Assembly: GCA_019116885.1 (NCBI GenBank)
Contig: DXAU01000038.1
Coordinates: 1 to 64,000, forward strand
Direction: 5' to 3'
DNA: 64,000 nucleotides
Origin: Candidatus Mediterraneibacter pullistercoris
Lineage (GTDB): Bacteria; Bacillota; Clostridia; Lachnospirales; Lachnospiraceae
Both the position numbers and the translations under genes were made by a program. The notes below the pieces were generated by a model that was given only the letters and a program-made list of their open reading frames with translations, was not told the origin of the DNA and did no database searches. Below are positions 1-64,000 of this stretch, piece by piece (the stretch's first letter is position 1; each line of letters opens with the position of its first letter).

Positions 1-159
1 GCATGGGATCGGATACAAATATGACATGATTATCCGAATCATTATGTAAAGCAGCAGTATCTGCCGGATGAAATAAAAGACGCCAGGTTCTATGAACCCG
101 GCGTGCTCGGATACGAAAAACAGATGGGAGAGTATCTAAAGAAGATTCGTGAGGAGTAA
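1..159 (+). CDS. rarA: RarA/MgsA replication-associated recombination ATPase, C-terminal end, with apparent frameshift
   Basis: Only the last ~52 codons lie in the window. From base 2 the reading is HGIGYKYD, and from base 25 in another frame it is HDYPNHYVKQQYLPDEI down to TAA at 157-159. Joined, these give the conserved C-terminal end of RarA (MgsA/YrvN), an AAA+ ATPase acting at stalled replication forks. The two halves fit only if one base (a C next to position 25) is missing, so the gene is frameshifted here or the sequence has an error. The end overlaps the convergent DUF4364 gene by 24 bp. The identity rests on the remembered family C-terminus; the ATPase domain is outside the window. 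Confidence 0.72.
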
Positions 160-648
160 AGTATAGATTTCCTGACTCTTCGCGTTCCAGTGATTGACAA
201 TGGCTTCAGCCTCTGTTTCGGTCGGAACCGTGAGTTTCAGATCGATCAGGCTGGAGCCGTTTTCCTGAATCTGACAGCTGACTTCATATTCACCGCCTGT
301 ATTCCGGTAGTAGTCGGCTTTTACAGATGCCTCTTCTTTCAGGTCATATTGCTTTTCTTTCAGAAAATCATCGATATCTTCCCGTATGGCGCGGGATATT
401 TTATTACTGAAATAGAGGATTGTCTCGGCGCCGTTTTCTGTCAGGTGATACAGTGTACGGTTGTGTGTCGTTTCAGGCCGTATGAGGTCAGAGTCTGTGA
501 GGTCGGATAAAGCTTCCTGGAGCCTGAAATAAGAGGTGTAGCCTTTGTCCAGGACGAATTCCGATATCTGGGATGTTGTCAGCGGAAAGTCTACTTTATC
601 CAGCATATATAATATGATCAGTTTGTATAGTGTAAATGTCTCAGCCAT
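136..648 (-). CDS. DUF4364 family protein, winged-helix-like
   Basis: A 170-residue protein of the DUF4364 family, common in Clostridia and of unknown function. The N-terminal ~80 residues (YKLIILYMLDKVDFPLTTSQ, then QEALSDLTDSDLI) read like a winged helix-turn-helix, so a transcriptional role is plausible but unproven. The C-terminal half is a mixed alpha/beta region. I chose ATG at 648 because AAAGGAG lies 4 nt upstream; a longer in-frame start at 675 would sit inside the upstream gene. The start overlaps the end of the radical SAM gene by 8 bp, so the two are translationally coupled and co-transcribed. The 3' end converges on and overlaps rarA. Confidence 0.85.
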   Translation of the reverse strand: MAETFTLYKLIILYMLDKVDFPLTTSQISEFVLDKGYTSYFRLQEALSDLTDSDLIRPETTHNRTLYHLTENGAETILYFSNKISRAIREDIDDFLKEKQYDLKEEASVKADYYRNTGGEYEVSCQIQENGSSLIDLKLTVPTETEAEAIVNHWNAKSQEIYTLLLTNLL

Positions 649-1597
649 GGTACTCCTTTCCCTGCCATATGTCATTTTCCTTTAAATATTGATGTAAACG
701 GTTCAGTACACTGCGCTTTGCACCAGTCCACAGGGGCGCGATCAGCAGATTCTTCGGGCCGTCGCCGGTTAGTCGATGTATCACGATGTCGGGACGGAGA
801 TGAGAGATACATTGTCCGAGCATCCGGATATATGTTTCCATATCCGGCACATAGAAATGCTCCTCTCTGTAAATGTCTGCCAGATCGGTCCCTTCCAGAA
901 TATGAAGCAGCTGAAGCTTGATCCCCTGGATGTCGCAGCGGTTAAGATATTCGATCGTTTTAAGCATCATTTCTTCTGTTTCTCCCGGCAGATAAAGGAT
1001 GACATGGACGATCACTTCGATCCCTGCGCCGCGGAGTCTCTGTACTGCCTGGTCGAATATTGCTGTTTCATAGCCTCTTCGGATGAACCGGACTGTTTCA
1101 GGATGGATCGTCTGCAGACCAAGTTCTACCCATACGGGTTTGATCTGATTCAGCCGCTTGAGCAGATCGATCACATCATCGCCCAGACAGTCGGGCCTGG
1201 TTGCAACGGAGAGGATTTTGACATCGGGATCTTCTATCGCCTCCGTGAAGATAGATTCCAGATAGCTGACGGGGGCATAAGTATTCGTAAAAGCCTGAAA
1301 ATATGCGATGTAAGAATGAACCGGCCGCTTTGTGAGAAGATGCATCTTTCCCTCGGCAAGCTGCTGCGAGATTGTGAGGAAAGGCCTGCCGGCAAAATCT
1401 CCGGAGCCGTCTGCACTGCAGAAGATACATCCGCCTGTCCCGATGTGCCCGTCCCGGTTGGGGCAGGTCATGCCGCCGTTTAATGCGATCCGGTATACTT
1501 TCTCCCCGAACCGGCTGCGCAGATGAAAGTCGAGAGAGTGATACCGCTTTTCTCCCCAGCGCACGGACGGGGAGTGTAAGTTTAAATTATCTGACAT
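641..1597 (-). CDS. TIGR01212 family radical SAM protein (YtqA-like)
   Basis: A 318-residue radical SAM protein of the TIGR01212/YtqA family, related to the Elp3 radical SAM core; its substrate is not established. The cluster-binding cysteines are near residues 45-60 (GGMTCPNRDG, then GGCIFC), with the spacing typical of this family rather than plain CX3CX2C. Further conserved blocks follow: IAYFQAFTNTYAP, ATRPDCL, VWVELGLQT, and VHVILYLPGET. It would use a [4Fe-4S] cluster to cleave S-adenosylmethionine. The ATG at 1597 has only a weak upstream Shine-Dalgarno. It is the first gene of a two-gene leftward unit with DUF4364. Confidence 0.9.
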   Translation of the reverse strand: MSDNLNLHSPSVRWGEKRYHSLDFHLRSRFGEKVYRIALNGGMTCPNRDGHIGTGGCIFCSADGSGDFAGRPFLTISQQLAEGKMHLLTKRPVHSYIAYFQAFTNTYAPVSYLESIFTEAIEDPDVKILSVATRPDCLGDDVIDLLKRLNQIKPVWVELGLQTIHPETVRFIRRGYETAIFDQAVQRLRGAGIEVIVHVILYLPGETEEMMLKTIEYLNRCDIQGIKLQLLHILEGTDLADIYREEHFYVPDMETYIRMLGQCISHLRPDIVIHRLTGDGPKNLLIAPLWTGAKRSVLNRLHQYLKENDIWQGKEYHG

Positions 1598-1631
1598 AAA
1601 TTACATAACCTGATTTTAACTTTCTTTTCCA

Positions 1632-1810
1632 TTCAGCGCGCGCCAATCGCAAAGCCGCACTGACGTGCTTATTGCGGCTGCGCCGCTGTTTTGTTGATAA
1701 ACTGGTGCTAAGCCCGCATATGCGTCCGTTCAGCGCGCGCCAATCGCAAAGCCGCACTAGCGTGCTTATTGCGGCTGCGCCGCTTCTTTGCTCATAAACT
1801 GGCGCTAAGC
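1632..1810. repeat. Two 82-bp structured direct repeats
   Basis: Copies at 1632-1713 and 1729-1810 are nearly identical. Both begin TTCAGCGCGCGCCAATCGC and end GCTAAGC, differing at a handful of positions (for example CTGACG against CTAGCG). Each copy holds a nested fold: AGCCGCA pairs with TGCGGCT, and GCGCCA near the 5' end can pair with TGGCGC near the 3' end of the second copy. No coding sense is apparent. They lie between a leftward radical SAM gene and the rho promoter. Confidence 0.85.
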
Positions 1811-1811
1811 T

Positions 1812-1872
1812 CATACATACGGCCGGTCGCAAAAACATGCAAGCATGTTTTTCGTTTCCGGCCGTATGTATG
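1812..1872. repeat. 61-bp nested palindrome upstream of rho
   Basis: Outer arms 1812-1826 and 1858-1872 (CATACATACGGCCGG and its exact complement) are perfect over 15 bp. Inner arms AAAAACATGC (1831-1840) and GCATGTTTTT (1843-1852) leave a 2-nt loop. It sits ~40 bp upstream of the rho -35 element and just after the 82-bp repeats. It could act as a bidirectional terminator or be part of the same repeat element. The rest of the gap (1598-2055) holds only the rho promoter and leader. Confidence 0.85.
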
Positions 1873-1912
1873 GCTGAACTGGTGAAATATATGATAGCAC
1901 TTTGGGTCCGTC

Positions 1913-1941
1913 TTGACAAGGGCGCACTTCAAATGTATAAT
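1913..1941 (+). promoter_or_regulatory. Promoter of rho
   Basis: Perfect housekeeping consensus: TTGACA at 1913-1918, 17-bp spacer, TATAAT at 1936-1941. Transcription would start near 1948, giving a ~108-nt leader before the rho ATG. Rho is often autoregulated through its leader, but I see no clear hairpin-plus-U-tract here. Confidence 0.85.
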
Positions 1942-2055
1942 GGTTAGAGATTTAATAAGGCTTATCGATTTTTATGTCAATTCAGACGATAATTCCCGAA
2001 GAGTTTTTATGAATATAGAGTGATTTATATTAGTTTTTTAGAAAGGATAGTTTTT

Positions 2056-3405
2056 ATGACGAGAGAAAAGTATGAATCATTACCTCTTGCAACCTTGAAG
2101 GAACTTGCAAAAGCAAGAAAAATGAAAGGTGTATCCACGCTGAAGAAAAGCGACCTCATTGATGCTATGCTTGCGCTGGATGAAAAAGAAGAGCAGCAGG
2201 AGGCTGCAACCGAAGCAAAGGAAGAAGTGAAAGAAGAACTGAAAGAGAAGAAGGCGGAAACAGATATCGAACAGCTCGACAGCGGCAATACTGCAAACGG
2301 TATTCTGGAAGTTATGCAGGATGGATTCGGGTTTATCAGGAGCGACAATTATCTGCCGGGAGAAAATGATGTATATGTATCTCCGGCACAAATCCGCAGA
2401 TTCGGACTTAAGACGGGTGATATACTGACGGGAAATACCAGGATCAAGACACAGGGGGAGAAGTTCAGTGCGCTCCTCTATGTTTCTACGATTAACGGCG
2501 TTCGTCCGTCCGAAGCAATGAAACGTAAGAATTTTGAGGATCTTACCCCGATCTTTCCGAATAAGAGAATCCGGCTTGAGATGGCAGGAAGCAGTACTGC
2601 GATGAGAATTATGGATCTGATGTCGCCGATCGGCAAAGGACAGAGAGGTATGATCGTTTCTCCGCCGAAAGCGGGTAAGACGACACTGCTGAAAGAAGTT
2701 GCACTTTCTGTACAGAAGGCGGAGCCACATATGCACCTTCTTATCCTTCTGATCGATGAGCGCCCGGAGGAGGTAACAGATATCAAAGAGGCAATCTCCG
2801 GACCGAACGTAGAAGTGATCCATTCTACATTTGACGAACTCCCGGAACATCATAAAAGAGTGTCTGAAATGGTTATCGCGAGAGCAAAACGTCTGGTGGA
2901 GCACGGTAAAGATGTCATGATACTTTTGGATAGTATTACAAGACTTTCCCGGGCATACAACCTGATTGTTCCTCCTTCAGGGAGAACGCTTTCCGGCGGT
3001 CTTGACCCGGCTGCACTCTACAGCCCGAAGAGATTTTTCGGAGCTGCGCGAAATATGAGAGAAGGCGGCAGCCTGACAATACTTGCTACTGCTCTGGTAG
3101 ATACAGGGAGCAAGATGGACGACGTTGTGTATGAGGAGTTCAAAGGAACCGGAAACATGGAACTTATTCTTGACCGGAAACTGCAGGAGAAGAGAGTATT
3201 CCCGGCAATCGATATTGCAAAGTCCGGCACAAGACGTGAGGACCTGCTTCTCACAAAAGAAGAGCAGGAGGCGGTCTATATCATGCGCAGAGGCTTAAAC
3301 GGAATGAAAGCAGAGGAGGCGGCGGACAACCTTCTGAATATGTTCTCCCGCACAAAATCAAACAACGAACTTGTGCATCAGGTAATTCGTCAGAAGTTTA
3401 TCTAA
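2056..3405 (+). CDS. rho: Transcription termination factor Rho
   Basis: A hexameric RNA helicase that ends transcription at Rho-dependent sites. The 449-residue protein has the N-terminal SAP-like helical domain ([16 protein letters not shown]), then a ~40-residue Lys/Glu-rich insert, the RNA-binding cold-shock-like domain ([20 protein letters not shown]), and the RecA-like ATPase with Walker A ([10 protein letters not shown]) and Walker B ([15 protein letters not shown]). [19 protein letters not shown] matches the Q-loop/secondary RNA-binding region. ATG at 2056 was chosen because GAAAGGA precedes it by 8 nt; the upstream in-frame start at 2020 lacks a ribosome site. It has its own strong promoter. 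Confidence 0.97.
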
Positions 3406-3412
3406 AAAACAG

Positions 3413-3441
3413 TTGCAAAAGAAAATATCTTATGATACAAT
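3413..3441 (+). promoter_or_regulatory. Putative rpmE promoter
   Basis: TTGCAA at 3413-3418, 17-bp spacer, TACAAT at 3436-3441, located between the rho stop codon and rpmE. A second A/T-rich possibility (TATAAT-like, ~3461) lies closer to the gene. Confidence 0.5.
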
Positions 3442-3495
3442 TAAAAAGCTGTTTAGAGAGTATAATAAGTATTTTACAATAGAGAGGTGAAAAGC

Positions 3496-3696
3496 ATGCG
3501 CGAAGGAATCCATCCAGATTATCATCAGGCTACAGTGACCTGCAACTGTGGGAATACATTTGTTACAGGTTCTACAAAGGAGAACATCCACGTTGAGATC
3601 TGCTCCAAGTGCCATCCGTTCTATACAGGACAGCAGAAAGCAGCTCAGGCACGCGGCCGTGTTGATAAGTTCAATCGAAAATACGGTATTAAATAA
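3496..3696 (+). CDS. rpmE: 50S ribosomal protein L31, zinc-binding (C+) type
   Basis: A 66-residue L31 protein of the large ribosomal subunit. Zinc ligands C16, C18, C36 and C39 are all present (TCNCG and ICSKCHPF), so this is the zinc-containing form rather than the zinc-free paralogue made under zinc starvation. ATG at 3496 follows GAGAGGTGA by 5 nt; a GTG three codons upstream is the only alternative. It lies just after rho, a frequent arrangement in Firmicutes, and is followed by a clear terminator. Confidence 0.96.
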
Positions 3697-3710
3697 GAAA
3701 CAGACACAGC

Positions 3711-3748
3711 AGGCTGAGGTGGAAGCATCTCAGCCTCTTTGTTTTTTT
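3711..3748 (+). terminator. Rho-independent terminator after rpmE
   Basis: AGGCTGAG (3711-3718) pairs with CTCAGCCT (3729-3736), followed by CTTTGTTTTTTT. Confidence 0.9.
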
Positions 3749-3774
3749 GCTGCTGCAGTTTATCAGGAGGAAAT

Positions 3775-4689
3775 ATGAAGTCATCGAACATAGGAGGACA
3801 GGCGGTTCTGGAAGGCATTATGATGCGAAACGGCGGAAGATATTCAGTCGCGGTCCGCAAACCGGACGGAGAGATCGCCGTCGACGTACAGGACTACCAC
3901 AGTGTAATTCCGTGGAAGACGCCGCTTAAGATACCATTTATCAGAGGGATATTCAGTTTTGTTGATTCTCTTGTGCTTGGGATGAAGACGCTCATGTACT
4001 CCGCGGGCTTTATTGAAGAGGAAGAAGGAGAAGTGCTCACAGAAGAAGAGGCGGCAAAGCAGGAGAGACAGGAAAAGCTGTTTATGAATCTCACCGTAAT
4101 TTTTGCAGTCGTGATCGCTGTAGCTCTTTTTATGGTACTGCCTTATTTCCTGAGCGGTTTTGTGGAGAAATATACATCGTCAAGGATGGCGATGACAGTA
4201 TTTGAAGGTGTGATCCGTGTGGTGATCTTTCTGATCTATATCTTTCTGATCTCAAGAACAAAGGATATCAGGCGGACGTTCATGTATCACGGTGCGGAGC
4301 ACAAATGCATCAACTGTATTGAACACGGACTGGAACTCAGTGTAGAAAATGTGAGGAAAAGTTCCAAGCAGCATAAGCGCTGCGGAACGAGTTTTCTATT
4401 CTTCGTCATGATCGTGAGTATTATATTCTGCTTTTTTATCACAGCAGAATCCCAGGCGGCCCGTGTGATGATCCGCATCGTACTGTTTCCATTCATTGCC
4501 GGTGTTTCTTATGAGATCATCCGGCTGGCTGGAAACAGCGACAATGTAATCGTTAATCTGTTCAGCAGACCCGGAATGTGGGTTCAGAACATGACGACAA
4601 AAGAGCCGGATGACAGTATGATCGAGGTTGCCATAAAGGCGGTCGAGGAAGTGTTCGACTGGCGGACATGGCAGAAGGAGAACCTATGA
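3775..4689 (+). CDS. DUF1385 family membrane protein
   Basis: A 304-residue DUF1385 protein (YqhQ-like in Bacilli); function unknown. Conserved N-terminus NIGGQAVLEGIMMRNG, a charged Glu-rich loop (~residues 80-100), four hydrophobic segments (~108-130, ~145-165, ~205-225, ~230-250), and the conserved HGAEHKCINCIEHG motif, which resembles a metal-binding site. ATG at 3775 follows AGGAGG by 4 nt. Its stop overlaps the prmC start (ATGA), matching the DUF1385-prmC-prfA order found widely in Clostridia. That context suggests coupling to translation genes but does not prove a role. Confidence 0.93.
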   Translation: MKSSNIGGQAVLEGIMMRNGGRYSVAVRKPDGEIAVDVQDYHSVIPWKTPLKIPFIRGIFSFVDSLVLGMKTLMYSAGFIEEEEGEVLTEEEAAKQERQEKLFMNLTVIFAVVIAVALFMVLPYFLSGFVEKYTSSRMAMTVFEGVIRVVIFLIYIFLISRTKDIRRTFMYHGAEHKCINCIEHGLELSVENVRKSSKQHKRCGTSFLFFVMIVSIIFCFFITAESQAARVMIRIVLFPFIAGVSYEIIRLAGNSDNVIVNLFSRPGMWVQNMTTKEPDDSMIEVAIKAVEEVFDWRTWQKENL

Positions 4690-5558
4690 GTCTGAAAAGC
4701 GAATATGAGCAGGCAAAGGAGAGGCTGCGTTTATCAGGGGTGCCGGATCCGGAACTGGACGCATGGTATCTCCTGGAACACATAACAGGAATAAGCCGTG
4801 CATCATATTATGCAGATCCGGACCGGGAGATGACGGAAGCACAGAGAAGCGCTTATGCCAGATGTGTGGAACGGCGCTCAGGACGCGTGCCGCTTCAGCA
4901 TATTACAGGTGTGCAGGAGTTCATGGGGCTGGAATTCAGGGTGAATGAGAATGTGCTTATCCCGAGACAGGATACGGAGATCCTTGTGGAGGAAGCGCTG
5001 AAATGTCTCAGGAGCGGCAGACTTCCGGATACGGGAAACCTGACAGAGATCCTTGATCTGTGCACAGGATCGGGATGCATCATATTGAGTGTTCTCCATC
5101 ATGCAGGGAGCGGAGTGAAAGGACTGGTGAGAGGAACAGGCAGCGACCTGTCCGAACGTGCGCTTTACGTGGCAGAGGAGAATGGCAGGCGGCTTGGCAT
5201 CCGGGCAGAGTTTATACAGAGCGATCTGTTTGAGAACATACCGGGGAAATATTCTATGATCCTGTCGAATCCGCCTTACATAAGGAGCGGGGATATTGAT
5301 ACGCTCCAGGAGGAAGTAAGGCTTTATGATCCGCGGATGGCGCTGGATGGAAAAGAAGACGGGCTGTACTTCTACCGGAGGATCATTGAGGAGAGTACAG
5401 AACATCTCAAAGATGGAGGATATCTCATGTTTGAGACCGGATGCAGCCAGGCAGATGAGACTGCGGGCATGATGCGGGAGAAAGGCTTTTCAGACATTAA
5501 AGTGAAAAAGGATCTGGCGGGACTTGACCGTGTCGTATACGGAAGATATATTAAATAG
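4686..5558 (+). CDS. prmC: Peptide chain release factor N(5)-glutamine methyltransferase
   Basis: PrmC (HemK) methylates the glutamine of the GGQ motif in release factors RF1 and RF2, raising termination efficiency. The 290-residue protein has the N-terminal helical substrate-binding domain (WYLLEHITGISRASYY, PLQHITGVQEFMGLEF), then a Rossmann methyltransferase with SAM-binding ILDLCTGSGCI and the catalytic NPPY motif (ILSNPPYIRSGD). ATG at 4686 has AAGGAGA 4 nt upstream and overlaps the previous stop. Its likely substrate RF1 is encoded just downstream. Confidence 0.95.
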   Translation: MSLKSEYEQAKERLRLSGVPDPELDAWYLLEHITGISRASYYADPDREMTEAQRSAYARCVERRSGRVPLQHITGVQEFMGLEFRVNENVLIPRQDTEILVEEALKCLRSGRLPDTGNLTEILDLCTGSGCIILSVLHHAGSGVKGLVRGTGSDLSERALYVAEENGRRLGIRAEFIQSDLFENIPGKYSMILSNPPYIRSGDIDTLQEEVRLYDPRMALDGKEDGLYFYRRIIEESTEHLKDGGYLMFETGCSQADETAGMMREKGFSDIKVKKDLAGLDRVVYGRYIK

Positions 5559-5618
5559 AAGAATAGAAAATATAAAATATGATGATATCAAAGATTAAGA
5601 GAAAAGGACGTAAGAAAG

Positions 5619-6689
5619 ATGTTTGACAGATTAGACGACCTGCTCATCCGGTACGAGGAAGTGATGGGCGAACTGCAGGAGCCGGGCGTGGCAGATGATC
5701 CGGAACGGTTCCGCAGGCTTATGAAAGAGCAGAGCGATCTTGCTCCGATCGTAGAGGCATATCAGGAGTACAAGACTTGCAAACAGAATGTGGACGACAG
5801 TCTCGCCATGCTCGAAGAGGAATCAGACGAAGAGATGCGCGAACTGGCAAAAGAGGAGTTAAGTGAGTCAAGGAAGCGGATTGAGGAGCTGGAACAGGAA
5901 CTCAAGATCCTTCTTCTCCCCAAAGATCCGAACGATGATAAGAATGTTATCGTGGAGATCCGCGCGGGCGCGGGAGGAGACGAGGCGGCGCTCTTTGCGG
6001 CGGAAGTTTACCGTATGTATGTGCATTATGCGGACGGGCGCGGATGGCGTACAGAGATGATTTCACTGAATGAAAACGGCATCGGCGGCTTCAAAGAGTG
6101 TGTGTTTATGATTACCGGACAGGGTGCCTACTCGAGGCTGAAATATGAAAGCGGTGTCCACCGTGTTCAGAGGGTGCCGGAGACGGAGAGCGGCGGCAGG
6201 ATTCATACCTCGACCATCACAGTTGCTATCATGCCTGAGGCTGAGGAGGTGGATGTGGTGATCGATGAGAAGGATATCCGTATCGACGTCATGCGCGCGT
6301 CAGGAAACGGCGGACAGTGCGTCAATACGACCGACTCAGCAGTGCGCCTGACGCACCACCCAACGGGAATCGTGATCTACAGCCAGACAGAGAAATCTCA
6401 GCTTCAGAACAAGGAGAAAGCGTTCCGGCTGCTCCGTTCTAAGCTGTACGACCTTGAAATGGAGAAAAAGCAGGCTTCTGAGGCCGAGGCAAGGAGAAGC
6501 CAGATCGGGACAGGAGACCGTTCAGAGAAGATCAGGACATACAACTTTCCACAGGGCCGGGTAACGGACCACAGAATCAAACTGACGCTGCACAAGCTGG
6601 ATTCCATACTCAATGGAGATCTGGATGAGATCATTGACAGCCTTATTGCAGCAGATCAGACGGCAAAACTGGCAAAGATGGAGGAGTGA
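5619..6689 (+). CDS. prfA: Peptide chain release factor 1
   Basis: RF1 recognises UAA and UAG and triggers peptide release. The 356-residue protein has the expected length and landmarks: an N-terminal coiled-coil domain, the stop-codon-recognising tripeptide region [11 protein letters not shown] (PET type, as usual in Firmicutes), and the catalytic GGQ loop ([18 protein letters not shown]). The residue after GGQ is Cys where His is common. The ribosome site is AAAAGGA. It is downstream of prmC, its modifying enzyme. Confidence 0.97.
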
Positions 6690-6694
6690 TATAT

Positions 6695-7594
6695 ATGACG
6701 GAACCAGAATTTAAGAGGCCGGAGCTGGAGGACAGGGACATTATCACATCTTATTTTGAGAAGTCGCCCAGCAGGAGCTGTGAACGGACATTCGTAAATG
6801 TCTATCTCTGGTCGAGACATTATAAAGTAAAATACGCTGTAATCGAGGGCGCGCTCGTTTTTAAGAGTGACGATAACGGACTGGCGTTCGCATATCCGGC
6901 CGGAGAACCGGAGAATATCAGAAAAGCGCTTGAGTTTATTATGGAATACTGCCGGGAGAAAGAATGTCCGGTCGTGCTCTACAACGTGACGCCGGAGATG
7001 TTCGAGCAGCTCGAGGGATGGTATCCCGGCAGGTTTGCGATCGAATATAACAGAGATCTTGCGGACTATATATACGAGACGGAGAAGCTCTCTACACTTG
7101 CAGGCAAGAAACTTCACGGAAAGCGCAACCATATCAATAAGTTTAAGAATCTGTATCCGGACTGGTCCTACGAGCCCCTCTCCGACGGCAATGTAGAGGA
7201 CTGTTTCCAGATGGCGCTCAAATGGCGGAACCAGAATGGATGCGAGGAAGATCCGGAGAAAAATGCGGAGATGTGTGTGACGCTCAATTCTCTGCGGCTT
7301 TACAAAGAACTTGGATTAAAGGGCGGAGTCCTGAAGACAGGGGACAGGATCGTTGCTTTTACAGTCGGCGAACCTCTGTGTGATGACACGTTTGTGGTGC
7401 ATATAGAGAAAGCATTTTCTGATGTAGAGGGAGCGTACCCGATGATAAACCAGCAGTTCGTACAGCATGAATGTATGGACTACAAATATGTGAACAGAGA
7501 GGAGGACACCGGAGCAGAGGGACTAAGAAAAGCAAAGCTCTCTTACCGGCCGGTGTTTCTTGAAGATAAAGGAATCGTAAAAGAAATGGAGTGA
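6695..7594 (+). CDS. DUF2156 (phosphatidylglycerol lysyltransferase-fold) protein
   Basis: A 299-residue DUF2156 protein. The family has two GNAT-like folds and is related to the catalytic domain of MprF/FemX-type aminoacyl transferases. Recognisable segments are LEDRDIITSYFEKSP, LHGKRNHINKFKNLYPDWSY and FVVHIEKAFSDVEGAYPMIN. There are no membrane helices, so it is not a full MprF; the acceptor and donor are unknown. ATG at 6695 follows GGAGGAGTGA. It starts 5 bp after prfA and abuts the next aminotransferase gene, so the three are probably one transcript. Confidence 0.88.
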   Translation: MTEPEFKRPELEDRDIITSYFEKSPSRSCERTFVNVYLWSRHYKVKYAVIEGALVFKSDDNGLAFAYPAGEPENIRKALEFIMEYCREKECPVVLYNVTPEMFEQLEGWYPGRFAIEYNRDLADYIYETEKLSTLAGKKLHGKRNHINKFKNLYPDWSYEPLSDGNVEDCFQMALKWRNQNGCEEDPEKNAEMCVTLNSLRLYKELGLKGGVLKTGDRIVAFTVGEPLCDDTFVVHIEKAFSDVEGAYPMINQQFVQHECMDYKYVNREEDTGAEGLRKAKLSYRPVFLEDKGIVKEME

Positions 7595-7599
7595 CAGCG

Positions 7600-8802
7600 A
7601 TGATATCAAAGAAGATGGAAAAAATGGTAGCAAACAGTTCTGCGATCCGCGCCATGTTTGAGGAGGGCAGCAGACTGGCGAATCTGTACGGAGCTGAAAA
7701 TGTATTTGATTTCAGTCTGGGCAACCCGAATGTCCCGGCGCCGGAAGCTGTAAAAAAAGCGGTCAAAGAACTGCTCGACAATGAAGATCCGGTCGTCCTC
7801 CATGGATACACGAACAGCAATGCCGGATACGAGGACGTGCGCCAGGCTGTTGCGGAATCTCTTAACGAGAGGTTCGGTACAGCTTTTGCGGCGAAGAACA
7901 TCATCATGACAGTGGGCGCGGCAGGCGGTTTGAATGTCATTTTAAAAGCGCTCATCAATCCGGGCGACGAAGTGATCGTATTTGCTCCCTATTTCGGTGA
8001 GTACAGAAGTTATGTGGACAACTACGACGGAGCCCTTGTGGAGACATCACCTGACACTGAGACTTTTCAGCCAAAGCTTAATGAGTTTGAGGAGAAGATC
8101 ACTCCAAGGACGAGAGCGGTCATCGTAAATACTCCGAATAATCCGACGGGAGTGGTATATTCTGAGGAGACCATCCGCAAAATGGCGGAGATCATGGAGA
8201 AAAAGCAGAAAGAGTACGGGACAGATATCTATCTGATCTCTGACGAGCCTTACCGTGAACTCGCCTATGACGGGATCGAGGTGCCGTATCTGACAAAATA
8301 CTATGCAAATACAATCGTAGGGTATTCCTACAGCAAATCACTTTCACTTCCGGGTGAACGCATCGGCTATCTTGTGATTCCGGATGAAGCAGCGGACAGC
8401 GCGGATCTGGCTGCAGCCGCAAATGTGGCTACACGTATCCTCGGTTTCGTTAATGCGCCCACACTGCAGCAGAAGATTGTCAAAGCATGTCTGAATGAGA
8501 AGACAGACATTTCTTTCTATGACCGTAACAGAGAGAAGCTCTATGGCGGACTTACAGAACTTGGATTTGAATGTATCAGACCGGAAGGAGCCTTTTATCT
8601 GTTTGTAAAATCGCCGGCTGCAGATGAAAAAGAATTCTGTGCGGCGGCTAAGAAATACAATATCCTCATCGTGCCGGGAAGTTCTTTCGGATGCCCCGGC
8701 TATGTACGCATCGCATACTGCGTTGCACATGAGACGATCGTCAGATCTCTGCCAAAGTTTGCAGAGCTGGCATCGGAATATAAGTTAAAGGCTGCGCGGT
8801 AA
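7600..8802 (+). CDS. Pyridoxal phosphate-dependent class I/II aminotransferase
   Basis: A 400-residue fold-type I aminotransferase. Landmarks are the substrate loop FSLGNPNVPAP, TVGAAGGLN (cofactor phosphate region), VNTPNNPTGVVYS, SDEPYREL, and the Schiff-base lysine in YSYSKSLSLPGERIGYL (~residue 247). The family includes aspartate, alanine and aromatic aminotransferases and the substrate cannot be fixed from sequence. ATG at 7600 is 6 bp after the DUF2156 stop, whose GGAG serves as ribosome site. A stem-loop follows the gene. Confidence 0.92.
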   Translation: MISKKMEKMVANSSAIRAMFEEGSRLANLYGAENVFDFSLGNPNVPAPEAVKKAVKELLDNEDPVVLHGYTNSNAGYEDVRQAVAESLNERFGTAFAAKNIIMTVGAAGGLNVILKALINPGDEVIVFAPYFGEYRSYVDNYDGALVETSPDTETFQPKLNEFEEKITPRTRAVIVNTPNNPTGVVYSEETIRKMAEIMEKKQKEYGTDIYLISDEPYRELAYDGIEVPYLTKYYANTIVGYSYSKSLSLPGERIGYLVIPDEAADSADLAAAANVATRILGFVNAPTLQQKIVKACLNEKTDISFYDRNREKLYGGLTELGFECIRPEGAFYLFVKSPAADEKEFCAAAKKYNILIVPGSSFGCPGYVRIAYCVAHETIVRSLPKFAELASEYKLKAAR

Positions 8803-8817
8803 ACTGCGAGGCCTCAT

Positions 8818-8852
8818 GCAGGCGGACATGGTGAAAGGTCCGCCGTCTGCAT
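8818..8852 (+). terminator. Putative terminator after the aminotransferase
   Basis: GGCGGAC (8821-8827) pairs with GTCCGCC (8838-8844), extended by GCA/TGC outside, followed by a short ATTTTG tail. The weak U-tract makes it only probable. Confidence 0.55.
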
Positions 8853-8883
8853 TTTGGGACAGTTATAAAAGGAGTAGAAAAAA

Positions 8884-9954
8884 ATGATCCGACAAGAACT
8901 TCTGAAAAATATCCGAAAAGTGGAACCGTATGTGCCGGGTGAACAGCCCCGGGAAAAGGCGGTAAAGCTGAATACAAATGAGAACCCCTATCCTCCGTCC
9001 CCGGAGGTCAGAAAAGTCCTGGATACGATTGATACAGACGATTTCCGCCTGTATCCTGATCCGGCTTCGGGTGAACTTGTAAAGGCTCTCTCCGGGTATC
9101 ATAATGTAGGGGAAGACCAGATATTTGCGGGAGTGGGTTCTGACGACGTGCTTGCCCTTTGTTTCCTGACTTTTTTTAATTCAGGCCGGCCGGTGCTTTT
9201 TCCGGATATCACCTATTCTTTCTACAAAGTATGGGCACAGCTTTACCGGATTCCGTATGTGTGCCCGAAACTGGACGGGGAATTTCGCATTGTAAAGGAA
9301 GACTACTGCCGGGAGAACGGAGGAATCATCTTTCCGAATCCAAACGCGCCGACTGCGATCTATGAGGAACTGGACTTTGTTGAGTATATCCTTTCCCGCA
9401 ACCGGGACTCCATCGTTATTGTAGACGAGGCTTATGTGGACTTTGCAGGGCGCTCGGCCACAGAACTGATTGGCAGGTATGATAATCTTATCGTGACACA
9501 GACTTTTTCAAAATCCAGGAGCCTGGCGGGGATGCGCATCGGATATGCGGTCTCGAATCCCGGACTGATCCGCTGCTTAAATGATGTGAAGTATTCCTTT
9601 AATTCCTACACAATGAGCAGGGCCGCTCTCGCCTGTGGAGCCGCTGCGGTGAGAGACAAGGAATATTTTGAAGAAAATATCCGTAAGATAAAAGAGACGA
9701 GAGAATGGGCGGCGGCAGAGCTAAAAGAACTTGGATTCGTCATGACGGATTCCAGAGCCAACTTTCTCTTTGTCAGGCATCCGGAGCATGACGCCGGAAA
9801 ACTTTTCGATCAGCTCAGGGCAGAGGATATATATGTAAGACACTGGAATGAGGAAAGAATCGGCCAGTATCTTCGAATTACGGTGGGGACAGAGGATGAG
9901 ATGCACGCTCTTACAGACGCTCTGAAAAAGCTTGTCACAGACAGCAGGCAGTAA
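8884..9954 (+). CDS. hisC: Histidinol-phosphate aminotransferase
   Basis: HisC exchanges imidazole acetol phosphate and histidinol phosphate in histidine synthesis. The 356-residue protein opens with the family signature KLNTNENPYPPSPEV, followed by LYPDPASGEL, FPNPNAPTA, VDEAYVDFAG and the PLP lysine in QTFSKSRSLAGMRIGYA (~residue 209). The ribosome site AAGGAG precedes ATG 8884. There are no other his genes nearby, so a related role (aromatic aminotransferase, or CobD-like decarboxylase) is possible, though length and motifs favour HisC. Confidence 0.88.
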   Translation: MIRQELLKNIRKVEPYVPGEQPREKAVKLNTNENPYPPSPEVRKVLDTIDTDDFRLYPDPASGELVKALSGYHNVGEDQIFAGVGSDDVLALCFLTFFNSGRPVLFPDITYSFYKVWAQLYRIPYVCPKLDGEFRIVKEDYCRENGGIIFPNPNAPTAIYEELDFVEYILSRNRDSIVIVDEAYVDFAGRSATELIGRYDNLIVTQTFSKSRSLAGMRIGYAVSNPGLIRCLNDVKYSFNSYTMSRAALACGAAAVRDKEYFEENIRKIKETREWAAAELKELGFVMTDSRANFLFVRHPEHDAGKLFDQLRAEDIYVRHWNEERIGQYLRITVGTEDEMHALTDALKKLVTDSRQ

Positions 9955-9986
9955 TGGAAAAATGGACGGCAGAACAGTATGCGGCG

Positions 9987-10015
9987 TTGACATTGAAAGA
10001 TGGATTCCGTATAAT
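9987..10015 (+). promoter_or_regulatory. Promoter of the small membrane-anchored protein gene
   Basis: TTGACA (9987-9992), 17-bp spacer, TATAAT (10010-10015): a perfect housekeeping promoter 30 bp upstream of the ATG at 10045. Confidence 0.85.
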
Positions 10016-10044
10016 GAAAGACAGGAAAAGAAGGGATATATCTT

Positions 10045-10434
10045 ATGATCTTAAAGAATAACGAAGAAAAACGCAGCACTCTCTGGAGAACAGTCCTTAC
10101 TGTCTCTTCCGTTCTTATCGTCATTATAGCAGTTTTCTTTATTGTAAAGCTTTTTACCGACAACCCTCTTGAGGGGACTTGGATCAGTGAGGATACAGGA
10201 CAGACTCTGGTGATCCGGGACAAGGGCGAACTCACTGTGAGCCCTTCGGATGGAAGCGGAGATGAAGAATTTACCGCTCACTTCAGTGTGGACACGAGAA
10301 CGAAAGTTCTGACTGTGCAGACGGAATCTTCCGGGGGTATTCTGTCCGGAACATATAATTATAATGTGGAGCAGGATACGCTGACACTGACGGAACGTGA
10401 GTATGGGAATCAGATGGTGTTTGTGCGAAAGTAA
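10045..10434 (+). CDS. Membrane-anchored DUF5640-like small protein
   Basis: A 129-residue protein not assigned with certainty. Residues ~15-38 form one hydrophobic segment (TVLTVSSVLIVIIAVFFIVK) after a charged N-terminus, so the rest should lie outside the membrane. The extracytoplasmic part begins NPLEGTWISEDTGQTL and alternates polar and hydrophobic residues like a small beta-barrel. The GTW...LxI pattern resembles DUF5640/lipocalin-like proteins of Firmicutes. It is a one-gene unit with its own perfect promoter and a terminator. Confidence 0.75.
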   Translation: MILKNNEEKRSTLWRTVLTVSSVLIVIIAVFFIVKLFTDNPLEGTWISEDTGQTLVIRDKGELTVSPSDGSGDEEFTAHFSVDTRTKVLTVQTESSGGILSGTYNYNVEQDTLTLTEREYGNQMVFVRK

Positions 10435-10444
10435 GAGAAACAGG

Positions 10445-10474
10445 AGAGTTCCGTCCGCGGAACTCTTATTTTTT
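10445..10474 (+). terminator. Rho-independent terminator
   Basis: AGAGTTCC (10445-10452) pairs with GGAACTCT (10459-10466), followed by TATTTTTT. Confidence 0.9.
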
Positions 10475-10614
10475 GCGTGGGCGACGAGCCAAAGTCCGGG
10501 CCTGTCCGAGACCTTGGCGGCCGCTTACAATCCCGGAATATGCCTTTTGGCACTTCCGGTGATTCATAATACGCTCTTTGTTCTTTAAAAGAGCAGGAAA
10601 GGTACAGGTAGAAC

Positions 10615-11670
10615 ATGTTCAGAGATCAGACGAAAGAGATCAGTATTGGCAGTGTTAAGATCGGCGGAGGAAACCCTGTCGCGATTCAGTCCATGACAAA
10701 TACAAAGACCGAAGATGTAGAGTCCACTGTGGCTCAGATCTTAAAGCTCGAAGCTGCGGGGTGCGATATCATCCGGTGCGCGGTTCCAACGTTCGAGGCG
10801 GCAGAGGCCGTAAAAGAGATCAAAAAGCGTATACACATCCCGCTCGTGGCAGATATCCATTTTGACCACCGGCTCGCAGTCTCGGCGATAGAGAACGGTG
10901 CGGACAAGATCAGGATTAATCCAGGGAACATCGGTTCTAAGGAGAAAGTAAAAGAGGTCGTGGATAAGGCGAAAGAATACGGTGTGCCGATCCGTGTGGG
11001 CGTGAACAGCGGCTCTCTGGAGAAACACCTGATAGAGAAGTACGGCGGGGTCACGGCAGAAGGGATCGTTGAGAGCGCTCTTGACAAAGTGCGCATGATC
11101 GAGAAGATGGAGTATGATAATCTCGTTGTGAGCATCAAATCTTCTGATGTGATGATGTGCGTGAAAGCACATGAACTGATCGCCCGGGAATGTCCGTATC
11201 CGCTCCATGTAGGCATCACTGAGTCGGGGACTGTGTATTCGGGAAATGTCAAATCATCGGCAGGGCTCGGCATTATTCTGTATGAGGGAATCGGGGATAC
11301 GATCCGCGTATCGTTGACAGGAGATCCGTCAGAGGAGATCCGCACAGCGAAACTGATTCTGAAAACGCTGGGGCTTAAGAAAGGCGGTATAGAAGTGGTG
11401 TCCTGTCCCACCTGCGGCAGGACGAAGATCGATCTGATCGGACTGGCGAATGAGGTGGAGAAAATGGTCGCTGATATACCGCTCGACCTGAAGGTCGCTG
11501 TCATGGGATGCGTAGTGAACGGTCCCGGCGAAGCGAGAGAGGCGGACATCGGCATAGCAGGCGGAATCGGAGAAGGACTTCTCATCAAAAAGGGCGAGAT
11601 TATCAAAAAGGTAAAGGAAGACAAGCTGCTCGATACTCTCAGAGAGGAGCTTCTGAACTGGAAAGAATAG
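10615..11670 (+). CDS. ispG: 4-hydroxy-3-methylbut-2-enyl diphosphate synthase (flavodoxin)
   Basis: IspG converts the cyclic diphosphate MEcPP to HMBPP in the MEP isoprenoid pathway, using a [4Fe-4S] cluster. The 351-residue bacterial form shows the TIM-barrel start (VAIQSMTNTKTEDVEST), DIHFDHRLA, RINPGNIG, and the cluster cysteines in VSCPTCGRTKIDL (~residue 264) and MGCVVNGPGEAREADIG (~298). The ribosome site is weak (GAAAGG, ~15 nt upstream). It is followed 16 bp later by polC. ispF, another MEP gene, lies at 37570. Confidence 0.96.
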   Translation: MFRDQTKEISIGSVKIGGGNPVAIQSMTNTKTEDVESTVAQILKLEAAGCDIIRCAVPTFEAAEAVKEIKKRIHIPLVADIHFDHRLAVSAIENGADKIRINPGNIGSKEKVKEVVDKAKEYGVPIRVGVNSGSLEKHLIEKYGGVTAEGIVESALDKVRMIEKMEYDNLVVSIKSSDVMMCVKAHELIARECPYPLHVGITESGTVYSGNVKSSAGLGIILYEGIGDTIRVSLTGDPSEEIRTAKLILKTLGLKKGGIEVVSCPTCGRTKIDLIGLANEVEKMVADIPLDLKVAVMGCVVNGPGEAREADIGIAGGIGEGLLIKKGEIIKKVKEDKLLDTLREELLNWKE

Positions 11671-11686
11671 ACAGGAGTGTTCAGGT

Positions 11687-14600
11687 TTGGAACAGACGAA
11701 GGATAAGAAAGTATTTTTCTATGTATTTCCCACGCTGAAAGTAGAAGAGGATATCCAGATCCTCTTCACTGACGTTGAGGTAAAGAAGATCACGACGAAT
11801 ACGCGGCGTGATTTTCTTCATGTGCATATCCTCAGCCGTCATCTGATCCAGAAGAGGCAGATCCGCCTGATGGAGCGCAGGATTAAAGATCAGCTCTTCG
11901 GGAATGTACCTGTGGAGGTGAACATCGAGGAGGAGTATGTTCTCTCCGGACAGTACACGCCTGAAGCGCTGATGAACGAGTACAGGGAGAGCATTATCTA
12001 TGAATTAAAAGAAAAGAGCATGCTCGCCTCCAATATGTTCGCACAGGCAGACGTCCATTATGAAGAGGGCGGAGTCATGTGCCTGGAACTTCTCGATACG
12101 ATCGTATCTGAGGGAAGAAAGGAAGAAATACTGAACCTCCTGAAACATATTTTTGCTGAGCGGTTCCACATAAAGGCTGACATCCGGGTGTCTTACCGTG
12201 AGCCGGACGAAGCAGGAACGCGTGAATACGATGAACAGAGAGTCCAGCAGGAGATTAACGCGATCTTTGAGCGCCGGGCGAGGCAGTCCGGTGAGCGTTC
12301 CAATACGGATGCGTCCGGTACAGGGACAGCCTCCGGAGAGAAACGGGAAGAAAAACCGGGAAAGAAAGCAGAAAAGCCTGCTGGAAAAGGAACGTCAGGG
12401 AGAGACGCCCAGGTCAGAAAAGGCGGAAAAGATTTCAGAAAAAAAGATTACTACCGTCCGGTTAAGATCGGAGATGATCCGAACCTCATCTACGGGAAAA
12501 ACTTTGACAGCGAACCTATTCCTCTGGACCAGGTTGTCACTGAGATGGGCGAGATAACCATTCACGGGAAGATCATCAGCTTTGATACGCGCGAGATACG
12601 CAATGAAAAAACAATTGTCATATTTGCAGTGACGGATTTTACTGATACGATCTCAGTGAAGATGTTTACGAGAAATGACCAGCTCCCGGAGATACTGGGA
12701 GAGCTCAAAAAGGGCGCGTTCGTAAAGATCAAAGGAGTTACTACGATTGATAAATTTGACGGAGAGCTCACGATCGGTTCCGTTACAGGAATCAAGAAGA
12801 TCGGAGATTTTACTGTCGCAAGGGAAGATTTAAGTCCCGTTAAGCGTGTGGAGCTCCACTGCCATACAAAGATGAGCGATATGGACGGTGTCTCCGAAGT
12901 AAAAGACATTGTAAAACGGGCGCACGACTGGGGGCATCCGGCGATTGCCATCACAGATCACGGCGTGGCGCAGGCGTTTCCCGTCGCAAACCATTATATT
13001 GAGACGCTGGACAAAGACGATCCGTTCAAAGTGATCTACGGTGTAGAAGGATACGTGGTGGATGATCTGACGGAGATCGCAGTAAATGCGGGGGATGAGT
13101 CGCTTGACGATACATATATTGTCTTTGACATTGAGACGACGGGCTTCAGTGCGATCCGCGACCGGATCATCGAGATCGGAGCTGTAAAAGTAACAGGCGG
13201 AAAGATTGTGGACAGGTTCAGCGCCTTTGTAAATCCAAAGCGTCCGATCCCGTTTGAGATCACGAATCTGACAGGAATTACCGACGAGATGGTTATAGAC
13301 GCTCCTTCCATCGACGTAGTCCTTCCCCAGTTCCTCGAATTTGCCGGAGAAGGCGTCCTTGTCGCACATAATGCTGGCTTTGACATGGGGTTCATCGAGC
13401 AGAACTGCAGAGAGCTTGGTCTGAACGATCATTTTGTCTATCTGGACACAGTGGCGCTGGCCAGAGTGCTTCTGCCAACTCTGTCCAAATATAAGCTCAA
13501 TATCGTGGCCAAAGCCCTGAACATCTCTCTTGAGAATCATCACAGGGCAGTAGACGACGCCGGGGCAACGGCAGAGATATTTGTAAAATTCGTCGGGATG
13601 CTGAAGAAAGACAATGTCACAACGCTTAAGGAAGTCAACCGGTATGGAGACCGCAATGTCAACGCGATCCGCAAAATGCCCACGCATCATATCATTATCC
13701 TTGCCAAAAATGACATTGGAAGATATAACCTGTACCAGCTCATTACAGAGTCTCATCTTACATATTATGCGAGACGGCCGAGAATACCGAAAAGTCTTCT
13801 GAATGAATACCGCGAAGGGCTTCTGATCGGCAGCGCCTGCGAGGCGGGCGAGCTGTACCAGGCTGTGCTGGAGAAGCGTTCCGCTCAGCAGATCGCACGT
13901 CTGGCTGATTTCTACGATTACTATGAAATCCAGCCGCTGGGAAACAACCGTTTCATGATCGAGAGCGAGAGGATACCCGATGTAAACTCAGAGGAGGATC
14001 TGAAGAACATCAACCGGGAGATCGTGGAATTGGGGGAGAAGTTCGGGAAACCAGTAGTGGCAACGTGTGATGTTCATTTTCTCGATCCTGATGACGAGGT
14101 GTACAGGCGTATCATCATGGCGGGAAAAGGTTTTGACGATGCAGATAACCAGGCTCCGCTCTTCCTGCGTACGACAGAAGAAATGCTGGATGAATTTTCC
14201 TACCTTGGCGCGGCGAAGGCGCGCGAGATCGTTGTGGACAATCCGGTGAAGATTGCGGGGATGATCGAGAAGATCTCTCCGGTGAATCCGAACAAGTGCC
14301 CGCCTGTTATCGAGAATTCTGACCAGGAGCTTAGAGATATCTGTTACCGGAAAGCGCACGAAATGTACGGCGGGGATCTTCCGGTCCAGGTGTCCGAGCG
14401 TCTGGAAAAGGAACTGAACTCTATTATCTCCAACGGATATGCCGTCATGTACATCATTGCGCAGAGGCTTGTGTGGAAGTCAAATGAAGACGGATATCTG
14501 GTCGGCTCCCGTGGTTCTGTCGGATCGTCCTTTGCCGCGACGATGGCGGGGATTACGGAAGTAAATCCGCTGAGTCCGCATTATTACTGCGGGAACTGCC

Positions 14601-16234
14601 ATTACAGCGACTTTGAATCAGACGAAGTGAGGGCATATGCCGGCGGCTGTGGATTTGACATGCCGGACAAGGCATGCCCCGTATGCGGCAAGCCGCTCAT
14701 AAAAGCCGGATTTGACATTCCCTTTGAGACTTTCCTTGGATTCAAGGGAGACAAGGAGCCTGATATCGACTTGAACTTTTCCGGCGATTATCAGGCAAAA
14801 GCTCATAAATATACCGAGGTACTTTTCGGGGAAGGACATACGTTCAAGGCGGGGACTATCGGCACACTTGCGGATAAGACTGCCTATGGCTTTGTAAAGA
14901 ACTACTATGAAGAGAGGGAACAGAGAAAGCGCCGCTGTGAGATCGAGAGGATCACAGAAGGATGCACCGGCATCCGGAGGAGCACCGGGCAGCATCCGGG
15001 CGGAATCGTCGTGCTCCCCCATGGGCATGATATCAATGAATTTACGCCGGTACAGCACCCGGCAAACGATATGGAGTGTGGGATCATAACGACGCATTTT
15101 GATTATCACTCGATCGACCACAATCTGCTCAAGCTGGATATTCTCGGACATGATGATCCGACCATGATCCGTACCCTTGAGGACTATATCACATCAGATG
15201 CCATGGACAATGAGTATAATGAAGAGCATCCGTTTATCGCAACGGAGATCCCTCTGGATGATAAGCAGGTGATCGAGCTGTTCCACGGTACAGACGTGCT
15301 CGGCATCAAACCGGAGGATATTGACGGGTGCAGGCTCGGATGTCTCGGGATTCCTGAGTTCGGAACGGACTTTGTCATTCAGATGGTGGAGGATACGAAA
15401 CCGCAGACATTGTCTGACCTGATCCGCATCTCCGGACTGTCACACGGGACAAACGTGTGGCTTGGCAATGCACAGGAGCTGGTAAAGTCGGGAAAGGCTA
15501 CCATTTCCACAGCGATCTGTACCCGTGACGATATCATGACCTACCTGATAAACAAAGGTGTGGAGAGCGCTCTGGCATTTACGATTATGGAGAGCGTGCG
15601 GAAGGGAAAAGGCCTGAAGCTGGAATGGGAGGAAGCCATGACAGCTCAGGGCGTGCCGGACTGGTATATCTGGTCATGCAAGAAGATCAGCTACATGTTC
15701 CCGAAAGCCCACGCTGCCGCATATGTCATGATGGCGTACCGGATTGCCTACTGTAAGATTAATTATCCGCTGGCCTACTATGCGGCATATTTCAGTATCC
15801 GTGCAGATGCGTTCTCCTATGAGATCATGTGCCAGGGTAAGGACAAGCTGAACTACTACATGCAGGATTATAAGAAGCGCAGTGATTCCCTGAGCAAGAA
15901 AGAACAGGACGTCATGAAAGATATGAAGATCGTGCAGGAGATGTATGCACGAGGATTCGAGTTTGTGCCCATCGATCTCTACCGGGCCAAGGCGAAGATG
16001 TTCCAGATCGTGGACGGAAAGCTCATGCCATCCTTCGCAAGTATTGAGGGAATGGGCGATAAGGCGGCCGAGGCGGTGGAAGAGGCAGGAAAAGACGGGC
16101 CATATCTGTCTCTTGATGACTTCCGCCAGAGGACGAAAGTCAGCAAGACGGTAATCGATCTGATGCAGGAACTGGGGCTGTTCGGAGATCTGCCGCAGAG
16201 TAATCAGCTTTCGCTGTTTGACAAGATGCTCTGA
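11687..16234 (+). CDS. polC: DNA polymerase III alpha subunit, PolC type
   Basis: The Gram-positive replicative polymerase with built-in proofreading. The 1515-residue protein reads in order: N-terminal domain, a Lys/Glu-rich linker (~200-255), an OB fold (ITIHGKIISFDTREIR, ~290), PHP domain start (HCHTKMSDMDGV, ~389), a DEDDh 3'-5' exonuclease inserted in the PHP domain (FDIETTGF ~480, AHNAGFDMGF), the polymerase with zinc-finger cysteines (CGNC, CPVCG, ~967-1005) and the catalytic Asp pair in EPDIDLNFSGDY (~1024), and a C-terminal HhH-like region. Translation probably starts at TTG 11687 after AGGAG; no in-frame ATG is near. Confidence 0.97.
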   Translation: MEQTKDKKVFFYVFPTLKVEEDIQILFTDVEVKKITTNTRRDFLHVHILSRHLIQKRQIRLMERRIKDQLFGNVPVEVNIEEEYVLSGQYTPEALMNEYRESIIYELKEKSMLASNMFAQADVHYEEGGVMCLELLDTIVSEGRKEEILNLLKHIFAERFHIKADIRVSYREPDEAGTREYDEQRVQQEINAIFERRARQSGERSNTDASGTGTASGEKREEKPGKKAEKPAGKGTSGRDAQVRKGGKDFRKKDYYRPVKIGDDPNLIYGKNFDSEPIPLDQVVTEMGEITIHGKIISFDTREIRNEKTIVIFAVTDFTDTISVKMFTRNDQLPEILGELKKGAFVKIKGVTTIDKFDGELTIGSVTGIKKIGDFTVAREDLSPVKRVELHCHTKMSDMDGVSEVKDIVKRAHDWGHPAIAITDHGVAQAFPVANHYIETLDKDDPFKVIYGVEGYVVDDLTEIAVNAGDESLDDTYIVFDIETTGFSAIRDRIIEIGAVKVTGGKIVDRFSAFVNPKRPIPFEITNLTGITDEMVIDAPSIDVVLPQFLEFAGEGVLVAHNAGFDMGFIEQNCRELGLNDHFVYLDTVALARVLLPTLSKYKLNIVAKALNISLENHHRAVDDAGATAEIFVKFVGMLKKDNVTTLKEVNRYGDRNVNAIRKMPTHHIIILAKNDIGRYNLYQLITESHLTYYARRPRIPKSLLNEYREGLLIGSACEAGELYQAVLEKRSAQQIARLADFYDYYEIQPLGNNRFMIESERIPDVNSEEDLKNINREIVELGEKFGKPVVATCDVHFLDPDDEVYRRIIMAGKGFDDADNQAPLFLRTTEEMLDEFSYLGAAKAREIVVDNPVKIAGMIEKISPVNPNKCPPVIENSDQELRDICYRKAHEMYGGDLPVQVSERLEKELNSIISNGYAVMYIIAQRLVWKSNEDGYLVGSRGSVGSSFAATMAGITEVNPLSPHYYCGNCHYSDFESDEVRAYAGGCGFDMPDKACPVCGKPLIKAGFDIPFETFLGFKGDKEPDIDLNFSGDYQAKAHKYTEVLFGEGHTFKAGTIGTLADKTAYGFVKNYYEEREQRKRRCEIERITEGCTGIRRSTGQHPGGIVVLPHGHDINEFTPVQHPANDMECGIITTHFDYHSIDHNLLKLDILGHDDPTMIRTLEDYITSDAMDNEYNEEHPFIATEIPLDDKQVIELFHGTDVLGIKPEDIDGCRLGCLGIPEFGTDFVIQMVEDTKPQTLSDLIRISGLSHGTNVWLGNAQELVKSGKATISTAICTRDDIMTYLINKGVESALAFTIMESVRKGKGLKLEWEEAMTAQGVPDWYIWSCKKISYMFPKAHAAAYVMMAYRIAYCKINYPLAYYAAYFSIRADAFSYEIMCQGKDKLNYYMQDYKKRSDSLSKKEQDVMKDMKIVQEMYARGFEFVPIDLYRAKAKMFQIVDGKLMPSFASIEGMGDKAAEAVEEAGKDGPYLSLDDFRQRTKVSKTVIDLMQELGLFGDLPQSNQLSLFDKML

Positions 16235-16239
16235 ACTAG

Positions 16240-16269
16240 TTGCCGCATCCATTTTCAGTGTGCTATAAT
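16240..16269 (+). promoter_or_regulatory. Promoter of glyA
   Basis: TTGCCG (16240-16245), 18-bp spacer, TATAAT (16264-16269), just after the polC stop. Confidence 0.65.
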
Positions 16270-16320
16270 GTCCCATAAAGCATGACTATGCAAATAATTT
16301 CAAGTATGGAGGACAAGGGA

Positions 16321-17556
16321 ATGTACGATTTCGATGAAATCATGGCAACAGATCCACAGATCGCGGATGCGATCAAAGCAGAGATGGAGAGACAGAATTC
16401 CCATATTGAGCTGATCGCATCAGAGAACTGGGTAAGCAGGGCAGTGATGGCAGCGATGGGAAGCCCCCTCACGAACAAATATGCGGAGGGGTATCCGGGA
16501 AAGAGATATTACGGTGGATGCCAGTGTGTGGACGTTGTAGAGGACCTGGCCAGGGAACGGGCGAAAGAGCTGTTTGGCTGTGAATATGCCAATGTCCAGC
16601 CCCACTCGGGTGCACAGGCTAATATGGCGGTATTCTTCGCCATGATGGAGCCGGGCGACACTTATATGGGCATGAATCTGGATCATGGCGGTCATCTGAC
16701 CCACGGATCACCGGTCAATATGTCAGGGAAATATTACAATGTAGTTCCCTATGGCGTAAACGATGAAGGAGTGATCGACTATGACAATGTCCTTGCCATT
16801 GCAAAAGAGTGCAGGCCGAAACTCATTGTTGCCGGAGCAAGCGCATATGCCCGGACGATCGATTTCAAGCGTTTTCGTGAGATAGCAGATGAAGTCGGAG
16901 CTTACCTTATGGTAGATATGGCGCATATTGCCGGACTTGTGGCAGCAGGACTTCACCCGAGCCCGATCCCTTACGCACATGTGACGACGACGACAACGCA
17001 TAAGACGTTAAGAGGACCGCGCGGGGGCATGATCCTTTCCAGCAATGAGATGAACGAGAAGTTCAATTTCAACAAGGCGATATTCCCCGGTATCCAAGGT
17101 GGTCCGCTCATGCATGTGATCGCCGCGAAAGCTGTCTGCTTCAAAGAAGCTCTCGAGCCTGAGTTCAAGGAGTATCAGAATCAGGTGATAAAGAACGCAA
17201 AGGCGCTCTGCGAGGGACTGAAAAAGCGCGGCATCAGTATCGTATCAGGCGATACGGACAATCATCTGATGCTCGTTGACCTGACAGAGAAGAATGTCAG
17301 CGGCAAAGAGCTGGAGAAGCGCCTGGACGATGCGCATATCACCTGCAACAAAAATACAATCCCCAATGATCCGCGTTCTCCATTCGTGACAAGCGGCGTG
17401 AGACTGGGGACTCCTGCAGTGACGACACGCGGCATGAAAGAAGAGGATATGGATAAGATTGCCGGGATTATTGCGATGGTCATCGAGAGTGAGGAGAATG
17501 TAGAAGAAGGAAGAAAGATGGCGGCAGAACTGACAGAGAAATATCCGCTGTGTTAA
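16321..17556 (+). CDS. glyA: Serine hydroxymethyltransferase
   Basis: GlyA interconverts serine and glycine with tetrahydrofolate as one-carbon acceptor. The 411-residue PLP enzyme shows [48 protein letters not shown] and the Schiff-base lysine in [15 protein letters not shown] (~residue 228). ATG at 16321 follows GGAGG by 8 nt; an in-frame ATG at 16282 lies within the leader. The stop codon touches the left end of the large palindrome that begins at 17555. Confidence 0.97.
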
Positions 17557-18173
17557 ATTCGGATTTGTCAGACTGGAAAAGTGTCCGCCGGGAGGTATGT
17601 ATTGTTAGCGCACACGTTTTCACTCGGTCGCGGCGCAGCGGTACATAAGAGCGCAAAAAACGCGCTCTAAGTACCGACGCCGCTCCAACGGTGCGTACAC
17701 AATACATACCTCCCAGCTGCTTTTTCCATTCCGAAAATCAAATTTCTATCGGGAGGAACAAGACCGGCGCTTTTTCAACTACGATCCCTTTCCTGCCAGT
17801 TTTTGCACCTTACGGGCTTGTCGGAATGACTGCCGGTATGGATAAATCAGAAAATGGATAAAGATGAGACGCAGGAAGACTTAAAAAGAGTTGACTGGTG
17901 TGTGAGGAAGGCGACTTTGGAATAATCTGTTAGAAAAAATTGAGTGTCTGGGAACTGATGTTAAGCCGCAAAATGGATTGTCTGAGCCAAAGGCGAGTTA
18001 TCCATTTTGCGGCTTTGTCTTTCATCAGTTTCCGGACGCTTTAGTTTTTCTCAGATTATGGAGCGGAGCCTGAAGCGCATGCCGGTCAACTCAGAGAAGT
18101 ATTTCGGTGTCTCATCTCCATCCGTTTCCGGATATTATTATTTATTGGTAACCAGTCAGACAAACCCGAATTT
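17555..18173. repeat. 619-bp imperfect palindromic element with 22-bp terminal inverted repeats
   Basis: The ends 17555-17576 and 18152-18173 are inverted copies matching at 20 of 22 positions. Inside, successive blocks pair in strict nesting: 17862-17870 with 18109-18117, 17888-17895 with 18085-18092, 17922-17929 with 18052-18059, 17953-17960 with 18023-18030, and a perfect 15-bp centre 17964-17978 with 18000-18014 around a 21-nt loop. The left arm is ~250 bp longer and contains a second hairpin (17590-17714), as if something was inserted there. No convincing gene lies within. It fills the 690-bp gap between glyA and paaK. It could be a MITE-like element, a transposon remnant or a structured RNA. 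Confidence 0.85.
17590..17714. repeat. 125-bp nested hairpin inside the large palindrome
   Basis: Perfect 16-bp arms 17590-17605 (GGGAGGTATGTATTGT) and 17699-17714. Within are GCGGTAC/GTACC-GC partial pairing and an apical hairpin AGAGCGC (17648-17654) with GCGCTCT (17662-17668). Its style (TATGTAT in the outer arm, GC-rich core with GCTGCGCCGC on one strand) recalls the element at 1632-1872. Confidence 0.85.
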
Positions 18174-18178
18174 TCCGC

Positions 18179-18207
18179 TTTAATTCATCAAAGTATTGTG
18201 GTATACT
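18179..18207 (+). promoter_or_regulatory. Putative promoter of the paaK-ior cluster
   Basis: TATACT at 18202-18207 with a poor -35 (TTTAAT, 18179-18184) at 17-bp spacing. The -35 abuts the right end of the palindromic element. Confidence 0.45.
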
Positions 18208-18246
18208 GAACCAAGGCGAATGTTTAACCGAAGGAGGACATACACA

Positions 18247-19557
18247 ATGATATGGGACAAGGAGGAAACCCTCCCCAGAGAAGAGATTGAAGCCATCCAG
18301 CTGGCCAGACTTAAGGATACCGTGCGCTATATATACGACCGGGTAAAAGCGTACCGGGACAAGATGGATGCGGCTGGTGTGAAACCGGAAGATGTACAGA
18401 CGCTGGATGATCTGAATCGGCTGCCATTTACATATAAGTCGGACTTTAAGGATCATTATCCGGATGGACTTTTTGCAGTGGATCAAAAGGACATCGTGCG
18501 TTACCATGCGAGTTCCGGTACGACCGGGAAGCCGACGGTGGTCGGATATACGAGGAATGACCTGGATATGTGGCTCAACAATGTGGCAAGGCTGGCCTGC
18601 ATGGGCGGCGCCACGGCGGATGATGTGGCGCAGATATCATTTGGCTACGGCACTTTTACAGGAGCGCTGGGGCTCCACGGAGGACTGGAGAAGATTGGAG
18701 CTTCCGTGATCCCGATGTCCTCCGGCAATACGAATAAACAGATTATGTTCCTGCAGGACATGAACGTAACACTTCTTGTAGCGACTCCGTCCTATGCACT
18801 TCATCTTGGCGAGGAGGTCCGGAAGAGGGGCATCGATCCGTCAAAAGATCTGAAGCTTCACATCGGTCTTTTCGGCGGTGAAGGCATGACAGAGCCCATG
18901 CGCGGCGAGATGCGTAAAGTATGGGGAGATCAGTTTGTCTGTACGCAGAATTACGGTATGAGCGAACTGTGCGGGCCGGGCGTAGCAGGAGAGTGTACTA
19001 AGCTATGCGGCATGCATGTCAACGAAGACTGGTTTATCCCGGAGATCATCGATCCTGAGACAGAGGAAGTGCTCCCCCCGGGAGAACTCGGAGAACTTGT
19101 CATAACATGTCTTGGCAAAGAGGCGCTTCCGCTGGTGAGATACCGGACGGGAGACCTGACAAGACTTATGTATGAGCCGTGCGAGTGCGGCCGTACAACG
19201 TGCAGGATGGAAAACCTCTCCGGACGCGCGGACGATATGCTCGTGATCCGCGGCGTCAATGTATTCCCGACGCAGATCGAGGAAGTGCTCTTTAAGATTG
19301 ACGAGATAGGACCCCATTATGAAATTATGGTGGAGCGCAAGAACAGACTGGACGTGATGACGATTACAGTGGAGCTGATCGACGACAGGCTGCTCGACAG
19401 TTATGCAAAACTGAGCGAACTTGAGAACGGGATTAAAAAAGCGCTCAAGTCGCAGCTCGGACTTGCAGCACAGATCCGGCTTGTTGCGCCGAACTCCCTT
19501 CAGAGGTTCGAGGGCAAAGCAAGAAGAGTGACAGACTTACGAAAGGATGGTTTATGA
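18247..19557 (+). CDS. paaK: Phenylacetate-CoA ligase family protein (first copy)
   Basis: An adenylate-forming enzyme joining an arylacetate to CoA with ATP, or running in reverse to yield ATP from an arylacetyl-CoA. The 436-residue protein has the AMP-binding loop HASSGTTGKPTVVGYT (~residue 88), FGGEGMTEPMR, QNYGMSELCGPG, YRTGDLTRL and the C-terminal lid region GRADDMLVIRGVNVFPTQIE. ATG at 18247 is 9 nt after AGGAGG. The iorA start follows its stop by one base, so the two are coupled. The linked oxidoreductase implies aryl substrates such as phenyl-, hydroxyphenyl- or indoleacetate; which one is not visible. Confidence 0.93.
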   Translation: MIWDKEETLPREEIEAIQLARLKDTVRYIYDRVKAYRDKMDAAGVKPEDVQTLDDLNRLPFTYKSDFKDHYPDGLFAVDQKDIVRYHASSGTTGKPTVVGYTRNDLDMWLNNVARLACMGGATADDVAQISFGYGTFTGALGLHGGLEKIGASVIPMSSGNTNKQIMFLQDMNVTLLVATPSYALHLGEEVRKRGIDPSKDLKLHIGLFGGEGMTEPMRGEMRKVWGDQFVCTQNYGMSELCGPGVAGECTKLCGMHVNEDWFIPEIIDPETEEVLPPGELGELVITCLGKEALPLVRYRTGDLTRLMYEPCECGRTTCRMENLSGRADDMLVIRGVNVFPTQIEEVLFKIDEIGPHYEIMVERKNRLDVMTITVELIDDRLLDSYAKLSELENGIKKALKSQLGLAAQIRLVAPNSLQRFEGKARRVTDLRKDGL

Positions 19558-19558
19558 T

Positions 19559-21304
19559 ATGGGTGAAAAAGTGATTATGCTGGGCAATGAGGCGATTGCC
19601 CGCGGCGCCTACGAGGCAGGAGTGAAAGTCTCTTCCGCTTATCCGGGAACGCCGAGTACGGAGATCAGCGAATATCTTGTACAGTACAAAGATCATGTAT
19701 ATGAGGAGTGGGCGCCAAATGAGAAAGTGGCGGCTGAGGTGGCTGTCGGTGCGAGTGTTTCCGGCGTGCGCGCCATGGCATGTATGAAGCACGTAGGCTT
19801 AAATGTTGCGGCTGATCCGCTGTATTCCGTATCCTACATGGGAGTGAACGGCGGCCTGGTTCTCGTAGTTGCAGATGATCCGGGACTCTACAGTTCCCAG
19901 AACGAGCAGGATACGAGAATGGTCGCAAGAGCGGCCCAGATCCCGGTGATCGAACCGTCGGACAGCGCGGAAGCAAAAGATTACTTTAAGCTGGCATTTG
20001 AACTGAGCGAGCAGTTCGACCGCCCGTTTATCTTCCGGACGACAACAAGACTTGCACATTCCCAGGGAATTGTCGAACTGCAGGATCGTGAAGAGCCGGA
20101 AGATAAGCCTTACGAGAAGAATATCCAGAAAAATGTCATGATGCCTGGCAACGCGAAGATCCGCCACGTTGAAATAGAAAAGCGCAATCTGGAACTGGCA
20201 GAGGCGGCAAACACACTCCCGGTCAACCGTGTGGAGATGAACGGCACGAAGATCGGAGTCATTACAAGCGGCATCCCGTATCAATACGTAAAAGAAGCAA
20301 TGCCAGATGCATCTGTTCTGAAACTTGGAATCGTAAATCCGCTTCCAAGGAAGCTCATCGAAGACTTTGCGTCCAAGGTAGAAACACTGTATATTGTGGA
20401 AGAACTTGATCCTGTGATCGAAGAGCAGGTAAAATCCTGGGGCATTGAAGCAACCGGGAAGGAAATCTTTACTGTACAGGGAGAATACAGCGCGAACATG
20501 CTCAGAAAAGCGATCCTGAAGCAGGAGCTTGATATCAAAGAACCGGCAGCAGCTCCGGGAAGACCGCCGATTCTCTGTCCGGGATGTCCGCACAGGAGCG
20601 TGTTCTACGTACTCAACAAGCTGAAGATGCACGCGGCTGGTGATATCGGATGCTACACGCTGGGAGCAGTCGCGCCTTTAAGTGTGATCGATACCACGAT
20701 GTGTATGGGCTCGAGTATTTCCATGCTTCACGGAATGGAGAAAGCAAAAGGCAGGGATTACATAAAGAACTGGGTTGCGGTGATCGGAGATTCCACGTTC
20801 ATGCACACAGGAGTAAACTCCCTGATGAACATGGTCTACAACAAAGCCACCGGCACAGTCATCATTCTTGACAATTCGACTACGGGAATGACAGGGCATC
20901 AGGACCACGCGGCAACCGGAAAGACGCTGCAGGGTGATCCGGCTTACGCGGTCAGCATCCCGGGCATCTGTAAAGCCATGGGCATCAGGAACGTATATGA
21001 GATCAATGCATTTGACCTCCCGCTCCTTGAGAAGACAATCAAAGAAGAAGCAGCCAGAGACGAAGTTTCGGTTATTATCACGAAGACGCCGTGTGTGCTC
21101 CTTGATAAGAGAAAGAAACCTCTCTACATTGCCCACGAGGACAAATGCAGGAAATGCGGCATGTGCATGAAGCCGGGATGTCCGGCCATGACCAAAAATG
21201 CGGACGGAACGATATATATAGATGATACGATGTGCACCGGCTGCGGACTCTGTAAAGATCTGTGCAAATTTGACGCGATAGAGCTTGTAAAGGAGGGGGA
21301 GTAG
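19559..21304 (+). CDS. iorA: Indolepyruvate ferredoxin oxidoreductase, alpha subunit
   Basis: The thiamine diphosphate subunit of the enzyme that oxidatively decarboxylates arylpyruvates to arylacetyl-CoA, reducing ferredoxin. The 581-residue protein has the N-terminal pyrimidine-binding domain (GAYEAGVKVSSAYPGTPSTE), then the TPP/CoA domain (CPGCPHRSVFYVL, GDIGCYTLG, VIGDSTFMHTG), and a C-terminal ferredoxin domain with two cysteine sets, CRKCGMCMKPGCP and CTGCGLCKDLC (~residues 529-570). I chose ATG at 19559, 8 nt after GAAAGGATGG; ATG 19547 has too little space from a ribosome site. It is followed by iorB after 3 bp. Confidence 0.95.
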   Translation: MGEKVIMLGNEAIARGAYEAGVKVSSAYPGTPSTEISEYLVQYKDHVYEEWAPNEKVAAEVAVGASVSGVRAMACMKHVGLNVAADPLYSVSYMGVNGGLVLVVADDPGLYSSQNEQDTRMVARAAQIPVIEPSDSAEAKDYFKLAFELSEQFDRPFIFRTTTRLAHSQGIVELQDREEPEDKPYEKNIQKNVMMPGNAKIRHVEIEKRNLELAEAANTLPVNRVEMNGTKIGVITSGIPYQYVKEAMPDASVLKLGIVNPLPRKLIEDFASKVETLYIVEELDPVIEEQVKSWGIEATGKEIFTVQGEYSANMLRKAILKQELDIKEPAAAPGRPPILCPGCPHRSVFYVLNKLKMHAAGDIGCYTLGAVAPLSVIDTTMCMGSSISMLHGMEKAKGRDYIKNWVAVIGDSTFMHTGVNSLMNMVYNKATGTVIILDNSTTGMTGHQDHAATGKTLQGDPAYAVSIPGICKAMGIRNVYEINAFDLPLLEKTIKEEAARDEVSVIITKTPCVLLDKRKKPLYIAHEDKCRKCGMCMKPGCPAMTKNADGTIYIDDTMCTGCGLCKDLCKFDAIELVKEGE

Positions 21305-21307
21305 ATC

Positions 21308-21880
21308 ATGGCAGTTAAAAATATTATGATCGTCGGTGTAGGCGGACAGGGCACGCTTCTCACCAGCCGTATTTTAGGCGGATTGACCATTGCCGGCGGA
21401 TATGACGTGAAGCTCTCCGAAGTCCACGGGATGGCGCAGAGAGGCGGAAGCGTCGTCACATTTGTGCGCTATGGAGACAAGGTGGCGGAACCCATTGTGG
21501 AAGAAGGGCAGGCGGACGTCATCATTGCATTTGAGAGACTCGAGGCGTTAAGATATGCGCATTTCCTTAAGAAAGACGGCGCTCTGATCGTCAATGACTG
21601 GCGCATCGATCCGATGCCTGTTGTGATCGGAAATGCAAAATACCCGGAGAATATCATCGAAGAGCTGGAGAAGGAATATAAAGTGTACAGGGTGGATGCT
21701 ACGGAAGAGTCAAGAAAGCTTGGGAACCCGAAAGTATTCAACCTGATCGTGCTCGGCGTTGCGGCGCAGCATATGGATTTCACGAAAGAACAGTGGTACG
21801 AAGTGATCGAAAGAACTGTGCCTCCGAAGACGGTCGAGATCAACAAAAAAGCCTTCGACGTTGGATACGGACTGAAGTAA
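21308..21880 (+). CDS. iorB: Indolepyruvate ferredoxin oxidoreductase, beta subunit
   Basis: The 190-residue gamma-domain-like subunit that pairs with IorA. It opens NIMIVGVGGQGTLLTSRILG, the typical start of 2-oxoacid oxidoreductase gamma/beta domains, followed by SEVHGMAQRGGSVVTFVRYG. The ribosome site is AAAGGAGG. It is encoded directly after iorA, and the pair should form the active complex in the cytoplasm. Confidence 0.95.
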   Translation: MAVKNIMIVGVGGQGTLLTSRILGGLTIAGGYDVKLSEVHGMAQRGGSVVTFVRYGDKVAEPIVEEGQADVIIAFERLEALRYAHFLKKDGALIVNDWRIDPMPVVIGNAKYPENIIEELEKEYKVYRVDATEESRKLGNPKVFNLIVLGVAAQHMDFTKEQWYEVIERTVPPKTVEINKKAFDVGYGLK

Positions 21881-21937
21881 CACAGCAGATAAATGACAGC
21901 ATAGGACAGAAATCATACAGGAAAGGCGGTGGCAGCA

Positions 21938-22357
21938 ATGATCAGGCAGATATCAGTATTCGTGGAAAATCAGCCGGGCAGCATGATGAACGTAACTTCT
22001 GTGTTGACAGAGGCTCATGTGAATATCAGGGCGATCTCAACATTCGATACACCGGAGTTCGGGATCATGCGCCTTATTGTTGATGATCCAGTGCGCGCGA
22101 AAGAAAAGCTGACAGAGAAAGGGTTCGTCACAAGAGTAAGCGACGTGATCGGAGCGGAACTAAAAGACGAAAAAGGAAATCTCAACCAGATGCTCGCGAT
22201 TCTTGCAGACGGGAAGATCAACATCAATTATATTTATTCTTTTGTGATCCGCGAAGGGAAATCCCCGGTCATGGTATTTAGCACAGATAACTATGAGAAA
22301 GTGGAAGAAGTCCTCAGAGCAGCCGATGTTAAGCTGATAGAGGAAGAAGAATTATAA
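21938..22357 (+). CDS. ACT domain protein, tandem ACT (first copy)
   Basis: A 139-residue protein of two ACT modules: the first starts IRQISVFVENQPGSMMNVTS and the second near residue 70 (NLNQMLAILADGKININYIY). ACT domains bind amino acids. Placed between iorB and a PaaK gene, it probably senses an aromatic amino acid or related ligand, but I see no DNA-binding or catalytic domain. ATG 21938 matches the start of the paralogue at 23726; a GTG at 21929 is an alternative. Confidence 0.9.
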   Translation: MIRQISVFVENQPGSMMNVTSVLTEAHVNIRAISTFDTPEFGIMRLIVDDPVRAKEKLTEKGFVTRVSDVIGAELKDEKGNLNQMLAILADGKININYIYSFVIREGKSPVMVFSTDNYEKVEEVLRAADVKLIEEEEL

Positions 22358-22377
22358 GACAGAAGGAGAAAAAGAAA

Positions 22378-23709
22378 ATGGCAGGTGTAGCGCTGGAAAA
22401 CTGGGTGGAACGCATCCGTGATCCGAAGACCGAATGTATGAGCAGGGATGAAATGGCCGCCCTGCAGAGTAAACGTCTGACAGAAGTTGTCAAAAGAGTG
22501 TATGAAAATGTTGATTTCTATCGGAAGAAAATGCAGCAAAGAGGAGTGGAACCGGGAGATATCAAATCTATCGAGGATATTGGAAAGCTTCCATTTACGA
22601 CAAAAGAAGATCTGAAGAACAACTATCCGTTCGGACTTCTTGCGATTCCGATGAAAGATGTCGTGCGTGTCCAGGGAACTTCCGGGACAACCGGAAAACT
22701 TACCATTGCGCCGTACTCGCAGAAAGATGTGGAAGTGTGGGGAGAATGTGTGGCGCGAGGTCTTGTGATGGCAGGGCTGACAGAGGAAGACATCATCCAT
22801 GTGTGCTATGGATATGGTCTTTTTACAGGCGGCATCGGCCTTGATTATGGGGCAAGGGCTCTTGGAGCGACTGCGATCCCGATGTCTGCAGGGAACACGA
22901 AGCGGCAGATGATGTGTATGGAAGACCTCGGAGCGACAGCATTTGCATGTACTCCGTCCTACGCTCTGTATCTCGCGGAATCTATCCAGGAAGCAGGACT
23001 TGTGGATCATATGAAGATTAAGGCGGGAATCCATGGAGCAGAACCGTGGACGGAAGAGATGCGCAGTAAGATCGAAAGTATTCTCCACATCAACTGTTTT
23101 GATATCTATGGTCTCTGTGAGATTACAGGTCCCGGCGTGGCACAGGACTGTATTCACAAAGCAGGGCTTCATGTTCATGCAGATTATTTCTATCCGGAAG
23201 TGCTTAATCCGGCAACCCATGAGAAGTGTGCGGACGGGGAGACGGGAGAACTTGTATTTACTACCCTTGCGAAAGAGGCAATGCCTCTGATCCGTTACCG
23301 GACGAAAGATCTTACGAGCATCGACCACAGCCCCTGTGAATGTGGAAGAACGCTCCCAAGGATCTCCAAGTTCACTGGAAGAACGGATGATATGAAAGTG
23401 ATCCGCGGAGTCAATGTATTCCCGACTCAGGTAGAGACAGCACTGCTCTCCATGGGCGGAGTGGTAGCGCCGCATTACATGATGATCGTGGACAGGGAGG
23501 ACAATATGGATGTTCTTACTGTTATGGTCGAAGTGGATGAGAGAGTATTCTCCGATGAGATCAGAAAGCTGGATGCACTGCGCAGCAGGATTGCCGCCGT
23601 GCTGAAGCAGGCCCTTGGCGTTTCAGTGCGGGTGAAACTCGTGGAGCCGAAAACCATTAAGCGAAGCGAGGGCAAAGCAGTCCGCGTCATCGACAACAGA
23701 AAGCTGTAA
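22378..23709 (+). CDS. paaK: Phenylacetate-CoA ligase family protein (second copy)
   Basis: A 443-residue paralogue of the ligase at 18247. It has the AMP-binding loop QGTSGTTGKLTIAPYS (~residue 102), FTGGIGLDYGARALGATAIP, DIYGLCEITGPG, YRTKDLTSIDHSPCECGRT and GRTDDMKVIRGVNVFPTQVE. It differs from the first copy throughout, so the two probably favour different aryl acids. The ribosome site GAAGGAG precedes ATG 22378. It is flanked by two ACT-domain genes in one transcription unit. Confidence 0.93.
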   Translation: MAGVALENWVERIRDPKTECMSRDEMAALQSKRLTEVVKRVYENVDFYRKKMQQRGVEPGDIKSIEDIGKLPFTTKEDLKNNYPFGLLAIPMKDVVRVQGTSGTTGKLTIAPYSQKDVEVWGECVARGLVMAGLTEEDIIHVCYGYGLFTGGIGLDYGARALGATAIPMSAGNTKRQMMCMEDLGATAFACTPSYALYLAESIQEAGLVDHMKIKAGIHGAEPWTEEMRSKIESILHINCFDIYGLCEITGPGVAQDCIHKAGLHVHADYFYPEVLNPATHEKCADGETGELVFTTLAKEAMPLIRYRTKDLTSIDHSPCECGRTLPRISKFTGRTDDMKVIRGVNVFPTQVETALLSMGGVVAPHYMMIVDREDNMDVLTVMVEVDERVFSDEIRKLDALRSRIAAVLKQALGVSVRVKLVEPKTIKRSEGKAVRVIDNRKL

Positions 23710-23725
23710 AAGGGAGGTAGAAGTT

Positions 23726-24169
23726 ATGGGAATCACGATCCAACAGTTATCCGTATTTCTTGAGAACCGCGAGGGAAGGCTTGACGAGGTGCTTTCTGTT
23801 CTGGCGGGGAATGACGTCAATATCGTAGCGCTCAGCCTTGCTGATACGACAGAATATGGAATGCTCAGGATGATTGTCTCAGATCCGAACAAGGGAAAGG
23901 CAGTGCTGAAAGATAATGGCATCACAGCAATGCTGACAGACGTTATAGCTCTGAGAGTCCCTCATGAGACAGGCTCCTTGAGCCGTGCCATGCATCAGAT
24001 CGTTGAAGGCGATGTGAATATTGAATATATGTATGCATTTTCTAACGGGACCGATGCATCCGCAGTGCTCAAATGTGATGATCCGGCGAGAGTCGTCGAT
24101 ATCCTGCGGGGCAGCGGCTTCGACGTATGGGAAGCGCCGGAAGCGTATGTCTCCAATATAAAACTGTAG
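23726..24169 (+). CDS. ACT domain protein, tandem ACT (second copy)
   Basis: A 147-residue tandem-ACT protein, clearly homologous to the one at 21938: ITIQQLSVFLENREGRLDEV, then a second module from ~residue 70 (GSLSRAMHQIVEGDVNIEYM). The ribosome site is GGGAGG. It is the last gene of the arylpyruvate/arylacetate cluster and is followed by a strong terminator. The likely role is ligand sensing by the associated ligase; the ligand is unknown. Confidence 0.9.
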   Translation: MGITIQQLSVFLENREGRLDEVLSVLAGNDVNIVALSLADTTEYGMLRMIVSDPNKGKAVLKDNGITAMLTDVIALRVPHETGSLSRAMHQIVEGDVNIEYMYAFSNGTDASAVLKCDDPARVVDILRGSGFDVWEAPEAYVSNIKL

Positions 24170-24179
24170 CAATAAAAGA

Positions 24180-24218
24180 CCCGTCAGACAGATGATCTGT
24201 CTGACGGGCCGGTTTTTT
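24180..24218. terminator. Strong terminator after the paaK-ior cluster, possibly bidirectional
   Basis: CCCGTCAGACAGA (24180-24192) pairs with TCTGTCTGACGGG (24196-24208), followed by CCGGTTTTTT. The A-rich left flank could also serve the leftward cold-shock gene, although a further A/T-rich hairpin (24241-24275) lies closer to it. Confidence 0.93.
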
Positions 24219-24293
24219 AATCTTATTTCTCTGTAATGCTTTTTAATATAAATCTAGCCGGTTTATATATTAAAAGGTACATTAAAAATCTGA

Positions 24294-24491
24294 TTAAAGT
24301 TTTACTACATTGGTTGCCTGCGGTCCTTTTGCGCCCTCTGTCACTTCAAACTCGACAGCCTGGCCTTCTTCCAGGGTCTTGAATCCATCCATTACAAGTC
24401 CTGAGTAATGAACGAAGATATCGTTGCCCTCAGAGTCAGAAATGAATCCGTAGCCCTTCTGGTTGTTAAACCATTTCACTGTACCTGTCAT
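24294..24491 (-). CDS. Cold-shock protein, CspA family
   Basis: A 65-residue single cold-shock domain that binds single-stranded RNA or DNA as a chaperone. RNP1 (KGYGFI) and RNP2 (DIFVHY) are intact, and [17 protein letters not shown] is the standard start. I chose ATG 24491, which follows GGAGGG by 7 nt; an in-frame ATG at 24506 overlaps that ribosome site. It is a monocistronic leftward gene with a good promoter and a ~60-nt leader, consistent with leader-mediated control, though no defined cold-box is visible. Confidence 0.96.
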
Positions 24492-24557
24492 TGTGTTGCC
24501 CTCCATAAAAATAAATAAATTGCTTCGTCAGTCCACCTGTTGAACTGATACCGCCTC

Positions 24558-24586
24558 AGTGTAGCATGTTTAACAATGAAAGTCAA
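24558..24586 (-). promoter_or_regulatory. Promoter of the cold-shock gene
   Basis: On the minus strand: TTGACT (complement of 24581-24586), 17-bp spacer, TACACT (complement of 24558-24563). Confidence 0.75.
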
Positions 24587-24703
24587 TGTATATCTTGTTG
24601 ATTCGTAAAAATATACAAAAGAAGAGGAGGCGCATATTTCATCTATGTCAGGCAGATGATAAACTGTAGATGAGAGAGGTGCGAAGTCTTCAGCAATCAA
24701 CAA

Positions 24704-24732
24704 TTGAAAATTCATCTAATGTGTTATATACT
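24704..24732 (+). promoter_or_regulatory. Promoter of ptsHI
   Basis: TTGAAA (24704-24709), 17-bp spacer, TATACT (24727-24732), upstream of ATG 24770. Confidence 0.75.
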
Positions 24733-24769
24733 AGAACAAGAATTAAAAGTCAAAGGAGGACATGTTACA

Positions 24770-25027
24770 ATGAAAAAATTCAGATATGTGGTTACAGATC
24801 CGGAGGGAATCCACGCAAGACCGGCAGGGATCCTGGTTAAACAGGCATCGGGCTATGCGTCGGCGATAACGATTACAAAAGGAGACAAGAACGCTGACGC
24901 AAAGAGAATTTTCGGAGTTATGGGACTTGGAGTAAAAACAGGAGAGGAAGTTACGATAACTGCTGAGGGCGCTGATGAAGATACAGCGATCGCAGAATTA
25001 GAGACATTCTTCAAGGAGAATTTGTAA
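24770..25027 (+). CDS. ptsH: Phosphocarrier protein HPr
   Basis: HPr carries phosphate from enzyme I to the sugar-specific EIIA domains of the PTS. The 85-residue protein has the phosphorylated histidine at residue 15 in EGIHARPA. The region around position 46 reads KRIFGVMGLGV where Bacillus HPr has KSIMGVMSLGI. Residue 46, the Ser used for HPr kinase/CcpA signalling, is therefore Arg. This HPr should support sugar transport but not classical Ser-46 regulation. ATG 24770 follows AAAGGAGG; it is followed by ptsI after 3 bp. Confidence 0.95.
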   Translation: MKKFRYVVTDPEGIHARPAGILVKQASGYASAITITKGDKNADAKRIFGVMGLGVKTGEEVTITAEGADEDTAIAELETFFKENL

Positions 25028-25030
25028 ATC

Positions 25031-26653
25031 ATGATTACGATCAGCGGTAAAAGTGTATTTGGCGGCGTGTCCATCGGAAAGCTGCTGTTTTATCAGAGAA
25101 AAGAAAAAGTAGTCAAGAGGACACGCATTGATGATGCTGACGCAGAGTGGAAGAGATTTCTGGAAGCAAAGGATACGGCAGTGGCCCAGTTGAAAGGTCT
25201 CTATGACAAGGCGCTGGAGGATGTCGGCGAAGCCAATGCCATGATTTTTGAAATCCATCAGATGATGCTTGAGGATCTCGACTATCTTGAGTCAATCGAG
25301 AACATCATCCGCACGCAGGAAGTAAATGCAGAGTTTGCTGTTGCCACAACAGCGGACAACTTTGCCAGGATGTTCGCGGCTATGGACGACGCTTATATGC
25401 AGGGGCGCGCGGCTGATGTAAAAGATGTTTCGGAACGTGTCCTTGATATCCTCTGTGGAGTGGACTCCGGTCTTAAGGATATGACAGAGCCGTGTATCAT
25501 AGCGGCGGATGATCTCGCGCCAAGCGAGACCGTACAGCTTGATAAGAGCAAAGTCCTCGGGTTTGCCACGATGTATGGCTCCTCGAATTCGCATACGGCA
25601 ATTCTGGCGCGGACTATGAACATACCTGCAGTCATTGGGCTGGGAGAGGAACTCCGCAAGGAGTACAGCGGCAAAGAGGCTGTCATCGACGGCTTCACAG
25701 GCACTCTGTATATCGATCCTGACGAAGAGACGATGGCGGAGATGAAAGAGAAACGGGCGAAAGATCTCGAACAGAAAGCGCTTCTGGAGCAGCTCAAAGG
25801 CAAAGAGAACGTTACGAAGAGCGGACAAAAGATCAATATTTATGCTAATATTGGAGACGTTTCAGATCTGGGAGCCGTCCTTAAGAATGACGCCGGCGGG
25901 ATCGGACTTTTCAGAAGTGAATTCTTATATCTGGAGAATACGGATTTTCCGACAGAAGAACAGCAGTTTTCAGTTTATAAGCAGGTGGCGGAGAGCATGG
26001 CGGGAAAGAAAGTCATCATTCGCACGCTTGATATCGGAGCAGACAAACAGGTGGATTATTTCGGACTGGATAAGGAGGAGAATCCGGCGCTCGGTTACCG
26101 TGCGATCCGTATCTGCCTTACAAGACCCGAGATTTTTAAAACTCAGCTCCGTGCTCTGTACCGCGCAGCCGTATACGGAAATATTTCTATCATGTTTCCC
26201 ATGATTATCTCTGTAGGGGAAGTGCGCAGGATAAAAGAAATCATTGCTGAGGTGAAAGAAGAGCTGAAGAGTGAGGGCATACCGTACAGAGAGGATGTAG
26301 AGCTTGGCATTATGATAGAGACACCGGCTTCTGTTATGGTCAGCCGTGAACTTGCAAAAGAAGTCGATTTCTTCAGTGTAGGAACGAACGATCTGACACA
26401 GTATACGCTGGCGATCGACCGTCAGAATTCCAAGCTGGACGAGTTCTATGATCCACATCACCCGGCTGTGCTGGCTATGATAAAGATGGCAGCTGAGAAC
26501 GCACATGCAGAAGGCGCCTGGATCGGCATATGCGGCGAATTGGGGGCGGATCTTGAGCTCACAGAAGAGTTTCTCAGGATGGGACTGGATGAACTTTCTG
26601 TATCCCCGTCTATGGTGCTTCCTCTGAGGAAGAGGATCAGAGAATGTGAATAA
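25031..26653 (+). CDS. ptsI: Phosphoenolpyruvate-protein phosphotransferase (PTS enzyme I)
   Basis: Enzyme I takes phosphate from phosphoenolpyruvate and passes it to HPr. The 540-residue protein has the HPr-binding helical part, the active-site histidine in SSNSHTAILARTMNIPAVIG (~residue 187), and the C-terminal PEP-binding barrel with IIRTLDIGADKQ, LGYRAIRICL, MFPMI, GIMIETPA and SVGTNDLTQYTLAIDR. Only 3 bp separate it from ptsH. A terminator follows. Confidence 0.97.
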   Translation: MITISGKSVFGGVSIGKLLFYQRKEKVVKRTRIDDADAEWKRFLEAKDTAVAQLKGLYDKALEDVGEANAMIFEIHQMMLEDLDYLESIENIIRTQEVNAEFAVATTADNFARMFAAMDDAYMQGRAADVKDVSERVLDILCGVDSGLKDMTEPCIIAADDLAPSETVQLDKSKVLGFATMYGSSNSHTAILARTMNIPAVIGLGEELRKEYSGKEAVIDGFTGTLYIDPDEETMAEMKEKRAKDLEQKALLEQLKGKENVTKSGQKINIYANIGDVSDLGAVLKNDAGGIGLFRSEFLYLENTDFPTEEQQFSVYKQVAESMAGKKVIIRTLDIGADKQVDYFGLDKEENPALGYRAIRICLTRPEIFKTQLRALYRAAVYGNISIMFPMIISVGEVRRIKEIIAEVKEELKSEGIPYREDVELGIMIETPASVMVSRELAKEVDFFSVGTNDLTQYTLAIDRQNSKLDEFYDPHHPAVLAMIKMAAENAHAEGAWIGICGELGADLELTEEFLRMGLDELSVSPSMVLPLRKRIRECE

Positions 26654-26666
26654 GTGAAGATGAAAC

Positions 26667-26719
26667 AGACACTCACGGAGACTTTAAGAAATTTAAAAGT
26701 CTCCCGGGTGTCTTTTTTT
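26667..26719 (+). terminator. Rho-independent terminator after ptsI
   Basis: AGACAC (26667-26672) pairs with GTGTCT (26708-26713), with an inner AGACTTT/AAAGTCT stem, followed by seven T. Confidence 0.85.
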
Positions 26720-26732
26720 GTCCGTCTTTCTA

Positions 26733-26761
26733 TTGCAATACCCGAACATATGTGCTATTAT
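26733..26761 (+). promoter_or_regulatory. Promoter of the radical SAM repair operon
   Basis: TTGCAA (26733-26738), 17-bp spacer, TATTAT (26756-26761). Two LexA-like boxes overlap the spacer and the expected start site. Confidence 0.75.
26743..26756. promoter_or_regulatory. LexA/DinR-like box 1 (imperfect)
   Basis: CGAACATATGTGC in the promoter spacer. It matches the Gram-positive LexA core GAAC-N4-GTTC with one mismatch in the right half (GTGC). Confidence 0.55.
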
Positions 26762-26768
26762 CTTGTAA

Positions 26769-26782
26769 AGAACAAGTGTTCG
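26769..26782. promoter_or_regulatory. LexA/DinR-like box 2 (perfect core)
   Basis: GAACAAGTGTTC (26770-26781), an exact GAAC-N4-GTTC, covering the expected transcription start. Together with box 1 it suggests repression by LexA and induction by DNA damage. Confidence 0.7.
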
Positions 26783-26797
26783 GAAAGGGGAAGAGGG

Positions 26798-28117
26798 ATG
26801 CAGGACAGCATATGTGAGAGCATGACGCTTGAGAAAAAACTGGATATCTTATCTGATGCGGCGAAGTACGACGTCTCCTGCACTTCAAGCGGAGTCGACA
26901 GGAACGGTGACGGGACAGGCATGGGAAACTGCAGAAAGGCAGGGATCTGCCACAGCTTCTCTGCGGATGGCCGCTGTATTTCCCTGCTTAAAATACTGTT
27001 TACGAACGAGTGTATCTATGACTGTAAATACTGTGTCAACCGTGCATCGAATGATGTGGAGAGGGCATCTTTCACACCGGAGGAAGTCTGTACTCTGACG
27101 ATGGAGTTTTACAGACGCAATTATATCGAAGGGCTTTTTTTGAGTTCGGGCATCCTGAAAAGTCCGGACTATACGATGGAGCTGATCTATGCCACGCTGT
27201 ACAGGCTCCGGCATGTGTGCAGATTCCAGGGGTATATCCATGTAAAAGCGATACCGGGAGCAGATCAGCGGCTGGTCCGGCTGACCGGATATCTGGCCGA
27301 CAGGATGAGTGTGAATGTGGAACTTCCAACAGCCGAAAGCCTGCGGCTTCTGGCGCCGCACAAATCGCGGAAGAACATCCTCACTCCCATGCGCGTCGTG
27401 CAGAATATCTCGGAGGAGAACAGGCAGGAGATTGCACTGTACAGGAACGCGCCGCGTTTTGTGCCGGCAGGGCAGAGTACGCAGATGATCATAGGGGCGA
27501 CGCCGGAGACAGATTATCAGATACTTAATGTGGCAGAGTCCCTGTACAAGAAGTTCGATCTGAAGCGCGTCTATTACTCGGCTTTTGTTCCTGTAAACCA
27601 TGACAGTGCGCTTCCAGAACTTCCGGACATGAAGCCGCCGCTTCTGAGGGAACACCGCCTGTACCAGGCAGACTGGCTTCTGCGCTTCTATCATTTTGAG
27701 GCTGAGGAACTGCTGGATGAAGAGAATCCTAATTTTAACATTCTGCTGGACCCGAAATGCTGCTGGGCGCTCAAGCATCTGGAGCAGTTCCCGGTGGAGA
27801 TAAACAGGGCTGATTACCGGATGCTGCTGCGGGTTCCGGGGATTGGTTACAAGTCTGCCGGGCGGATCGTAAAAGCGAGACGGATGGGACAGCTCCGGTT
27901 TGAGGATCTCAGGAAGATGGGGGTCGTACTCAGACGGGCGCTTTATTTTATCACCTGCAGCGGCAGGATGATGTATCCGGTGCGCATTGATGAGGATTCT
28001 ATCACGCGGAATCTTTTGAATACGAAAGAGAGGCTCCCAGAGGGGGTGGATGGAATGACATTCAGACAGATGTCTCTTTTTGACGATGTGAATTTCGGTG
28101 AGGTGAACTTGCAATGA
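26798..28117 (+). CDS. Putative DNA modification/repair radical SAM protein (TIGR03916)
   Basis: A 439-residue radical SAM protein of the type annotated as putative DNA modification/repair; the reaction is unknown. The SAM cluster motif is CX3CX2C at C72, C76 and C79 (ECIYDCKYCVNR). Four more cysteines (C28, C45, C51, C60) precede it and may bind a second metal. Near residue 345, VPGIGYKSAGRIVKARR is a helix-hairpin-helix, supporting a DNA substrate. ATG 26798 follows AAGGGGAAGAGGG. The stop overlaps the next gene (ATGA), the known partner family TIGR03915. The promoter has two LexA-like boxes. Confidence 0.9.
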   Translation: MQDSICESMTLEKKLDILSDAAKYDVSCTSSGVDRNGDGTGMGNCRKAGICHSFSADGRCISLLKILFTNECIYDCKYCVNRASNDVERASFTPEEVCTLTMEFYRRNYIEGLFLSSGILKSPDYTMELIYATLYRLRHVCRFQGYIHVKAIPGADQRLVRLTGYLADRMSVNVELPTAESLRLLAPHKSRKNILTPMRVVQNISEENRQEIALYRNAPRFVPAGQSTQMIIGATPETDYQILNVAESLYKKFDLKRVYYSAFVPVNHDSALPELPDMKPPLLREHRLYQADWLLRFYHFEAEELLDEENPNFNILLDPKCCWALKHLEQFPVEINRADYRMLLRVPGIGYKSAGRIVKARRMGQLRFEDLRKMGVVLRRALYFITCSGRMMYPVRIDEDSITRNLLNTKERLPEGVDGMTFRQMSLFDDVNFGEVNLQ

Positions 28118-28902
28118 GACAGATTTATATATGTACAGATACGATTACAGGGCTTTATTCAGCGCTGCATGACGCATGGCTGGAGAATCGGGACGGTGAT
28201 GCGGGGATTGAACTCAGGGGAAAGATACAGCAGCAGCTCTTCTGCCAGTACAGGACTGTCGTGGAGACTGACCAGAAAGCGCGCCGCCTGGAGCGCATGA
28301 TAAAACGTTTTCTTGGATACAACGCATACTGGGATATCTACCATGCGCTCCTTTCAGATGACTGCGAAAAGGGCACAGAAGTGTTCCGGACGATACAGGA
28401 GGCGAGAAACATACCGGACAGCCGGAAGATCATGGAACATCTGGGGAATCCGGATGTGGCGAAAGTGTTTGCCATGAGCCGCAGTGTGGCAAATGAGGCG
28501 CATATGTATGAAGAGTTCGTCCGGTTCCGGGAGCTGGAGAACGGAATACTGTTTTCTGAGATCAGCCCGAAGGCGCAGATACTGACCTGCATCGGGGATC
28601 ATTTTTCCGACAGGTTCCCTCTGGAAGACTGGATGATATATGATAAAGTCCATAAGGTATTCCTCATACACAGAAAAAATGAAAAGTGGATGCTCGTATG
28701 GGGAGAGATGCCGGATGGCGGGAAAGCAGACCGTGTATCAGATCAGGAGAAAAATTATGCAAAGCTGTGGCAGGTTTTCTTTACCTCGATTTCTATAAAA
28801 GAGAGGGAGAACCCGGACTGCCAGAGAAACCATCTGCCATTCCGTTTTCGTCCTGAGATGACGGAATTTTCTGACGGAGCATCCGGCGCAAAAGCGGATT
28901 AG
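28114..28902 (+). CDS. TIGR03915 family putative DNA metabolism protein (DUF4130)
   Basis: A 262-residue protein of the TIGR03915/DUF4130 family, almost always found beside the TIGR03916 radical SAM gene. Recognisable parts are the N-terminus IYICTDTITGLYSALHDAW, FLGYNAYWDIYHALL, and a central FVRFRELENGILFSEISP followed by HFSDRFPLEDWMIYDKVHK, the conserved DUF4130 core with several His, Asp and Glu residues. It partly resembles uracil-glycosylase partners, but catalysis is not established. Translation is coupled to the radical SAM gene by a 4-bp overlap, implying a stoichiometric complex or sequential action on DNA. Confidence 0.9.
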   Translation: MRQIYICTDTITGLYSALHDAWLENRDGDAGIELRGKIQQQLFCQYRTVVETDQKARRLERMIKRFLGYNAYWDIYHALLSDDCEKGTEVFRTIQEARNIPDSRKIMEHLGNPDVAKVFAMSRSVANEAHMYEEFVRFRELENGILFSEISPKAQILTCIGDHFSDRFPLEDWMIYDKVHKVFLIHRKNEKWMLVWGEMPDGGKADRVSDQEKNYAKLWQVFFTSISIKERENPDCQRNHLPFRFRPEMTEFSDGASGAKAD

Positions 28903-28935
28903 AAAGAAAGGCACGCTTCTGTGGGAGAAAAACAG

Positions 28936-28964
28936 TTGTATAAATCGCAAAATGAGATTATGAT
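28936..28964 (+). promoter_or_regulatory. Putative promoter of the nuclease-helicase gene
   Basis: TTGTAT (28936-28941), 17-bp spacer, TATGAT (28959-28964) in the 127-bp gap before the helicase. The gene may also be read from the SOS-type promoter upstream. Confidence 0.5.
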
Positions 28965-29029
28965 AATTACATCAGCGCGTTGATTGCGGCTGGTGAGATC
29001 ATACTTATGGAAAAGGCGGCAGTATAAAG

Positions 29030-31399
29030 TTGGACAATGGAGAGACAAAGACCGTACGCGTATCCGTCCGCAGTCTGGTCGAGTTCATACTTCGGGGCGG
29101 TGATATCGACAACAGGACATCGGGCGGTCCGGACCGGGAAGCGATGCTCATGGGCGGACGTCTGCACCGGAAGATACAGAGACGAATGGGGCCGGATTAT
29201 CACGCGGAGGTAGCGCTTAAGACTCTGATTCCGTGCGAAGGCTTTTCCCTCCAGGTAGAGGGACGTGCGGACGGCATCATCTGCCGTGCGGATGGTTCCC
29301 GTACAGAAGTGACAGTTGATGAGATTAAAGGAGTCCTGCGGGATCTGGATCATATAAGAGAGCCGGTCAGAGTTCATCTGGCACAGGCAAAGTGCTATGC
29401 CTGGATTTATGCAGAACAGAACGGCCTGGAGCAGATCAACGTCCAGATGACATACTGTCATCTGGAATCAGAGGAGATCAGGCAGTTTGTCAGTACCTAC
29501 ACGGCAGAAGAACTCAGGGAATGGTTTGACAATCTGATCCGGCAGTATGAGAAATGGGCGGGATTTCAGATCGAATGGGAGAAAGAGCGCGGCAGATCGA
29601 TCAGAAGCGTGGAATTTCCGTTTGATTACCGGCCAGGTCAAAAAGATGTGGCTGTGTCTGTGTACCGCACGATACTGCGGGGTAAGAAACTGTTCATACA
29701 GGCGCCCACCGGAGTGGGGAAGACAATGTCCACAGTATTTCCCGCTGTAAAAGCGATCGGGGAGGGGCTGGGCGGCAAGATTTTTTACCTGACGGCCAAG
29801 ACGATCACAAGGACTGTGGCGGAGCAGGCTTTTTCCACCCTGAAAGAACAGGGGCTCAGGATGAAAGTTATTACCCTCACGGCAAAAGAGAAAATCTGCC
29901 CCTGCGAGGACACAGTCTGCAATCCTGATGCCTGTCCGTATGCGAAAGGGCATTTTGACAGAGTGAACGATGCTGTATTTGATATACTGACAAGGGGTGA
30001 TGGGAACGGTCAGATCGACCGGACGGCGATTGAAAGACAGGCAGAGAAGTTCTGTGTCTGCCCTTTTGAACTCTCCCTTGATATTTCAACGTGGGCTGAT
30101 GCTGTAATCTGTGATTATAATTATGTGTTCGATCCGAACGCTCATCTGAAGCGGTTTTTCTCTGACGGCTCGGGAGGGAATTATATCTTTCTTATCGATG
30201 AGGCTCATAATCTGGTGGAGCGTGGAAGAGAGATGTACAGCGCGGTTCTGTACAAAGAAGATTTTCTCGAATTGAAACGTAAAGTGAGATCTGCCGACAG
30301 AAGACTCACGAGACAGCTTGATGGAGTGAACAGGATGTTCCTGGCGCTGAAGAGGGAGTGTGAGGACTGCCAGATCCTGAACAGTGTGTCGCATATTGCC
30401 CTGAAATTAATGAGTCTTTTGACTGCCATGGAGGATTTTCTTGAAGAACCTGTCGGAGAAGATGTGCGGGAGAGCGTGCTGGATTTGTATTTTCAGGTGA
30501 GAAATTTTGTCAGCATCCATGACATTCTTGATGAGAACTACGTGATCTACAGTGAATTAGAAGAAGACGGAAGGTTTAAAGTAAAGCTGTGCTGTGTGAA
30601 TCCGGCGGAGAATCTTCAGAATTATCTTGCTTTCGGGAGAGGAACGATATTTTTTTCAGCGACGCTTCTGCCGATCCACTATTACAAAAGCCTTCTCTCA
30701 GTGGAGAAGGATGATTATGCGATCTATGTCAGATCGCCTTTTCCCGGTGAGAACAGACTTCTTCTCCAGGGGCGGGATGTGAGCACCAGGTATACGGCGA
30801 GAGGGGAAGAGATGTATCGCCGATTTGCCGTATACATTGCTGAGACTGTCCGGTGCAGGAAAGGGAATTATATGGCGTTTTTTCCATCCTACCGTTTTAT
30901 GGAAGAGGTGTACGGCCAGTTTGGGAGTCTTGATGCCGGCGTGACTGTAATCTGTCAGTCGCAGCATATGGGAGAAAAGGAACGGGAAGATTTCCTGAAA
31001 GAGTTTGAGAGAGAGCATGAGAAAAGTCTTGTGGGATTCTGCGTCATGGGCGGAGTTTTTTCCGAGGGCATCGACCTGACGGAAGACAGGCTGATCGGAG
31101 CGGTCATAGTTGGAACCGGACTGCCTCAGATCTGTAATGACCGCGAGATCATCAGACGATATTTTGATGAGAAAGGCATGAGAGGCTTTGATTACGCATA
31201 CCTCTATCCCGGAATGAACAAAGTCCTGCAGTCGGCCGGACGGGTGATCCGCACAGAGACGGACCGGGGAGTGATCCTGCTGCTCGATGACCGGTTTTTT
31301 CAGCGTCAGTATCGGGACGCATTTCCAAGAGAGTGGGAAAACCTCCATATCTGCGACCTGTCTACCATCCGGAATTACATGGATTCATTCTGGAAATAA
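29030..31399 (+). CDS. PD-(D/E)XK nuclease fused to Rad3/DinG-type Fe-S DNA helicase
   Basis: A 789-residue protein. Residues ~1-135 form a RecB/Cas4-like nuclease with H46, the GRAD motif (D81), DEIK (97-100) and Q119-x3-Y123. A superfamily 2 XPD/DinG helicase follows: Walker A APTGVGKT (225-232), Fe-S cysteines C290, C292, C297 and C302, the DEAH box (390-393), and C-terminal motifs GGVFSEGIDL and QSAGRVIRTETDRG. It should unwind and cut DNA in repair or recombination. The N-terminus VRVSVRSLVEFIL is conserved, so I take TTG 29030 as start; the next ATG would remove part of the nuclease. The 3' end overlaps the convergent LysR gene by 25 bp. Confidence 0.88.
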   Translation: MDNGETKTVRVSVRSLVEFILRGGDIDNRTSGGPDREAMLMGGRLHRKIQRRMGPDYHAEVALKTLIPCEGFSLQVEGRADGIICRADGSRTEVTVDEIKGVLRDLDHIREPVRVHLAQAKCYAWIYAEQNGLEQINVQMTYCHLESEEIRQFVSTYTAEELREWFDNLIRQYEKWAGFQIEWEKERGRSIRSVEFPFDYRPGQKDVAVSVYRTILRGKKLFIQAPTGVGKTMSTVFPAVKAIGEGLGGKIFYLTAKTITRTVAEQAFSTLKEQGLRMKVITLTAKEKICPCEDTVCNPDACPYAKGHFDRVNDAVFDILTRGDGNGQIDRTAIERQAEKFCVCPFELSLDISTWADAVICDYNYVFDPNAHLKRFFSDGSGGNYIFLIDEAHNLVERGREMYSAVLYKEDFLELKRKVRSADRRLTRQLDGVNRMFLALKRECEDCQILNSVSHIALKLMSLLTAMEDFLEEPVGEDVRESVLDLYFQVRNFVSIHDILDENYVIYSELEEDGRFKVKLCCVNPAENLQNYLAFGRGTIFFSATLLPIHYYKSLLSVEKDDYAIYVRSPFPGENRLLLQGRDVSTRYTARGEEMYRRFAVYIAETVRCRKGNYMAFFPSYRFMEEVYGQFGSLDAGVTVICQSQHMGEKEREDFLKEFEREHEKSLVGFCVMGGVFSEGIDLTEDRLIGAVIVGTGLPQICNDREIIRRYFDEKGMRGFDYAYLYPGMNKVLQSAGRVIRTETDRGVILLLDDRFFQRQYRDAFPREWENLHICDLSTIRNYMDSFWK

Positions 31400-32265
31400 C
31401 TCAGAAATTCCATGGAAGCTTTCGAGAGGGGAAGGTGTTCATTGTAAGCGATTGCAAGCTCTCTTGCGGGCATTTCTTCTTCTGTGTTCAGGAGAAAGAG
31501 ATCATCCCCGGTATCGGAGAGGCAGTAATCCGGCACAAAGGCAATTCCAAGGCCGATGCGCGCCAGGTCGATCAGGAGATCGTTGCTCGTAAGCTCAATC
31601 TCAGGTACGAGGTCGAGCTGATGCTGCTGGAATACGTGATGGAGAAATTCGTTAGTTGTGCTGTTTTTATCCAGCATGAGGATGGGATAGCGCAGCAGCT
31701 CTGCAAAGGTTAAAGTCCTGTTTTCTAATTCCCGGAACGGGGCTCCGGCAATAAAGACATCTCTGAATTTCCGGATTCTCAGGACAGAAGATGTGGTCCC
31801 GAGATGGTTGTTGGGATAGTTTACCACGATGATGTCGACAAGCCCGTTCCTGAGCAGTTCGGCGCATTTCATGGAAGTCTGATTGACCACTTTGATATGA
31901 GCGCCGGGGAATGTCTTGTGAAAACGCTCCAGATACGGGATAAGAAAGTAGCGGCATATGGTATCGCTTGCGCCTATGCGTATCTGTCCGCCGGTGGAGG
32001 CGGCATCCAGAAGCTGGGCTTCGCCTTTCTGTATCAGATTCATGGCAGGCTCAATGTGCCTCATGAGTATTTCTCCCTCGGGCGTGAGCTGCACTTTTTT
32101 TGTACTTCTGATAAAAAGGGTCTGATCCAGTTTCCTCTCCAGTGTTTTTATGGACTGGCTCACGGCGGACTGGGAGATGAACAGCTGCTTGGAGGCCTCG
32201 GAAAAATTCAGGGTTGAAGCTACATGATAGAATACTTTGTAAAGTTCATAATTGATATCGACCAT
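31375..32265 (-). CDS. LysR family transcriptional regulator
   Basis: A 296-residue LysR regulator. The N-terminal winged helix-turn-helix (YHVASTLNFSEASKQLFISQ, AVSQSIKTLERKL) is followed by the two-lobed effector-binding domain (GGQIRIGASDTICRYFLIPY, LRYPILMLDKNS, GLGIAFVPDYCL). RIGASDTI resembles the CysB/CysL/CbbR subgroup, but the effector is unknown. The start has AGGAGG 7 nt upstream. It is transcribed divergently from the TIGR01906 membrane protein gene and probably regulates itself and perhaps that gene. Confidence 0.93.
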   Translation of the reverse strand: MVDINYELYKVFYHVASTLNFSEASKQLFISQSAVSQSIKTLERKLDQTLFIRSTKKVQLTPEGEILMRHIEPAMNLIQKGEAQLLDAASTGGQIRIGASDTICRYFLIPYLERFHKTFPGAHIKVVNQTSMKCAELLRNGLVDIIVVNYPNNHLGTTSSVLRIRKFRDVFIAGAPFRELENRTLTFAELLRYPILMLDKNSTTNEFLHHVFQQHQLDLVPEIELTSNDLLIDLARIGLGIAFVPDYCLSDTGDDLFLLNTEEEMPARELAIAYNEHLPLSKASMEFLSYFQNESM

Positions 32266-32292
32266 TATAAGACCTCCTAATAAATATTGTTT

Positions 32293-32323
32293 CTATTATA
32301 AGCTAAATAGAAGGAAAATACAA
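32293..32323 (-). promoter_or_regulatory. LysR gene promoter with overlapping dyad
   Basis: Minus strand: TTGTAT (complement of 32318-32323), 17-bp spacer, TATAAT (complement of 32295-32300). The dyad CTATT-N8-AATAG (32293-32310) overlaps the -10 element and fits a LysR-type autoregulatory operator. Confidence 0.6.
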
Positions 32324-32350
32324 TAATACTGCTGAAAGGATTGAAACAAG

Positions 32351-33046
32351 ATGAAAAAATTACAATGGGCAGCCGGTGTGATCCTTGGATTTTCGATCAT
32401 TGCCGCGCTCCTCATCACCAGTTTTGAGATTGCTATGTATGCTGACTTTGATGTATATCAGCGGGAGTACGAGAAATATGACGTTCTCTCCGATCTTGAT
32501 ATGACAATGGAGGATGTGATGTATGTGACGCACAAGATGATGGATTATCTCCGCGGTGAGGGGGATACGCTCTCGGTAATGACGACTGTTGAGGGGAAAG
32601 AGCAGGACTTCTTCAATGAACAGGACCGGTTTCACATGGCTGAGGTGAGAACACTCTTTATCGGAGGGCTGAACATACGTCTTGGGGCGTGTATACTGGC
32701 GGTTCTGTGCCTTGTGTTTCTCATAGGAACAAAAGCGGACATCAGGCGGATCATACCGCGGGGATATCAGATCTCGCTGCTGGTGACCGGAGCGGCCGTG
32801 CTTGTCCTCGGGATTGCATGTGTGGTGGATTTTAACGCGGTCTTTGTGCAGTTTCATCATATTTTCTTTGACAATGACCTGTGGATATTTGATCCGGCAG
32901 AAGACTATATGATCCGTATGCTGCCGGAAGGTCTTTTTTATGATATGGTTGTGCGGATTGGAACGATATTTGTAGTGTGTCTTATTGTGCTCCTGATCCT
33001 CAGTTTTATTCCAAAGATCGTGGAGAAAAGGAAAGGATTAGCATGA
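32351..33046 (+). CDS. TIGR01906 (DUF1461) family integral membrane protein
   Basis: A 231-residue membrane protein of the TIGR01906 family found in Clostridia and Lactobacilli; function unknown. There are four hydrophobic segments (~7-28, ~108-127, ~138-158, ~200-222). Between the first two is a conserved extracytoplasmic stretch with MTMEDVMYVTHKMMDYLRGE and FFNEQDRFHMAEV, the family hallmark. ATG 32351 follows AAAGGATTG. It is divergent from the LysR gene with 85 bp between them. Confidence 0.88.
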   Translation: MKKLQWAAGVILGFSIIAALLITSFEIAMYADFDVYQREYEKYDVLSDLDMTMEDVMYVTHKMMDYLRGEGDTLSVMTTVEGKEQDFFNEQDRFHMAEVRTLFIGGLNIRLGACILAVLCLVFLIGTKADIRRIIPRGYQISLLVTGAAVLVLGIACVVDFNAVFVQFHHIFFDNDLWIFDPAEDYMIRMLPEGLFYDMVVRIGTIFVVCLIVLLILSFIPKIVEKRKGLA

Positions 33047-33161
33047 CTTATAACTAACTTTAACTATATTAATTATACTAATGAAGTGAAGTGTGATACG
33101 ATATGGACAGGCAGCAGAAACAGTGCAGAAAACACGAATTACCAAGAAAAGGAGATTTGAT

Positions 33162-36100
33162 ATGAGCAGTGTAAAGCGCGTATTTGTAGAGAAGAGACCA
33201 GACTATGCCGTTGCGGCCAAAGAACTGCGCCATGAGATCAGACGCTATCTCGGCATTATGAATGTTACGGGTGTGCGTGTCCTGATCCGCTATGATGTGG
33301 AAAACATCTCTGATGACACATTTGAAAAAGCGTGCAGCGGAGTGTTTGCAGAGCCGCCCGTCGATATCCTGTATCATGAGACATATCCATGCGGCGCAGC
33401 AGACCGATGTTTTTCTGTAGAATATCTTCCGGGGCAGTTTGACCAGAGGGCGGATTCTGCAGAACAGTGTGTCCGATTCATCAGGGAAGATGAGACGCCG
33501 GTGATCCGTACGGCAACTACTTATGTCATTGAGGGTGATATCTCGGATGAAGAGTTTGAAACTGTTATGAACTACTGTATCAATCCGGTCGATTCGCGGG
33601 AAGCGTCAGAGGATAAACCGGATACTCTTGTCACGACGTTTGAGGAGCCGGCAGATATCGCAGTATTTGACGGTTTTAAAGATATGTCTCAGAAGGAGCT
33701 CGGGGATCTCTATGATTCTCTGGGGCTTGCCATGACATTTAAAGATTTTCTCCATATCCAGGCATACTATGCAGATGAGGAACACAGAGACCCTACTGTG
33801 ACAGAGATACGTGTACTTGACACTTACTGGTCTGACCACTGCCGCCATACGACCTTTTCTACGGAACTTAAGGAAATCAGATTTGATGAGGGAGATTACC
33901 GGAAGCCGATCGAAGAGACATACAGGGAATACCTGAAAGATCACAGCGAGATCTTTGCGGGGCGGGAGGACAAGTTCGTCTGCCTGATGGATCTTGCGCT
34001 CATGGCAATGAGGAGACTGAAAAGAGAAGGAAAACTTCCGGACCAGGAGGAGTCGGACGAGATCAATGCGTGCAGCATCGTCGTCCCGGTAAAAGTGGAC
34101 GGCGTGGAAGAAGAGTGGCTGATCAATTTCAAGAATGAGACGCACAACCATCCGACGGAGATTGAGCCTTTCGGCGGGGCCGCAACATGTCTTGGCGGAG
34201 CCATCCGCGATCCTCTTTCCGGCAGGACCTACGTATATCAGGCTATGCGTGTGACAGGGGCGGCAGATCCGACCGTATCTGTAAAAGATACGATGAAAGG
34301 AAAACTGCCGCAGAAAAAGCTGGTCCGTGAAGCGGCCAGCGGCTACAGTTCTTACGGCAATCAGATCGGGCTTGCAACAGGACTGGTCAAGGAGATATAC
34401 CATCCGGATTATGTGGCGAAGCGCATGGAGATCGGAGCTGTGCTTGGAGCAGCGCCGAGACGCGCAGTCATCCGGGAAAATTCAGATCCGGGAGATATTA
34501 TTATCCTGCTTGGCGGAAGGACAGGGCGCGATGGATGCGGCGGAGCGACAGGCTCTTCAAAAGTCCATACCGAAGAGTCCATCGAGACGTGCGGAGCCGA
34601 AGTGCAGAAAGGCAATCCGCCTACAGAGAGAAAGATCCAGAGACTCTTCCGCCGCGAAGAAGTGAGTCGGCTGATCAAGAAATGCAATGACTTTGGCGCC
34701 GGGGGAGTATCTGTTGCGATCGGTGAACTTGCAGACGGACTTCGGGTAGAACTTGACAAAGTTCCGAAAAAGTATGCAGGACTTGACGGAACGGAGATCG
34801 CAATCTCTGAATCGCAGGAACGTATGGCGGTAGTTGTGGATCCGAAAGATGCAGAGAAGTTCATGGCTTATGCAAAAGAAGAGAATCTCGAGGCGACGAA
34901 AGTCGCTGTGGTGACAGAGGAACCAAGACTCGTGCTCATCTGGCGGGGAAAAGAGATCGTGAATATCTCCCGTGCTTTTCTCGATACGAACGGGGCGCAT
35001 CAGGAGACCAGCGTCGAGGTTGAGATGCCCAGACGTGAGGACAGCCTTTTCATCAGAAAAGAGGTTTCAGACGTTCGGGCGGCATGGCTTGATACACTGA
35101 GCGATCTCAATGTCTGCTCACAGAAAGGGCTCGTGGAGATGTTTGACGGTTCCATCGGTGCAGGCTCTGTGTTTATGCCGCATGGCGGGAAATATCAAAT
35201 GACAGAGACACAGGCTATGGTGGCGAAAGTTCCGGTGCAGACAGGAGATACAGACAGTGTCTCTATGATGAGTTATGGCTTTGATCCGTATCTGTCAAGC
35301 TGGAGCCCGTATCATGGGGCGGTGTATGCAGTAGTCGAATCGATCGCGAAGATTGTTGCCGCGGGCGGCGACTATCGGAAGATACGTTTTACATTCCAGG
35401 AATATTTCCGCCGCATGACAGAGGATCCGAAGCGCTGGAGCCAGCCGTTTGCAGCCCTGCTGGGCGCCTATGCCGCTCAGATAGGATTTGGACTGCCTTC
35501 AATCGGCGGAAAGGACAGTATGTCAGGCACGTTCCAGGATATAGATGTTCCGCCAACGCTTGTCTCATTTGCAGTGGATATGTCTGTGGAGAGTGATATT
35601 ATAACCCCGGAGCTTAAAAAGGCCGGAAACAGACTCGTGTGGCTGAGGATAGACAGAGACGAGTATGACCTTCCGGTATATGGACAGGTCATGGATCAGT
35701 ACGGAAAGCTCACGGAAGATATCAGAGCCGGAAGAGTGGTATCGGCATATGCGCTTGACCGCCACGGGGTGATCGCGGCTGTGAGCAGGATGGCGTTTGG
35801 AAACCGTATGGGAGTAAAGCTGGAACATAACATGGATTCCAGAGATCTTTTCGCGCCTGCGTTCGGCGATATCATTGCCGAGGTGGAAGACGGACAGACC
35901 GGCAATCTCCAGATCACATATACAGTGCTCGGAGAGGTGACTGACAGGGCGGCCTTTGAGTATGGAAATATAAAGATTGATATAGACGAAGCGGCTGATG
36001 CGTGGACGAAAACTCTCGAGAGAGTGTTTGTGACAAAATCCGGGGAAAGCTCAGAAGAGCCTGTGGAGGACAAACTGTATGATGCGGACAGCGTTCATAT

Positions 36101-36917
36101 ATGCGGGCACAAGATCGGACAGCCCACAGTGTTCATCCCTGTATTTCCGGGGACGAACTGTGAGTATGACAGTGCGCGGGCATTTGAGCGTGCCGGAGCG
36201 AAAGTCGTGACAAGAGTCTTCCGAAATCTGGACGCCCAGGATATCAGAGCTTCCGTGGAAGAATTTGAAAAGACGATTGCCCAGGCTCAGATGATTATGT
36301 TCCCGGGTGGATTCAGCGCCGGAGATGAGCCGGACGGATCAGCCAAATTCTTTGCCACAGCATTCCAGAACGAAAAAATAAAAGAAGCTGTGGAAAAACT
36401 CTTAAATGAGCGTGACGGACTTGCACTTGGAATCTGTAACGGGTTCCAGGCTCTGATCAAGCTGGGTCTTGTTCCATATGGAAAAATCGTTGGCCAGACT
36501 GAGGATTCCCCCACGCTGACCTACAATACGATCGGGCGGCATATCTCAAAGATGGTCTGCACAAAAGTCATGTCAAACAAATCTCCGTGGCTTTCGGGCG
36601 CAGAACTGGGCGGGGTATATACCAATCCGGCATCACATGGAGAAGGGCGCTTTGTTGCAGGCCGGGAGTGGATACAGCGTCTGTTTGACAACGGCCAGGT
36701 GGCGACACAGTACTGTGATCCTGACGGAAAAATCAGTATGGATGAAGAGTGGAATGTCAACGGTTCATACTGCGCAATTGAGGGAATCACCAGCCCGGAT
36801 GGCCGTGTACTCGGCAAGATGGCACACTCGGAGCGGCGGGGCGAGTCTGTGGCAGTGAACATTTACGGAGAGCAGAATATGAGAGTGTTTGAGTCCGGGG
36901 TAAAATATTTCCGATAA
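33162..36917 (+). CDS. purL: Phosphoribosylformylglycinamidine synthase, long single-chain form
   Basis: PurL makes FGAM from FGAR, glutamine and ATP in purine synthesis. The 1251-residue chain carries both synthase halves (FKNETHNHPTEIEPFGGAAT, GRTGRDGCGGATGSS, FGAGGVSVAIGELADG, PSIGGKDSMSGTF) and a C-terminal class I glutamine amidotransferase (VFPGTNCEYDSARAFERAGA, MFPGGFSAGDEPDGS, nucleophile Cys in ALGICNGFQALIKLG ~residue 1090). No separate purQ or purS is needed. ATG 33162 follows AAAGGAGA by 6 nt. It stands alone, away from other pur genes except distant purA (49441). Confidence 0.97.
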   Translation: MSSVKRVFVEKRPDYAVAAKELRHEIRRYLGIMNVTGVRVLIRYDVENISDDTFEKACSGVFAEPPVDILYHETYPCGAADRCFSVEYLPGQFDQRADSAEQCVRFIREDETPVIRTATTYVIEGDISDEEFETVMNYCINPVDSREASEDKPDTLVTTFEEPADIAVFDGFKDMSQKELGDLYDSLGLAMTFKDFLHIQAYYADEEHRDPTVTEIRVLDTYWSDHCRHTTFSTELKEIRFDEGDYRKPIEETYREYLKDHSEIFAGREDKFVCLMDLALMAMRRLKREGKLPDQEESDEINACSIVVPVKVDGVEEEWLINFKNETHNHPTEIEPFGGAATCLGGAIRDPLSGRTYVYQAMRVTGAADPTVSVKDTMKGKLPQKKLVREAASGYSSYGNQIGLATGLVKEIYHPDYVAKRMEIGAVLGAAPRRAVIRENSDPGDIIILLGGRTGRDGCGGATGSSKVHTEESIETCGAEVQKGNPPTERKIQRLFRREEVSRLIKKCNDFGAGGVSVAIGELADGLRVELDKVPKKYAGLDGTEIAISESQERMAVVVDPKDAEKFMAYAKEENLEATKVAVVTEEPRLVLIWRGKEIVNISRAFLDTNGAHQETSVEVEMPRREDSLFIRKEVSDVRAAWLDTLSDLNVCSQKGLVEMFDGSIGAGSVFMPHGGKYQMTETQAMVAKVPVQTGDTDSVSMMSYGFDPYLSSWSPYHGAVYAVVESIAKIVAAGGDYRKIRFTFQEYFRRMTEDPKRWSQPFAALLGAYAAQIGFGLPSIGGKDSMSGTFQDIDVPPTLVSFAVDMSVESDIITPELKKAGNRLVWLRIDRDEYDLPVYGQVMDQYGKLTEDIRAGRVVSAYALDRHGVIAAVSRMAFGNRMGVKLEHNMDSRDLFAPAFGDIIAEVEDGQTGNLQITYTVLGEVTDRAAFEYGNIKIDIDEAADAWTKTLERVFVTKSGESSEEPVEDKLYDADSVHICGHKIGQPTVFIPVFPGTNCEYDSARAFERAGAKVVTRVFRNLDAQDIRASVEEFEKTIAQAQMIMFPGGFSAGDEPDGSAKFFATAFQNEKIKEAVEKLLNERDGLALGICNGFQALIKLGLVPYGKIVGQTEDSPTLTYNTIGRHISKMVCTKVMSNKSPWLSGAELGGVYTNPASHGEGRFVAGREWIQRLFDNGQVATQYCDPDGKISMDEEWNVNGSYCAIEGITSPDGRVLGKMAHSERRGESVAVNIYGEQNMRVFESGVKYFR

Positions 36918-36944
36918 AGATCAGACAGTTTTTTTAAAAAAGTG

Positions 36945-36974
36945 TTGACATTTGACGGGCGATGATAGTATAAT
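36945..36974 (+). promoter_or_regulatory. Promoter of the tRNA-Val/tRNA-Met operon
   Basis: TTGACA (36945-36950), 18-bp spacer, TATAAT (36969-36974). The leader then forms GCGGGTT/AACCCGC (36981-36987 with 37003-37009), a stem that ends 8 bp before tRNA-Val. Confidence 0.85.
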
Positions 36975-37017
36975 AGAAAAGCGGGTTACGGAAAGGCTCC
37001 GAAACCCGCTAAAATAT

Positions 37018-37090
37018 GGGATCTTAGCTCAGCTGGGAGAGCATCTGCCTTACAAGCAGAGGGTCATAGGTTCGAGCCCTATAGGTCCCA
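37018..37090 (+). tRNA. tRNA-Val (anticodon TAC)
   Basis: Complete cloverleaf: acceptor GGGATCT with AGGTCCC, D-arm GCTC/GAGC, anticodon stem TCTGC/GCAGA with loop CTTACAA, T-arm ATAGG/CCTAT with TTCGAGC. The discriminator is A and CCA is not encoded. Confidence 0.97.
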
Positions 37091-37103
37091 TAATATTAAA
37101 TAT

Positions 37104-37177
37104 GGCGGAATAGCTCAGTTGGCTAGAGCACACGGTTCATACCCGTGGTGTCGCTGGTTCAAATCCAGTTTCCGCTA
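37104..37177 (+). tRNA. tRNA-Met (anticodon CAT), elongator type
   Basis: Acceptor GGCGGAA with TTCCGCT, D-arm GCTC/GAGC, anticodon stem CACGG/CCGTG with loop TTCATAC, T-arm GCTGG/CCAGT (last pair weak). The anticodon arm matches the Bacillus elongator tRNA-Met; it lacks the initiator's three G-C anticodon pairs. tRNA-Ile with modified CAT is a less likely alternative. Confidence 0.93.
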
Positions 37178-37315
37178 TCAGTGAGGGATTCGCAGGAGCG
37201 GATTCCTTCTTTATTTTACAGGATATTTCTATGATTCTGTGTTTGTTCCGGAGTGGTGGAATTATCTGTCAACTTATGTTAGAATAATGCAAGAATATCT
37301 GCGGAGGATAAGAAT

Positions 37316-37567
37316 ATGAACGGAAAAGGAATGTATGCACTGCGTATCGTGATTGGAGGATATCTGGTATATCTGGGTCTCAGCCTGCTTATACAGATGA
37401 TGAATGAAAAGCCGGAAAATATGGCGCTTATGTCTGCTATGGCTGTAATTTTCATCATTGTTGGAGCAGTATACGCTGTCCTCACTCTCAGGAAAGTGCT
37501 TCAGGTAAGAAAAGAGGAGAAAGAGGCTGAGGAAAAAGAAATAGAGAATGATCATGAGGAGAAATAG
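37316..37567 (+). CDS. Small two-helix membrane protein, unknown function
   Basis: An 83-residue protein I do not recognise. It has two hydrophobic segments (~8-27, [20 protein letters not shown], and ~38-58) and a highly charged Glu/Lys tail (~62-83) that is probably cytoplasmic. The ribosome site is GGAGG, 7 nt before ATG 37316. It ends 2 bp before ispF, so it is probably co-transcribed with it; no functional link is evident. Confidence 0.8.
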
Positions 37568-37569
37568 AT

Positions 37570-38121
37570 ATGCGTATAGGTATAGGATATGACGTCCACC
37601 GGCTTGTGCCGGGGAGAAAGCTCATTATGGGCGGAGTGGAGATAGACTATGAAAAAGGCCTGCTCGGACATTCTGATGCAGACGTGCTCCTTCACGCTAT
37701 AATGGATGCTCTGCTCGGAGCGGCAGCTCTCGGAGATATCGGAAAACATTTTCCGGACACTGATCCCCGGTATGAGGGGAGCTCGAGTCTGCGCCTTCTC
37801 GAGCAGGTGGGAGAGATTTTAGAGGAAAACGGTTATATCATTGAAAACATTGATGCTACGATCATCGCGCAGCAGCCGAAGATGCGCCCTTACATCGATG
37901 AAATGAGGGAGAATATTGCCTCTTTTCTTAAGATTGAGACAGATCAGGTCAATGTGAAAGCAACTACCGAGGAAGGGCTTGGATTCACAGGAAAAGGAGA
38001 CGGGATATCCGCTCAGGCCGTCTGTGCCATTGAGAAATATACGAATTACAAGAGTGTTGATGTGACTGGGGGTTCCGGGTGCGGAGGCTGCTGTCCGCAC
38101 CGGCAGGAGGATGAGAGATGA
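37570..38121 (+). CDS. ispF: 2-C-methyl-D-erythritol 2,4-cyclodiphosphate synthase with Cys-rich tail
   Basis: IspF cyclises CDP-ME-2-phosphate to MEcPP, the substrate of IspG. The 183-residue protein has the metal-binding D8/H10 (GYDVHRL), [35 protein letters not shown], and [17 protein letters not shown]. It is ~23 residues longer than the usual ~157-160: the tail after AVCAIEKY ends [15 protein letters not shown]. That Gly/Cys-rich tail could bind metal or be neutral. The stop overlaps the next gene (ATGA). Confidence 0.95.
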
Positions 38122-39299
38122 TACTGCGGAAGCTGGATAAAGAGGAGCATCAAAAGACGAGAGCGCTCTGGGAGGAGATATTTCAGGAAGATACAGAGGA
38201 ATTCCTTAACTATTATTACTATATAAAGACAAGAGAAAATGATATATATGTTGTGGAAGAAGACGGCGGCATCTGTTCTATGCTCCACTTAAATCCTTAC
38301 AGAGTGATGATCGAGGGAGAGGAAGCCCCGTCCGCATATATTATCGCAGTGTCTACGCGGAAGCCGTACCGCAGCCGAGGCTATATGGGAGCTCTGCTCA
38401 GCACATCCTTGAATGATATGTATGGACAGAAAGTGCCTTTTACGTTCCTCATGCCTGCTGCAGAAGCTATTTATACACCGTATGATTTCCGGTTTATTTA
38501 TGCTCAGGATATCGGAGTGACAGGACGTCCGGAAGCGGCAGAAGGAAAATGTGTGTGTGCAGATGCTTCTCTGTGGCAGGCTGGAGAGATCGCTGACTTT
38601 TTCAACGAGCATTATGGCCGTGCGTGGCAGGTCCGTACCGTCCGGGATCATGAATATTATCAGACGATGATTATGGAACAGCAGAGTGAGCGGGGCGGAG
38701 TGCGTCTTATGAAAGAGGACGGCAGGCTGTGCGGTGTCTATGCCTATGCAGCAGAAGAGACGCTTGAGATACGTGAACCGCTCTTTCTGCCGGGATATGA
38801 AGAGGAGTTCCTGCGCTCGGTCGGAGAGCTGGCGGCTTCAGTCCGCACAGACGGCAGACTGCCGGGAGAACAGAGAGAAAGCGGCAGTGCAGAAGAAATA
38901 AAGATCTATGCCTGTCCGGATGTCATTCCATGCATATCACATGAGAAGAAACCTCTCATAATGGCAAGGATCGTATGTCTTCCGGAATTGCTCAAGATGA
39001 TGACGGTTTCCGAAGAGGAGGAAGTTGATTGTTCCTTTGCGGTGATTGATCCTCTGATAAGGCAGAACAGCAGGGTGTGGCGGATAACCAGCAGGAAAGG
39101 CGAGACCCGGCTGCATGTGCAGGAAACCGAGGACTCAGAGGGTGTCCTTCCTGTTGCCGAACTTACGGAGATATTGTTCGGACGCCTGACGCCGCGGGAT
39201 ATCAAAGACCGCGAAAATGTAATGATGACAGAGCGCCTGGAAGAGGAACTTGCGAAGATCACGAAACTGACGAGAGTATTTCTTAATGAAATTGTATGA
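38118..39299 (+). CDS. Eis-like GNAT family N-acetyltransferase
   Basis: A 393-residue protein of the Eis-like group: an N-terminal GNAT domain ([20 protein letters not shown], acetyl-CoA loop [16 protein letters not shown]), a second GNAT-like half ([15 protein letters not shown]), and a C-terminal sterol-carrier-like region ([27 protein letters not shown]). Eis enzymes acetylate amines, including aminoglycosides in mycobacteria; the substrate here is unknown. It starts at ATG 38118 overlapping the ispF stop. Confidence 0.85.
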
Positions 39300-39320
39300 G
39301 AGCGTATGAAGCTGCATGAG

Positions 39321-39362
39321 AAAACAACGGTATTTATGAAAGAAAACAACGGTATTTATGAA
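39321..39362. repeat. Tandem 20-bp direct repeat upstream of the cys T-box promoter
   Basis: AAAACAACGGTATTTATGAA occurs at 39321-39340 and again, identical, at 39343-39362 (22-bp period, two helical turns). It ends 8 bp before the -35 element of the cysES promoter, which fits a regulator-binding site. Confidence 0.85.
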
Positions 39363-39370
39363 GCTCCAGG

Positions 39371-39399
39371 TTGACAAAAAAGAAAAATTTTCATAATAT
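39371..39399 (+). promoter_or_regulatory. Promoter of the cysE-cysS operon
   Basis: TTGACA (39371-39376), 17-bp spacer, TAATAT (39394-39399). Confidence 0.75.
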
Positions 39400-39404
39400 A
39401 GGGT

Positions 39405-39660
39405 ATATGTCAGAAAAAGAAAGGCTGAGAACGGATAGAGTAGCATGTTCAGAAACTCACAGAGAGAGGATGCCGCCGGCTGAGAGCATCCTTGCGCGGA
39501 GAATGTGTGAAGTGCATCCGGGAGCTGATCCTGTGAAATAGGAGTAGCGGGATACGTGCTGCATACGTTACATGCATCCTGAGTGAAAGGAATGATCCTT
39601 TTAATAGAGTGGAACCGCGGATATGACTTCGTCTCTTGTTTGAGGCGGAGTCATTTTGCT
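39405..39660 (+). promoter_or_regulatory. T-box leader (tRNA-Cys sensing) of cysE-cysS
   Basis: The conserved T-box sequence AGAGTGGAACCGCGG is at 39606-39620. It is followed by the terminator hairpin 39623-39654 (ATGACT...AGTCAT with inner CTC/GAG) and TTTTGCTT. Upstream lies a ~200-nt Stem I/II/III region with hairpins such as GGATGCCGCCGGCTGAGAGCATCC. A candidate Cys specifier codon TGC is at 39513-39515; that assignment is inference. Uncharged tRNA-Cys should stabilise the antiterminator and switch on cysteine and Cys-tRNA synthesis. Confidence 0.9.
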
Positions 39661-39710
39661 TTACACAGCACTTCGCGATACACTCCCGGTGTTCTAGTAA
39701 GGAGAGAAGA

Positions 39711-40397
39711 ATGGGCATAATATCTTATATCAGAGAAGAGGTACAGGTGATCCGGGAGAGGGACCCTGCAATAAAATCAAATATGGAAGTGCTTCTATAT
39801 CCCAGTTTCCGCGCGATATTGAGATACCGGCTGGCGCATAAACTGTATCTGAGAGGACACTATTTCTGGGCAAGATGGATTTCCCAGAGAGGTGCGCGCA
39901 AGACAGGGATAGAGATTCATCCGGGAGCAAGGATCGGAAAGGGCCTGTTCATCGACCACGGGAGCGGCGTCATTATCGGAGAAACGACGATTATAGGCAA
40001 CAATGTCACACTGTATCAGGGAGTGACGCTGGGCGGTACGGGAAAGGAACAGGGCAAAAGACATCCGACACTGGAAGATAATGTGATGGTGAGTGCAGGG
40101 GCAAAGATACTCGGCTCTTTTACGATCGGTGAGAACTCCAAGATCGGAGCAGGTTCTGTTGTGCTTGAGGAAGTTCCGCCCAACTGTACAGTCGTGGGAG
40201 TGCCGGGGCGAATCGTCCGTATGGACAACAAGAAAGTGCCGCGCCTTGATATGGACCAGATCCACCTTCCGGATCCGGTTCTCAATGATATCAGAAAGCT
40301 CCAGGAAGAAAATATCAGATTACACAATAAGCTCAGAAATCTTATAAAAGAGCTCAGATGCATAGAAAGGAAAGGAGAAGATGATGAAGATTTATAA
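39711..40397 (+). CDS. cysE: Serine O-acetyltransferase
   Basis: CysE makes O-acetylserine, the first committed step of cysteine synthesis. The 228-residue protein has the N-terminal helical part ([20 protein letters not shown]), then a left-handed beta-helix of hexapeptide repeats ([35 protein letters not shown]) with the catalytic Asp/His in FIDHGSG, and a C-terminal coiled-coil-like tail. ATG 39711 follows AAGGAGA. It lies directly after the T-box and overlaps cysS by 14 bp, so both respond to tRNA-Cys charging. Confidence 0.96.
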
Positions 40398-41790
40398 CAC
40401 ACTGTCAAAGAGAAAGGAAGAGTTCGTCCCGCTTGAAGAGGGAAAGGTGAAGATGTATGTGTGCGGACCTACTGTATACAATTTTATCCACATTGGAAAC
40501 GCCCGTCCGATGATCGTGTTTGACACAGTGAGGAGATACTTTGAATACAAAGGATATGATGTGAATTTTGTGTCAAATTTCACAGATGTGGATGATAAGA
40601 TCATCAAGAAAGCGATCGAAGAAGGCGTAACATCAGACGAGATATCCAAGCGCTATATCGCAGAGTGCAAAAAGGACATGGAGGCTATGAACGTCATGCC
40701 TGCCACGAAAAATCCTCTGGCCACAGAAGAAATCTGCGGCATGGTCGATATGATCCGGACTCTGATCGACAAGGGATACGCCTACGAGAAAAACGGAACA
40801 GTATACTATCGTACAAGGAAATTTAAAGATTATGGCAAACTTTCACACAAAAACCTGGACGACCTGCAGTCCGGCGGCAGATCGCTTCTTGTAACAGGAG
40901 AGGATGAGAAGGAAGATCCGCTGGATTTTGTACTCTGGAAACCGAAGAAAGAGGGAGAGCCGGCATGGGAGTCTCCGTGGAGCGAGGGCCGTCCGGGCTG
41001 GCATATCGAGTGTTCAGAGATGTCAAAGAAATACCTTGGAGAACAGATCGATATACATGCAGGAGGCGAGGACCTGATCTTCCCCCACCATGAAAACGAG
41101 ATTGCCCAGAGTGAGGCTGCAAACGGCAAGGAATTTGCAAGATACTGGATGCATAACGGCTTTCTCAATATCGATAACCGCAAGATGTCCAAGTCGCTGG
41201 GAAATTTCTTTACTGTGAGGGAGATCAGTGAGAAATATGACCTGCAGGTGCTTCGTTTCTTCATGCTGAGCGCCCATTACAGAAGCCCGCTCAATTTCAG
41301 CGCTGATCTTATGGAAGCTGCAAAGAATGGTCTGGAACGGATTCTGACAGCGGCGGAGAACCTGCGGTTCCTCTCTAAAAATGCCGGAGACGGCGGCATG
41401 ACTGCAGAGGAACAGGAGATGCTCTGCGGCGCGCATAAATATATCCAGAGCTTTGAGAAAGCCATGGACGACGATTTCAACACAGCGGATGCCATAGCGG
41501 CCGTATTTGAACTTGTGAAATATGTGAATACAACGGCGGATGGCAGCAGGACACGGGAATATCTTGACGAACTGTATAAGCAGCTCCTGTGTCTGACAGA
41601 TGTGCTTGGGATCATAATCGACCGAAAAGAAGAGATGCTCGATGATGAGATCGAGGCGATGATCGAGAAGCGCCAGGCAGCCAGAAAAGAGAAAAATTTC
41701 GCTCTGGCAGATCAGATCAGAGACGAGCTGCTGGCAAAGGGAATTATCCTGGAAGACACGCGGGAAGGTGTAAAATGGAAGAAAGCATAA
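40384..41790 (+). CDS. cysS: Cysteinyl-tRNA synthetase
   Basis: This enzyme charges tRNA-Cys. The 468-residue class Ia synthetase has the HIGH-type motif [10 protein letters not shown] (~residue 34), zinc ligands in [10 protein letters not shown] and [30 protein letters not shown], and the KMSKS motif in [12 protein letters not shown] (~268). ATG 40384 gives better spacing to AAAGGAG than the adjacent ATG 40381. It overlaps cysE upstream and mrnC downstream (16 bp). Confidence 0.97.
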
Positions 41791-42233
41791 AATACGGATT
41801 TGAGCGCTGCATTGAGAATATTCCGGGCATGATGCCGCCGGAACCAGAGAAAATGTCTCCGCTTGTGCAGGCATATATCGGAGATTGTGTGTTCGATCTC
41901 ATAATCCGGCTCAGGGCAGCCGGCAGGGGAAACAGGCAGGTCCACAAACTGCATGAAGAGACGAGCCATTATGTCCAGGCATCATCACAGTCTTATATGA
42001 TGCGGGCAATACAGGAACATCTCACAGAGAAAGAACATGCGGTGTACCGCCGCGGGCGGAATGTCCGCAGCGTGAGTCCGGCAAAGAACCAGTCTGTTAC
42101 GGATTACCGGCGTGCTACAGGCTTTGAGGCTCTGATCGGCTATCTCTATCTGAACAAAGAGTACGAAAGGCTGGCCGAACTAGTCACGATAGGGCTTGAG
42201 ATTATGGAAACCGGAAAAGAGAAAGAGGATTAA
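41775..42233 (+). CDS. mrnC: Mini-ribonuclease III
   Basis: MrnC matures the ends of 23S rRNA. The 152-residue protein is a lone RNase III catalytic domain with no dsRNA-binding domain: [15 protein letters not shown] carries the catalytic Asp, and [19 protein letters not shown] the second acidic motif. It overlaps cysS and abuts rlmB, which methylates 23S rRNA, the same order as in Bacillus subtilis. Confidence 0.95.
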
Positions 42234-43013
42234 ATGATGCAGAGATTAAACGGGGCTGACACAGAAGAAAATAATGGGCACACGCTGCTGATCGAGGGCC
42301 GCAATGCAGTTCTTGAGGCGCTTCGGTCCGGCAGGCCGATCGATAAACTTTTTGTGCTGGACGGATGCCAGGACGGACCGGTCCGCACCATTGTCCGGGA
42401 AGCAAAAAAGTGCGATACGATCCTGAATTTTGTAAGCCGGGAACGGCTGAACCAGCTGACGCAGACAGGAAAGCACCAGGGTGTGATAGCATATGCGGCC
42501 GCATATGACTATTCCGATATCGAGGATATGTTCCGGCTTGCAGAAGAAAGAGGAGAAGATCCATTTCTCATTCTGCTTGACGGAATTGAAGATCCGCATA
42601 ACCTGGGCGCCGTCATCCGTACAGCCAACATAGCCGGCGCGCACGGGGTAATCATTCCGAAGAGGCGGGCTTCCGGTCTTACAGCAACGGTGGCAAAGAC
42701 ATCGGCGGGGGCTTTGAACTATACGCCCGTGGCAAAAGTGACCAATCTTGTCAAGACGATAGAAGAGCTCAAAAAAAGGGGAATGTGGTTCGTGTGTGCG
42801 GATATGGACGGAGAGATGATGTATGACCTTGATCTGACAGGACCGATCGGCCTGGTGATCGGCAGTGAGGGAGAGGGTGTGAGCAGGCTGGTAAAAGAAA
42901 AATGCGATTTTACTGCAGGAATCCCGATGAAAGGGGAAATCACATCCTTAAATGCATCGGTTGCCGGAGGGATTCTCGCCTATGAGATCGTAAGACAGAG
43001 ACTCGGAAAATAG
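42234..43013 (+). CDS. rlmB: 23S rRNA (guanosine-2'-O)-methyltransferase RlmB family
   Basis: A 259-residue SpoU-type methyltransferase that 2'-O-methylates a guanosine of 23S rRNA (G2251 in E. coli numbering). The N-terminal substrate-binding domain (LIEGRNAVLEALRSGRPIDK) is followed by the trefoil-knot domain with LDGIEDPHNLGAVIRTANIA, IGLVIGSEGEGVSRLV and IPMKGEITSLNASVAGGILA. ATG 42234 or 42237 are both possible; GAGGA lies just upstream. Confidence 0.94.
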   Translation: MMQRLNGADTEENNGHTLLIEGRNAVLEALRSGRPIDKLFVLDGCQDGPVRTIVREAKKCDTILNFVSRERLNQLTQTGKHQGVIAYAAAYDYSDIEDMFRLAEERGEDPFLILLDGIEDPHNLGAVIRTANIAGAHGVIIPKRRASGLTATVAKTSAGALNYTPVAKVTNLVKTIEELKKRGMWFVCADMDGEMMYDLDLTGPIGLVIGSEGEGVSRLVKEKCDFTAGIPMKGEITSLNASVAGGILAYEIVRQRLGK

Positions 43014-43047
43014 GACAGATATTCTGCCAAAGGCAGGTGGATAAAAT

Positions 43048-43668
43048 ATGAGTAAATATGACAGGATGGCGGACGAGCAGCTCATCGAAGAGATGCAGAG
43101 CGGCAACAGAGAGATCATGGACTACATCATGGACAAATATAAACCAATGGTGCGGAAAAAGGCCCGGGCGATGTTCCTGCTCGGCGGTGAGAACGAAGAT
43201 CTCATACAGGAGGGGATGATCGGACTCATCAAAGCAGTACGTGACTATGACAAAGAGCAGGGGGCGTCCTTTTCGAGCTTTGCCGAACTGTGCGTATCCC
43301 GCCAGATGTACAGTGCGATTGAGGCGTCAAAACGGAAGAAACATCTGCCGCTGAACTCCTATATTTCGCTGTATGAAGAGAGTGAAGTGCGGCACGACGG
43401 CAGGAAGATGCCGCTCATTGATACGATTGAACCGGAGCAGGAAACAGATCCTGAGGCCTTGTATTTTGGGAAAAAATATACCGAGGCATTCGTAGAGCAG
43501 CTAAAAGACAGCCTGAGCTCCCTGGAGAACCATGTGCTCTATCTGCATCTTATGGGGACAGATTACAGAAAGATAGCTGAGCTGCTTGGCAAAAGCCCGA
43601 AATCCATTGACAATGCGATACAGAGGATAAGGGGGAAGGCGGAAAAGATGCTCCGCCGGAACGGATAG
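43048..43668 (+). CDS. sigH: RNA polymerase sporulation sigma factor SigH
   Basis: SigH directs early-stationary and sporulation transcription. The 206-residue sigma factor has region 2 (DYIMDKYKPMVRKKARAMFL, EDLIQEGMIGLIKAVRDYD) and region 4 (LSSLENHVLYLHLMGTDYRK, ELLGKSPKSIDNAIQRIRGK). The position after mrnC-rlmB is conserved with Bacillus subtilis, where yacP lies between; yacP is missing here. The ribosome site is AGGTGGA. It marks the host as a likely spore former. Confidence 0.93.
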   Translation: MSKYDRMADEQLIEEMQSGNREIMDYIMDKYKPMVRKKARAMFLLGGENEDLIQEGMIGLIKAVRDYDKEQGASFSSFAELCVSRQMYSAIEASKRKKHLPLNSYISLYEESEVRHDGRKMPLIDTIEPEQETDPEALYFGKKYTEAFVEQLKDSLSSLENHVLYLHLMGTDYRKIAELLGKSPKSIDNAIQRIRGKAEKMLRRNG

Positions 43669-43712
43669 ACTTTACAGAGACGTAAAACAACACAGAACAG
43701 TTAAGGAGAAAG

Positions 43713-44576
43713 ATGATGAAAAAAGGTGTAAATTACGTGCTGGCCGCACTTGTCTTTATTATTACGATGCTCCTCATAAGCGGAAGCGGATTCCTGCTTT
43801 CTTTCGGGGCGGCTCTGTTTGGAGTCATGGCAGGCGGTCCGGATGGACCGGATATGGTCTATGAATATCTGATGGATAATATGAATCTGTATTCCTGCCT
43901 GATATATATGATACCAGGCATAGTATTTCTGCTGTGGTATTACTTTGCGTTTGTGGAACCTGTAGGAACCGGCAGGTTTGCGGCTGCGCAGACAAAAAGG
44001 CTGACTCCCTCCTGTTTTCTCTGGCTGGTGCCTCTGACATTTGCCGTCCAGCATGCCATTTCCCTGTTGATGGCAATGGTTGCAATGCTCATGCCATCGG
44101 CAATGGAGAACTATACGGAGATGGTGGAGACTTCCGGTTTGTCAGAGTACTCGCCTGTGTGGGTCATAGCGACTCTGATACTTCCGTCTCTGGTTGAAGA
44201 GACGATCTTCAGGGGACTGATTTTCCAGTACCTCAGAAAGGCCGGGGCATGTTTCGTAGTGGCGAATCTTATCCAGGCCGTCCTCTTTGGAGTCTTCCAC
44301 ATGAATCTTATTCAGGGGATATATACCGCTTTCTTCGGATTTCTGCTGGGATATCTTGCGTGGCGGTATGAGAGCCTTCTCGTGCCGATGGCGATGCATG
44401 CACTGTTTAATTTCTTTGGAACGGTAGTAATCAGCCTTGAAAGCAGATTCCTGCCGGAAATATTGCTTGGACTGATTATACTGGGGAGTGTGCCTGTGGC
44501 GGCAGTCATTCTTGTCATGATGCATTTTGGCATTGGCGAAGGGAAGAAGAACAGAAAAAGAATACATCAGGACTGA
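43713..44576 (+). CDS. CPBP family intramembrane glutamic endopeptidase
   Basis: A 287-residue membrane protein of the CPBP (Abi/CAAX) protease family, with about eight hydrophobic helices. The catalytic motifs are present: EETIFRG (~residue 155-161) and FGVFHMNLIQG (~190), plus a third region MAMHALFNFFG. The family cleaves prenylated or other membrane substrates and some members protect against bacteriocins; the target here is unknown. ATG 43713 (or 43716) follows AAGGAGAAAG. It is probably co-transcribed with dtd, 14 bp downstream. Confidence 0.9.
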   Translation: MMKKGVNYVLAALVFIITMLLISGSGFLLSFGAALFGVMAGGPDGPDMVYEYLMDNMNLYSCLIYMIPGIVFLLWYYFAFVEPVGTGRFAAAQTKRLTPSCFLWLVPLTFAVQHAISLLMAMVAMLMPSAMENYTEMVETSGLSEYSPVWVIATLILPSLVEETIFRGLIFQYLRKAGACFVVANLIQAVLFGVFHMNLIQGIYTAFFGFLLGYLAWRYESLLVPMAMHALFNFFGTVVISLESRFLPEILLGLIILGSVPVAAVILVMMHFGIGEGKKNRKRIHQD

Positions 44577-44590
44577 TGAGGTGAGAAGAT

Positions 44591-45037
44591 ATGAGATTTG
44601 TGATACAGAGGGTAAAGTCAGCTTCTGTGCGGACAGAAGAAAAAGTGATCGGACAGATAGGAAAAGGTTATCTTGTTCTGATCGGAGTGTCAGATACTGA
44701 CACAGAGCAGACGGCGGATAAAATGATAAAGAAGATGATCGGACTTAGAATCTTTGAGGACGAGAACGGCAAGACCAATCTCTCTCTGGCAGATGTGGGC
44801 GGCAGTCTGCTTCTTGTATCGCAGTTTACGCTGTATGCCAGCTGCAAAAAGGGAAACAGGCCCAGCTTTACAGAGGCAGGATCTCCTGATAAGGCAAAAT
44901 GTCTCTATGAGTATGTGATACAGGAAAGCAGAAAGTCTGTACCGGAAGTACAGACCGGAAGTTTTGGAGCAGAGATGGAAGTAAGCCTTGTAAATGACGG
45001 GCCGTTCACGATTCTGCTCGATTCCGAAAAACTATAA
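44591..45037 (+). CDS. dtd: D-aminoacyl-tRNA deacylase
   Basis: Dtd removes mischarged D-amino acids and glycine from tRNAs. The 148-residue protein starts [13 protein letters not shown] and has both active-site motifs: SQFTLYA (~residue 78) and the NxGPxT-type motif as NDGPFT near the C-terminus, reading D-G-P rather than the commoner N-G-P. The ribosome site is GAGGTGAGAAG. A terminator follows. Confidence 0.94.
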
Positions 45038-45044
45038 AAAACAC

Positions 45045-45095
45045 AGAGAAGGCTTCCCGGAGAATTATCTTTCGGGAAGCCTTCTCTGCATTTTT
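45045..45095. terminator. Bidirectional terminator between dtd and tRNA-Thr
   Basis: A 17-bp stem (AGAGAAGGCTTCCCGGA with TTCGGGAAGCCTTCTCT, one wobble) followed by GCATTTTT on the plus strand. On the minus strand it is followed by GTGTTTTTTATAG, so it can also end the tRNA-Thr transcript. Confidence 0.93.
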
Positions 45096-45097
45096 AA

Positions 45098-45170
<73 letters not shown>

Positions 45171-45200
45171 CTATTGTGCATGCGGTTATACGCAAGGATT

Positions 45201-45230
45201 AATATACACCAGCGAATATTGTATTGTCAA
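45201..45230 (-). promoter_or_regulatory. Promoter of tRNA-Thr
   Basis: Minus strand: TTGACA (complement of 45225-45230), 18-bp spacer, TATATT (complement of 45201-45206). Confidence 0.8.
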
Positions 45231-45334
45231 GAGAAAATTGCAATGATCTCTGTCATTCGCTCTTTTTATCAGAGCGCTGTGTTATACTTGGAGCAATATA
45301 CAGTGGTGTTGCCGGATCAGACCGGAGGAAAAGC

Positions 45335-45685
45335 ATGAAAATGGGAAGAGAGGAATTAAGAGAGTTAAGAGACGGACTGGACAGACTTATGGAGTTTATC
45401 AGAAACATGGAACAGGGGGAACTACCGGATTTTTACCGGTATTTTGACACGATGAAGAATAATATCGAGATATTTTTCTGCATAGGCTGTGATGATATCG
45501 AGGATTTCCTGCCGGTACTTGAGAGAGACTGGAAAGCGTCTCACACAATGTTTATCGGCGTGCAGGACTATGACATCAGAAAGCAGCATCCGGACATCGA
45601 TCCTGTGCTGAGCCTGTATTTTGCAGGCCTTCTTTCGGATGTGGGAAAATATTTTGAAAGGGGCAGGTTTGAGGCTGTGGTATGA
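45335..45685 (+). CDS. Hypothetical protein, 116 residues
   Basis: I do not recognise this family. It is a soluble, acidic, mostly helical protein: an N-terminal charged helix (REELRELRDGLDRLMEFI), then DFYRYFDTMKNNIEIFFCIG, and a C-terminal LYFAGLLSDVGKYFERG. ATG 45335 follows GGAGGAAAAGC; an upstream in-frame extension overlaps the tRNA promoter and is unlikely. An extended -10 (TGTTATACT, ~45280) could be its promoter. Confidence 0.72.
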   Translation: MKMGREELRELRDGLDRLMEFIRNMEQGELPDFYRYFDTMKNNIEIFFCIGCDDIEDFLPVLERDWKASHTMFIGVQDYDIRKQHPDIDPVLSLYFAGLLSDVGKYFERGRFEAVV

Positions 45686-45731
45686 CGGATTCAGGACAGG
45701 GCTGCCGGCGGACCTTAGGGAGCTTCTGCAC

Positions 45732-45760
45732 TTGTGATTCCCGGCATTTTATGGTAAGAT
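45732..45760 (+). promoter_or_regulatory. Putative glnS promoter
   Basis: TTGTGA (45732-45737), 17-bp spacer, TAAGAT (45755-45760). Confidence 0.5.
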
Positions 45761-45798
45761 AACATCCATGAATGTTTGTGTTATTAGAGGAGGAGACA

Positions 45799-47469
45799 AT
45801 GGAAAACGAAGCTGTTTCTAAGAATTTTATCGAGCAGGAGATAGACAAAGATCTATCGGAAGGTGTTTATGACCACGTGTGTACGAGGTTCCCGCCTGAG
45901 CCGAACGGATATCTTCATATAGGACATGCCAAGTCCATTCTCTTAAATTACGGGCTTGCACAGAAATACGGCGGGACGTTCCACATGCGTTTTGATGATA
46001 CGAACCCGACGAAAGAGAAAATGGAGTTTGTTGATTCCATCAAAGAGGATATCAGGTGGCTCGGAGCAGACTGGGGAGAACATCTTTATTTTGCCTCCGA
46101 CTATTTTGACCAGATGTATGAGTGCGCGGTGAAACTTATTAAAAAGGGGAAGGCATTTGTCTGTGATCTGACGGCGGAAGAGATGAGAGAATACCGCGGG
46201 ACTCTGACGGAGCCGGGAAAGGAGAGCCCTTACCGCAGCCGTTCTGTCGAAGAGAACCTGAAGCTGTTTGAGGAGATGCGTGACGGGAAGTATGCCGACG
46301 GAGAGAAAGTGCTCCGTGCGAAGATTGATATGGCATCCCCAAATATCAATATGAGAGATCCGGTTATCTATCGCGTGGCCCATATGACGCACCACAATAC
46401 AGGTGATAAGTGGTGCATCTATCCGATGTACGACTTTGCCCATCCGATAGAAGACGCGATTGAAGGAATCACTCACTCTGTCTGCACATTGGAGTTTGAG
46501 GATCACAGGCCGCTCTATGACTGGGTAGTGCACGAGTGTGAGTTTGAGAATCCGCCGAGACAGATTGAGTTTGCCAAACTGTATCTGACCAACGTAGTGA
46601 CTGGAAAGAGATACATCAAGAAACTTGTGGAAGACGGGATTGTAGACGGCTGGGATGATCCGCGCCTTGTATCCATCGCAGCGCTCCGCAGAAGAGGATT
46701 CACGCCGGAGTCCATCCGGATGTTCATCGATCTGTGCGGCGTATCAAAAGCTCAGAGTTCGGTGGACTATGCGATGCTCGAATACTGTATCAGAGAAGAT
46801 CTCAAGATGAAGAAGCCGCGGATGATGGCTGTTCTTGATCCGATCAAACTTGTGATTGATAATTATCCTGAGGATCAGACCGAATATCTGGATGTTGCGA
46901 ATAATCTGGAGAATGAGGAACTGGGCAGCAGAAAAGTACCGTTTGGGCGCGAACTTTATATCGAGCGGGAGGACTTTATGGAAGAACCGCCGAAGAAGTA
47001 TTTCCGCCTTTTCCCGGGAAATGAAGTGCGTCTGATGCACGCTTATTTTGTGAAATGCGTCGGTTTTGAAAAGGACGAAGACGGAAATGTGACGGCTGTC
47101 CACTGCACATATGATCCTAAGACAAAAGCAGGCAGCGGATTTACAGGCAGAAAAGTCAAAGGAACGATCCACTGGGTTCCGGCTTCCCATGCGCAGAAAG
47201 CGGAAGTGCGTCTGTATGAGAATCTGATCGATGAAGAAAAGGGTGTTTACAACAAAGAGGATGGTTCCCTTAATCTGAATCCAAACTCCCTCACAGTTAT
47301 TAAAGAGGCATTAGTGGAGCCGAGTTTTGAGGGATATGGGGCCTATGACAGCTTCCAGTTTGTGCGCAATGGTTATTTCTGTATTGATGCTCATGATTCA
47401 AGTAAGGAACACCTTGTGTTCAACAGGATCGTATCGCTCAAAAGCTCGTTCAAACTGCCGAAAAAATAA
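45799..47469 (+). CDS. glnS: Glutaminyl-tRNA synthetase
   Basis: This enzyme charges tRNA-Gln directly, so the indirect amidation route is not required for glutamine. The 556-residue class Ib synthetase has [17 protein letters not shown] (HIGH motif, ~39), [31 protein letters not shown], a degenerate KMSKS-type loop (TGKRYIKK), and a C-terminal anticodon-binding beta-barrel region ending [14 protein letters not shown] 45799 follows GGAGGAG. The next gene begins 9 bp downstream. Confidence 0.96.
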
Positions 47470-47478
47470 GAGAGCCAT

Positions 47479-48879
47479 ATGTATGAACTGACTATAAACC
47501 TGAAGCCCGGGGCAAAGATCCCTCTGTATGAACAGATCTACGCATATATAAAAGAAGAAATCAGAAGAGGCAGGATCTCAAGCGGGGAGAGACTGCCTTC
47601 TACCCGTGCGCTGAGCCGCCATCTCGATGTGAGCAGGAGCACGGTGGAGCTTGCTTACGAACAGCTCCTTTCAGAAGGCTATATTGAAGCCCAGCCATAC
47701 AGAGGTTATTTCGCTGCTCAGATCGATGGATTGTACCGGATTGAACGGCAGACTTCATCGAGAAAACCGGCTGTAAGTAAAGAAACGAAAAAATACTCTT
47801 ATGATTTCACGCCCAATGGCGTAGACCTGAACAGCTTTCCATATAATGCATGGAGAAAACTATCCCGTGAGAGCCTTGTAGAAGACCAGGCTGAACTTTT
47901 CCGTCTTGGATGTCCACAGGGTGAGGCAGGGCTTAGAAATGTAATCAGCAGCTATCTCCATCAGGCGCGCGGGGTCGAATGTCTTCCGGAGCAGATCATC
48001 GTCGGCGCCGGGAATGATTATCTGATGATGCTCCTGTGCGCGATTCTTGGCACAGGCCACAAAGTGGCTTTGGAAAACCCGACCTACAGGCAGGCGTACC
48101 GTCTGTTCGCAAACCTTTCCTGTGAAGTGTGTACGGTCGATATGGATGCAAAGGGGATGAAGGCAGATGAGCTGGAACGCTCCGGAGCGGATATCGCATT
48201 TGTGATGCCTTCGCACCAGTATCCGCTTGGAACAGTCATGCCGATCAGGCGGCGCATGGAGCTGCTTCAATGGGCAGAAAAGGAAGAGGGACGCTACATC
48301 ATAGAGGATGATTATGACAGTGAGTTCCGCTACAAAGGCAAGCCAATTCCTGCTTTACAGGGATATGACAGGAATGGGAAAGTGATCTATATCGGGACGT
48401 TCTCGAAATCAATCGCTCCGGCAATCCGAATGAGCTATCTGGTGCTGCCGGAAGCTGTGCATGAAAGATACAGGGAGAGGTGCGGGTTTATCAGTTCTAC
48501 TGTGTCCAGAATAGACCAGATGATACTTCAGAAATTTATAGAAGAAGGATATTATGAGCGGCATCTGAACAAGATGAGAGCGCTGTACCGCAGCAGACAT
48601 GATACGCTTCTTGCAGAACTGAAAAAGCTGGGATGTGGATTTGACATCTCAGGGGAAAACGCCGGAGTACATCTGCTCCTTCATTTTAGAGATGGACGCA
48701 GCGAGGAAGAACTCATAAGTCTTGCCTCAGAGAAAGGCGTGAAAGTCTATGGTTTGTCCGGATATTATGTAGATGGCCCCAGGACGGCAGATGAAACAGT
48801 GATCCTGCTTGGATATGCCAATATGAGAGAGGAGAAAATCAAAGAAGCTGTCAGTCTCCTGGGCGAGGCGTGGTTCTGA
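47479..48879 (+). CDS. MocR-type GntR regulator with aminotransferase domain (PdxR-like)
   Basis: A 466-residue fusion of an N-terminal GntR winged helix (IPLYEQIYAYIKEEIRRGRI, LPSTRALSRHLDVSRST) with a fold-type I aminotransferase domain (VGAGNDYLMML, MPSHQYPLGTVMP, EDDYDSEFRY, PLP lysine in GTFSKSIAPAIRMSYLV). MocR proteins use PLP to sense vitamin B6 (PdxR), GABA or related ligands rather than to catalyse. No pdxST or gab genes are nearby, so the target is unknown. A terminator follows. Confidence 0.92.
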   Translation: MYELTINLKPGAKIPLYEQIYAYIKEEIRRGRISSGERLPSTRALSRHLDVSRSTVELAYEQLLSEGYIEAQPYRGYFAAQIDGLYRIERQTSSRKPAVSKETKKYSYDFTPNGVDLNSFPYNAWRKLSRESLVEDQAELFRLGCPQGEAGLRNVISSYLHQARGVECLPEQIIVGAGNDYLMMLLCAILGTGHKVALENPTYRQAYRLFANLSCEVCTVDMDAKGMKADELERSGADIAFVMPSHQYPLGTVMPIRRRMELLQWAEKEEGRYIIEDDYDSEFRYKGKPIPALQGYDRNGKVIYIGTFSKSIAPAIRMSYLVLPEAVHERYRERCGFISSTVSRIDQMILQKFIEEGYYERHLNKMRALYRSRHDTLLAELKKLGCGFDISGENAGVHLLLHFRDGRSEEELISLASEKGVKVYGLSGYYVDGPRTADETVILLGYANMREEKIKEAVSLLGEAWF

Positions 48880-48886
48880 TAAAAGG

Positions 48887-48911
48887 AAAAGCCGGAAGTG
48901 TTCCGGCTTTT
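48887..48911. terminator. Bidirectional terminator
   Basis: GCCGGAA (48891-48897) pairs with TTCCGGC (48901-48907), flanked by AAAA and TTTT, so it can serve the MocR-type gene and the convergent small membrane protein. Confidence 0.85.
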
Positions 48912-48960
48912 GTAGCTTTTCTATCAATCTTTCAGGCGATCATGTACGATGATCAAGATT

Positions 48961-49215
48961 TCAGTTTTCCTTTGTCTTTTCAGATCCGTCCTCTGATGCT
49001 TCAGCAGAGCCCTCTTCAGCCTCCTTTTTGAGAGAAACGTATTCTCTCTGGGCAGGCTGGAGATCAGCGTCCAGATCAAAATCTTCATCCTCTGTAAGAT
49101 CTGCCTCGTCTTCCGAGAGATCATCCGAACTGTCTTTGCAGAAATATGCAACAGCAAGTCCGATCGCTGTTCCGACTACAGCAAAGATACTGAGCCATTT
49201 AATTACTTTTTTCAA
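48961..49215 (-). CDS. Small single-pass membrane protein with acidic tail, YtxH-like
   Basis: An 84-residue protein with one N-terminal transmembrane segment (WLSIFAVVGTAIGLAVAYF, ~7-25) and a long, very acidic tail (DDLSEDEADLTEDEDFDLDA). The architecture resembles YtxH-type proteins but the family is uncertain. The start is TTG at 49215, with AAAGGAG 9 nt upstream; no ATG fits. It converges on the MocR-type gene and is divergent from purA. Confidence 0.75.
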   Translation of the reverse strand: MKKVIKWLSIFAVVGTAIGLAVAYFCKDSSDDLSEDEADLTEDEDFDLDADLQPAQREYVSLKKEAEEGSAEASEDGSEKTKEN

Positions 49216-49353
49216 TGTAAGGTCTCCTTTCTGTCAGAAGATGTGCTCCGAAAATGAAAAGAGAACATCCCGGATATGCTATTTATTGTAATACTTTTTT
49301 ATAGAAAAGACAATAGCAAAAGGTAAGGCTGGTATAAAAAAGAGAAATAACAT

Positions 49354-49382
49354 TTTACAGAATGGAAAAACTATAGTATAAT
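49354..49382 (+). promoter_or_regulatory. Promoter of purA
   Basis: TTTACA (49354-49359), 17-bp spacer, TATAAT (49377-49382). Confidence 0.75.
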
Positions 49383-49440
49383 TCAAACGGCGGATGTTGA
49401 CGCCGCTGTCATACAAGCACAATACGCAGGAGGAATTAAA

Positions 49441-50721
49441 ATGGTTAAAGCAGTAGTAGGTGCAAACTGGGGCGATGAGGGAAAGGGCAAAATCACCGAT
49501 ATGCTCGGCAAAGAGTCTGATATCATCGTACGTTTTCAGGGTGGGGCGAACGCAGGCCACACGATCGTGAATGATTATGGCAAATTTGCGCTGCATACAC
49601 TGCCGTCCGGCGTTTTTTACGATCACACGACAAGCATCATAGGAAACGGAGTCGCACTTGATGTGCCGAGACTGTTCGAGGAGATCAGGTCCATTGTTGA
49701 CAGAGGGGTTCCTATGCCGAAGATACTTGTCTCGGAGAGAGCACAGATGGTGATGTCCTATCACAAAAACTTCGACGCCTACGAGGAGGAGCGCCTTGGC
49801 GGTAAGTCTTTCGGTTCGACGAAATCAGGCATTGCGCCGTTCTACTCGGATAAGTATTCTAAGATCGGTTTTCAGGTGAGCGAGCTCTTTGACGATGATC
49901 TGCTCAGAGAAAAAGTCGTTCGCGTGGCAGAACAGAAGAATGTCCTGCTCGAACACCTCTACCATAAACCATTGATCGATCCTGATGAATTATATAAAGA
50001 ACTTAAGAGTTACAAAGAGATGGTAGAGCCATATGTATGTAATGTATCTCTTTATCTCAGTAATGCGATCAAAGAGGGGAAAAATATCCTGCTTGAAGGA
50101 CAGCTTGGCTCTCTGAAAGATCCTGACCACGGGATTTATCCGATGGTCACATCCTCATCGACACTGGCAGCATACGGAGCTATCGGTGCAGGTATCCCGC
50201 CCTATGAGATCAAACAGATCATCACGGTGTGCAAAGCGTACTCGAGTGCAGTGGGAGCAGGCGCTTTTGTCAGCGAGATATTCGGCGATGAAGCCGACGA
50301 ACTCAGAAAGAGAGGCGGAGACGGAGGCGAGTACGGCGCCACGACAGGCCGCCCGAGACGTGTGGGCTGGTTTGACTGTGTGGCTTCCAAATATGGCTGC
50401 AGGATGCAGGGAACAACGGACGTGGCCTTCACAGTACTTGACGTGCTTGGCTATCTCGATGAGATTCCGGTATGTGTGGGCTATGAAATCAATGGAGAAA
50501 TAACGACAGATTTTCCTGTTACACATCTTCTTGAGAAGGCCAAACCTGTGATCAAAAAGCTGCCGGGATGGAAAGCGGATATCCGGGGGATCAGAAAATA
50601 TGAAGAACTGCCGGAGAACTGCCGGAACTATATTGAGTTCATTGAAAAGGAGATCGGGTATCCGATCACGATGATCAGCAATGGTCCGGGGAGAGATGAT
50701 ATCATTTACCGTAACCGGTAA
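49441..50721 (+). CDS. purA: Adenylosuccinate synthetase
   Basis: PurA makes adenylosuccinate from IMP, aspartate and GTP, the first step to AMP. The 426-residue protein has the GTP-binding start GANWGDEGKGKITDMLG, the catalytic Asp/His region VRFQGGANAGHTIV, GTTKSGIAPFY (as GSTKSGIAPFYSDK), EGQLGSLKDPDHGIYPMVT and GEYGATTGRPRRVGWFD. The ribosome site AGGAGG precedes ATG 49441. It is monocistronic as far as I can tell. Confidence 0.97.
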   Translation: MVKAVVGANWGDEGKGKITDMLGKESDIIVRFQGGANAGHTIVNDYGKFALHTLPSGVFYDHTTSIIGNGVALDVPRLFEEIRSIVDRGVPMPKILVSERAQMVMSYHKNFDAYEEERLGGKSFGSTKSGIAPFYSDKYSKIGFQVSELFDDDLLREKVVRVAEQKNVLLEHLYHKPLIDPDELYKELKSYKEMVEPYVCNVSLYLSNAIKEGKNILLEGQLGSLKDPDHGIYPMVTSSSTLAAYGAIGAGIPPYEIKQIITVCKAYSSAVGAGAFVSEIFGDEADELRKRGGDGGEYGATTGRPRRVGWFDCVASKYGCRMQGTTDVAFTVLDVLGYLDEIPVCVGYEINGEITTDFPVTHLLEKAKPVIKKLPGWKADIRGIRKYEELPENCRNYIEFIEKEIGYPITMISNGPGRDDIIYRNR

Positions 50722-50914
50722 AGTGTGAGAAGCATGGAGCTTCAGATCCGATAGAAAAATGTATAAATAATCAGAGGAAGACAGCCGCAGGAAAGGTGGA
50801 GTCAGCATGATGCGACACCGCTTTTGCCGCGGCTGTTGTGCTGATAATAGGAGACATATTCCTGCTGTTCCAAACATATAATATAAGGCTGAGATTAAAA
50901 AAGGAGGTATCTTT

Positions 50915-51073
50915 ATGAGTCAGGACAGCAGCGAAACAGCAAGAAATATGATATCGATGGAAGAATACCTGAAAAGAAGACAAGCGGTAGTGCAGCCGGA
51001 ACATATACTTCCGGCAGAAAGCGCCAAGGAGACAGTAACAGCCCTGAAGCTGGCGGAACTTTTATATGTCTGA
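50915..51073 (+). CDS. Small ORF, 52 residues, unknown
   Basis: A 52-codon reading frame (starts MSQDSSETARNM, ends LKLAELLYV) preceded by AAGGAGG 7 nt upstream and by a TATAAT at 50877-50882. It is hydrophilic with MISMEEYLKRRQAVVQP in the middle and no membrane segment. I recognise no family. The excellent ribosome site and the absence of an overlapping gene on the same strand favour a real gene; it converges on the small membrane protein at 51062, overlapping 12 bp. The rest of the gap after purA (50722-50914) holds an 8-bp dyad ACAGCCGC/GCGGCTGT (50781-50836). Confidence 0.6.
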   Translation: MSQDSSETARNMISMEEYLKRRQAVVQPEHILPAESAKETVTALKLAELLYV

Positions 51074-51313
51074 ATCTCCGCCGTGTGTGCGGTCTTTCAG
51101 ATCATTTTCATCGCAGCCTCTGCCTTTCAGGAGACGTGCGACCAGTATATAGGCATACAGAAGAACCGGAACAAGTATCGTGGCTGCAACGGCAGCCCTC
51201 AAAAGTCCGGCGGCAGCGGGGGAATCGATAAGGGCAAAGACCAGTGTGGCTGCGTACATGCAGACGAGAAGAACAGCGCCGGCCATTGCGAGGATACGTT
51301 TTAATCTCTTCAT
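51062..51313 (-). CDS. Small two-helix membrane protein, unknown function
   Basis: An 83-residue protein with two hydrophobic segments (~10-31, MAGAVLLVCMYAATLVFALI, and ~38-65) and a charged C-terminus (LKGRGCDENDLKDRTHGG). ATG 51313 follows CAGGAGA by 9 nt; the longer in-frame extension upstream crosses its promoter and is not credible. The family is unknown to me. Its promoter is back-to-back with that of the SEC-C gene. Confidence 0.75.
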   Translation of the reverse strand: MKRLKRILAMAGAVLLVCMYAATLVFALIDSPAAAGLLRAAVAATILVPVLLYAYILVARLLKGRGCDENDLKDRTHGGDSDI

Positions 51314-51370
51314 ATTCAGATCTCTCCTGACTGTTATTTTCCGAAACCGGTGTGTACCGGTGTTAAATAC

Positions 51371-51399
51371 AGTATAACCAAAATAACGGTTTACGGCAA
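51371..51399 (-). promoter_or_regulatory. Promoter of the small membrane protein gene
   Basis: Minus strand: TTGCCG (complement of 51394-51399), 17-bp spacer, TATACT (complement of 51371-51376). Its -35 overlaps the -35 of the rightward promoter. Confidence 0.65.
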
Positions 51400-51418
51400 A
51401 CAGAAATTGGTATATAAT
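51390..51418 (+). promoter_or_regulatory. Promoter of the SEC-C gene
   Basis: TTTACG (51390-51395), 17-bp spacer, TATAAT (51413-51418). Confidence 0.65.
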
Positions 51419-51462
51419 AGTCTGCGACAGATTCTCAGATACAGATAAAGGAGTAATATACG

Positions 51463-51978
51463 ATGAGTGAAAAAAGTTTACTTGACCAGTGGCGCGGCAT
51501 AGCGTACGATCAGACACAGTCCAAAGATCAGCTCGAAAGATTCTGGAGTAATTATTTCATGATCGAGAAAAGCATCTATGAGAAACTCCTGGAAGATCCC
51601 GACACAGAAGTAAAGGGCACAGTGAAAGAGCTGGCGGAAAAATACGGTCAGGATGTCATGACGATGGTGGGATTCCTTGACGGCATCAATGACAGTCTCA
51701 AAGTTCCCAATCCCATCGAAACAATGACCGAGGATACGGAAGTAAGCCTTGGATTCGATAAGGAAAAGCTTTATAAGAATATGGTTGATGCAAAAGCAGA
51801 CTGGCTCTATGAGCTGCCCCAGTGGGAGCCGATCTTTGACGAGGAGACAAGAAAACGTCTTTACAAAGAGCAGAAGGCTTCCGGCACGATCCGCAAGCCT
51901 AAAAAGATCGGAAGAAATGATCCGTGTCCGTGCGGAAGCGGAAAGAAGTATAAAAAGTGCTGTGGAAGAAATGCATAG
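51463..51978 (+). CDS. SEC-C metal-binding domain protein
   Basis: A 171-residue protein with a C-terminal SEC-C zinc motif, [20 protein letters not shown] (the C-terminal element of SecA). The N-terminal ~145 residues are helical and acidic ([37 protein letters not shown]) and belong to a Clostridial family often annotated as SEC-C-containing or SecA-like of unknown role. The SEC-C motif may bind ribosomes or SecB-like partners. It is followed with no gap by the YdcF gene. Confidence 0.88.
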
Positions 51979-52704
51979 ATGAAGTATTATTTTCTGATCA
52001 CCGGTATTTTGTGTGTGATATATTACCTCATACTTGTGTGGTATTCACGAAAACTGAGATCGACTTTTGCAGTCTTTTGGCTGATGACGGGCGGCGTGCA
52101 TCTTATTTTAGGGTGTGCGCCGCTTCACGCATACATGTATACAATCCTGAGTGCTGTCTGTCTTGCAGCATGGATCTCGATCCTGTCTGTAGAGTTGAGA
52201 ATCATTAGGGCCATGTTCGGGCGGTGTGACTGTGCGGTTGACTGGATCATCGTGCTTGGAGCTCAGGTGAAGGGGACAAAGATAACCGATTCCCTGAGAC
52301 GGCGGCTTGACACAGCAGTGGCATATCTCAGGAGATATCCCCGGACAAGAGTGATTGTATCAGGCGGACAGGGACCGGGCGAAGATATATCCGAGGCAGA
52401 CGCCATGGCCGGATATCTGGAAGAGAAAGGCATTGCTGCCGGGAGAATATTCAGAGAGGATGCGTCGACTTCGACGCGGGAGAATCTGAGATTCTGCCGC
52501 CGGATTCTGGACGCTCACAATGACAGGGTCGGGATTGTGACAAACGGATTTCATATATACCGGGCGTCAGTGACGGCGGCGCAGGAGGGATATCGTTATC
52601 TGTACAAGATCCCTGCTTCGTCTAACCCTGTTTTTCAGATGAATTATCTCGCACGTGAATTTTTTGCAGTAGCCGTTATGTGGCTGAGAGGCGCAAAAGG
52701 ATAA
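51979..52704 (+). CDS. YdcF/SanA family membrane protein (DUF218)
   Basis: A 241-residue protein. The N-terminal ~75 residues form two or three membrane helices; the C-terminal DUF218 domain has WIIVLGAQVKG, VIVSGGQGPGEDISEADAMA, DASTSTRENLRF and GIVTNGFHIYRA, the standard motifs. Members bind S-adenosylmethionine (YdcF) or affect envelope permeability (SanA); the role is unknown. It starts immediately after the SEC-C stop codon. Confidence 0.9.
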   Translation: MKYYFLITGILCVIYYLILVWYSRKLRSTFAVFWLMTGGVHLILGCAPLHAYMYTILSAVCLAAWISILSVELRIIRAMFGRCDCAVDWIIVLGAQVKGTKITDSLRRRLDTAVAYLRRYPRTRVIVSGGQGPGEDISEADAMAGYLEEKGIAAGRIFREDASTSTRENLRFCRRILDAHNDRVGIVTNGFHIYRASVTAAQEGYRYLYKIPASSNPVFQMNYLAREFFAVAVMWLRGAKG

Positions 52705-52794
52705 GAACAGAATGGGAACAGCGGACATATAGAGTATATTTTAGGCATAAGCGGGCATAATGATGATGAATCTGTAGAAAGAGGAGGTATCATT

Positions 52795-53124
52795 ATGCCG
52801 GAATTAAAATGTACAGTACAGACATGCGTACACAATCAGCAGTTCCTCTGCGACCTTGATAAGATCCAGGTAGGCGGAGAGAACGCTAAGAATCCCCAGG
52901 AAACCTGCTGTGACAGTTTCCAGGAGAGAAAAGACGGCGGTTACACCAACGCCGCAGGTACAATGCGTGAGGCTTCAGACAGATCCGCAATTGACTGTAA
53001 GGCAACAAACTGTATGTATAATGAAGCATGCAAATGTCATGCAGGAAAGATCAGTGTGGAAGGTGGAAGTGCGACTGCGCCGGATGGCACTGAGTGCGCC
53101 ACATTCCAGTGTCATTGCGGCTGA
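52795..53124 (+). CDS. DUF1540 tandem cysteine-rich protein
   Basis: A 109-residue protein of two DUF1540 modules, residues ~5-45 and ~65-107, each with the pattern C-x4/5-C-x7-C and later Cys (CTVQTCVHNQQFLC, CKATNCMYNEACKC). DUF1540 is a probable small metal-binding domain common in spore-forming Clostridia; function unknown. The ribosome site is GAGGAGG. It is a separate transcription unit upstream of metA. Confidence 0.93.
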   Translation: MPELKCTVQTCVHNQQFLCDLDKIQVGGENAKNPQETCCDSFQERKDGGYTNAAGTMREASDRSAIDCKATNCMYNEACKCHAGKISVEGGSATAPDGTECATFQCHCG

Positions 53125-53169
53125 TCCAAAGTGAAGCCGCATATATGTGCATATGGCAAAAATCCCTGT

Positions 53170-53210
53170 AAACCTCTGTGTCTGTTGATACAGAGGTTTA
53201 TTAACGTTTT
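53170..53210 (+). terminator. Putative terminator after DUF1540 gene
   Basis: AAACCTCTGT (53170-53179) pairs with ACAGAGGTTT (53190-53199), followed by ATTAACGTTTT. The interrupted T-tract lowers confidence. Confidence 0.5.
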
Positions 53211-53230
53211 CAGGGCGTGACGCATTATCA

Positions 53231-53260
53231 TTGACGCATGTCAGCAGGACGGGTTATAAT
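53231..53260 (+). promoter_or_regulatory. Promoter of metA
   Basis: TTGACG (53231-53236), 18-bp spacer, TATAAT (53255-53260). No SAM riboswitch is recognisable in the ~70-nt leader. Confidence 0.7.
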
Positions 53261-53334
53261 GATCCTGTTCTGTTGACACAAAGACAGTCTTCGCATACAT
53301 ATGGGAAAATATAAAAGAAAAGAGGAGAAGGGCA

Positions 53335-54255
53335 ATGCCGATTCGGGTACAGAATGATCTTCCGGTAAAAGAGATACTGGAACAGGAGAATATATTTGTA
53401 ATGGATGAATACAGGGCGGCACATCAGGACATCCGTCCTATCAGCATCGGGCTTCTCAACCTGATGCCCCTGAAAGAAGATACGGAGCTGCAGATTCTCA
53501 GATCTCTTTCTAATACGCCTCTGCAGGTAGATGTAACTTTCGTCCGTATGACCAGCCATGTGTCAAAGAATACGTCCACGAGCCATATCTACAAATTTTA
53601 CGAACCTTTTGAAAGCATCCGGGGCAAGAAGTTTGACGGATTTATTATCACCGGCGCACCTGTGGAGAGGATGCCTTTTGAAGAGGTGGACTATTGGGAA
53701 GAACTGAAGGAGATCATGGAGTGGTCAAAGACGAACGTGACTTCTACACTGCATTTGTGCTGGGGCGCCCAGGCCGGCATTTACTTTCACTATGGGATCA
53801 ATAAGAGAGAGCTGCCGGAGAAATTATCCGGCGTATACAGACACCGGGTGAGAAACAGGAAGATTCCTCTTGTGAGAGGATTCGACGACGTATTTATGGC
53901 ACCTCATTCCAGATATACCGAAGTCCCCCAGGAAGATCTGGAAGCAGATGAGAGGATCACGATACTGGCTGATTCCCTCCGGGCAGGGGTATTTCTGTGT
54001 ATGGCACAGGACGGACGCCAGATTTTTGTGATGGGGCACCCGGAGTATGACCGTATCACTCTCGATGCAGAATATAAGAGAGATGTCGGGAAAGGGTTGA
54101 ACCCCCGGATTCCGGAACATTACTATCCGGAAGACGACCCCGAGAATAAACCTCTGCTGACATGGAGGTCCCATGCCAACAACCTGTATACGAACTGGCT
54201 GAATTATTACGTATATCAGATGACTCCGTACGATCTGTACGGGACGCCGTTTTAG
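53335..54255 (+). CDS. metA: Homoserine O-acetyltransferase (MetA family, Glu111 type)
   Basis: MetA activates homoserine for methionine synthesis. The 306-residue protein shows the catalytic Cys142 (LCWGAQAG), His235 and Glu237 (GHPEYD). Residue 111 in TGAPVERMPFEEVDYW is Glu; family work on Bacillus MetA shows that Glu111 gives acetyl-CoA specificity and Gly111 succinyl-CoA. So it is an acetyltransferase despite the common succinyltransferase label. The ribosome site is GAGGAGAAGG. It converges on the AraC gene with a 4-bp overlap. Confidence 0.94.
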   Translation: MPIRVQNDLPVKEILEQENIFVMDEYRAAHQDIRPISIGLLNLMPLKEDTELQILRSLSNTPLQVDVTFVRMTSHVSKNTSTSHIYKFYEPFESIRGKKFDGFIITGAPVERMPFEEVDYWEELKEIMEWSKTNVTSTLHLCWGAQAGIYFHYGINKRELPEKLSGVYRHRVRNRKIPLVRGFDDVFMAPHSRYTEVPQEDLEADERITILADSLRAGVFLCMAQDGRQIFVMGHPEYDRITLDAEYKRDVGKGLNPRIPEHYYPEDDPENKPLLTWRSHANNLYTNWLNYYVYQMTPYDLYGTPF

Positions 54256-55139
54256 GACGAGTGCTTCCTGCGGAAAGCTCCGGGAGTGATTCCTTTCATT
54301 TCCCGGAAGATTCTGCCGAAGTATGCACTGTTTGAAAATCCGCATTTCAGGGCGATATCCACAACAGACTCTCCGGTTGTTTTAAGCAGGTGCTCGGCAG
54401 CATCGATACGGTATTCCATCAGATACTGAAAGGGCGTCTTGTGTATTGTGTTTTTGAAACATCTGGTACATTCTCTCGGGCTTATAGCCGCAGAAGCAGC
54501 GATATCCTCGAGAGTCAGATGCTCCGTGTAGCTGGACTGTATAAAGGCGAGCATTGTCTGGATGCGGTCCTGTCTGACAGGCTTAATTGGCGGCTGTTCT
54601 TTCTCAAGCGTACGGATCTCTTCGAGGAGGAGCAGCCATATTTCTGAAAAAAGATTCCTCATGAGAAATTCACTGTCCTTGTGGTCCTGAAGATGAGATG
54701 CTCTTTTCATCAGAGAGAGCATCTTTTTCTGTACCGGGGTTTTTCCCCGGAGTTCGACCAGGTCAAAACGTCTGTCCCGGAGAACGGGCGTGACATATTT
54801 TGTCTCAAAGATACTCTTAAAGTGTCCGCCCAGAAAGACCGGGTGGAACAGATAAGAGACATTGATGACATGGGGGGAGCTGCCGCTTGCTTCCATAGCT
54901 GCCAGTATGTTGGAGTTGATAAAGAATCCCTCTCCCGGCATGAATTCATAGATTTGATTTACAGTCGATACTTTCATTGAACCCTGTTCGACATAGCTGA
55001 ATTCAACCTCCTCATGCCAGTGCCATGGAATATGGGTGACGCGCATATCGGCGTGATGCATGACGAACGGGTATTCCGGCGTGATGCCTGCAATCTCTTC
55101 TAACTGATCATTTCTTACTGTGATACCTCTGATCTCCAT
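54252..55139 (-). CDS. AraC family transcriptional regulator with N-terminal cupin
   Basis: A 295-residue regulator: an N-terminal cupin sensor (HIPWHWHEEVEFSYVEQGSM) and a C-terminal pair of helix-turn-helix motifs (LTLEDIAASAAISPRECTRC and SVVDIALKCGFSNSAYFGRI). WHWHEE in the cupin suggests a sugar-type ligand as in many gut AraC regulators, but the ligand is not identifiable. The start has AAAGGAG upstream. No catabolic genes are adjacent, so the target may be distant. Confidence 0.92.
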   Translation of the reverse strand: MEIRGITVRNDQLEEIAGITPEYPFVMHHADMRVTHIPWHWHEEVEFSYVEQGSMKVSTVNQIYEFMPGEGFFINSNILAAMEASGSSPHVINVSYLFHPVFLGGHFKSIFETKYVTPVLRDRRFDLVELRGKTPVQKKMLSLMKRASHLQDHKDSEFLMRNLFSEIWLLLLEEIRTLEKEQPPIKPVRQDRIQTMLAFIQSSYTEHLTLEDIAASAAISPRECTRCFKNTIHKTPFQYLMEYRIDAAEHLLKTTGESVVDIALKCGFSNSAYFGRIFREMKGITPGAFRRKHSS

Positions 55140-55181
55140 GATGATTCTCCTTTTATGGGTTTTCTCTATAATAATATATTT

Positions 55182-55211
55182 TTGGAATATTTGTCTTGAT
55201 AGTTATATAAT
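55182..55211 (+). promoter_or_regulatory. Putative promoter of the tiny membrane peptide
   Basis: TTGGAA (55182-55187), 18-bp spacer, TATAAT (55206-55211). Confidence 0.5.
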
Positions 55212-55294
55212 ATGGCGATAAAAATATATAAAACAAAGATAAATGCTTTTATATTTATATTATAAAGAAAAGCAGAAAAAGTAAAGGGAGGTGG

Positions 55295-55375
55295 ATGAAC
55301 ATGCTGCTTTTTGCAGGTATCGTAGTTGTTATGATGGGAATCTGTTTCGCTGAAGAAAAACTGAAAGAAAACTGA
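55295..55375 (+). CDS. Tiny hydrophobic peptide, 24-26 residues, unknown
   Basis: A short frame from ATG 55295 (or 55301) to TGA at 55373-55375, preceded by AAAGGGAGG. It encodes a single membrane helix (LLFAGIVVVMMGICFA) followed by a charged tail EEKLKEN. Codon composition and the ribosome site look genuine. Size and layout fit small membrane subunits or type I toxin-like peptides, but no family or antisense RNA is evident. It lies in the 378-bp gap between the AraC gene and the next aminotransferase. Confidence 0.5.
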   Translation: MNMLLFAGIVVVMMGICFAEEKLKEN

Positions 55376-55391
55376 AAAATCACGTCTTATT

Positions 55392-55421
55392 TTGCCGTTT
55401 TTGTCCGATATGTGTTATAAT
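55392..55421 (+). promoter_or_regulatory. Promoter of the aminotransferase at 55518
   Basis: TTGCCG (55392-55397), 18-bp spacer, TATAAT (55416-55421) with an extended -10 TG (TGTTATAAT). Confidence 0.65.
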
Positions 55422-55517
55422 CTTTCCTGTGGCTGCACAGAGCAGAGGGCAATGGAGAAGACAGATGTCCGTGGGGCCATGCATAAAGCAAGGAATGAGG
55501 ACAAGGAGGAATTATAA

Positions 55518-56693
55518 GTGGACAGCAGTCATTTTTCGGGCATGATCAATGACTTTAAGCAGGGGATTTTCGGTGTGCTCAATGAGAAGAAAGAGGAGCT
55601 TTTGAGAGAGGGACGCAAAGTCTATAATCTTTCTGTGGGAACTCCGGACTTCAAACCGGCGCCTCATGTAATGAAAGCCATGCAGGAGGCGTGCAAAAAA
55701 CCCGAGAACTATAAGTATTCCCTCGCAGATCTGCCGGAACTTCTGGAAGCGGTACAGTATCGGTATAAAAAGCGTTTTGGTGTGGAAATCAGCACAGATG
55801 AAGTGATGTCAGTCTATGGTTCACAGGAAGCCATGGCGCATATCGGGATGATCTTCTGCGATCCGGGGGATGTGATTCTTGTCCCGGATCCGGGGTATCC
55901 CATGTTTGAGATGAGCGGCATCATGGCAAAAGCCGACGTTCGGTATTATGCTGTTGAGGAAAGGAACGGATATCTGCCAGATCTGGAGAGCATCCCCAAA
56001 GAGATCTTAAAGAAGACGAAATATATGATTGTTTCCTATCCTCTTAACCCGGTCGGCGTGTGCGCTCCGTACGGATTCTATGAGAAACTGATCGCTTTTG
56101 CCAGGGAAAATGACGTCGTGATCCTTCATGACAATGCATATTCGGATATCACATTTACAGATGAGCCGGGAAGATCGTTCCTTTCTTACGAGGGGGCGAA
56201 AGATGTGGGAGTAGAGTTCTATTCCCTTTCTAAATCTTACAATCTGACCGGCGCCAGGATTTCATTTGTGGTGGGGAATAAAGAGATTATTAGCAAATTT
56301 CGTCTGCTGAGATCCCAGATCGATTACGGAATTTTCTATCCGGTGCAGTATGCTGCGATTGCTGCCCTCACAGGTCCGGATGACTATATCGAAGAGCAGC
56401 GTCAGGAGTATGCAGAGCGTAATCGTGCCCTGTGCGGCGGACTGAGGAAGATTGGCTGGAATGTGCCGGATAGTCTCGGGACAATGTTCGTATGGGCCAG
56501 GATACCCGCAGGTTATGGCACTTCGGTTGATTTCTGCCTGGAGCTCATGGAGAAGACCGGAGTGATTGTGACACCGGGCAGTGCGTTTGGAGTAGGCGGG
56601 GAAGGGTATGTGCGGATGGCGCTTGTGGCAGACAGGAAGATGATAGAAGAGATCCTGACAGCGCTTGATAAGTCCGGCATATTTGGCTCTTAG
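55518..56693 (+). CDS. Pyridoxal phosphate-dependent aminotransferase, DapL-like group
   Basis: A 391-residue class I/II aminotransferase resembling LL-diaminopimelate/aspartate aminotransferases: NLSVGTPDFKPAPHVM, YGSQEAMAHIGMIFCDPGD, LVPDPGYPMFEMSG, and the PLP lysine in YSLSKSYNLTGARISF (~residue 239). The usual YPNNPTG loop reads SYPLNPVG: the Asn contacting the cofactor is kept but neighbours differ, so substrate preference may be unusual. The start is GTG 55518 after AAGGAGG. Which amino acid it uses is not determinable. Confidence 0.88.
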   Translation: MDSSHFSGMINDFKQGIFGVLNEKKEELLREGRKVYNLSVGTPDFKPAPHVMKAMQEACKKPENYKYSLADLPELLEAVQYRYKKRFGVEISTDEVMSVYGSQEAMAHIGMIFCDPGDVILVPDPGYPMFEMSGIMAKADVRYYAVEERNGYLPDLESIPKEILKKTKYMIVSYPLNPVGVCAPYGFYEKLIAFARENDVVILHDNAYSDITFTDEPGRSFLSYEGAKDVGVEFYSLSKSYNLTGARISFVVGNKEIISKFRLLRSQIDYGIFYPVQYAAIAALTGPDDYIEEQRQEYAERNRALCGGLRKIGWNVPDSLGTMFVWARIPAGYGTSVDFCLELMEKTGVIVTPGSAFGVGGEGYVRMALVADRKMIEEILTALDKSGIFGS

Positions 56694-56746
56694 AATCCCT
56701 GATCCGGGAACAGCATTATCACGATCAATGAAAAGGAGAACGGCAG

Positions 56747-57259
56747 ATGAAAAGAATTGCAAGATTTGAAAAAGTGAGTTTTGACCAGTTTGCGGAAGGC
56801 TGGGGTGATACCTTAGGCATTTCAGACAGGGATAAGATAAAAGCGCTTTATGACGCCGTCCGCCTGCCAAGACGCGCGACGGCAGGGAGCGCCGGATATG
56901 ATTTCTTTGCCCCTTCAGACATAACCCTCAGACCGGGAGAGACGATCAGGATTCCTACTGGAATCCGTGTGTGGATGGAGCCTGAGTGGGTTCTCAAGTG
57001 TTATCCGCGCAGCGGGCTGGGCTTTAAATACAGACTGCAGCTCAATAACACAGTGGGGATTATCGACAGCGACTATTATTACTCGGATAACGAGGGCCAC
57101 ATCTTTTCAAAAATAACAAATGACAGCAATGAAGAAAAGACAGTGAACATCAGAGCAGGTGAGGGGTTCATGCAGGGGATATTTGTTGAGTATGGGATTA
57201 CGCTTGACGATGATGCCACGGAAGTGAGAAACGGTGGTTTCGGAAGCACTACAAAATAG
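56747..57259 (+). CDS. dUTP diphosphatase-like protein, trimeric type
   Basis: A 170-residue dUTPase-fold protein. Motif I is AGSAGYDFFAP, motif II YPRSGLGFK, motif III VGIIDSDYYYSD with an extended loop (DNEGHIF) after the catalytic Asp, motif IV AGEGFMQGIFVEY, and motif V RNGGFGSTTK at the very C-terminus. dUTPases hydrolyse dUTP to dUMP and keep uracil out of DNA. An extra ~40 residues at the N-terminus and the longer motif III loop set it apart from the compact ~145-residue enzyme; related dCTP deaminases cannot be fully excluded. ATG 56747 follows AAAAGGAG. Confidence 0.88.
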   Translation: MKRIARFEKVSFDQFAEGWGDTLGISDRDKIKALYDAVRLPRRATAGSAGYDFFAPSDITLRPGETIRIPTGIRVWMEPEWVLKCYPRSGLGFKYRLQLNNTVGIIDSDYYYSDNEGHIFSKITNDSNEEKTVNIRAGEGFMQGIFVEYGITLDDDATEVRNGGFGSTTK

Positions 57260-57366
57260 TGCAGATTACAAAAATGTCATTATTTTAAGAATATCGTAAG
57301 AAAATATAATGGAAGAACACAGATAAGTCCGGTATACTTCAAGTATGAAAGGAGTTCTCATACAGT

Positions 57367-58047
57367 ATGAAATGGATAAAACGTCTGTGTTCTTTTCTTT
57401 TTCTGGGCATCGTCATCCTGACAGGGGCGCTCCTTGCGAAAGGATACATGGAGTACAGAGAAGCACTGAGCGAAAAAAGCGTGGAAGAGATGGTGGCGCA
57501 GATCGAATCGATCGACAATTATACGACGATTGATGATCTGCCTCAGACATATATTGACGCCGTTCTGGCGGTTGAGGACAAGCGTTTCTACTCGCATCCG
57601 GGAGTAGATCCAATAGCCATGGGGAGGGCGCTGCTCAACGATATCAGAGCCGGGGCTTATGTTGAGGGCGGAAGCACGATTACCCAGCAGCTTGCAAAGA
57701 ACCAGTATTTTACACAGGAGAAGAAGATTGTGCGCAAAATCTCGGAGATGTTTATGGCGTTTAAGATCGAGTCTGTCCTTGACAAAGATAAGATATTTGA
57801 GCTCTATGTCAACTCTGTTTTTTATGGAAACGGATACAACTGTGTTGCGGATGCATCCCGGGGATACTTTGGAAAAGAACCGTCAGAGATGAACTTTGAC
57901 GAGTGTACCCTGCTGGCCGGGATACCGAATGCTCCGACAAATTACAATCCTGTCGCCAGTCCCAGACTGGCAAAAGAACGTCAGGCACAGGTGATTGAGA
58001 AAATGAAAAAGGCGGGATATCTTGAAGAAAGAGAGGAGGACAAGTGA
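57367..58047 (+). CDS. Monofunctional peptidoglycan glycosyltransferase (GT51)
   Basis: A 226-residue membrane-anchored glycan polymerase that extends peptidoglycan strands from lipid II. One N-terminal helix (~7-26) is followed by the GT51 domain with the catalytic Glu in AVEDKRFYSHPGVD (~68), EGGSTITQQLAKNQYF, KISEMFMAFKIES and YVNSVFYGNGYNCV. There is no transpeptidase domain, unlike class A PBPs. ATG 57367 is 12 nt after AAAGGAG, a long spacing; an ATG at 57345 in another frame is not coding. The neighbouring spore protein gene hints at, but does not show, a role in spore cortex. Confidence 0.92.
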   Translation: MKWIKRLCSFLFLGIVILTGALLAKGYMEYREALSEKSVEEMVAQIESIDNYTTIDDLPQTYIDAVLAVEDKRFYSHPGVDPIAMGRALLNDIRAGAYVEGGSTITQQLAKNQYFTQEKKIVRKISEMFMAFKIESVLDKDKIFELYVNSVFYGNGYNCVADASRGYFGKEPSEMNFDECTLLAGIPNAPTNYNPVASPRLAKERQAQVIEKMKKAGYLEEREEDK

Positions 58048-58139
58048 GATTTCCGGTATATTTCAGGGATATCAGGGCAATCTAACCATAGATAATCCTG
58101 CGGTGCATGTGTGCGGCAGACAGAAAGGGGAATGTATCT

Positions 58140-59507
58140 ATGGTAGAAAAGAACAGCAAAAAATTGAGCGCTTCATTTGAGGAAAATATCAGATATATGA
58201 ATGAGATACTTCCGGTGACAGAAAGTTTTGACATTATCCGGCGGGATATCATGATCGGTGGGAAAACGTCTGTGTTCTATTACATTGACGGATTTATCAA
58301 AGATGAAGTTATGTTAAAGATTATGGACTCTTTCCTTTCTGTGTCTGAAAAAGATATGCCGGAAGATGCTGAAGGATTTATCCAGAAACTTGTGCCCTAT
58401 GTAGAGGTTGACATCGCAGAAGACTTTGATCAGGTCATACGGAACGTTCTCTCCGGTCCTGCATGTCTTTTTATCGACGGATATAAAGAGTGTGTAATTC
58501 TCGACTGCCGCACTTACCCGGCGCGCAGTGTTGATGAGCCGGATAAGGACAAATCATTGAGAGGATCGAGAGACGGATTTGTGGAGACGATTGTCTTTAA
58601 TACCGCTCTGATGCGAAGAAGAATCCGTGATCCGCATCTTGTCATGGAGATGACGGAGGCGGGACAGGCTTCGCGTACAGACATCGCTATCTGCTATATG
58701 AATGACCGTGTAGATAAGGAACTATTGAAAAACCTGAAAAACCGGATAGAAAGTCTTCAACTTGATGATCTGAGGATGAACCAGCAAAGTCTGGCAGAGG
58801 CTCTCTTTAAAAGGAAATGGTTCAATCCGTTTCCAAAGTTTAAATACACGGAACGCCCTGACACAGCGGCTGCATGCCTGCTCGAAGGAAAGGTAATCAT
58901 ACTGGTTGATAATTCGCCTTCTGCTATGATCCTTCCGACTTCAATCCTTGATATGATCGAAGAGGCAAACGACTATTATTTTCCCACGGTTACCGCAGTC
59001 TATCTTAAAGTTACAAGGACGATTATCACGGCAGCTACGGTTTTTTTTACCCCGCTTTATCTCCTCTTTATGCAGAATCTGGAATGGCTGCCTGAGGTGT
59101 TTGAATTTGTCGCAGTGAGGGATACGGTGAATATACCTTTAATCTTCCAGTTCCTTCTTCTGGAAATCTCGATTGACGGGCTAAGGCTTGCTGCGATGAA
59201 CACACCGACTATGCTCAGCACTCCTCTTAGTGTAATAGCCGGTATTGTCATGGGAGAATTTTCTGTACAGTCCGGCTGGTTTAATTCAGAAGTCATGCTC
59301 TATATGGCTTTTGTCGCAGTTGCGAATTATACGCAGCCTAATTTTGAGCTGGGGTACGCGTTGAAATTTATGCGGCTGCTCCTTCTCGTCCTCACGGCCC
59401 TGTTCAACTTATATGGTTTTATCGCGGGCTGCATCCTTGTGTTTTGTTTTCTTGTGTTTAACAAAACTCTGTCAGGGAGAAACTATATGAATATAAAATT
59501 GAATTAG
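58140..59507 (+). CDS. Spore germination protein, SpoVAF/GerA family
   Basis: A 455-residue GerA-type A-subunit homologue closest in pattern to SpoVAF. The soluble N-terminal ~280 residues (SFEENIRYMNEILP, GSRDGFVETIVFNTALMRRR, RIRDPHLVMEMTEAGQAS) precede about five hydrophobic segments (~290-450) including TPLYLLFMQNLEWLPEVFEF and FQFLLLEISIDGLRLA. Such proteins sit in the spore inner membrane and take part in germinant response or dipicolinate release. It stands alone, without spoVA or gerB/gerC neighbours. ATG 58140 follows AAAGGGG. Confidence 0.92.
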   Translation: MVEKNSKKLSASFEENIRYMNEILPVTESFDIIRRDIMIGGKTSVFYYIDGFIKDEVMLKIMDSFLSVSEKDMPEDAEGFIQKLVPYVEVDIAEDFDQVIRNVLSGPACLFIDGYKECVILDCRTYPARSVDEPDKDKSLRGSRDGFVETIVFNTALMRRRIRDPHLVMEMTEAGQASRTDIAICYMNDRVDKELLKNLKNRIESLQLDDLRMNQQSLAEALFKRKWFNPFPKFKYTERPDTAAACLLEGKVIILVDNSPSAMILPTSILDMIEEANDYYFPTVTAVYLKVTRTIITAATVFFTPLYLLFMQNLEWLPEVFEFVAVRDTVNIPLIFQFLLLEISIDGLRLAAMNTPTMLSTPLSVIAGIVMGEFSVQSGWFNSEVMLYMAFVAVANYTQPNFELGYALKFMRLLLLVLTALFNLYGFIAGCILVFCFLVFNKTLSGRNYMNIKLN

Positions 59508-59582
59508 CGTGGACCAGAGTCAGATGGAGAGTGGAAACATCAGCGGCGTTACTTTACAATTCCGATAAAGTGTTAAAATATT

Positions 59583-59611
59583 TTGCTATACTTGTGAAAA
59601 GGTGGTATGAT
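59583..59611 (+). promoter_or_regulatory. Promoter of the DegV gene
   Basis: TTGCTA (59583-59588), 17-bp spacer, TATGAT (59606-59611). Confidence 0.6.
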
Positions 59612-59647
59612 AGAAAAAGAACAGTAACATTTTAGGAGGAAACTGCA

Positions 59648-60511
59648 ATGAGAGATTTTGTGATCACGGTGAACAGTACGGTTGATTTACCCAAAGAGTG
59701 GCTTGAAGAGAGAAACGTCCCCGTAATTCCGTTAAAATATACGATCGACGGCGAGACTTATACAGATATGGAGGGCCTTTCGGCAAAGGAGTTTTTCGCA
59801 AAATTAAGAGAGGGAAAGATGTCTACCACATCCCAGGTGAATCCTGAAGAAGCGGCTGACATGCTTGAACCATTCTTAAAACAGGGCCTGGATGTCCTGC
59901 ATCTCGGCTTCTCATCAGCTCTGAGCGGAACCCTCAACAGTATGAGGATTGCAGGAGAGATGCTTGAAGAGAAATATCCGGAGGCAAAGGTCATTGTAAT
60001 TGATACGCTCTGCGCGTGCCTTGGCGAAGGGCTTCTCCTTCACAAAGCTCTTCAGCAGAAAGCGGCGGGAAAGACTGTAGACGAAGTGGCGCAATGGGTC
60101 GAGGAGAACAAACTCCATATCTGTCATAATGTGACGGTAGACGACCTGAACCACCTCCACAGAGGCGGCCGTGTCTCCAAGACGACAGCCATGATCGGCA
60201 CACTTGTACAGATAAAGCCGATCATACATATGGACAATGAGGGAAAACTCCAGGTGATCGGAAAAGAGCGGGGACGCAAGAAATCTCTCAACAAGATTGT
60301 TGATATGGCGGTTGAGCAGGCAAAAGGATGGGACAATGATATCATTATGATCACTCACGGAGACTGTATAGATGACGCAGAGTACACGGCAAGACTTGTC
60401 CGTGAGAAGATGGGGATTGACAATATCCTGATAAACAATATCGGGACGGTAATCGGAAGCCATACAGGACCGGGAGTAGTTGCTGTGTTCTGCATGGGAA
60501 GCAAGAGATAG
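59648..60511 (+). CDS. DegV family fatty-acid-binding protein
   Basis: A 287-residue DegV (FakB-like) protein. Family marks are VNSTVDLPKEWLEERNVPVI, STTSQVNPEEAADM, HLGFSSALSGTLNSM, HICHNVTVDDLNHLHRGGRV and NNIGTVIGSHTGPGVVAVF. Members bind a fatty acid and hand it to FakA for phosphorylation and phospholipid synthesis; no fakA is adjacent. The ribosome site AGGAGG precedes ATG 59648. Confidence 0.95.
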   Translation: MRDFVITVNSTVDLPKEWLEERNVPVIPLKYTIDGETYTDMEGLSAKEFFAKLREGKMSTTSQVNPEEAADMLEPFLKQGLDVLHLGFSSALSGTLNSMRIAGEMLEEKYPEAKVIVIDTLCACLGEGLLLHKALQQKAAGKTVDEVAQWVEENKLHICHNVTVDDLNHLHRGGRVSKTTAMIGTLVQIKPIIHMDNEGKLQVIGKERGRKKSLNKIVDMAVEQAKGWDNDIIMITHGDCIDDAEYTARLVREKMGIDNILINNIGTVIGSHTGPGVVAVFCMGSKR

Positions 60512-60535
60512 CCCCGATATCAGAGAACAGAGAAC

Positions 60536-60582
60536 GCCATGCCGGTTTGCTTTGTGCTGCCGCTGCATGGCTTCTTTTATTG
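60536..60582 (+). terminator. Terminator after degV
   Basis: GCCATG (60536-60541) pairs with CATGGC (60566-60571) around a GC-rich interior, followed by TTCTTTTATT. Confidence 0.7.
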
Positions 60583-60585
60583 GAA

Positions 60586-60621
60586 CTGAGACTGCCCGGA
60601 GGTTTCTCCGGGCAGTCTCAG
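60586..60621. terminator. Perfect 15-bp stem-loop between degV and ABC-F gene
   Basis: CTGAGACTGCCCGGA (60586-60600) pairs exactly with 60607-60621 around a 6-nt loop. Neither side has a good T-tract, so it may be a transcript-end stabiliser or Rho-linked terminator for the leftward gene. Confidence 0.6.
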
Positions 60622-60667
60622 TCCTTGGGTATCCGATGTGAAGGAAGAGATACAGATGACCGGAAAT

Positions 60668-62587
60668 TCATTCAGCCAGAGTTTCCCACAGTTCATAGAG
60701 TCTTTCCAGATGTTTTTCATTTTCTGCGTGTTCTTCTGCAAGTTCCTGGCATCTGGCAGGATCAGAATAAACGTCCTCAAGAGTCATCTCATGATCGATC
60801 TGCGCGTTGCGGTCTTCCAGCCGGCTGATTTCCTCTTCGGTCTTTTTCAGGTCATTCCTGCGTTTGCGCTCTTTTGCCTGCTGCTCTTTCTGCTCCTGCC
60901 AGCTCAGCTTAAGCCCGGACTGAGCTCTGGTGCCAGGAGTGTTTTCATCAGTATTGCAAGAGGGGGCATATGCCCGTGTAAGCTCGTCTTTCTTCTCCAG
61001 GTAATAGTCATAGTTCCCGATATAATTTACAAAGGTCTGATTGACCAGTTCAAGTATCCGGGAGGCGGTACTGTTGATAAAATACCGGTCGTGGGACACA
61101 TAGAGAATAGTGCCGCTGTAATTGTTGAGGGCTTCTTCCAGTATTTCCTTTGAGGCGATGTCCAGGTGGTTGGTAGGCTCATCGAGTATGAGAAAGTTTG
61201 CTTCCGAGAGCATGAGTTTGGCCAGAGAAACGCGGCCCTTTTCCCCACCGCTCAGGGAGCGTATCTCCTGAAAGACTTCGTCCCCTGTAAACTGGAAAGC
61301 AGCGAGTGTGCTGCGTATCTGCGTGTTTCCCAGGGTCGGATAGGCGTCTGATATCTCCTCGAAGATCGTCTTGTCATCATGGAGCACATGATGTTCCTGA
61401 TCATAATAACCGATCCGGACTTTGGCTCCAAGTGTGAAAGAGCCGCTGTCCGCGCTCAGTACCTGATTCAGGATCTTGAGGAGCGTTGTTTTTCCGGTTC
61501 CGTTCTGGCCGATGACAGCTACGTGTTCTCCGCGTTTGATCTCAAAATTCACATCGCGGAAGAGTACCTGGTCATCGAACTGTTTGGAGAGATGCTCTAC
61601 CGTGAGCACGTCGTTTCCGCTGGTGATAGACGGCTCCAGTCTAAAATGCATCTCCGTATCTGTATCTGCAGGTTTTTCTATTGGTTTCAGCTTTTCGAGC
61701 ATTTTCTCCCGGCTTTCTGCACGCCGGATGGACTTTTCCCTGTTAAAGGACTTCAGTTTGTCGATCACTGCCTGCTGATGTCTGATCTCCCTCTGCTGGT
61801 TCAAGTATTCCTTGAGACGTGCATCGCGGAGCTGCTGCTTTTTCAAAGAGTATGCTTTATAATTCCCCATATACATACGGATCTGGGCATTCTCGATCTC
61901 TACGACTTTCGTGACGACACGGTTAAGAAAATACCGGTCGTGAGACACAATGAATACAGCGCCTGGATAATTCATGAGGTAAGTCTCCAGCCATGCGATA
62001 GAATTTAGATCCAGATGGTTGGTTGGCTCATCAAGCAGCAGGATGTCAGGATCGGCCAGCAGCAGCTTTCCAAGGGACACACGGGTCTTCTGTCCGCCGG
62101 AAAGAGTGTCCGTCTTTTTGCCGAAGTCGTTTTCAGAAAAGCCCAGCCCTTTTAAGACACCGACGATCTCGCTCTCGCAGGCATATCCGTTGCGGGCTTC
62201 GTATTCAGACTGGAGGCGGTTGTAAGTTTCCAGACGGCTTTTCAGTTCATCATTGTCAAGCGATTTCATCTCAGCTTCGATGGAACGTATCTGGCGTTCC
62301 AGGTCAAAGATATCAGCCCTGGCGCTCCTGAGCTCATCATAGATTGTCCCGCCGGGGATCAGATCCTGATGCTGTGCCAGATATCCGATCGTCTTTCCTT
62401 TTGCGAGGATAACATCTCCGTTATCCATAGGCTCTTCGCCAATTATCATTTTTAATATGGTAGATTTACCGGCGCCGTTTATTCCGACCAGAGCAGCTTT
62501 CTCCCGTTCTTCTATATGAAAAGACCCTTGACGCACGATCGCGCGTTCGCCGAACGATTTATCGATATTGTGACAAGCAAGTATCAT
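60668..62587 (-). CDS. ABC-F family ATP-binding protein (YdiF-like)
   Basis: A 639-residue cytoplasmic protein with two ABC ATPase domains and no membrane part. First domain: Walker A GINGAGKST (~36), signature TLSGGQKTRVSLGKLLLADP, Walker B LLLDEPTNHLD. Second: GQNGTGKTT (~360), SLSGGEKGRVSLAKLMLSEA, LILDEPTNHLD. The linker (LKEYLNQQREIRHQQAVIDK) and a C-terminal coiled-coil tail are typical of ABC-F translation factors, which act on stalled ribosomes and sometimes give antibiotic resistance. A resistance role cannot be claimed from sequence alone. Confidence 0.94.
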   Translation of the reverse strand: MILACHNIDKSFGERAIVRQGSFHIEEREKAALVGINGAGKSTILKMIIGEEPMDNGDVILAKGKTIGYLAQHQDLIPGGTIYDELRSARADIFDLERQIRSIEAEMKSLDNDELKSRLETYNRLQSEYEARNGYACESEIVGVLKGLGFSENDFGKKTDTLSGGQKTRVSLGKLLLADPDILLLDEPTNHLDLNSIAWLETYLMNYPGAVFIVSHDRYFLNRVVTKVVEIENAQIRMYMGNYKAYSLKKQQLRDARLKEYLNQQREIRHQQAVIDKLKSFNREKSIRRAESREKMLEKLKPIEKPADTDTEMHFRLEPSITSGNDVLTVEHLSKQFDDQVLFRDVNFEIKRGEHVAVIGQNGTGKTTLLKILNQVLSADSGSFTLGAKVRIGYYDQEHHVLHDDKTIFEEISDAYPTLGNTQIRSTLAAFQFTGDEVFQEIRSLSGGEKGRVSLAKLMLSEANFLILDEPTNHLDIASKEILEEALNNYSGTILYVSHDRYFINSTASRILELVNQTFVNYIGNYDYYLEKKDELTRAYAPSCNTDENTPGTRAQSGLKLSWQEQKEQQAKERKRRNDLKKTEEEISRLEDRNAQIDHEMTLEDVYSDPARCQELAEEHAENEKHLERLYELWETLAE

Positions 62588-62661
62588 GATATTTCTCCTC
62601 TCTCAGATATTCATTATAACGAAAATGAGCGAAAATACAAGGAATGTATTAAAAGTAGAAA

Positions 62662-62690
62662 TTGACAGAATATTGACTATTTTATATAAT
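62662..62690 (+). promoter_or_regulatory. Promoter of rex
   Basis: TTGACA (62662-62667), 17-bp spacer, TATAAT (62685-62690): a perfect consensus. The leader is ~90 nt. Confidence 0.85.
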
Positions 62691-62785
62691 AAACGAAGTG
62701 TGAAGATAATAAATCATGGCAATACGGCTTGTATCAGCAGGAGGATGTACAGGCAGACTGCCATGCATTGGAAGGTGGTAAGACT

Positions 62786-63430
62786 TTGGAACACAGGAAA
62801 ATATCCCGCGCAGTGATATCGCGTCTCCCCAGATATTATCGGTATCTCGGAGATCTTCTTGAAGCGGGGGTGGAGAGAATATCCTCAAATGATCTGAGTA
62901 AGAAGATGCAGGTGACAGCGTCTCAGATACGCCAGGATCTTAATAACTTCGGCGGATTCGGACAGCAGGGGTACGGCTACAATGTTAAATATCTATATAC
63001 TGAGATTGGCAAGATATTAGGACTTGATAAGAAACATAACTTTATCATTATCGGAGCCGGCAATCTTGGTCAGGCACTTGCAAACTATGCATCTTTTGAG
63101 CGGAGCGGCTTTATCTTAAAAAGTCTGTTTGATGTGAATCCGCGGCTGGAAGGTGTATCTATCCGGGGAATCCAGGTGAGGATGATGGATGAACTTGTGG
63201 ATTTCCTGGCACACAATGATATCGAGATCGCAGCATTGACAATCCCAAAATCAAAAGCGGTAGAAGTGGCAGATATACTTGTGGATAACGGGATCAGAGC
63301 GATCTGGAATTTTGCCCACACTGACCTGACACTCCCAAAAGATGTGATTGTTGAGAGCGTCCATCTCTCGGACAGCCTGATGCAGCTTTCCTATAACATC
63401 AGCCAGCAGAAAGAGGGACGGCGAAAATAA
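62786..63430 (+). CDS. rex: Redox-sensing transcriptional repressor Rex
   Basis: Rex senses the NADH/NAD+ ratio and represses fermentation and respiration genes. The 214-residue protein has the N-terminal winged helix (ISRAVISRLPRYYRYLGDLL, MQVTASQIRQDLNNFGGFGQ) and a Rossmann domain (FIIIGAGNLGQALANYASFE), ending in a domain-swapped C-terminal helix (VESVHLSDSLMQLSYNI). I chose TTG 62786 after GGAAGGTGG, because the conserved N-terminus begins there; upstream in-frame codons are leader. nnrD, an NADH-repair gene, follows. Confidence 0.95.
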   Translation: MEHRKISRAVISRLPRYYRYLGDLLEAGVERISSNDLSKKMQVTASQIRQDLNNFGGFGQQGYGYNVKYLYTEIGKILGLDKKHNFIIIGAGNLGQALANYASFERSGFILKSLFDVNPRLEGVSIRGIQVRMMDELVDFLAHNDIEIAALTIPKSKAVEVADILVDNGIRAIWNFAHTDLTLPKDVIVESVHLSDSLMQLSYNISQQKEGRRK

Positions 63431-63443
63431 GGACTGACAGAAA

Positions 63444-63463
63444 CCCCGCAGCTTGCTGCGGGG
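63444..63463 (+). terminator. GC-rich stem-loop between rex and nnrD
   Basis: CCCCGCAGC (63444-63452) pairs exactly with GCTGCGGGG (63455-63463); there is no T-tract, so it may be an attenuator or processing hairpin rather than a true terminator. Confidence 0.5.
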
Positions 63464-63508
63464 TGTGCTGTAAACAGGAGAAAAATAAGAAAGACAGGTG
63501 AAAATGAA

Positions 63509-64000
63509 ATGCGATATCTGCCGGATGGAACTCAGATGAAAGCAGCGGACAGACATACAATAGAAGAAACAGGCATACCGTCACTCGTTCTGATGGAGCG
63601 GGCCGCACTCAAAACTGTGGAGACATTGCAGGAGTACGGCATGGATCTTTCAAAAGCCCTCGTTGTCTGTGGAAGCGGCAACAACGGCGGCGACGGCTTC
63701 GCTGTCGCAAGGCTTCTGACGGAAGAGGGAGAGTCTGCCGAAGTGCTCTTTGCAGGAAATGAGTCCTCAATGAGCGGGGAGTGCCGCATCCAGAAGAAGA
63801 TCGTGGAGAATATGGGCATCAAAGTGTTCACTGATCTTCCGGCAGGAGAATATACTGTTATAATAGACGCCATATTCGGAGTGGGGTTAAGCCGTGATAT
63901 TACGGGAAAATACTGTGATATCATCCGCTGGATGAACAGCCAGACATGCCATAAGGCAGCGGTGGATATTCCGTCCGGAGTCTGTGCGCGCACCGGGAAG
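63509..64000 (+). CDS. nnrD: NAD(P)H-hydrate epimerase/dehydratase, N-terminal part (truncated by window)
   Basis: The first 164 codons of the bifunctional NAD(P)H-hydrate repair enzyme. The visible part is the epimerase (YjeF N-terminal) domain: MRYLPDGTQMKAADRHTIEE, LVLMERAA, VVCGSGNNGGDGFAVARLL, VIIDAIFGVGLSRDI, AVDIPSGVCARTGK. It repairs damaged NADH/NADPH hydrates; the ADP-dependent dehydratase domain should follow beyond the window. ATG 63509 lies after AGGTGA; an out-of-frame ATG at 63504 is not used. The position after rex makes a small NAD(H)-related pair. Confidence 0.9.
   Translation, partial: MRYLPDGTQMKAADRHTIEETGIPSLVLMERAALKTVETLQEYGMDLSKALVVCGSGNNGGDGFAVARLLTEEGESAEVLFAGNESSMSGECRIQKKIVENMGIKVFTDLPAGEYTVIIDAIFGVGLSRDITGKYCDIIRWMNSQTCHKAAVDIPSGVCARTGK

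Follow-up and report, generated by a model that had tools for sequence, protein, structure and literature searches.

Two large hairpin elements in inverted order form a probable terminator-like composite behind glyA in a Mediterraneibacter genome

We show that the 619-bp stretch between glyA and a paaK-like gene of Candidatus Mediterraneibacter pullistercoris (contig DXAU01000038.1, positions 1 to 64,000, analysed as a whole and here called the window) is a composite of two hairpin elements, i.e. element A with its core on the + strand followed by element B with its core on the - strand. On balance, we regard it as somewhat probable that the composite is a spreading, two-faced, terminator-like element of gene 3' ends, most likely an oversized intrinsic terminator or 3'-end block. 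At least one of the two hairpin repeats, A, has moved in a relative.

The preliminary description of the stretch as a nested palindrome between glyA and paaK holds in most points. The terminal 22 bp match as inverted copies at 20 positions, the perfect centre spans 16 bp, one base beyond the 15 bp originally noted, and the nested order of the paired blocks is the pairing of the minimum-energy fold of positions 17550-18185. This fold reaches -292.6 kcal/mol on the + strand with none of 20 shuffles being equally low, and -261.9 kcal/mol on the - strand (z -13.3). Among the gaps of at least 70 nt in the window none comes near the palindrome, a comparable energy per base being found only in gaps of 156 and 186 nt. 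No gene is evident inside, as had been stated; a listing of open reading frames (ORFs) of at least 40 aa holds three short ORFs only (56-75 aa), each with one end within 17480-18183. The left end was described as coinciding with the glyA stop codon, and from the position of the stop it follows that both overlap by two bases. The serine hydroxymethyltransferase subfamily model identifies glyA (656.8 bits, cut-off 335), and the name paaK is approximate, since the PaaK model gives 502 bits, below its cut-off of 646.3.

Table 1. Features of the composite behind glyA, in positions of the window
Feature	Position	Strand	Evidence
Whole composite, from glyA stop to promoter side of paaK-like gene	17555..18173	+	fold z -19.1; relatives in genome G019, 81-84%
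glyA stop TAA, overlapped by left end of element	17554..17556	+	sequence
Left outer arm	17555..17576	+	20/22 with right arm; left ends of copies at stops, 60/64
Right outer arm	18152..18173	+	pairs with left arm
A element, hairpin with own right arm	17555..17745	+	complete element of similar size alone in locus L142; A-only copies
A core	17607..17710	+	model R1, 105.1 bits; covariation
Long A stem, arms 17587-17613 and 17691-17717, 85% complementary	17587..17717	+	inverted-repeat match
T run directly 3' of A stem	17721..17725	+	sequence; at least 5 T in 12 nt in 35/35 copies
A-B linker, approximate limits	17746..17815	.	A DNA matches end at about 17794; B matches start at about 17771-17818
B element, approximate limits; arms 17846-17882 / 18097-18133, centre 17963-17978 / 18000-18015	17816..18173	-	
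B core	17936..18043	-	model R2, 108.8 bits; covariation

Searches for known RNA families and ordinary terminators found neither hairpin. Rfam gives no match at 17555-18173, and at a lax threshold the only hits touching the elements in seven loci are sub-gathering ones of eukaryotic type with E above 1; a known RNA family is rejected in the absence of a credible Rfam match. A terminator scan restricted to loops of 3-8 nt reports a sole, unremarkable 5-pair stem at 18120, a count no higher than in shuffles, and with this loop limit it misses the stems of A and B. Elsewhere in the window, a T-box leader lies at 39418-39639 (120.9 bits).

The extra bases noted in the left arm are present, but their content turned out to be a separate hairpin, so that the early picture of one element with a later insertion gives way to two separately conserved hairpins in inverted order. 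A late insertion into one element is rejected because A is found without B and B without A: the A part stands alone on contigs C1 and C36 of the same genome and in locus L142, the B part occurs alone or with other partners, and larger composites of about 620-900 bp are present. Full-length relatives of the whole composite were found in G019. Across species, the glyA site (30 loci) carries an A core in five and a B core in ten loci (two weak or cut), with both in two, and the site behind a TrhP-like gene (69 bits, far under its cut-off; 30 loci) carries an A core in three and a B core near the gene in eight; several of these 60 orthologue loci end soon after the gene, so that absence of a core there is weak evidence. 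In genome G003, glyA is followed by the paaK-like gene across an ordinary gap without a core. Species holding different cores at the same site counts for a composite 3'-end element.

Several further structures were observed at these loci. Other large palindromic modules stand between A and B in L072, L073, L077, L078 and L079 (genomes G002 and G004), and a stem around GATTTCTGGTCCGCTTG in them is a possible third hairpin type. The complement of the A core can form a GCGAAAGC-like mini-hairpin opposite the conserved A motif, and a GCGAAGC-like mini-hairpin is possible on the + strand near 17984-17998, opposite the B apex; words of both kinds are known to form unusually stable DNA hairpins.

The dispersed copies that the preliminary description proposed to look for exist in the genus. 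In the genome itself (2.45 Mb, 74 contigs), DNA matches place the A part at the two further sites on C1 and C36, and the A-core model adds one copy on C31. DNA matches occur in 25 of 61 genomes, i.e. in 25/37 of the genus (this genome included) and 0/24 from other families of the order, and the B part matches in 39/58 genomes of the genus; among named contigs, those carrying the motif belong to three candidate species of Mediterraneibacter and to M. catenae SW178. The genome that appears to be SW178 has 34 matches to the A part. With the A-core model, matches occur in 22/246 genomes of the order, all of the same family and from 12 genera, and in 4/398 genomes of the phylum, again all of the family, copy numbers per genome being lower bounds with 16 (order) and 10 (phylum) candidates scored. 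In other genera, the outer stems around the A core vary from locus to locus. The B core is absent in 62 loci of other genera of the family, which had been fetched for A cores or flanks. Inverted pairs or triplets of A cores within a few hundred bases were seen in L275 and L279 (G098) and L270 (G291).

The apical motif of B, AACTCGCTNCGCTCARACA, is also found in viral-collection contigs (IMG/VR) of differing G+C content, in 5 and 87 stretches. A 7-bp stem flanks the motif at only 22 of the 79 sites read, and a few sites, L383 and L396 among them, show the flanking motifs of the B core as well. The B-core model gave 19 matches in 84 of the 85 viral stretches (L369-L453), which are partly circular since the B apical motif had served to select these stretches. 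Viral contigs hold 0 matches to the exact A-core pattern. The idea of a phage or plasmid passenger is rejected, the whole element having no phage or plasmid match.

The position directly behind a stop codon is the rule across copies. We determined the left ends of most A-part matches that had flank room among those listed in eight genomes, and of six loci from three more genomes, counting the 64 that were locatable with at least 150 nt upstream. Sixty of these lie -8 to +5 nt from a stop codon that closes an ORF of 50 codons or more (48/51 by distinct upstream gene), the four exceptions being L110, L130, L132(-) and L170; with left ends placed at random, about 9% would be expected no more than 8 nt away from a stop (31 gaps of the window that include a 3' end, their median length being 86 nt), these statistics being descriptive as related copies are not independent. 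In 12 of 18 hand-picked copies (L065, L074, L077, L078, L079, L098, L099, L123, L142, L147, L158, L161) the right arm, located by pairing, ends at most 3 nt from the stop of a convergent ORF, with a second ORF heuristic labelling some right neighbours otherwise. All gene calls at the loci are ORF heuristics, and calls of the right neighbour sometimes disagree between them because of spurious ORFs inside the elements. Ordinary terminators of the window likewise start near stop codons.

Among 83 Mediterraneibacter core loci, non-identical over 60 nt and with orthologues counted repeatedly, all 22 two-core loci show a + core followed by a - core (B+B- 8, B+A- 8, A+B- 6). The other 61 loci have a single core, which in 35 of them is sense and in 2 antisense to the sole facing gene end, 13 being convergent and 11 without a facing 3' end. 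Elements of this genus often lie between convergent genes. The stem of A is followed by at least 5 T in 12 nt in 35/35 copies and that of B by at least 5 T in 10 nt in 27/37, at a T background of 0.27, and the sequence upstream of the B stem is A-rich in 37/37. The + strand folds more stably in only 30/41 gaps. In other genera, the A core keeps neither to gene ends nor to the sense orientation (17 (-,-), 9 (+,+), 6 (+,-), 5 (-,+) and 4 with a neighbour missing; 41 of 45 loci oriented), which counts against a terminator reading.

These data suggest a model according to which two large hairpins in inverted order would occupy the space from a stop codon to the next functional sequence. Transcription coming from glyA would copy the A hairpin in sense and then the T run, making A most likely an oversized intrinsic terminator or 3'-end block, and B, as the mirrored hairpin, would act on transcription arriving from the opposite side. 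In the window the right-hand gene is co-directed, so that there is no convergent gene for the B side to serve. The hairpins would spread as dispersed repeats, probably driven by an enzyme, replacing whatever occupied the 3' end, including a resident terminator, with pairing being kept through compensatory change.

Movement of A is seen in a sister genus. Genome G082 carries a 183-bp insert containing a complete A hairpin at a site that is empty in G119. Among the matches listed of 61 genomes, both flanks of this site are present in 49 besides G082, of which 47 are shorter than G082 by 120 nt or more and two (G782 and G744) are longer; the site being short in 47/49 congeners, the simplest reading of the insertion is a gain in G082. 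The two genes on either side of it are co-directed, the second being rapZ-like by eye, and the core of the insert is antisense and without a T run. At this one clean empty site in another genus, no target-site duplication is visible and both arms of the outer stem are missing, which disfavours both the insertion of a core into the loop of an older terminator and a fold-back duplication of local flank. Two further differences between G082 and G119 at A cores are less clear, and one of these points to loss since G119 retains half a hairpin.

This clean derived insertion would also suit purely selfish DNA of the MITE or REP kind that does nothing for the host, is copied in trans by some enzyme and is tolerated right behind genes only, as would the dispersed, non-coding copies with terminal inverted repeats and the antisense or mid-operon A cores of other genera. 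We consider this explanation rather unlikely, as tolerance alone leaves the placement of left ends at stops unexplained, together with the sense bias and the T-rich tails, and neither a target-site duplication nor a parent element was found, the search for a transposase-bearing parent with the same ends covering Y1 transposases only.

Less probable still are old resident bidirectional terminators kept alike within species by gene conversion, with little or no transposition in the genus. Orthologous genes do carry elements in several species with species-typical sequence (among them glyA in this genome and in G019), the starts of ordinary window terminators near stops fit this reading, and the outer arms match better within than between copies (17.2 versus 14.4; 0/20000 permutations), a test biased upward by its 18 hand-picked copies with right ends found by pairing. 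Such residents would not explain why one site holds A, B, both or neither depending on the species, nor copies behind 51 distinct genes or the clean gain of an A hairpin in the sister genus.

Both cores show compensatory change. In the A core, double changes occur in 12/20 pairs (26 sequences from six genera), with 96.2% of cells paired compared to 82.6% in shuffled and at most 45% in slid versions; family-wide, 18/20 pairs show double changes with 94.8% versus 70.0% (46 model matches, the alignment being fitted to the model). In the B core all 30 pairs have double changes, with 90.9% versus 58.8% (37 sequences of the genus). Invariant unpaired letters stand beside the stems of both cores. The preliminary description had set a MITE, marked by dispersed copies, against an RNA, marked by covariation; each of these signatures is seen here, the copies being dispersed in the genus and the structure covarying strongly. 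A-family stems are nearly all Watson-Crick (810/873 cells, 18 G-U). Read on the + strand of the window, which for B is the complement of its core, G-U exceeds A-C in both cores (A: 18 versus 4; B: 56 versus 16), which would be expected from selection on RNA and equally from deamination of an exposed sense strand. The G-U share is about 2% of standard pairs in both, low for an RNA, and with G-U being rare overall, pairing at the DNA level is possible.

Such stems of almost only Watson-Crick pairs would suit hairpins on which a Y1/HUH transposase or some other recombinase acts as single-stranded DNA, their structure being kept for the enzyme and not for an RNA, and the gene-independent orientation in other genera points the same way. 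Y1 transposases were found in 12 of 23 genomes tested, and RAYT-like genes, with 253-261 codons from an MPR start, in 7/16 core-bearing versus 0/7 core-negative genomes; three of them score 71.9-78.4 bits with the NCBIfam REP-transposase model (cut-off 80), and the single RAYT-like protein compared with solved structures had no match among them. We nevertheless judge this explanation improbable, the least likely of the three: RAYT-like genes lie between palindromes of their own (7 loci, by eye), the A core is found in 0/30 Y1 loci, 7/16 core-bearing genomes have no Y1 match, and the excess of G-U over A-C falls on one strand in both cores. RAYT as the mobiliser is unsupported. In four Mediterraneibacter genomes (L349, L356, L358 and L361, from G019, G002, G064 and contig C38 of this genome) a single RAYT-like gene follows a gene that is glycyl-tRNA-synthetase-like by eye, and the palindromes flanking it are of a different family (GGGGACGTAGTAAAA type); in L345, L346 and L347 from two other genera each RAYT-like gene has its own palindrome type.

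The composite shares features with several known systems. It has terminal inverted repeats and is non-coding and dispersed like MITEs, and it has the stable stem, the T-rich tail and the sense position behind a gene of an intrinsic terminator. REP, BIME and REPIN elements are dispersed intergenic palindromes with proposed roles in termination and mRNA stability and with RAYT transposases (PMC3733652, PMC2817692, PMC3116915). The elements reported here resemble REP/BIME in being dispersed intergenic palindromes, in alternating orientation within composites, here always + then -, and in RAYT-like genes being present in some of the genomes. They differ in size, the cores being about 105 nt (models of 104 and 109 positions) and the hairpins 140 to several hundred bp instead of units of 20-40 bp, in lacking a GTAG or CGTC end tag conserved in the core alignments by eye, and in the A core, the one searched for, not standing beside RAYT-like genes. 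Size, tag and RAYT link therefore place the composite outside REP/BIME. BOX elements are not known to be anchored at stop codons in sense with a mirrored second core. BOX, RUP and SPRITE of pneumococci (PMC3049150, PMC10969869) are alike in being modular, small hairpin-forming repeats of a Gram-positive genus, a likeness by description and not by sequence. In an E. coli survey (PMC6060812), short inverted repeats are enriched directly 3' of stop codons; the position behind a stop and the stem followed by T-rich sequence are shared with intrinsic terminators, and in contrast to the repeats of that survey the stems here are far longer, include unpaired motifs that are conserved, recur in the genome and have moved at least once in a relative. 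A catalogue of stem-loop families from 40 bacterial genomes lists repeated, mostly intergenic sequences with a common secondary structure (PMC2267715), which our elements resemble by description only. A literature search, with most subscription journals outside its scope, returned no description of these repeats, and one with core sequence words returned unrelated papers only. By analogy, the composite most likely works like a bidirectional terminator of BIME- or BOX-like repeats.

A bolder form of the terminator-like reading is tentative but possible: two or more families of large hairpin cores, with conserved unpaired motifs that a factor recognises, might be exchangeable 3'-end modules moving between genes, docking in sense at stop codons (where genes converge, one for each end), replacing local terminators and rewiring 3' ends of the genus, and the hairpin family of the B core might extend well outside this bacterial family.

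As a rule, repeats of this kind are tolerated somewhere between genes, whereas the elements described here are fitted to stop codons, in sense and with a mirrored partner. If the elements set mRNA 3' ends, one repeat family would control how these ends form throughout a genus of gut bacteria, and their effect is directly testable because species have exchanged cores at one site. The two covariance models make it possible to trace hairpin families that gave no credible Rfam match here.
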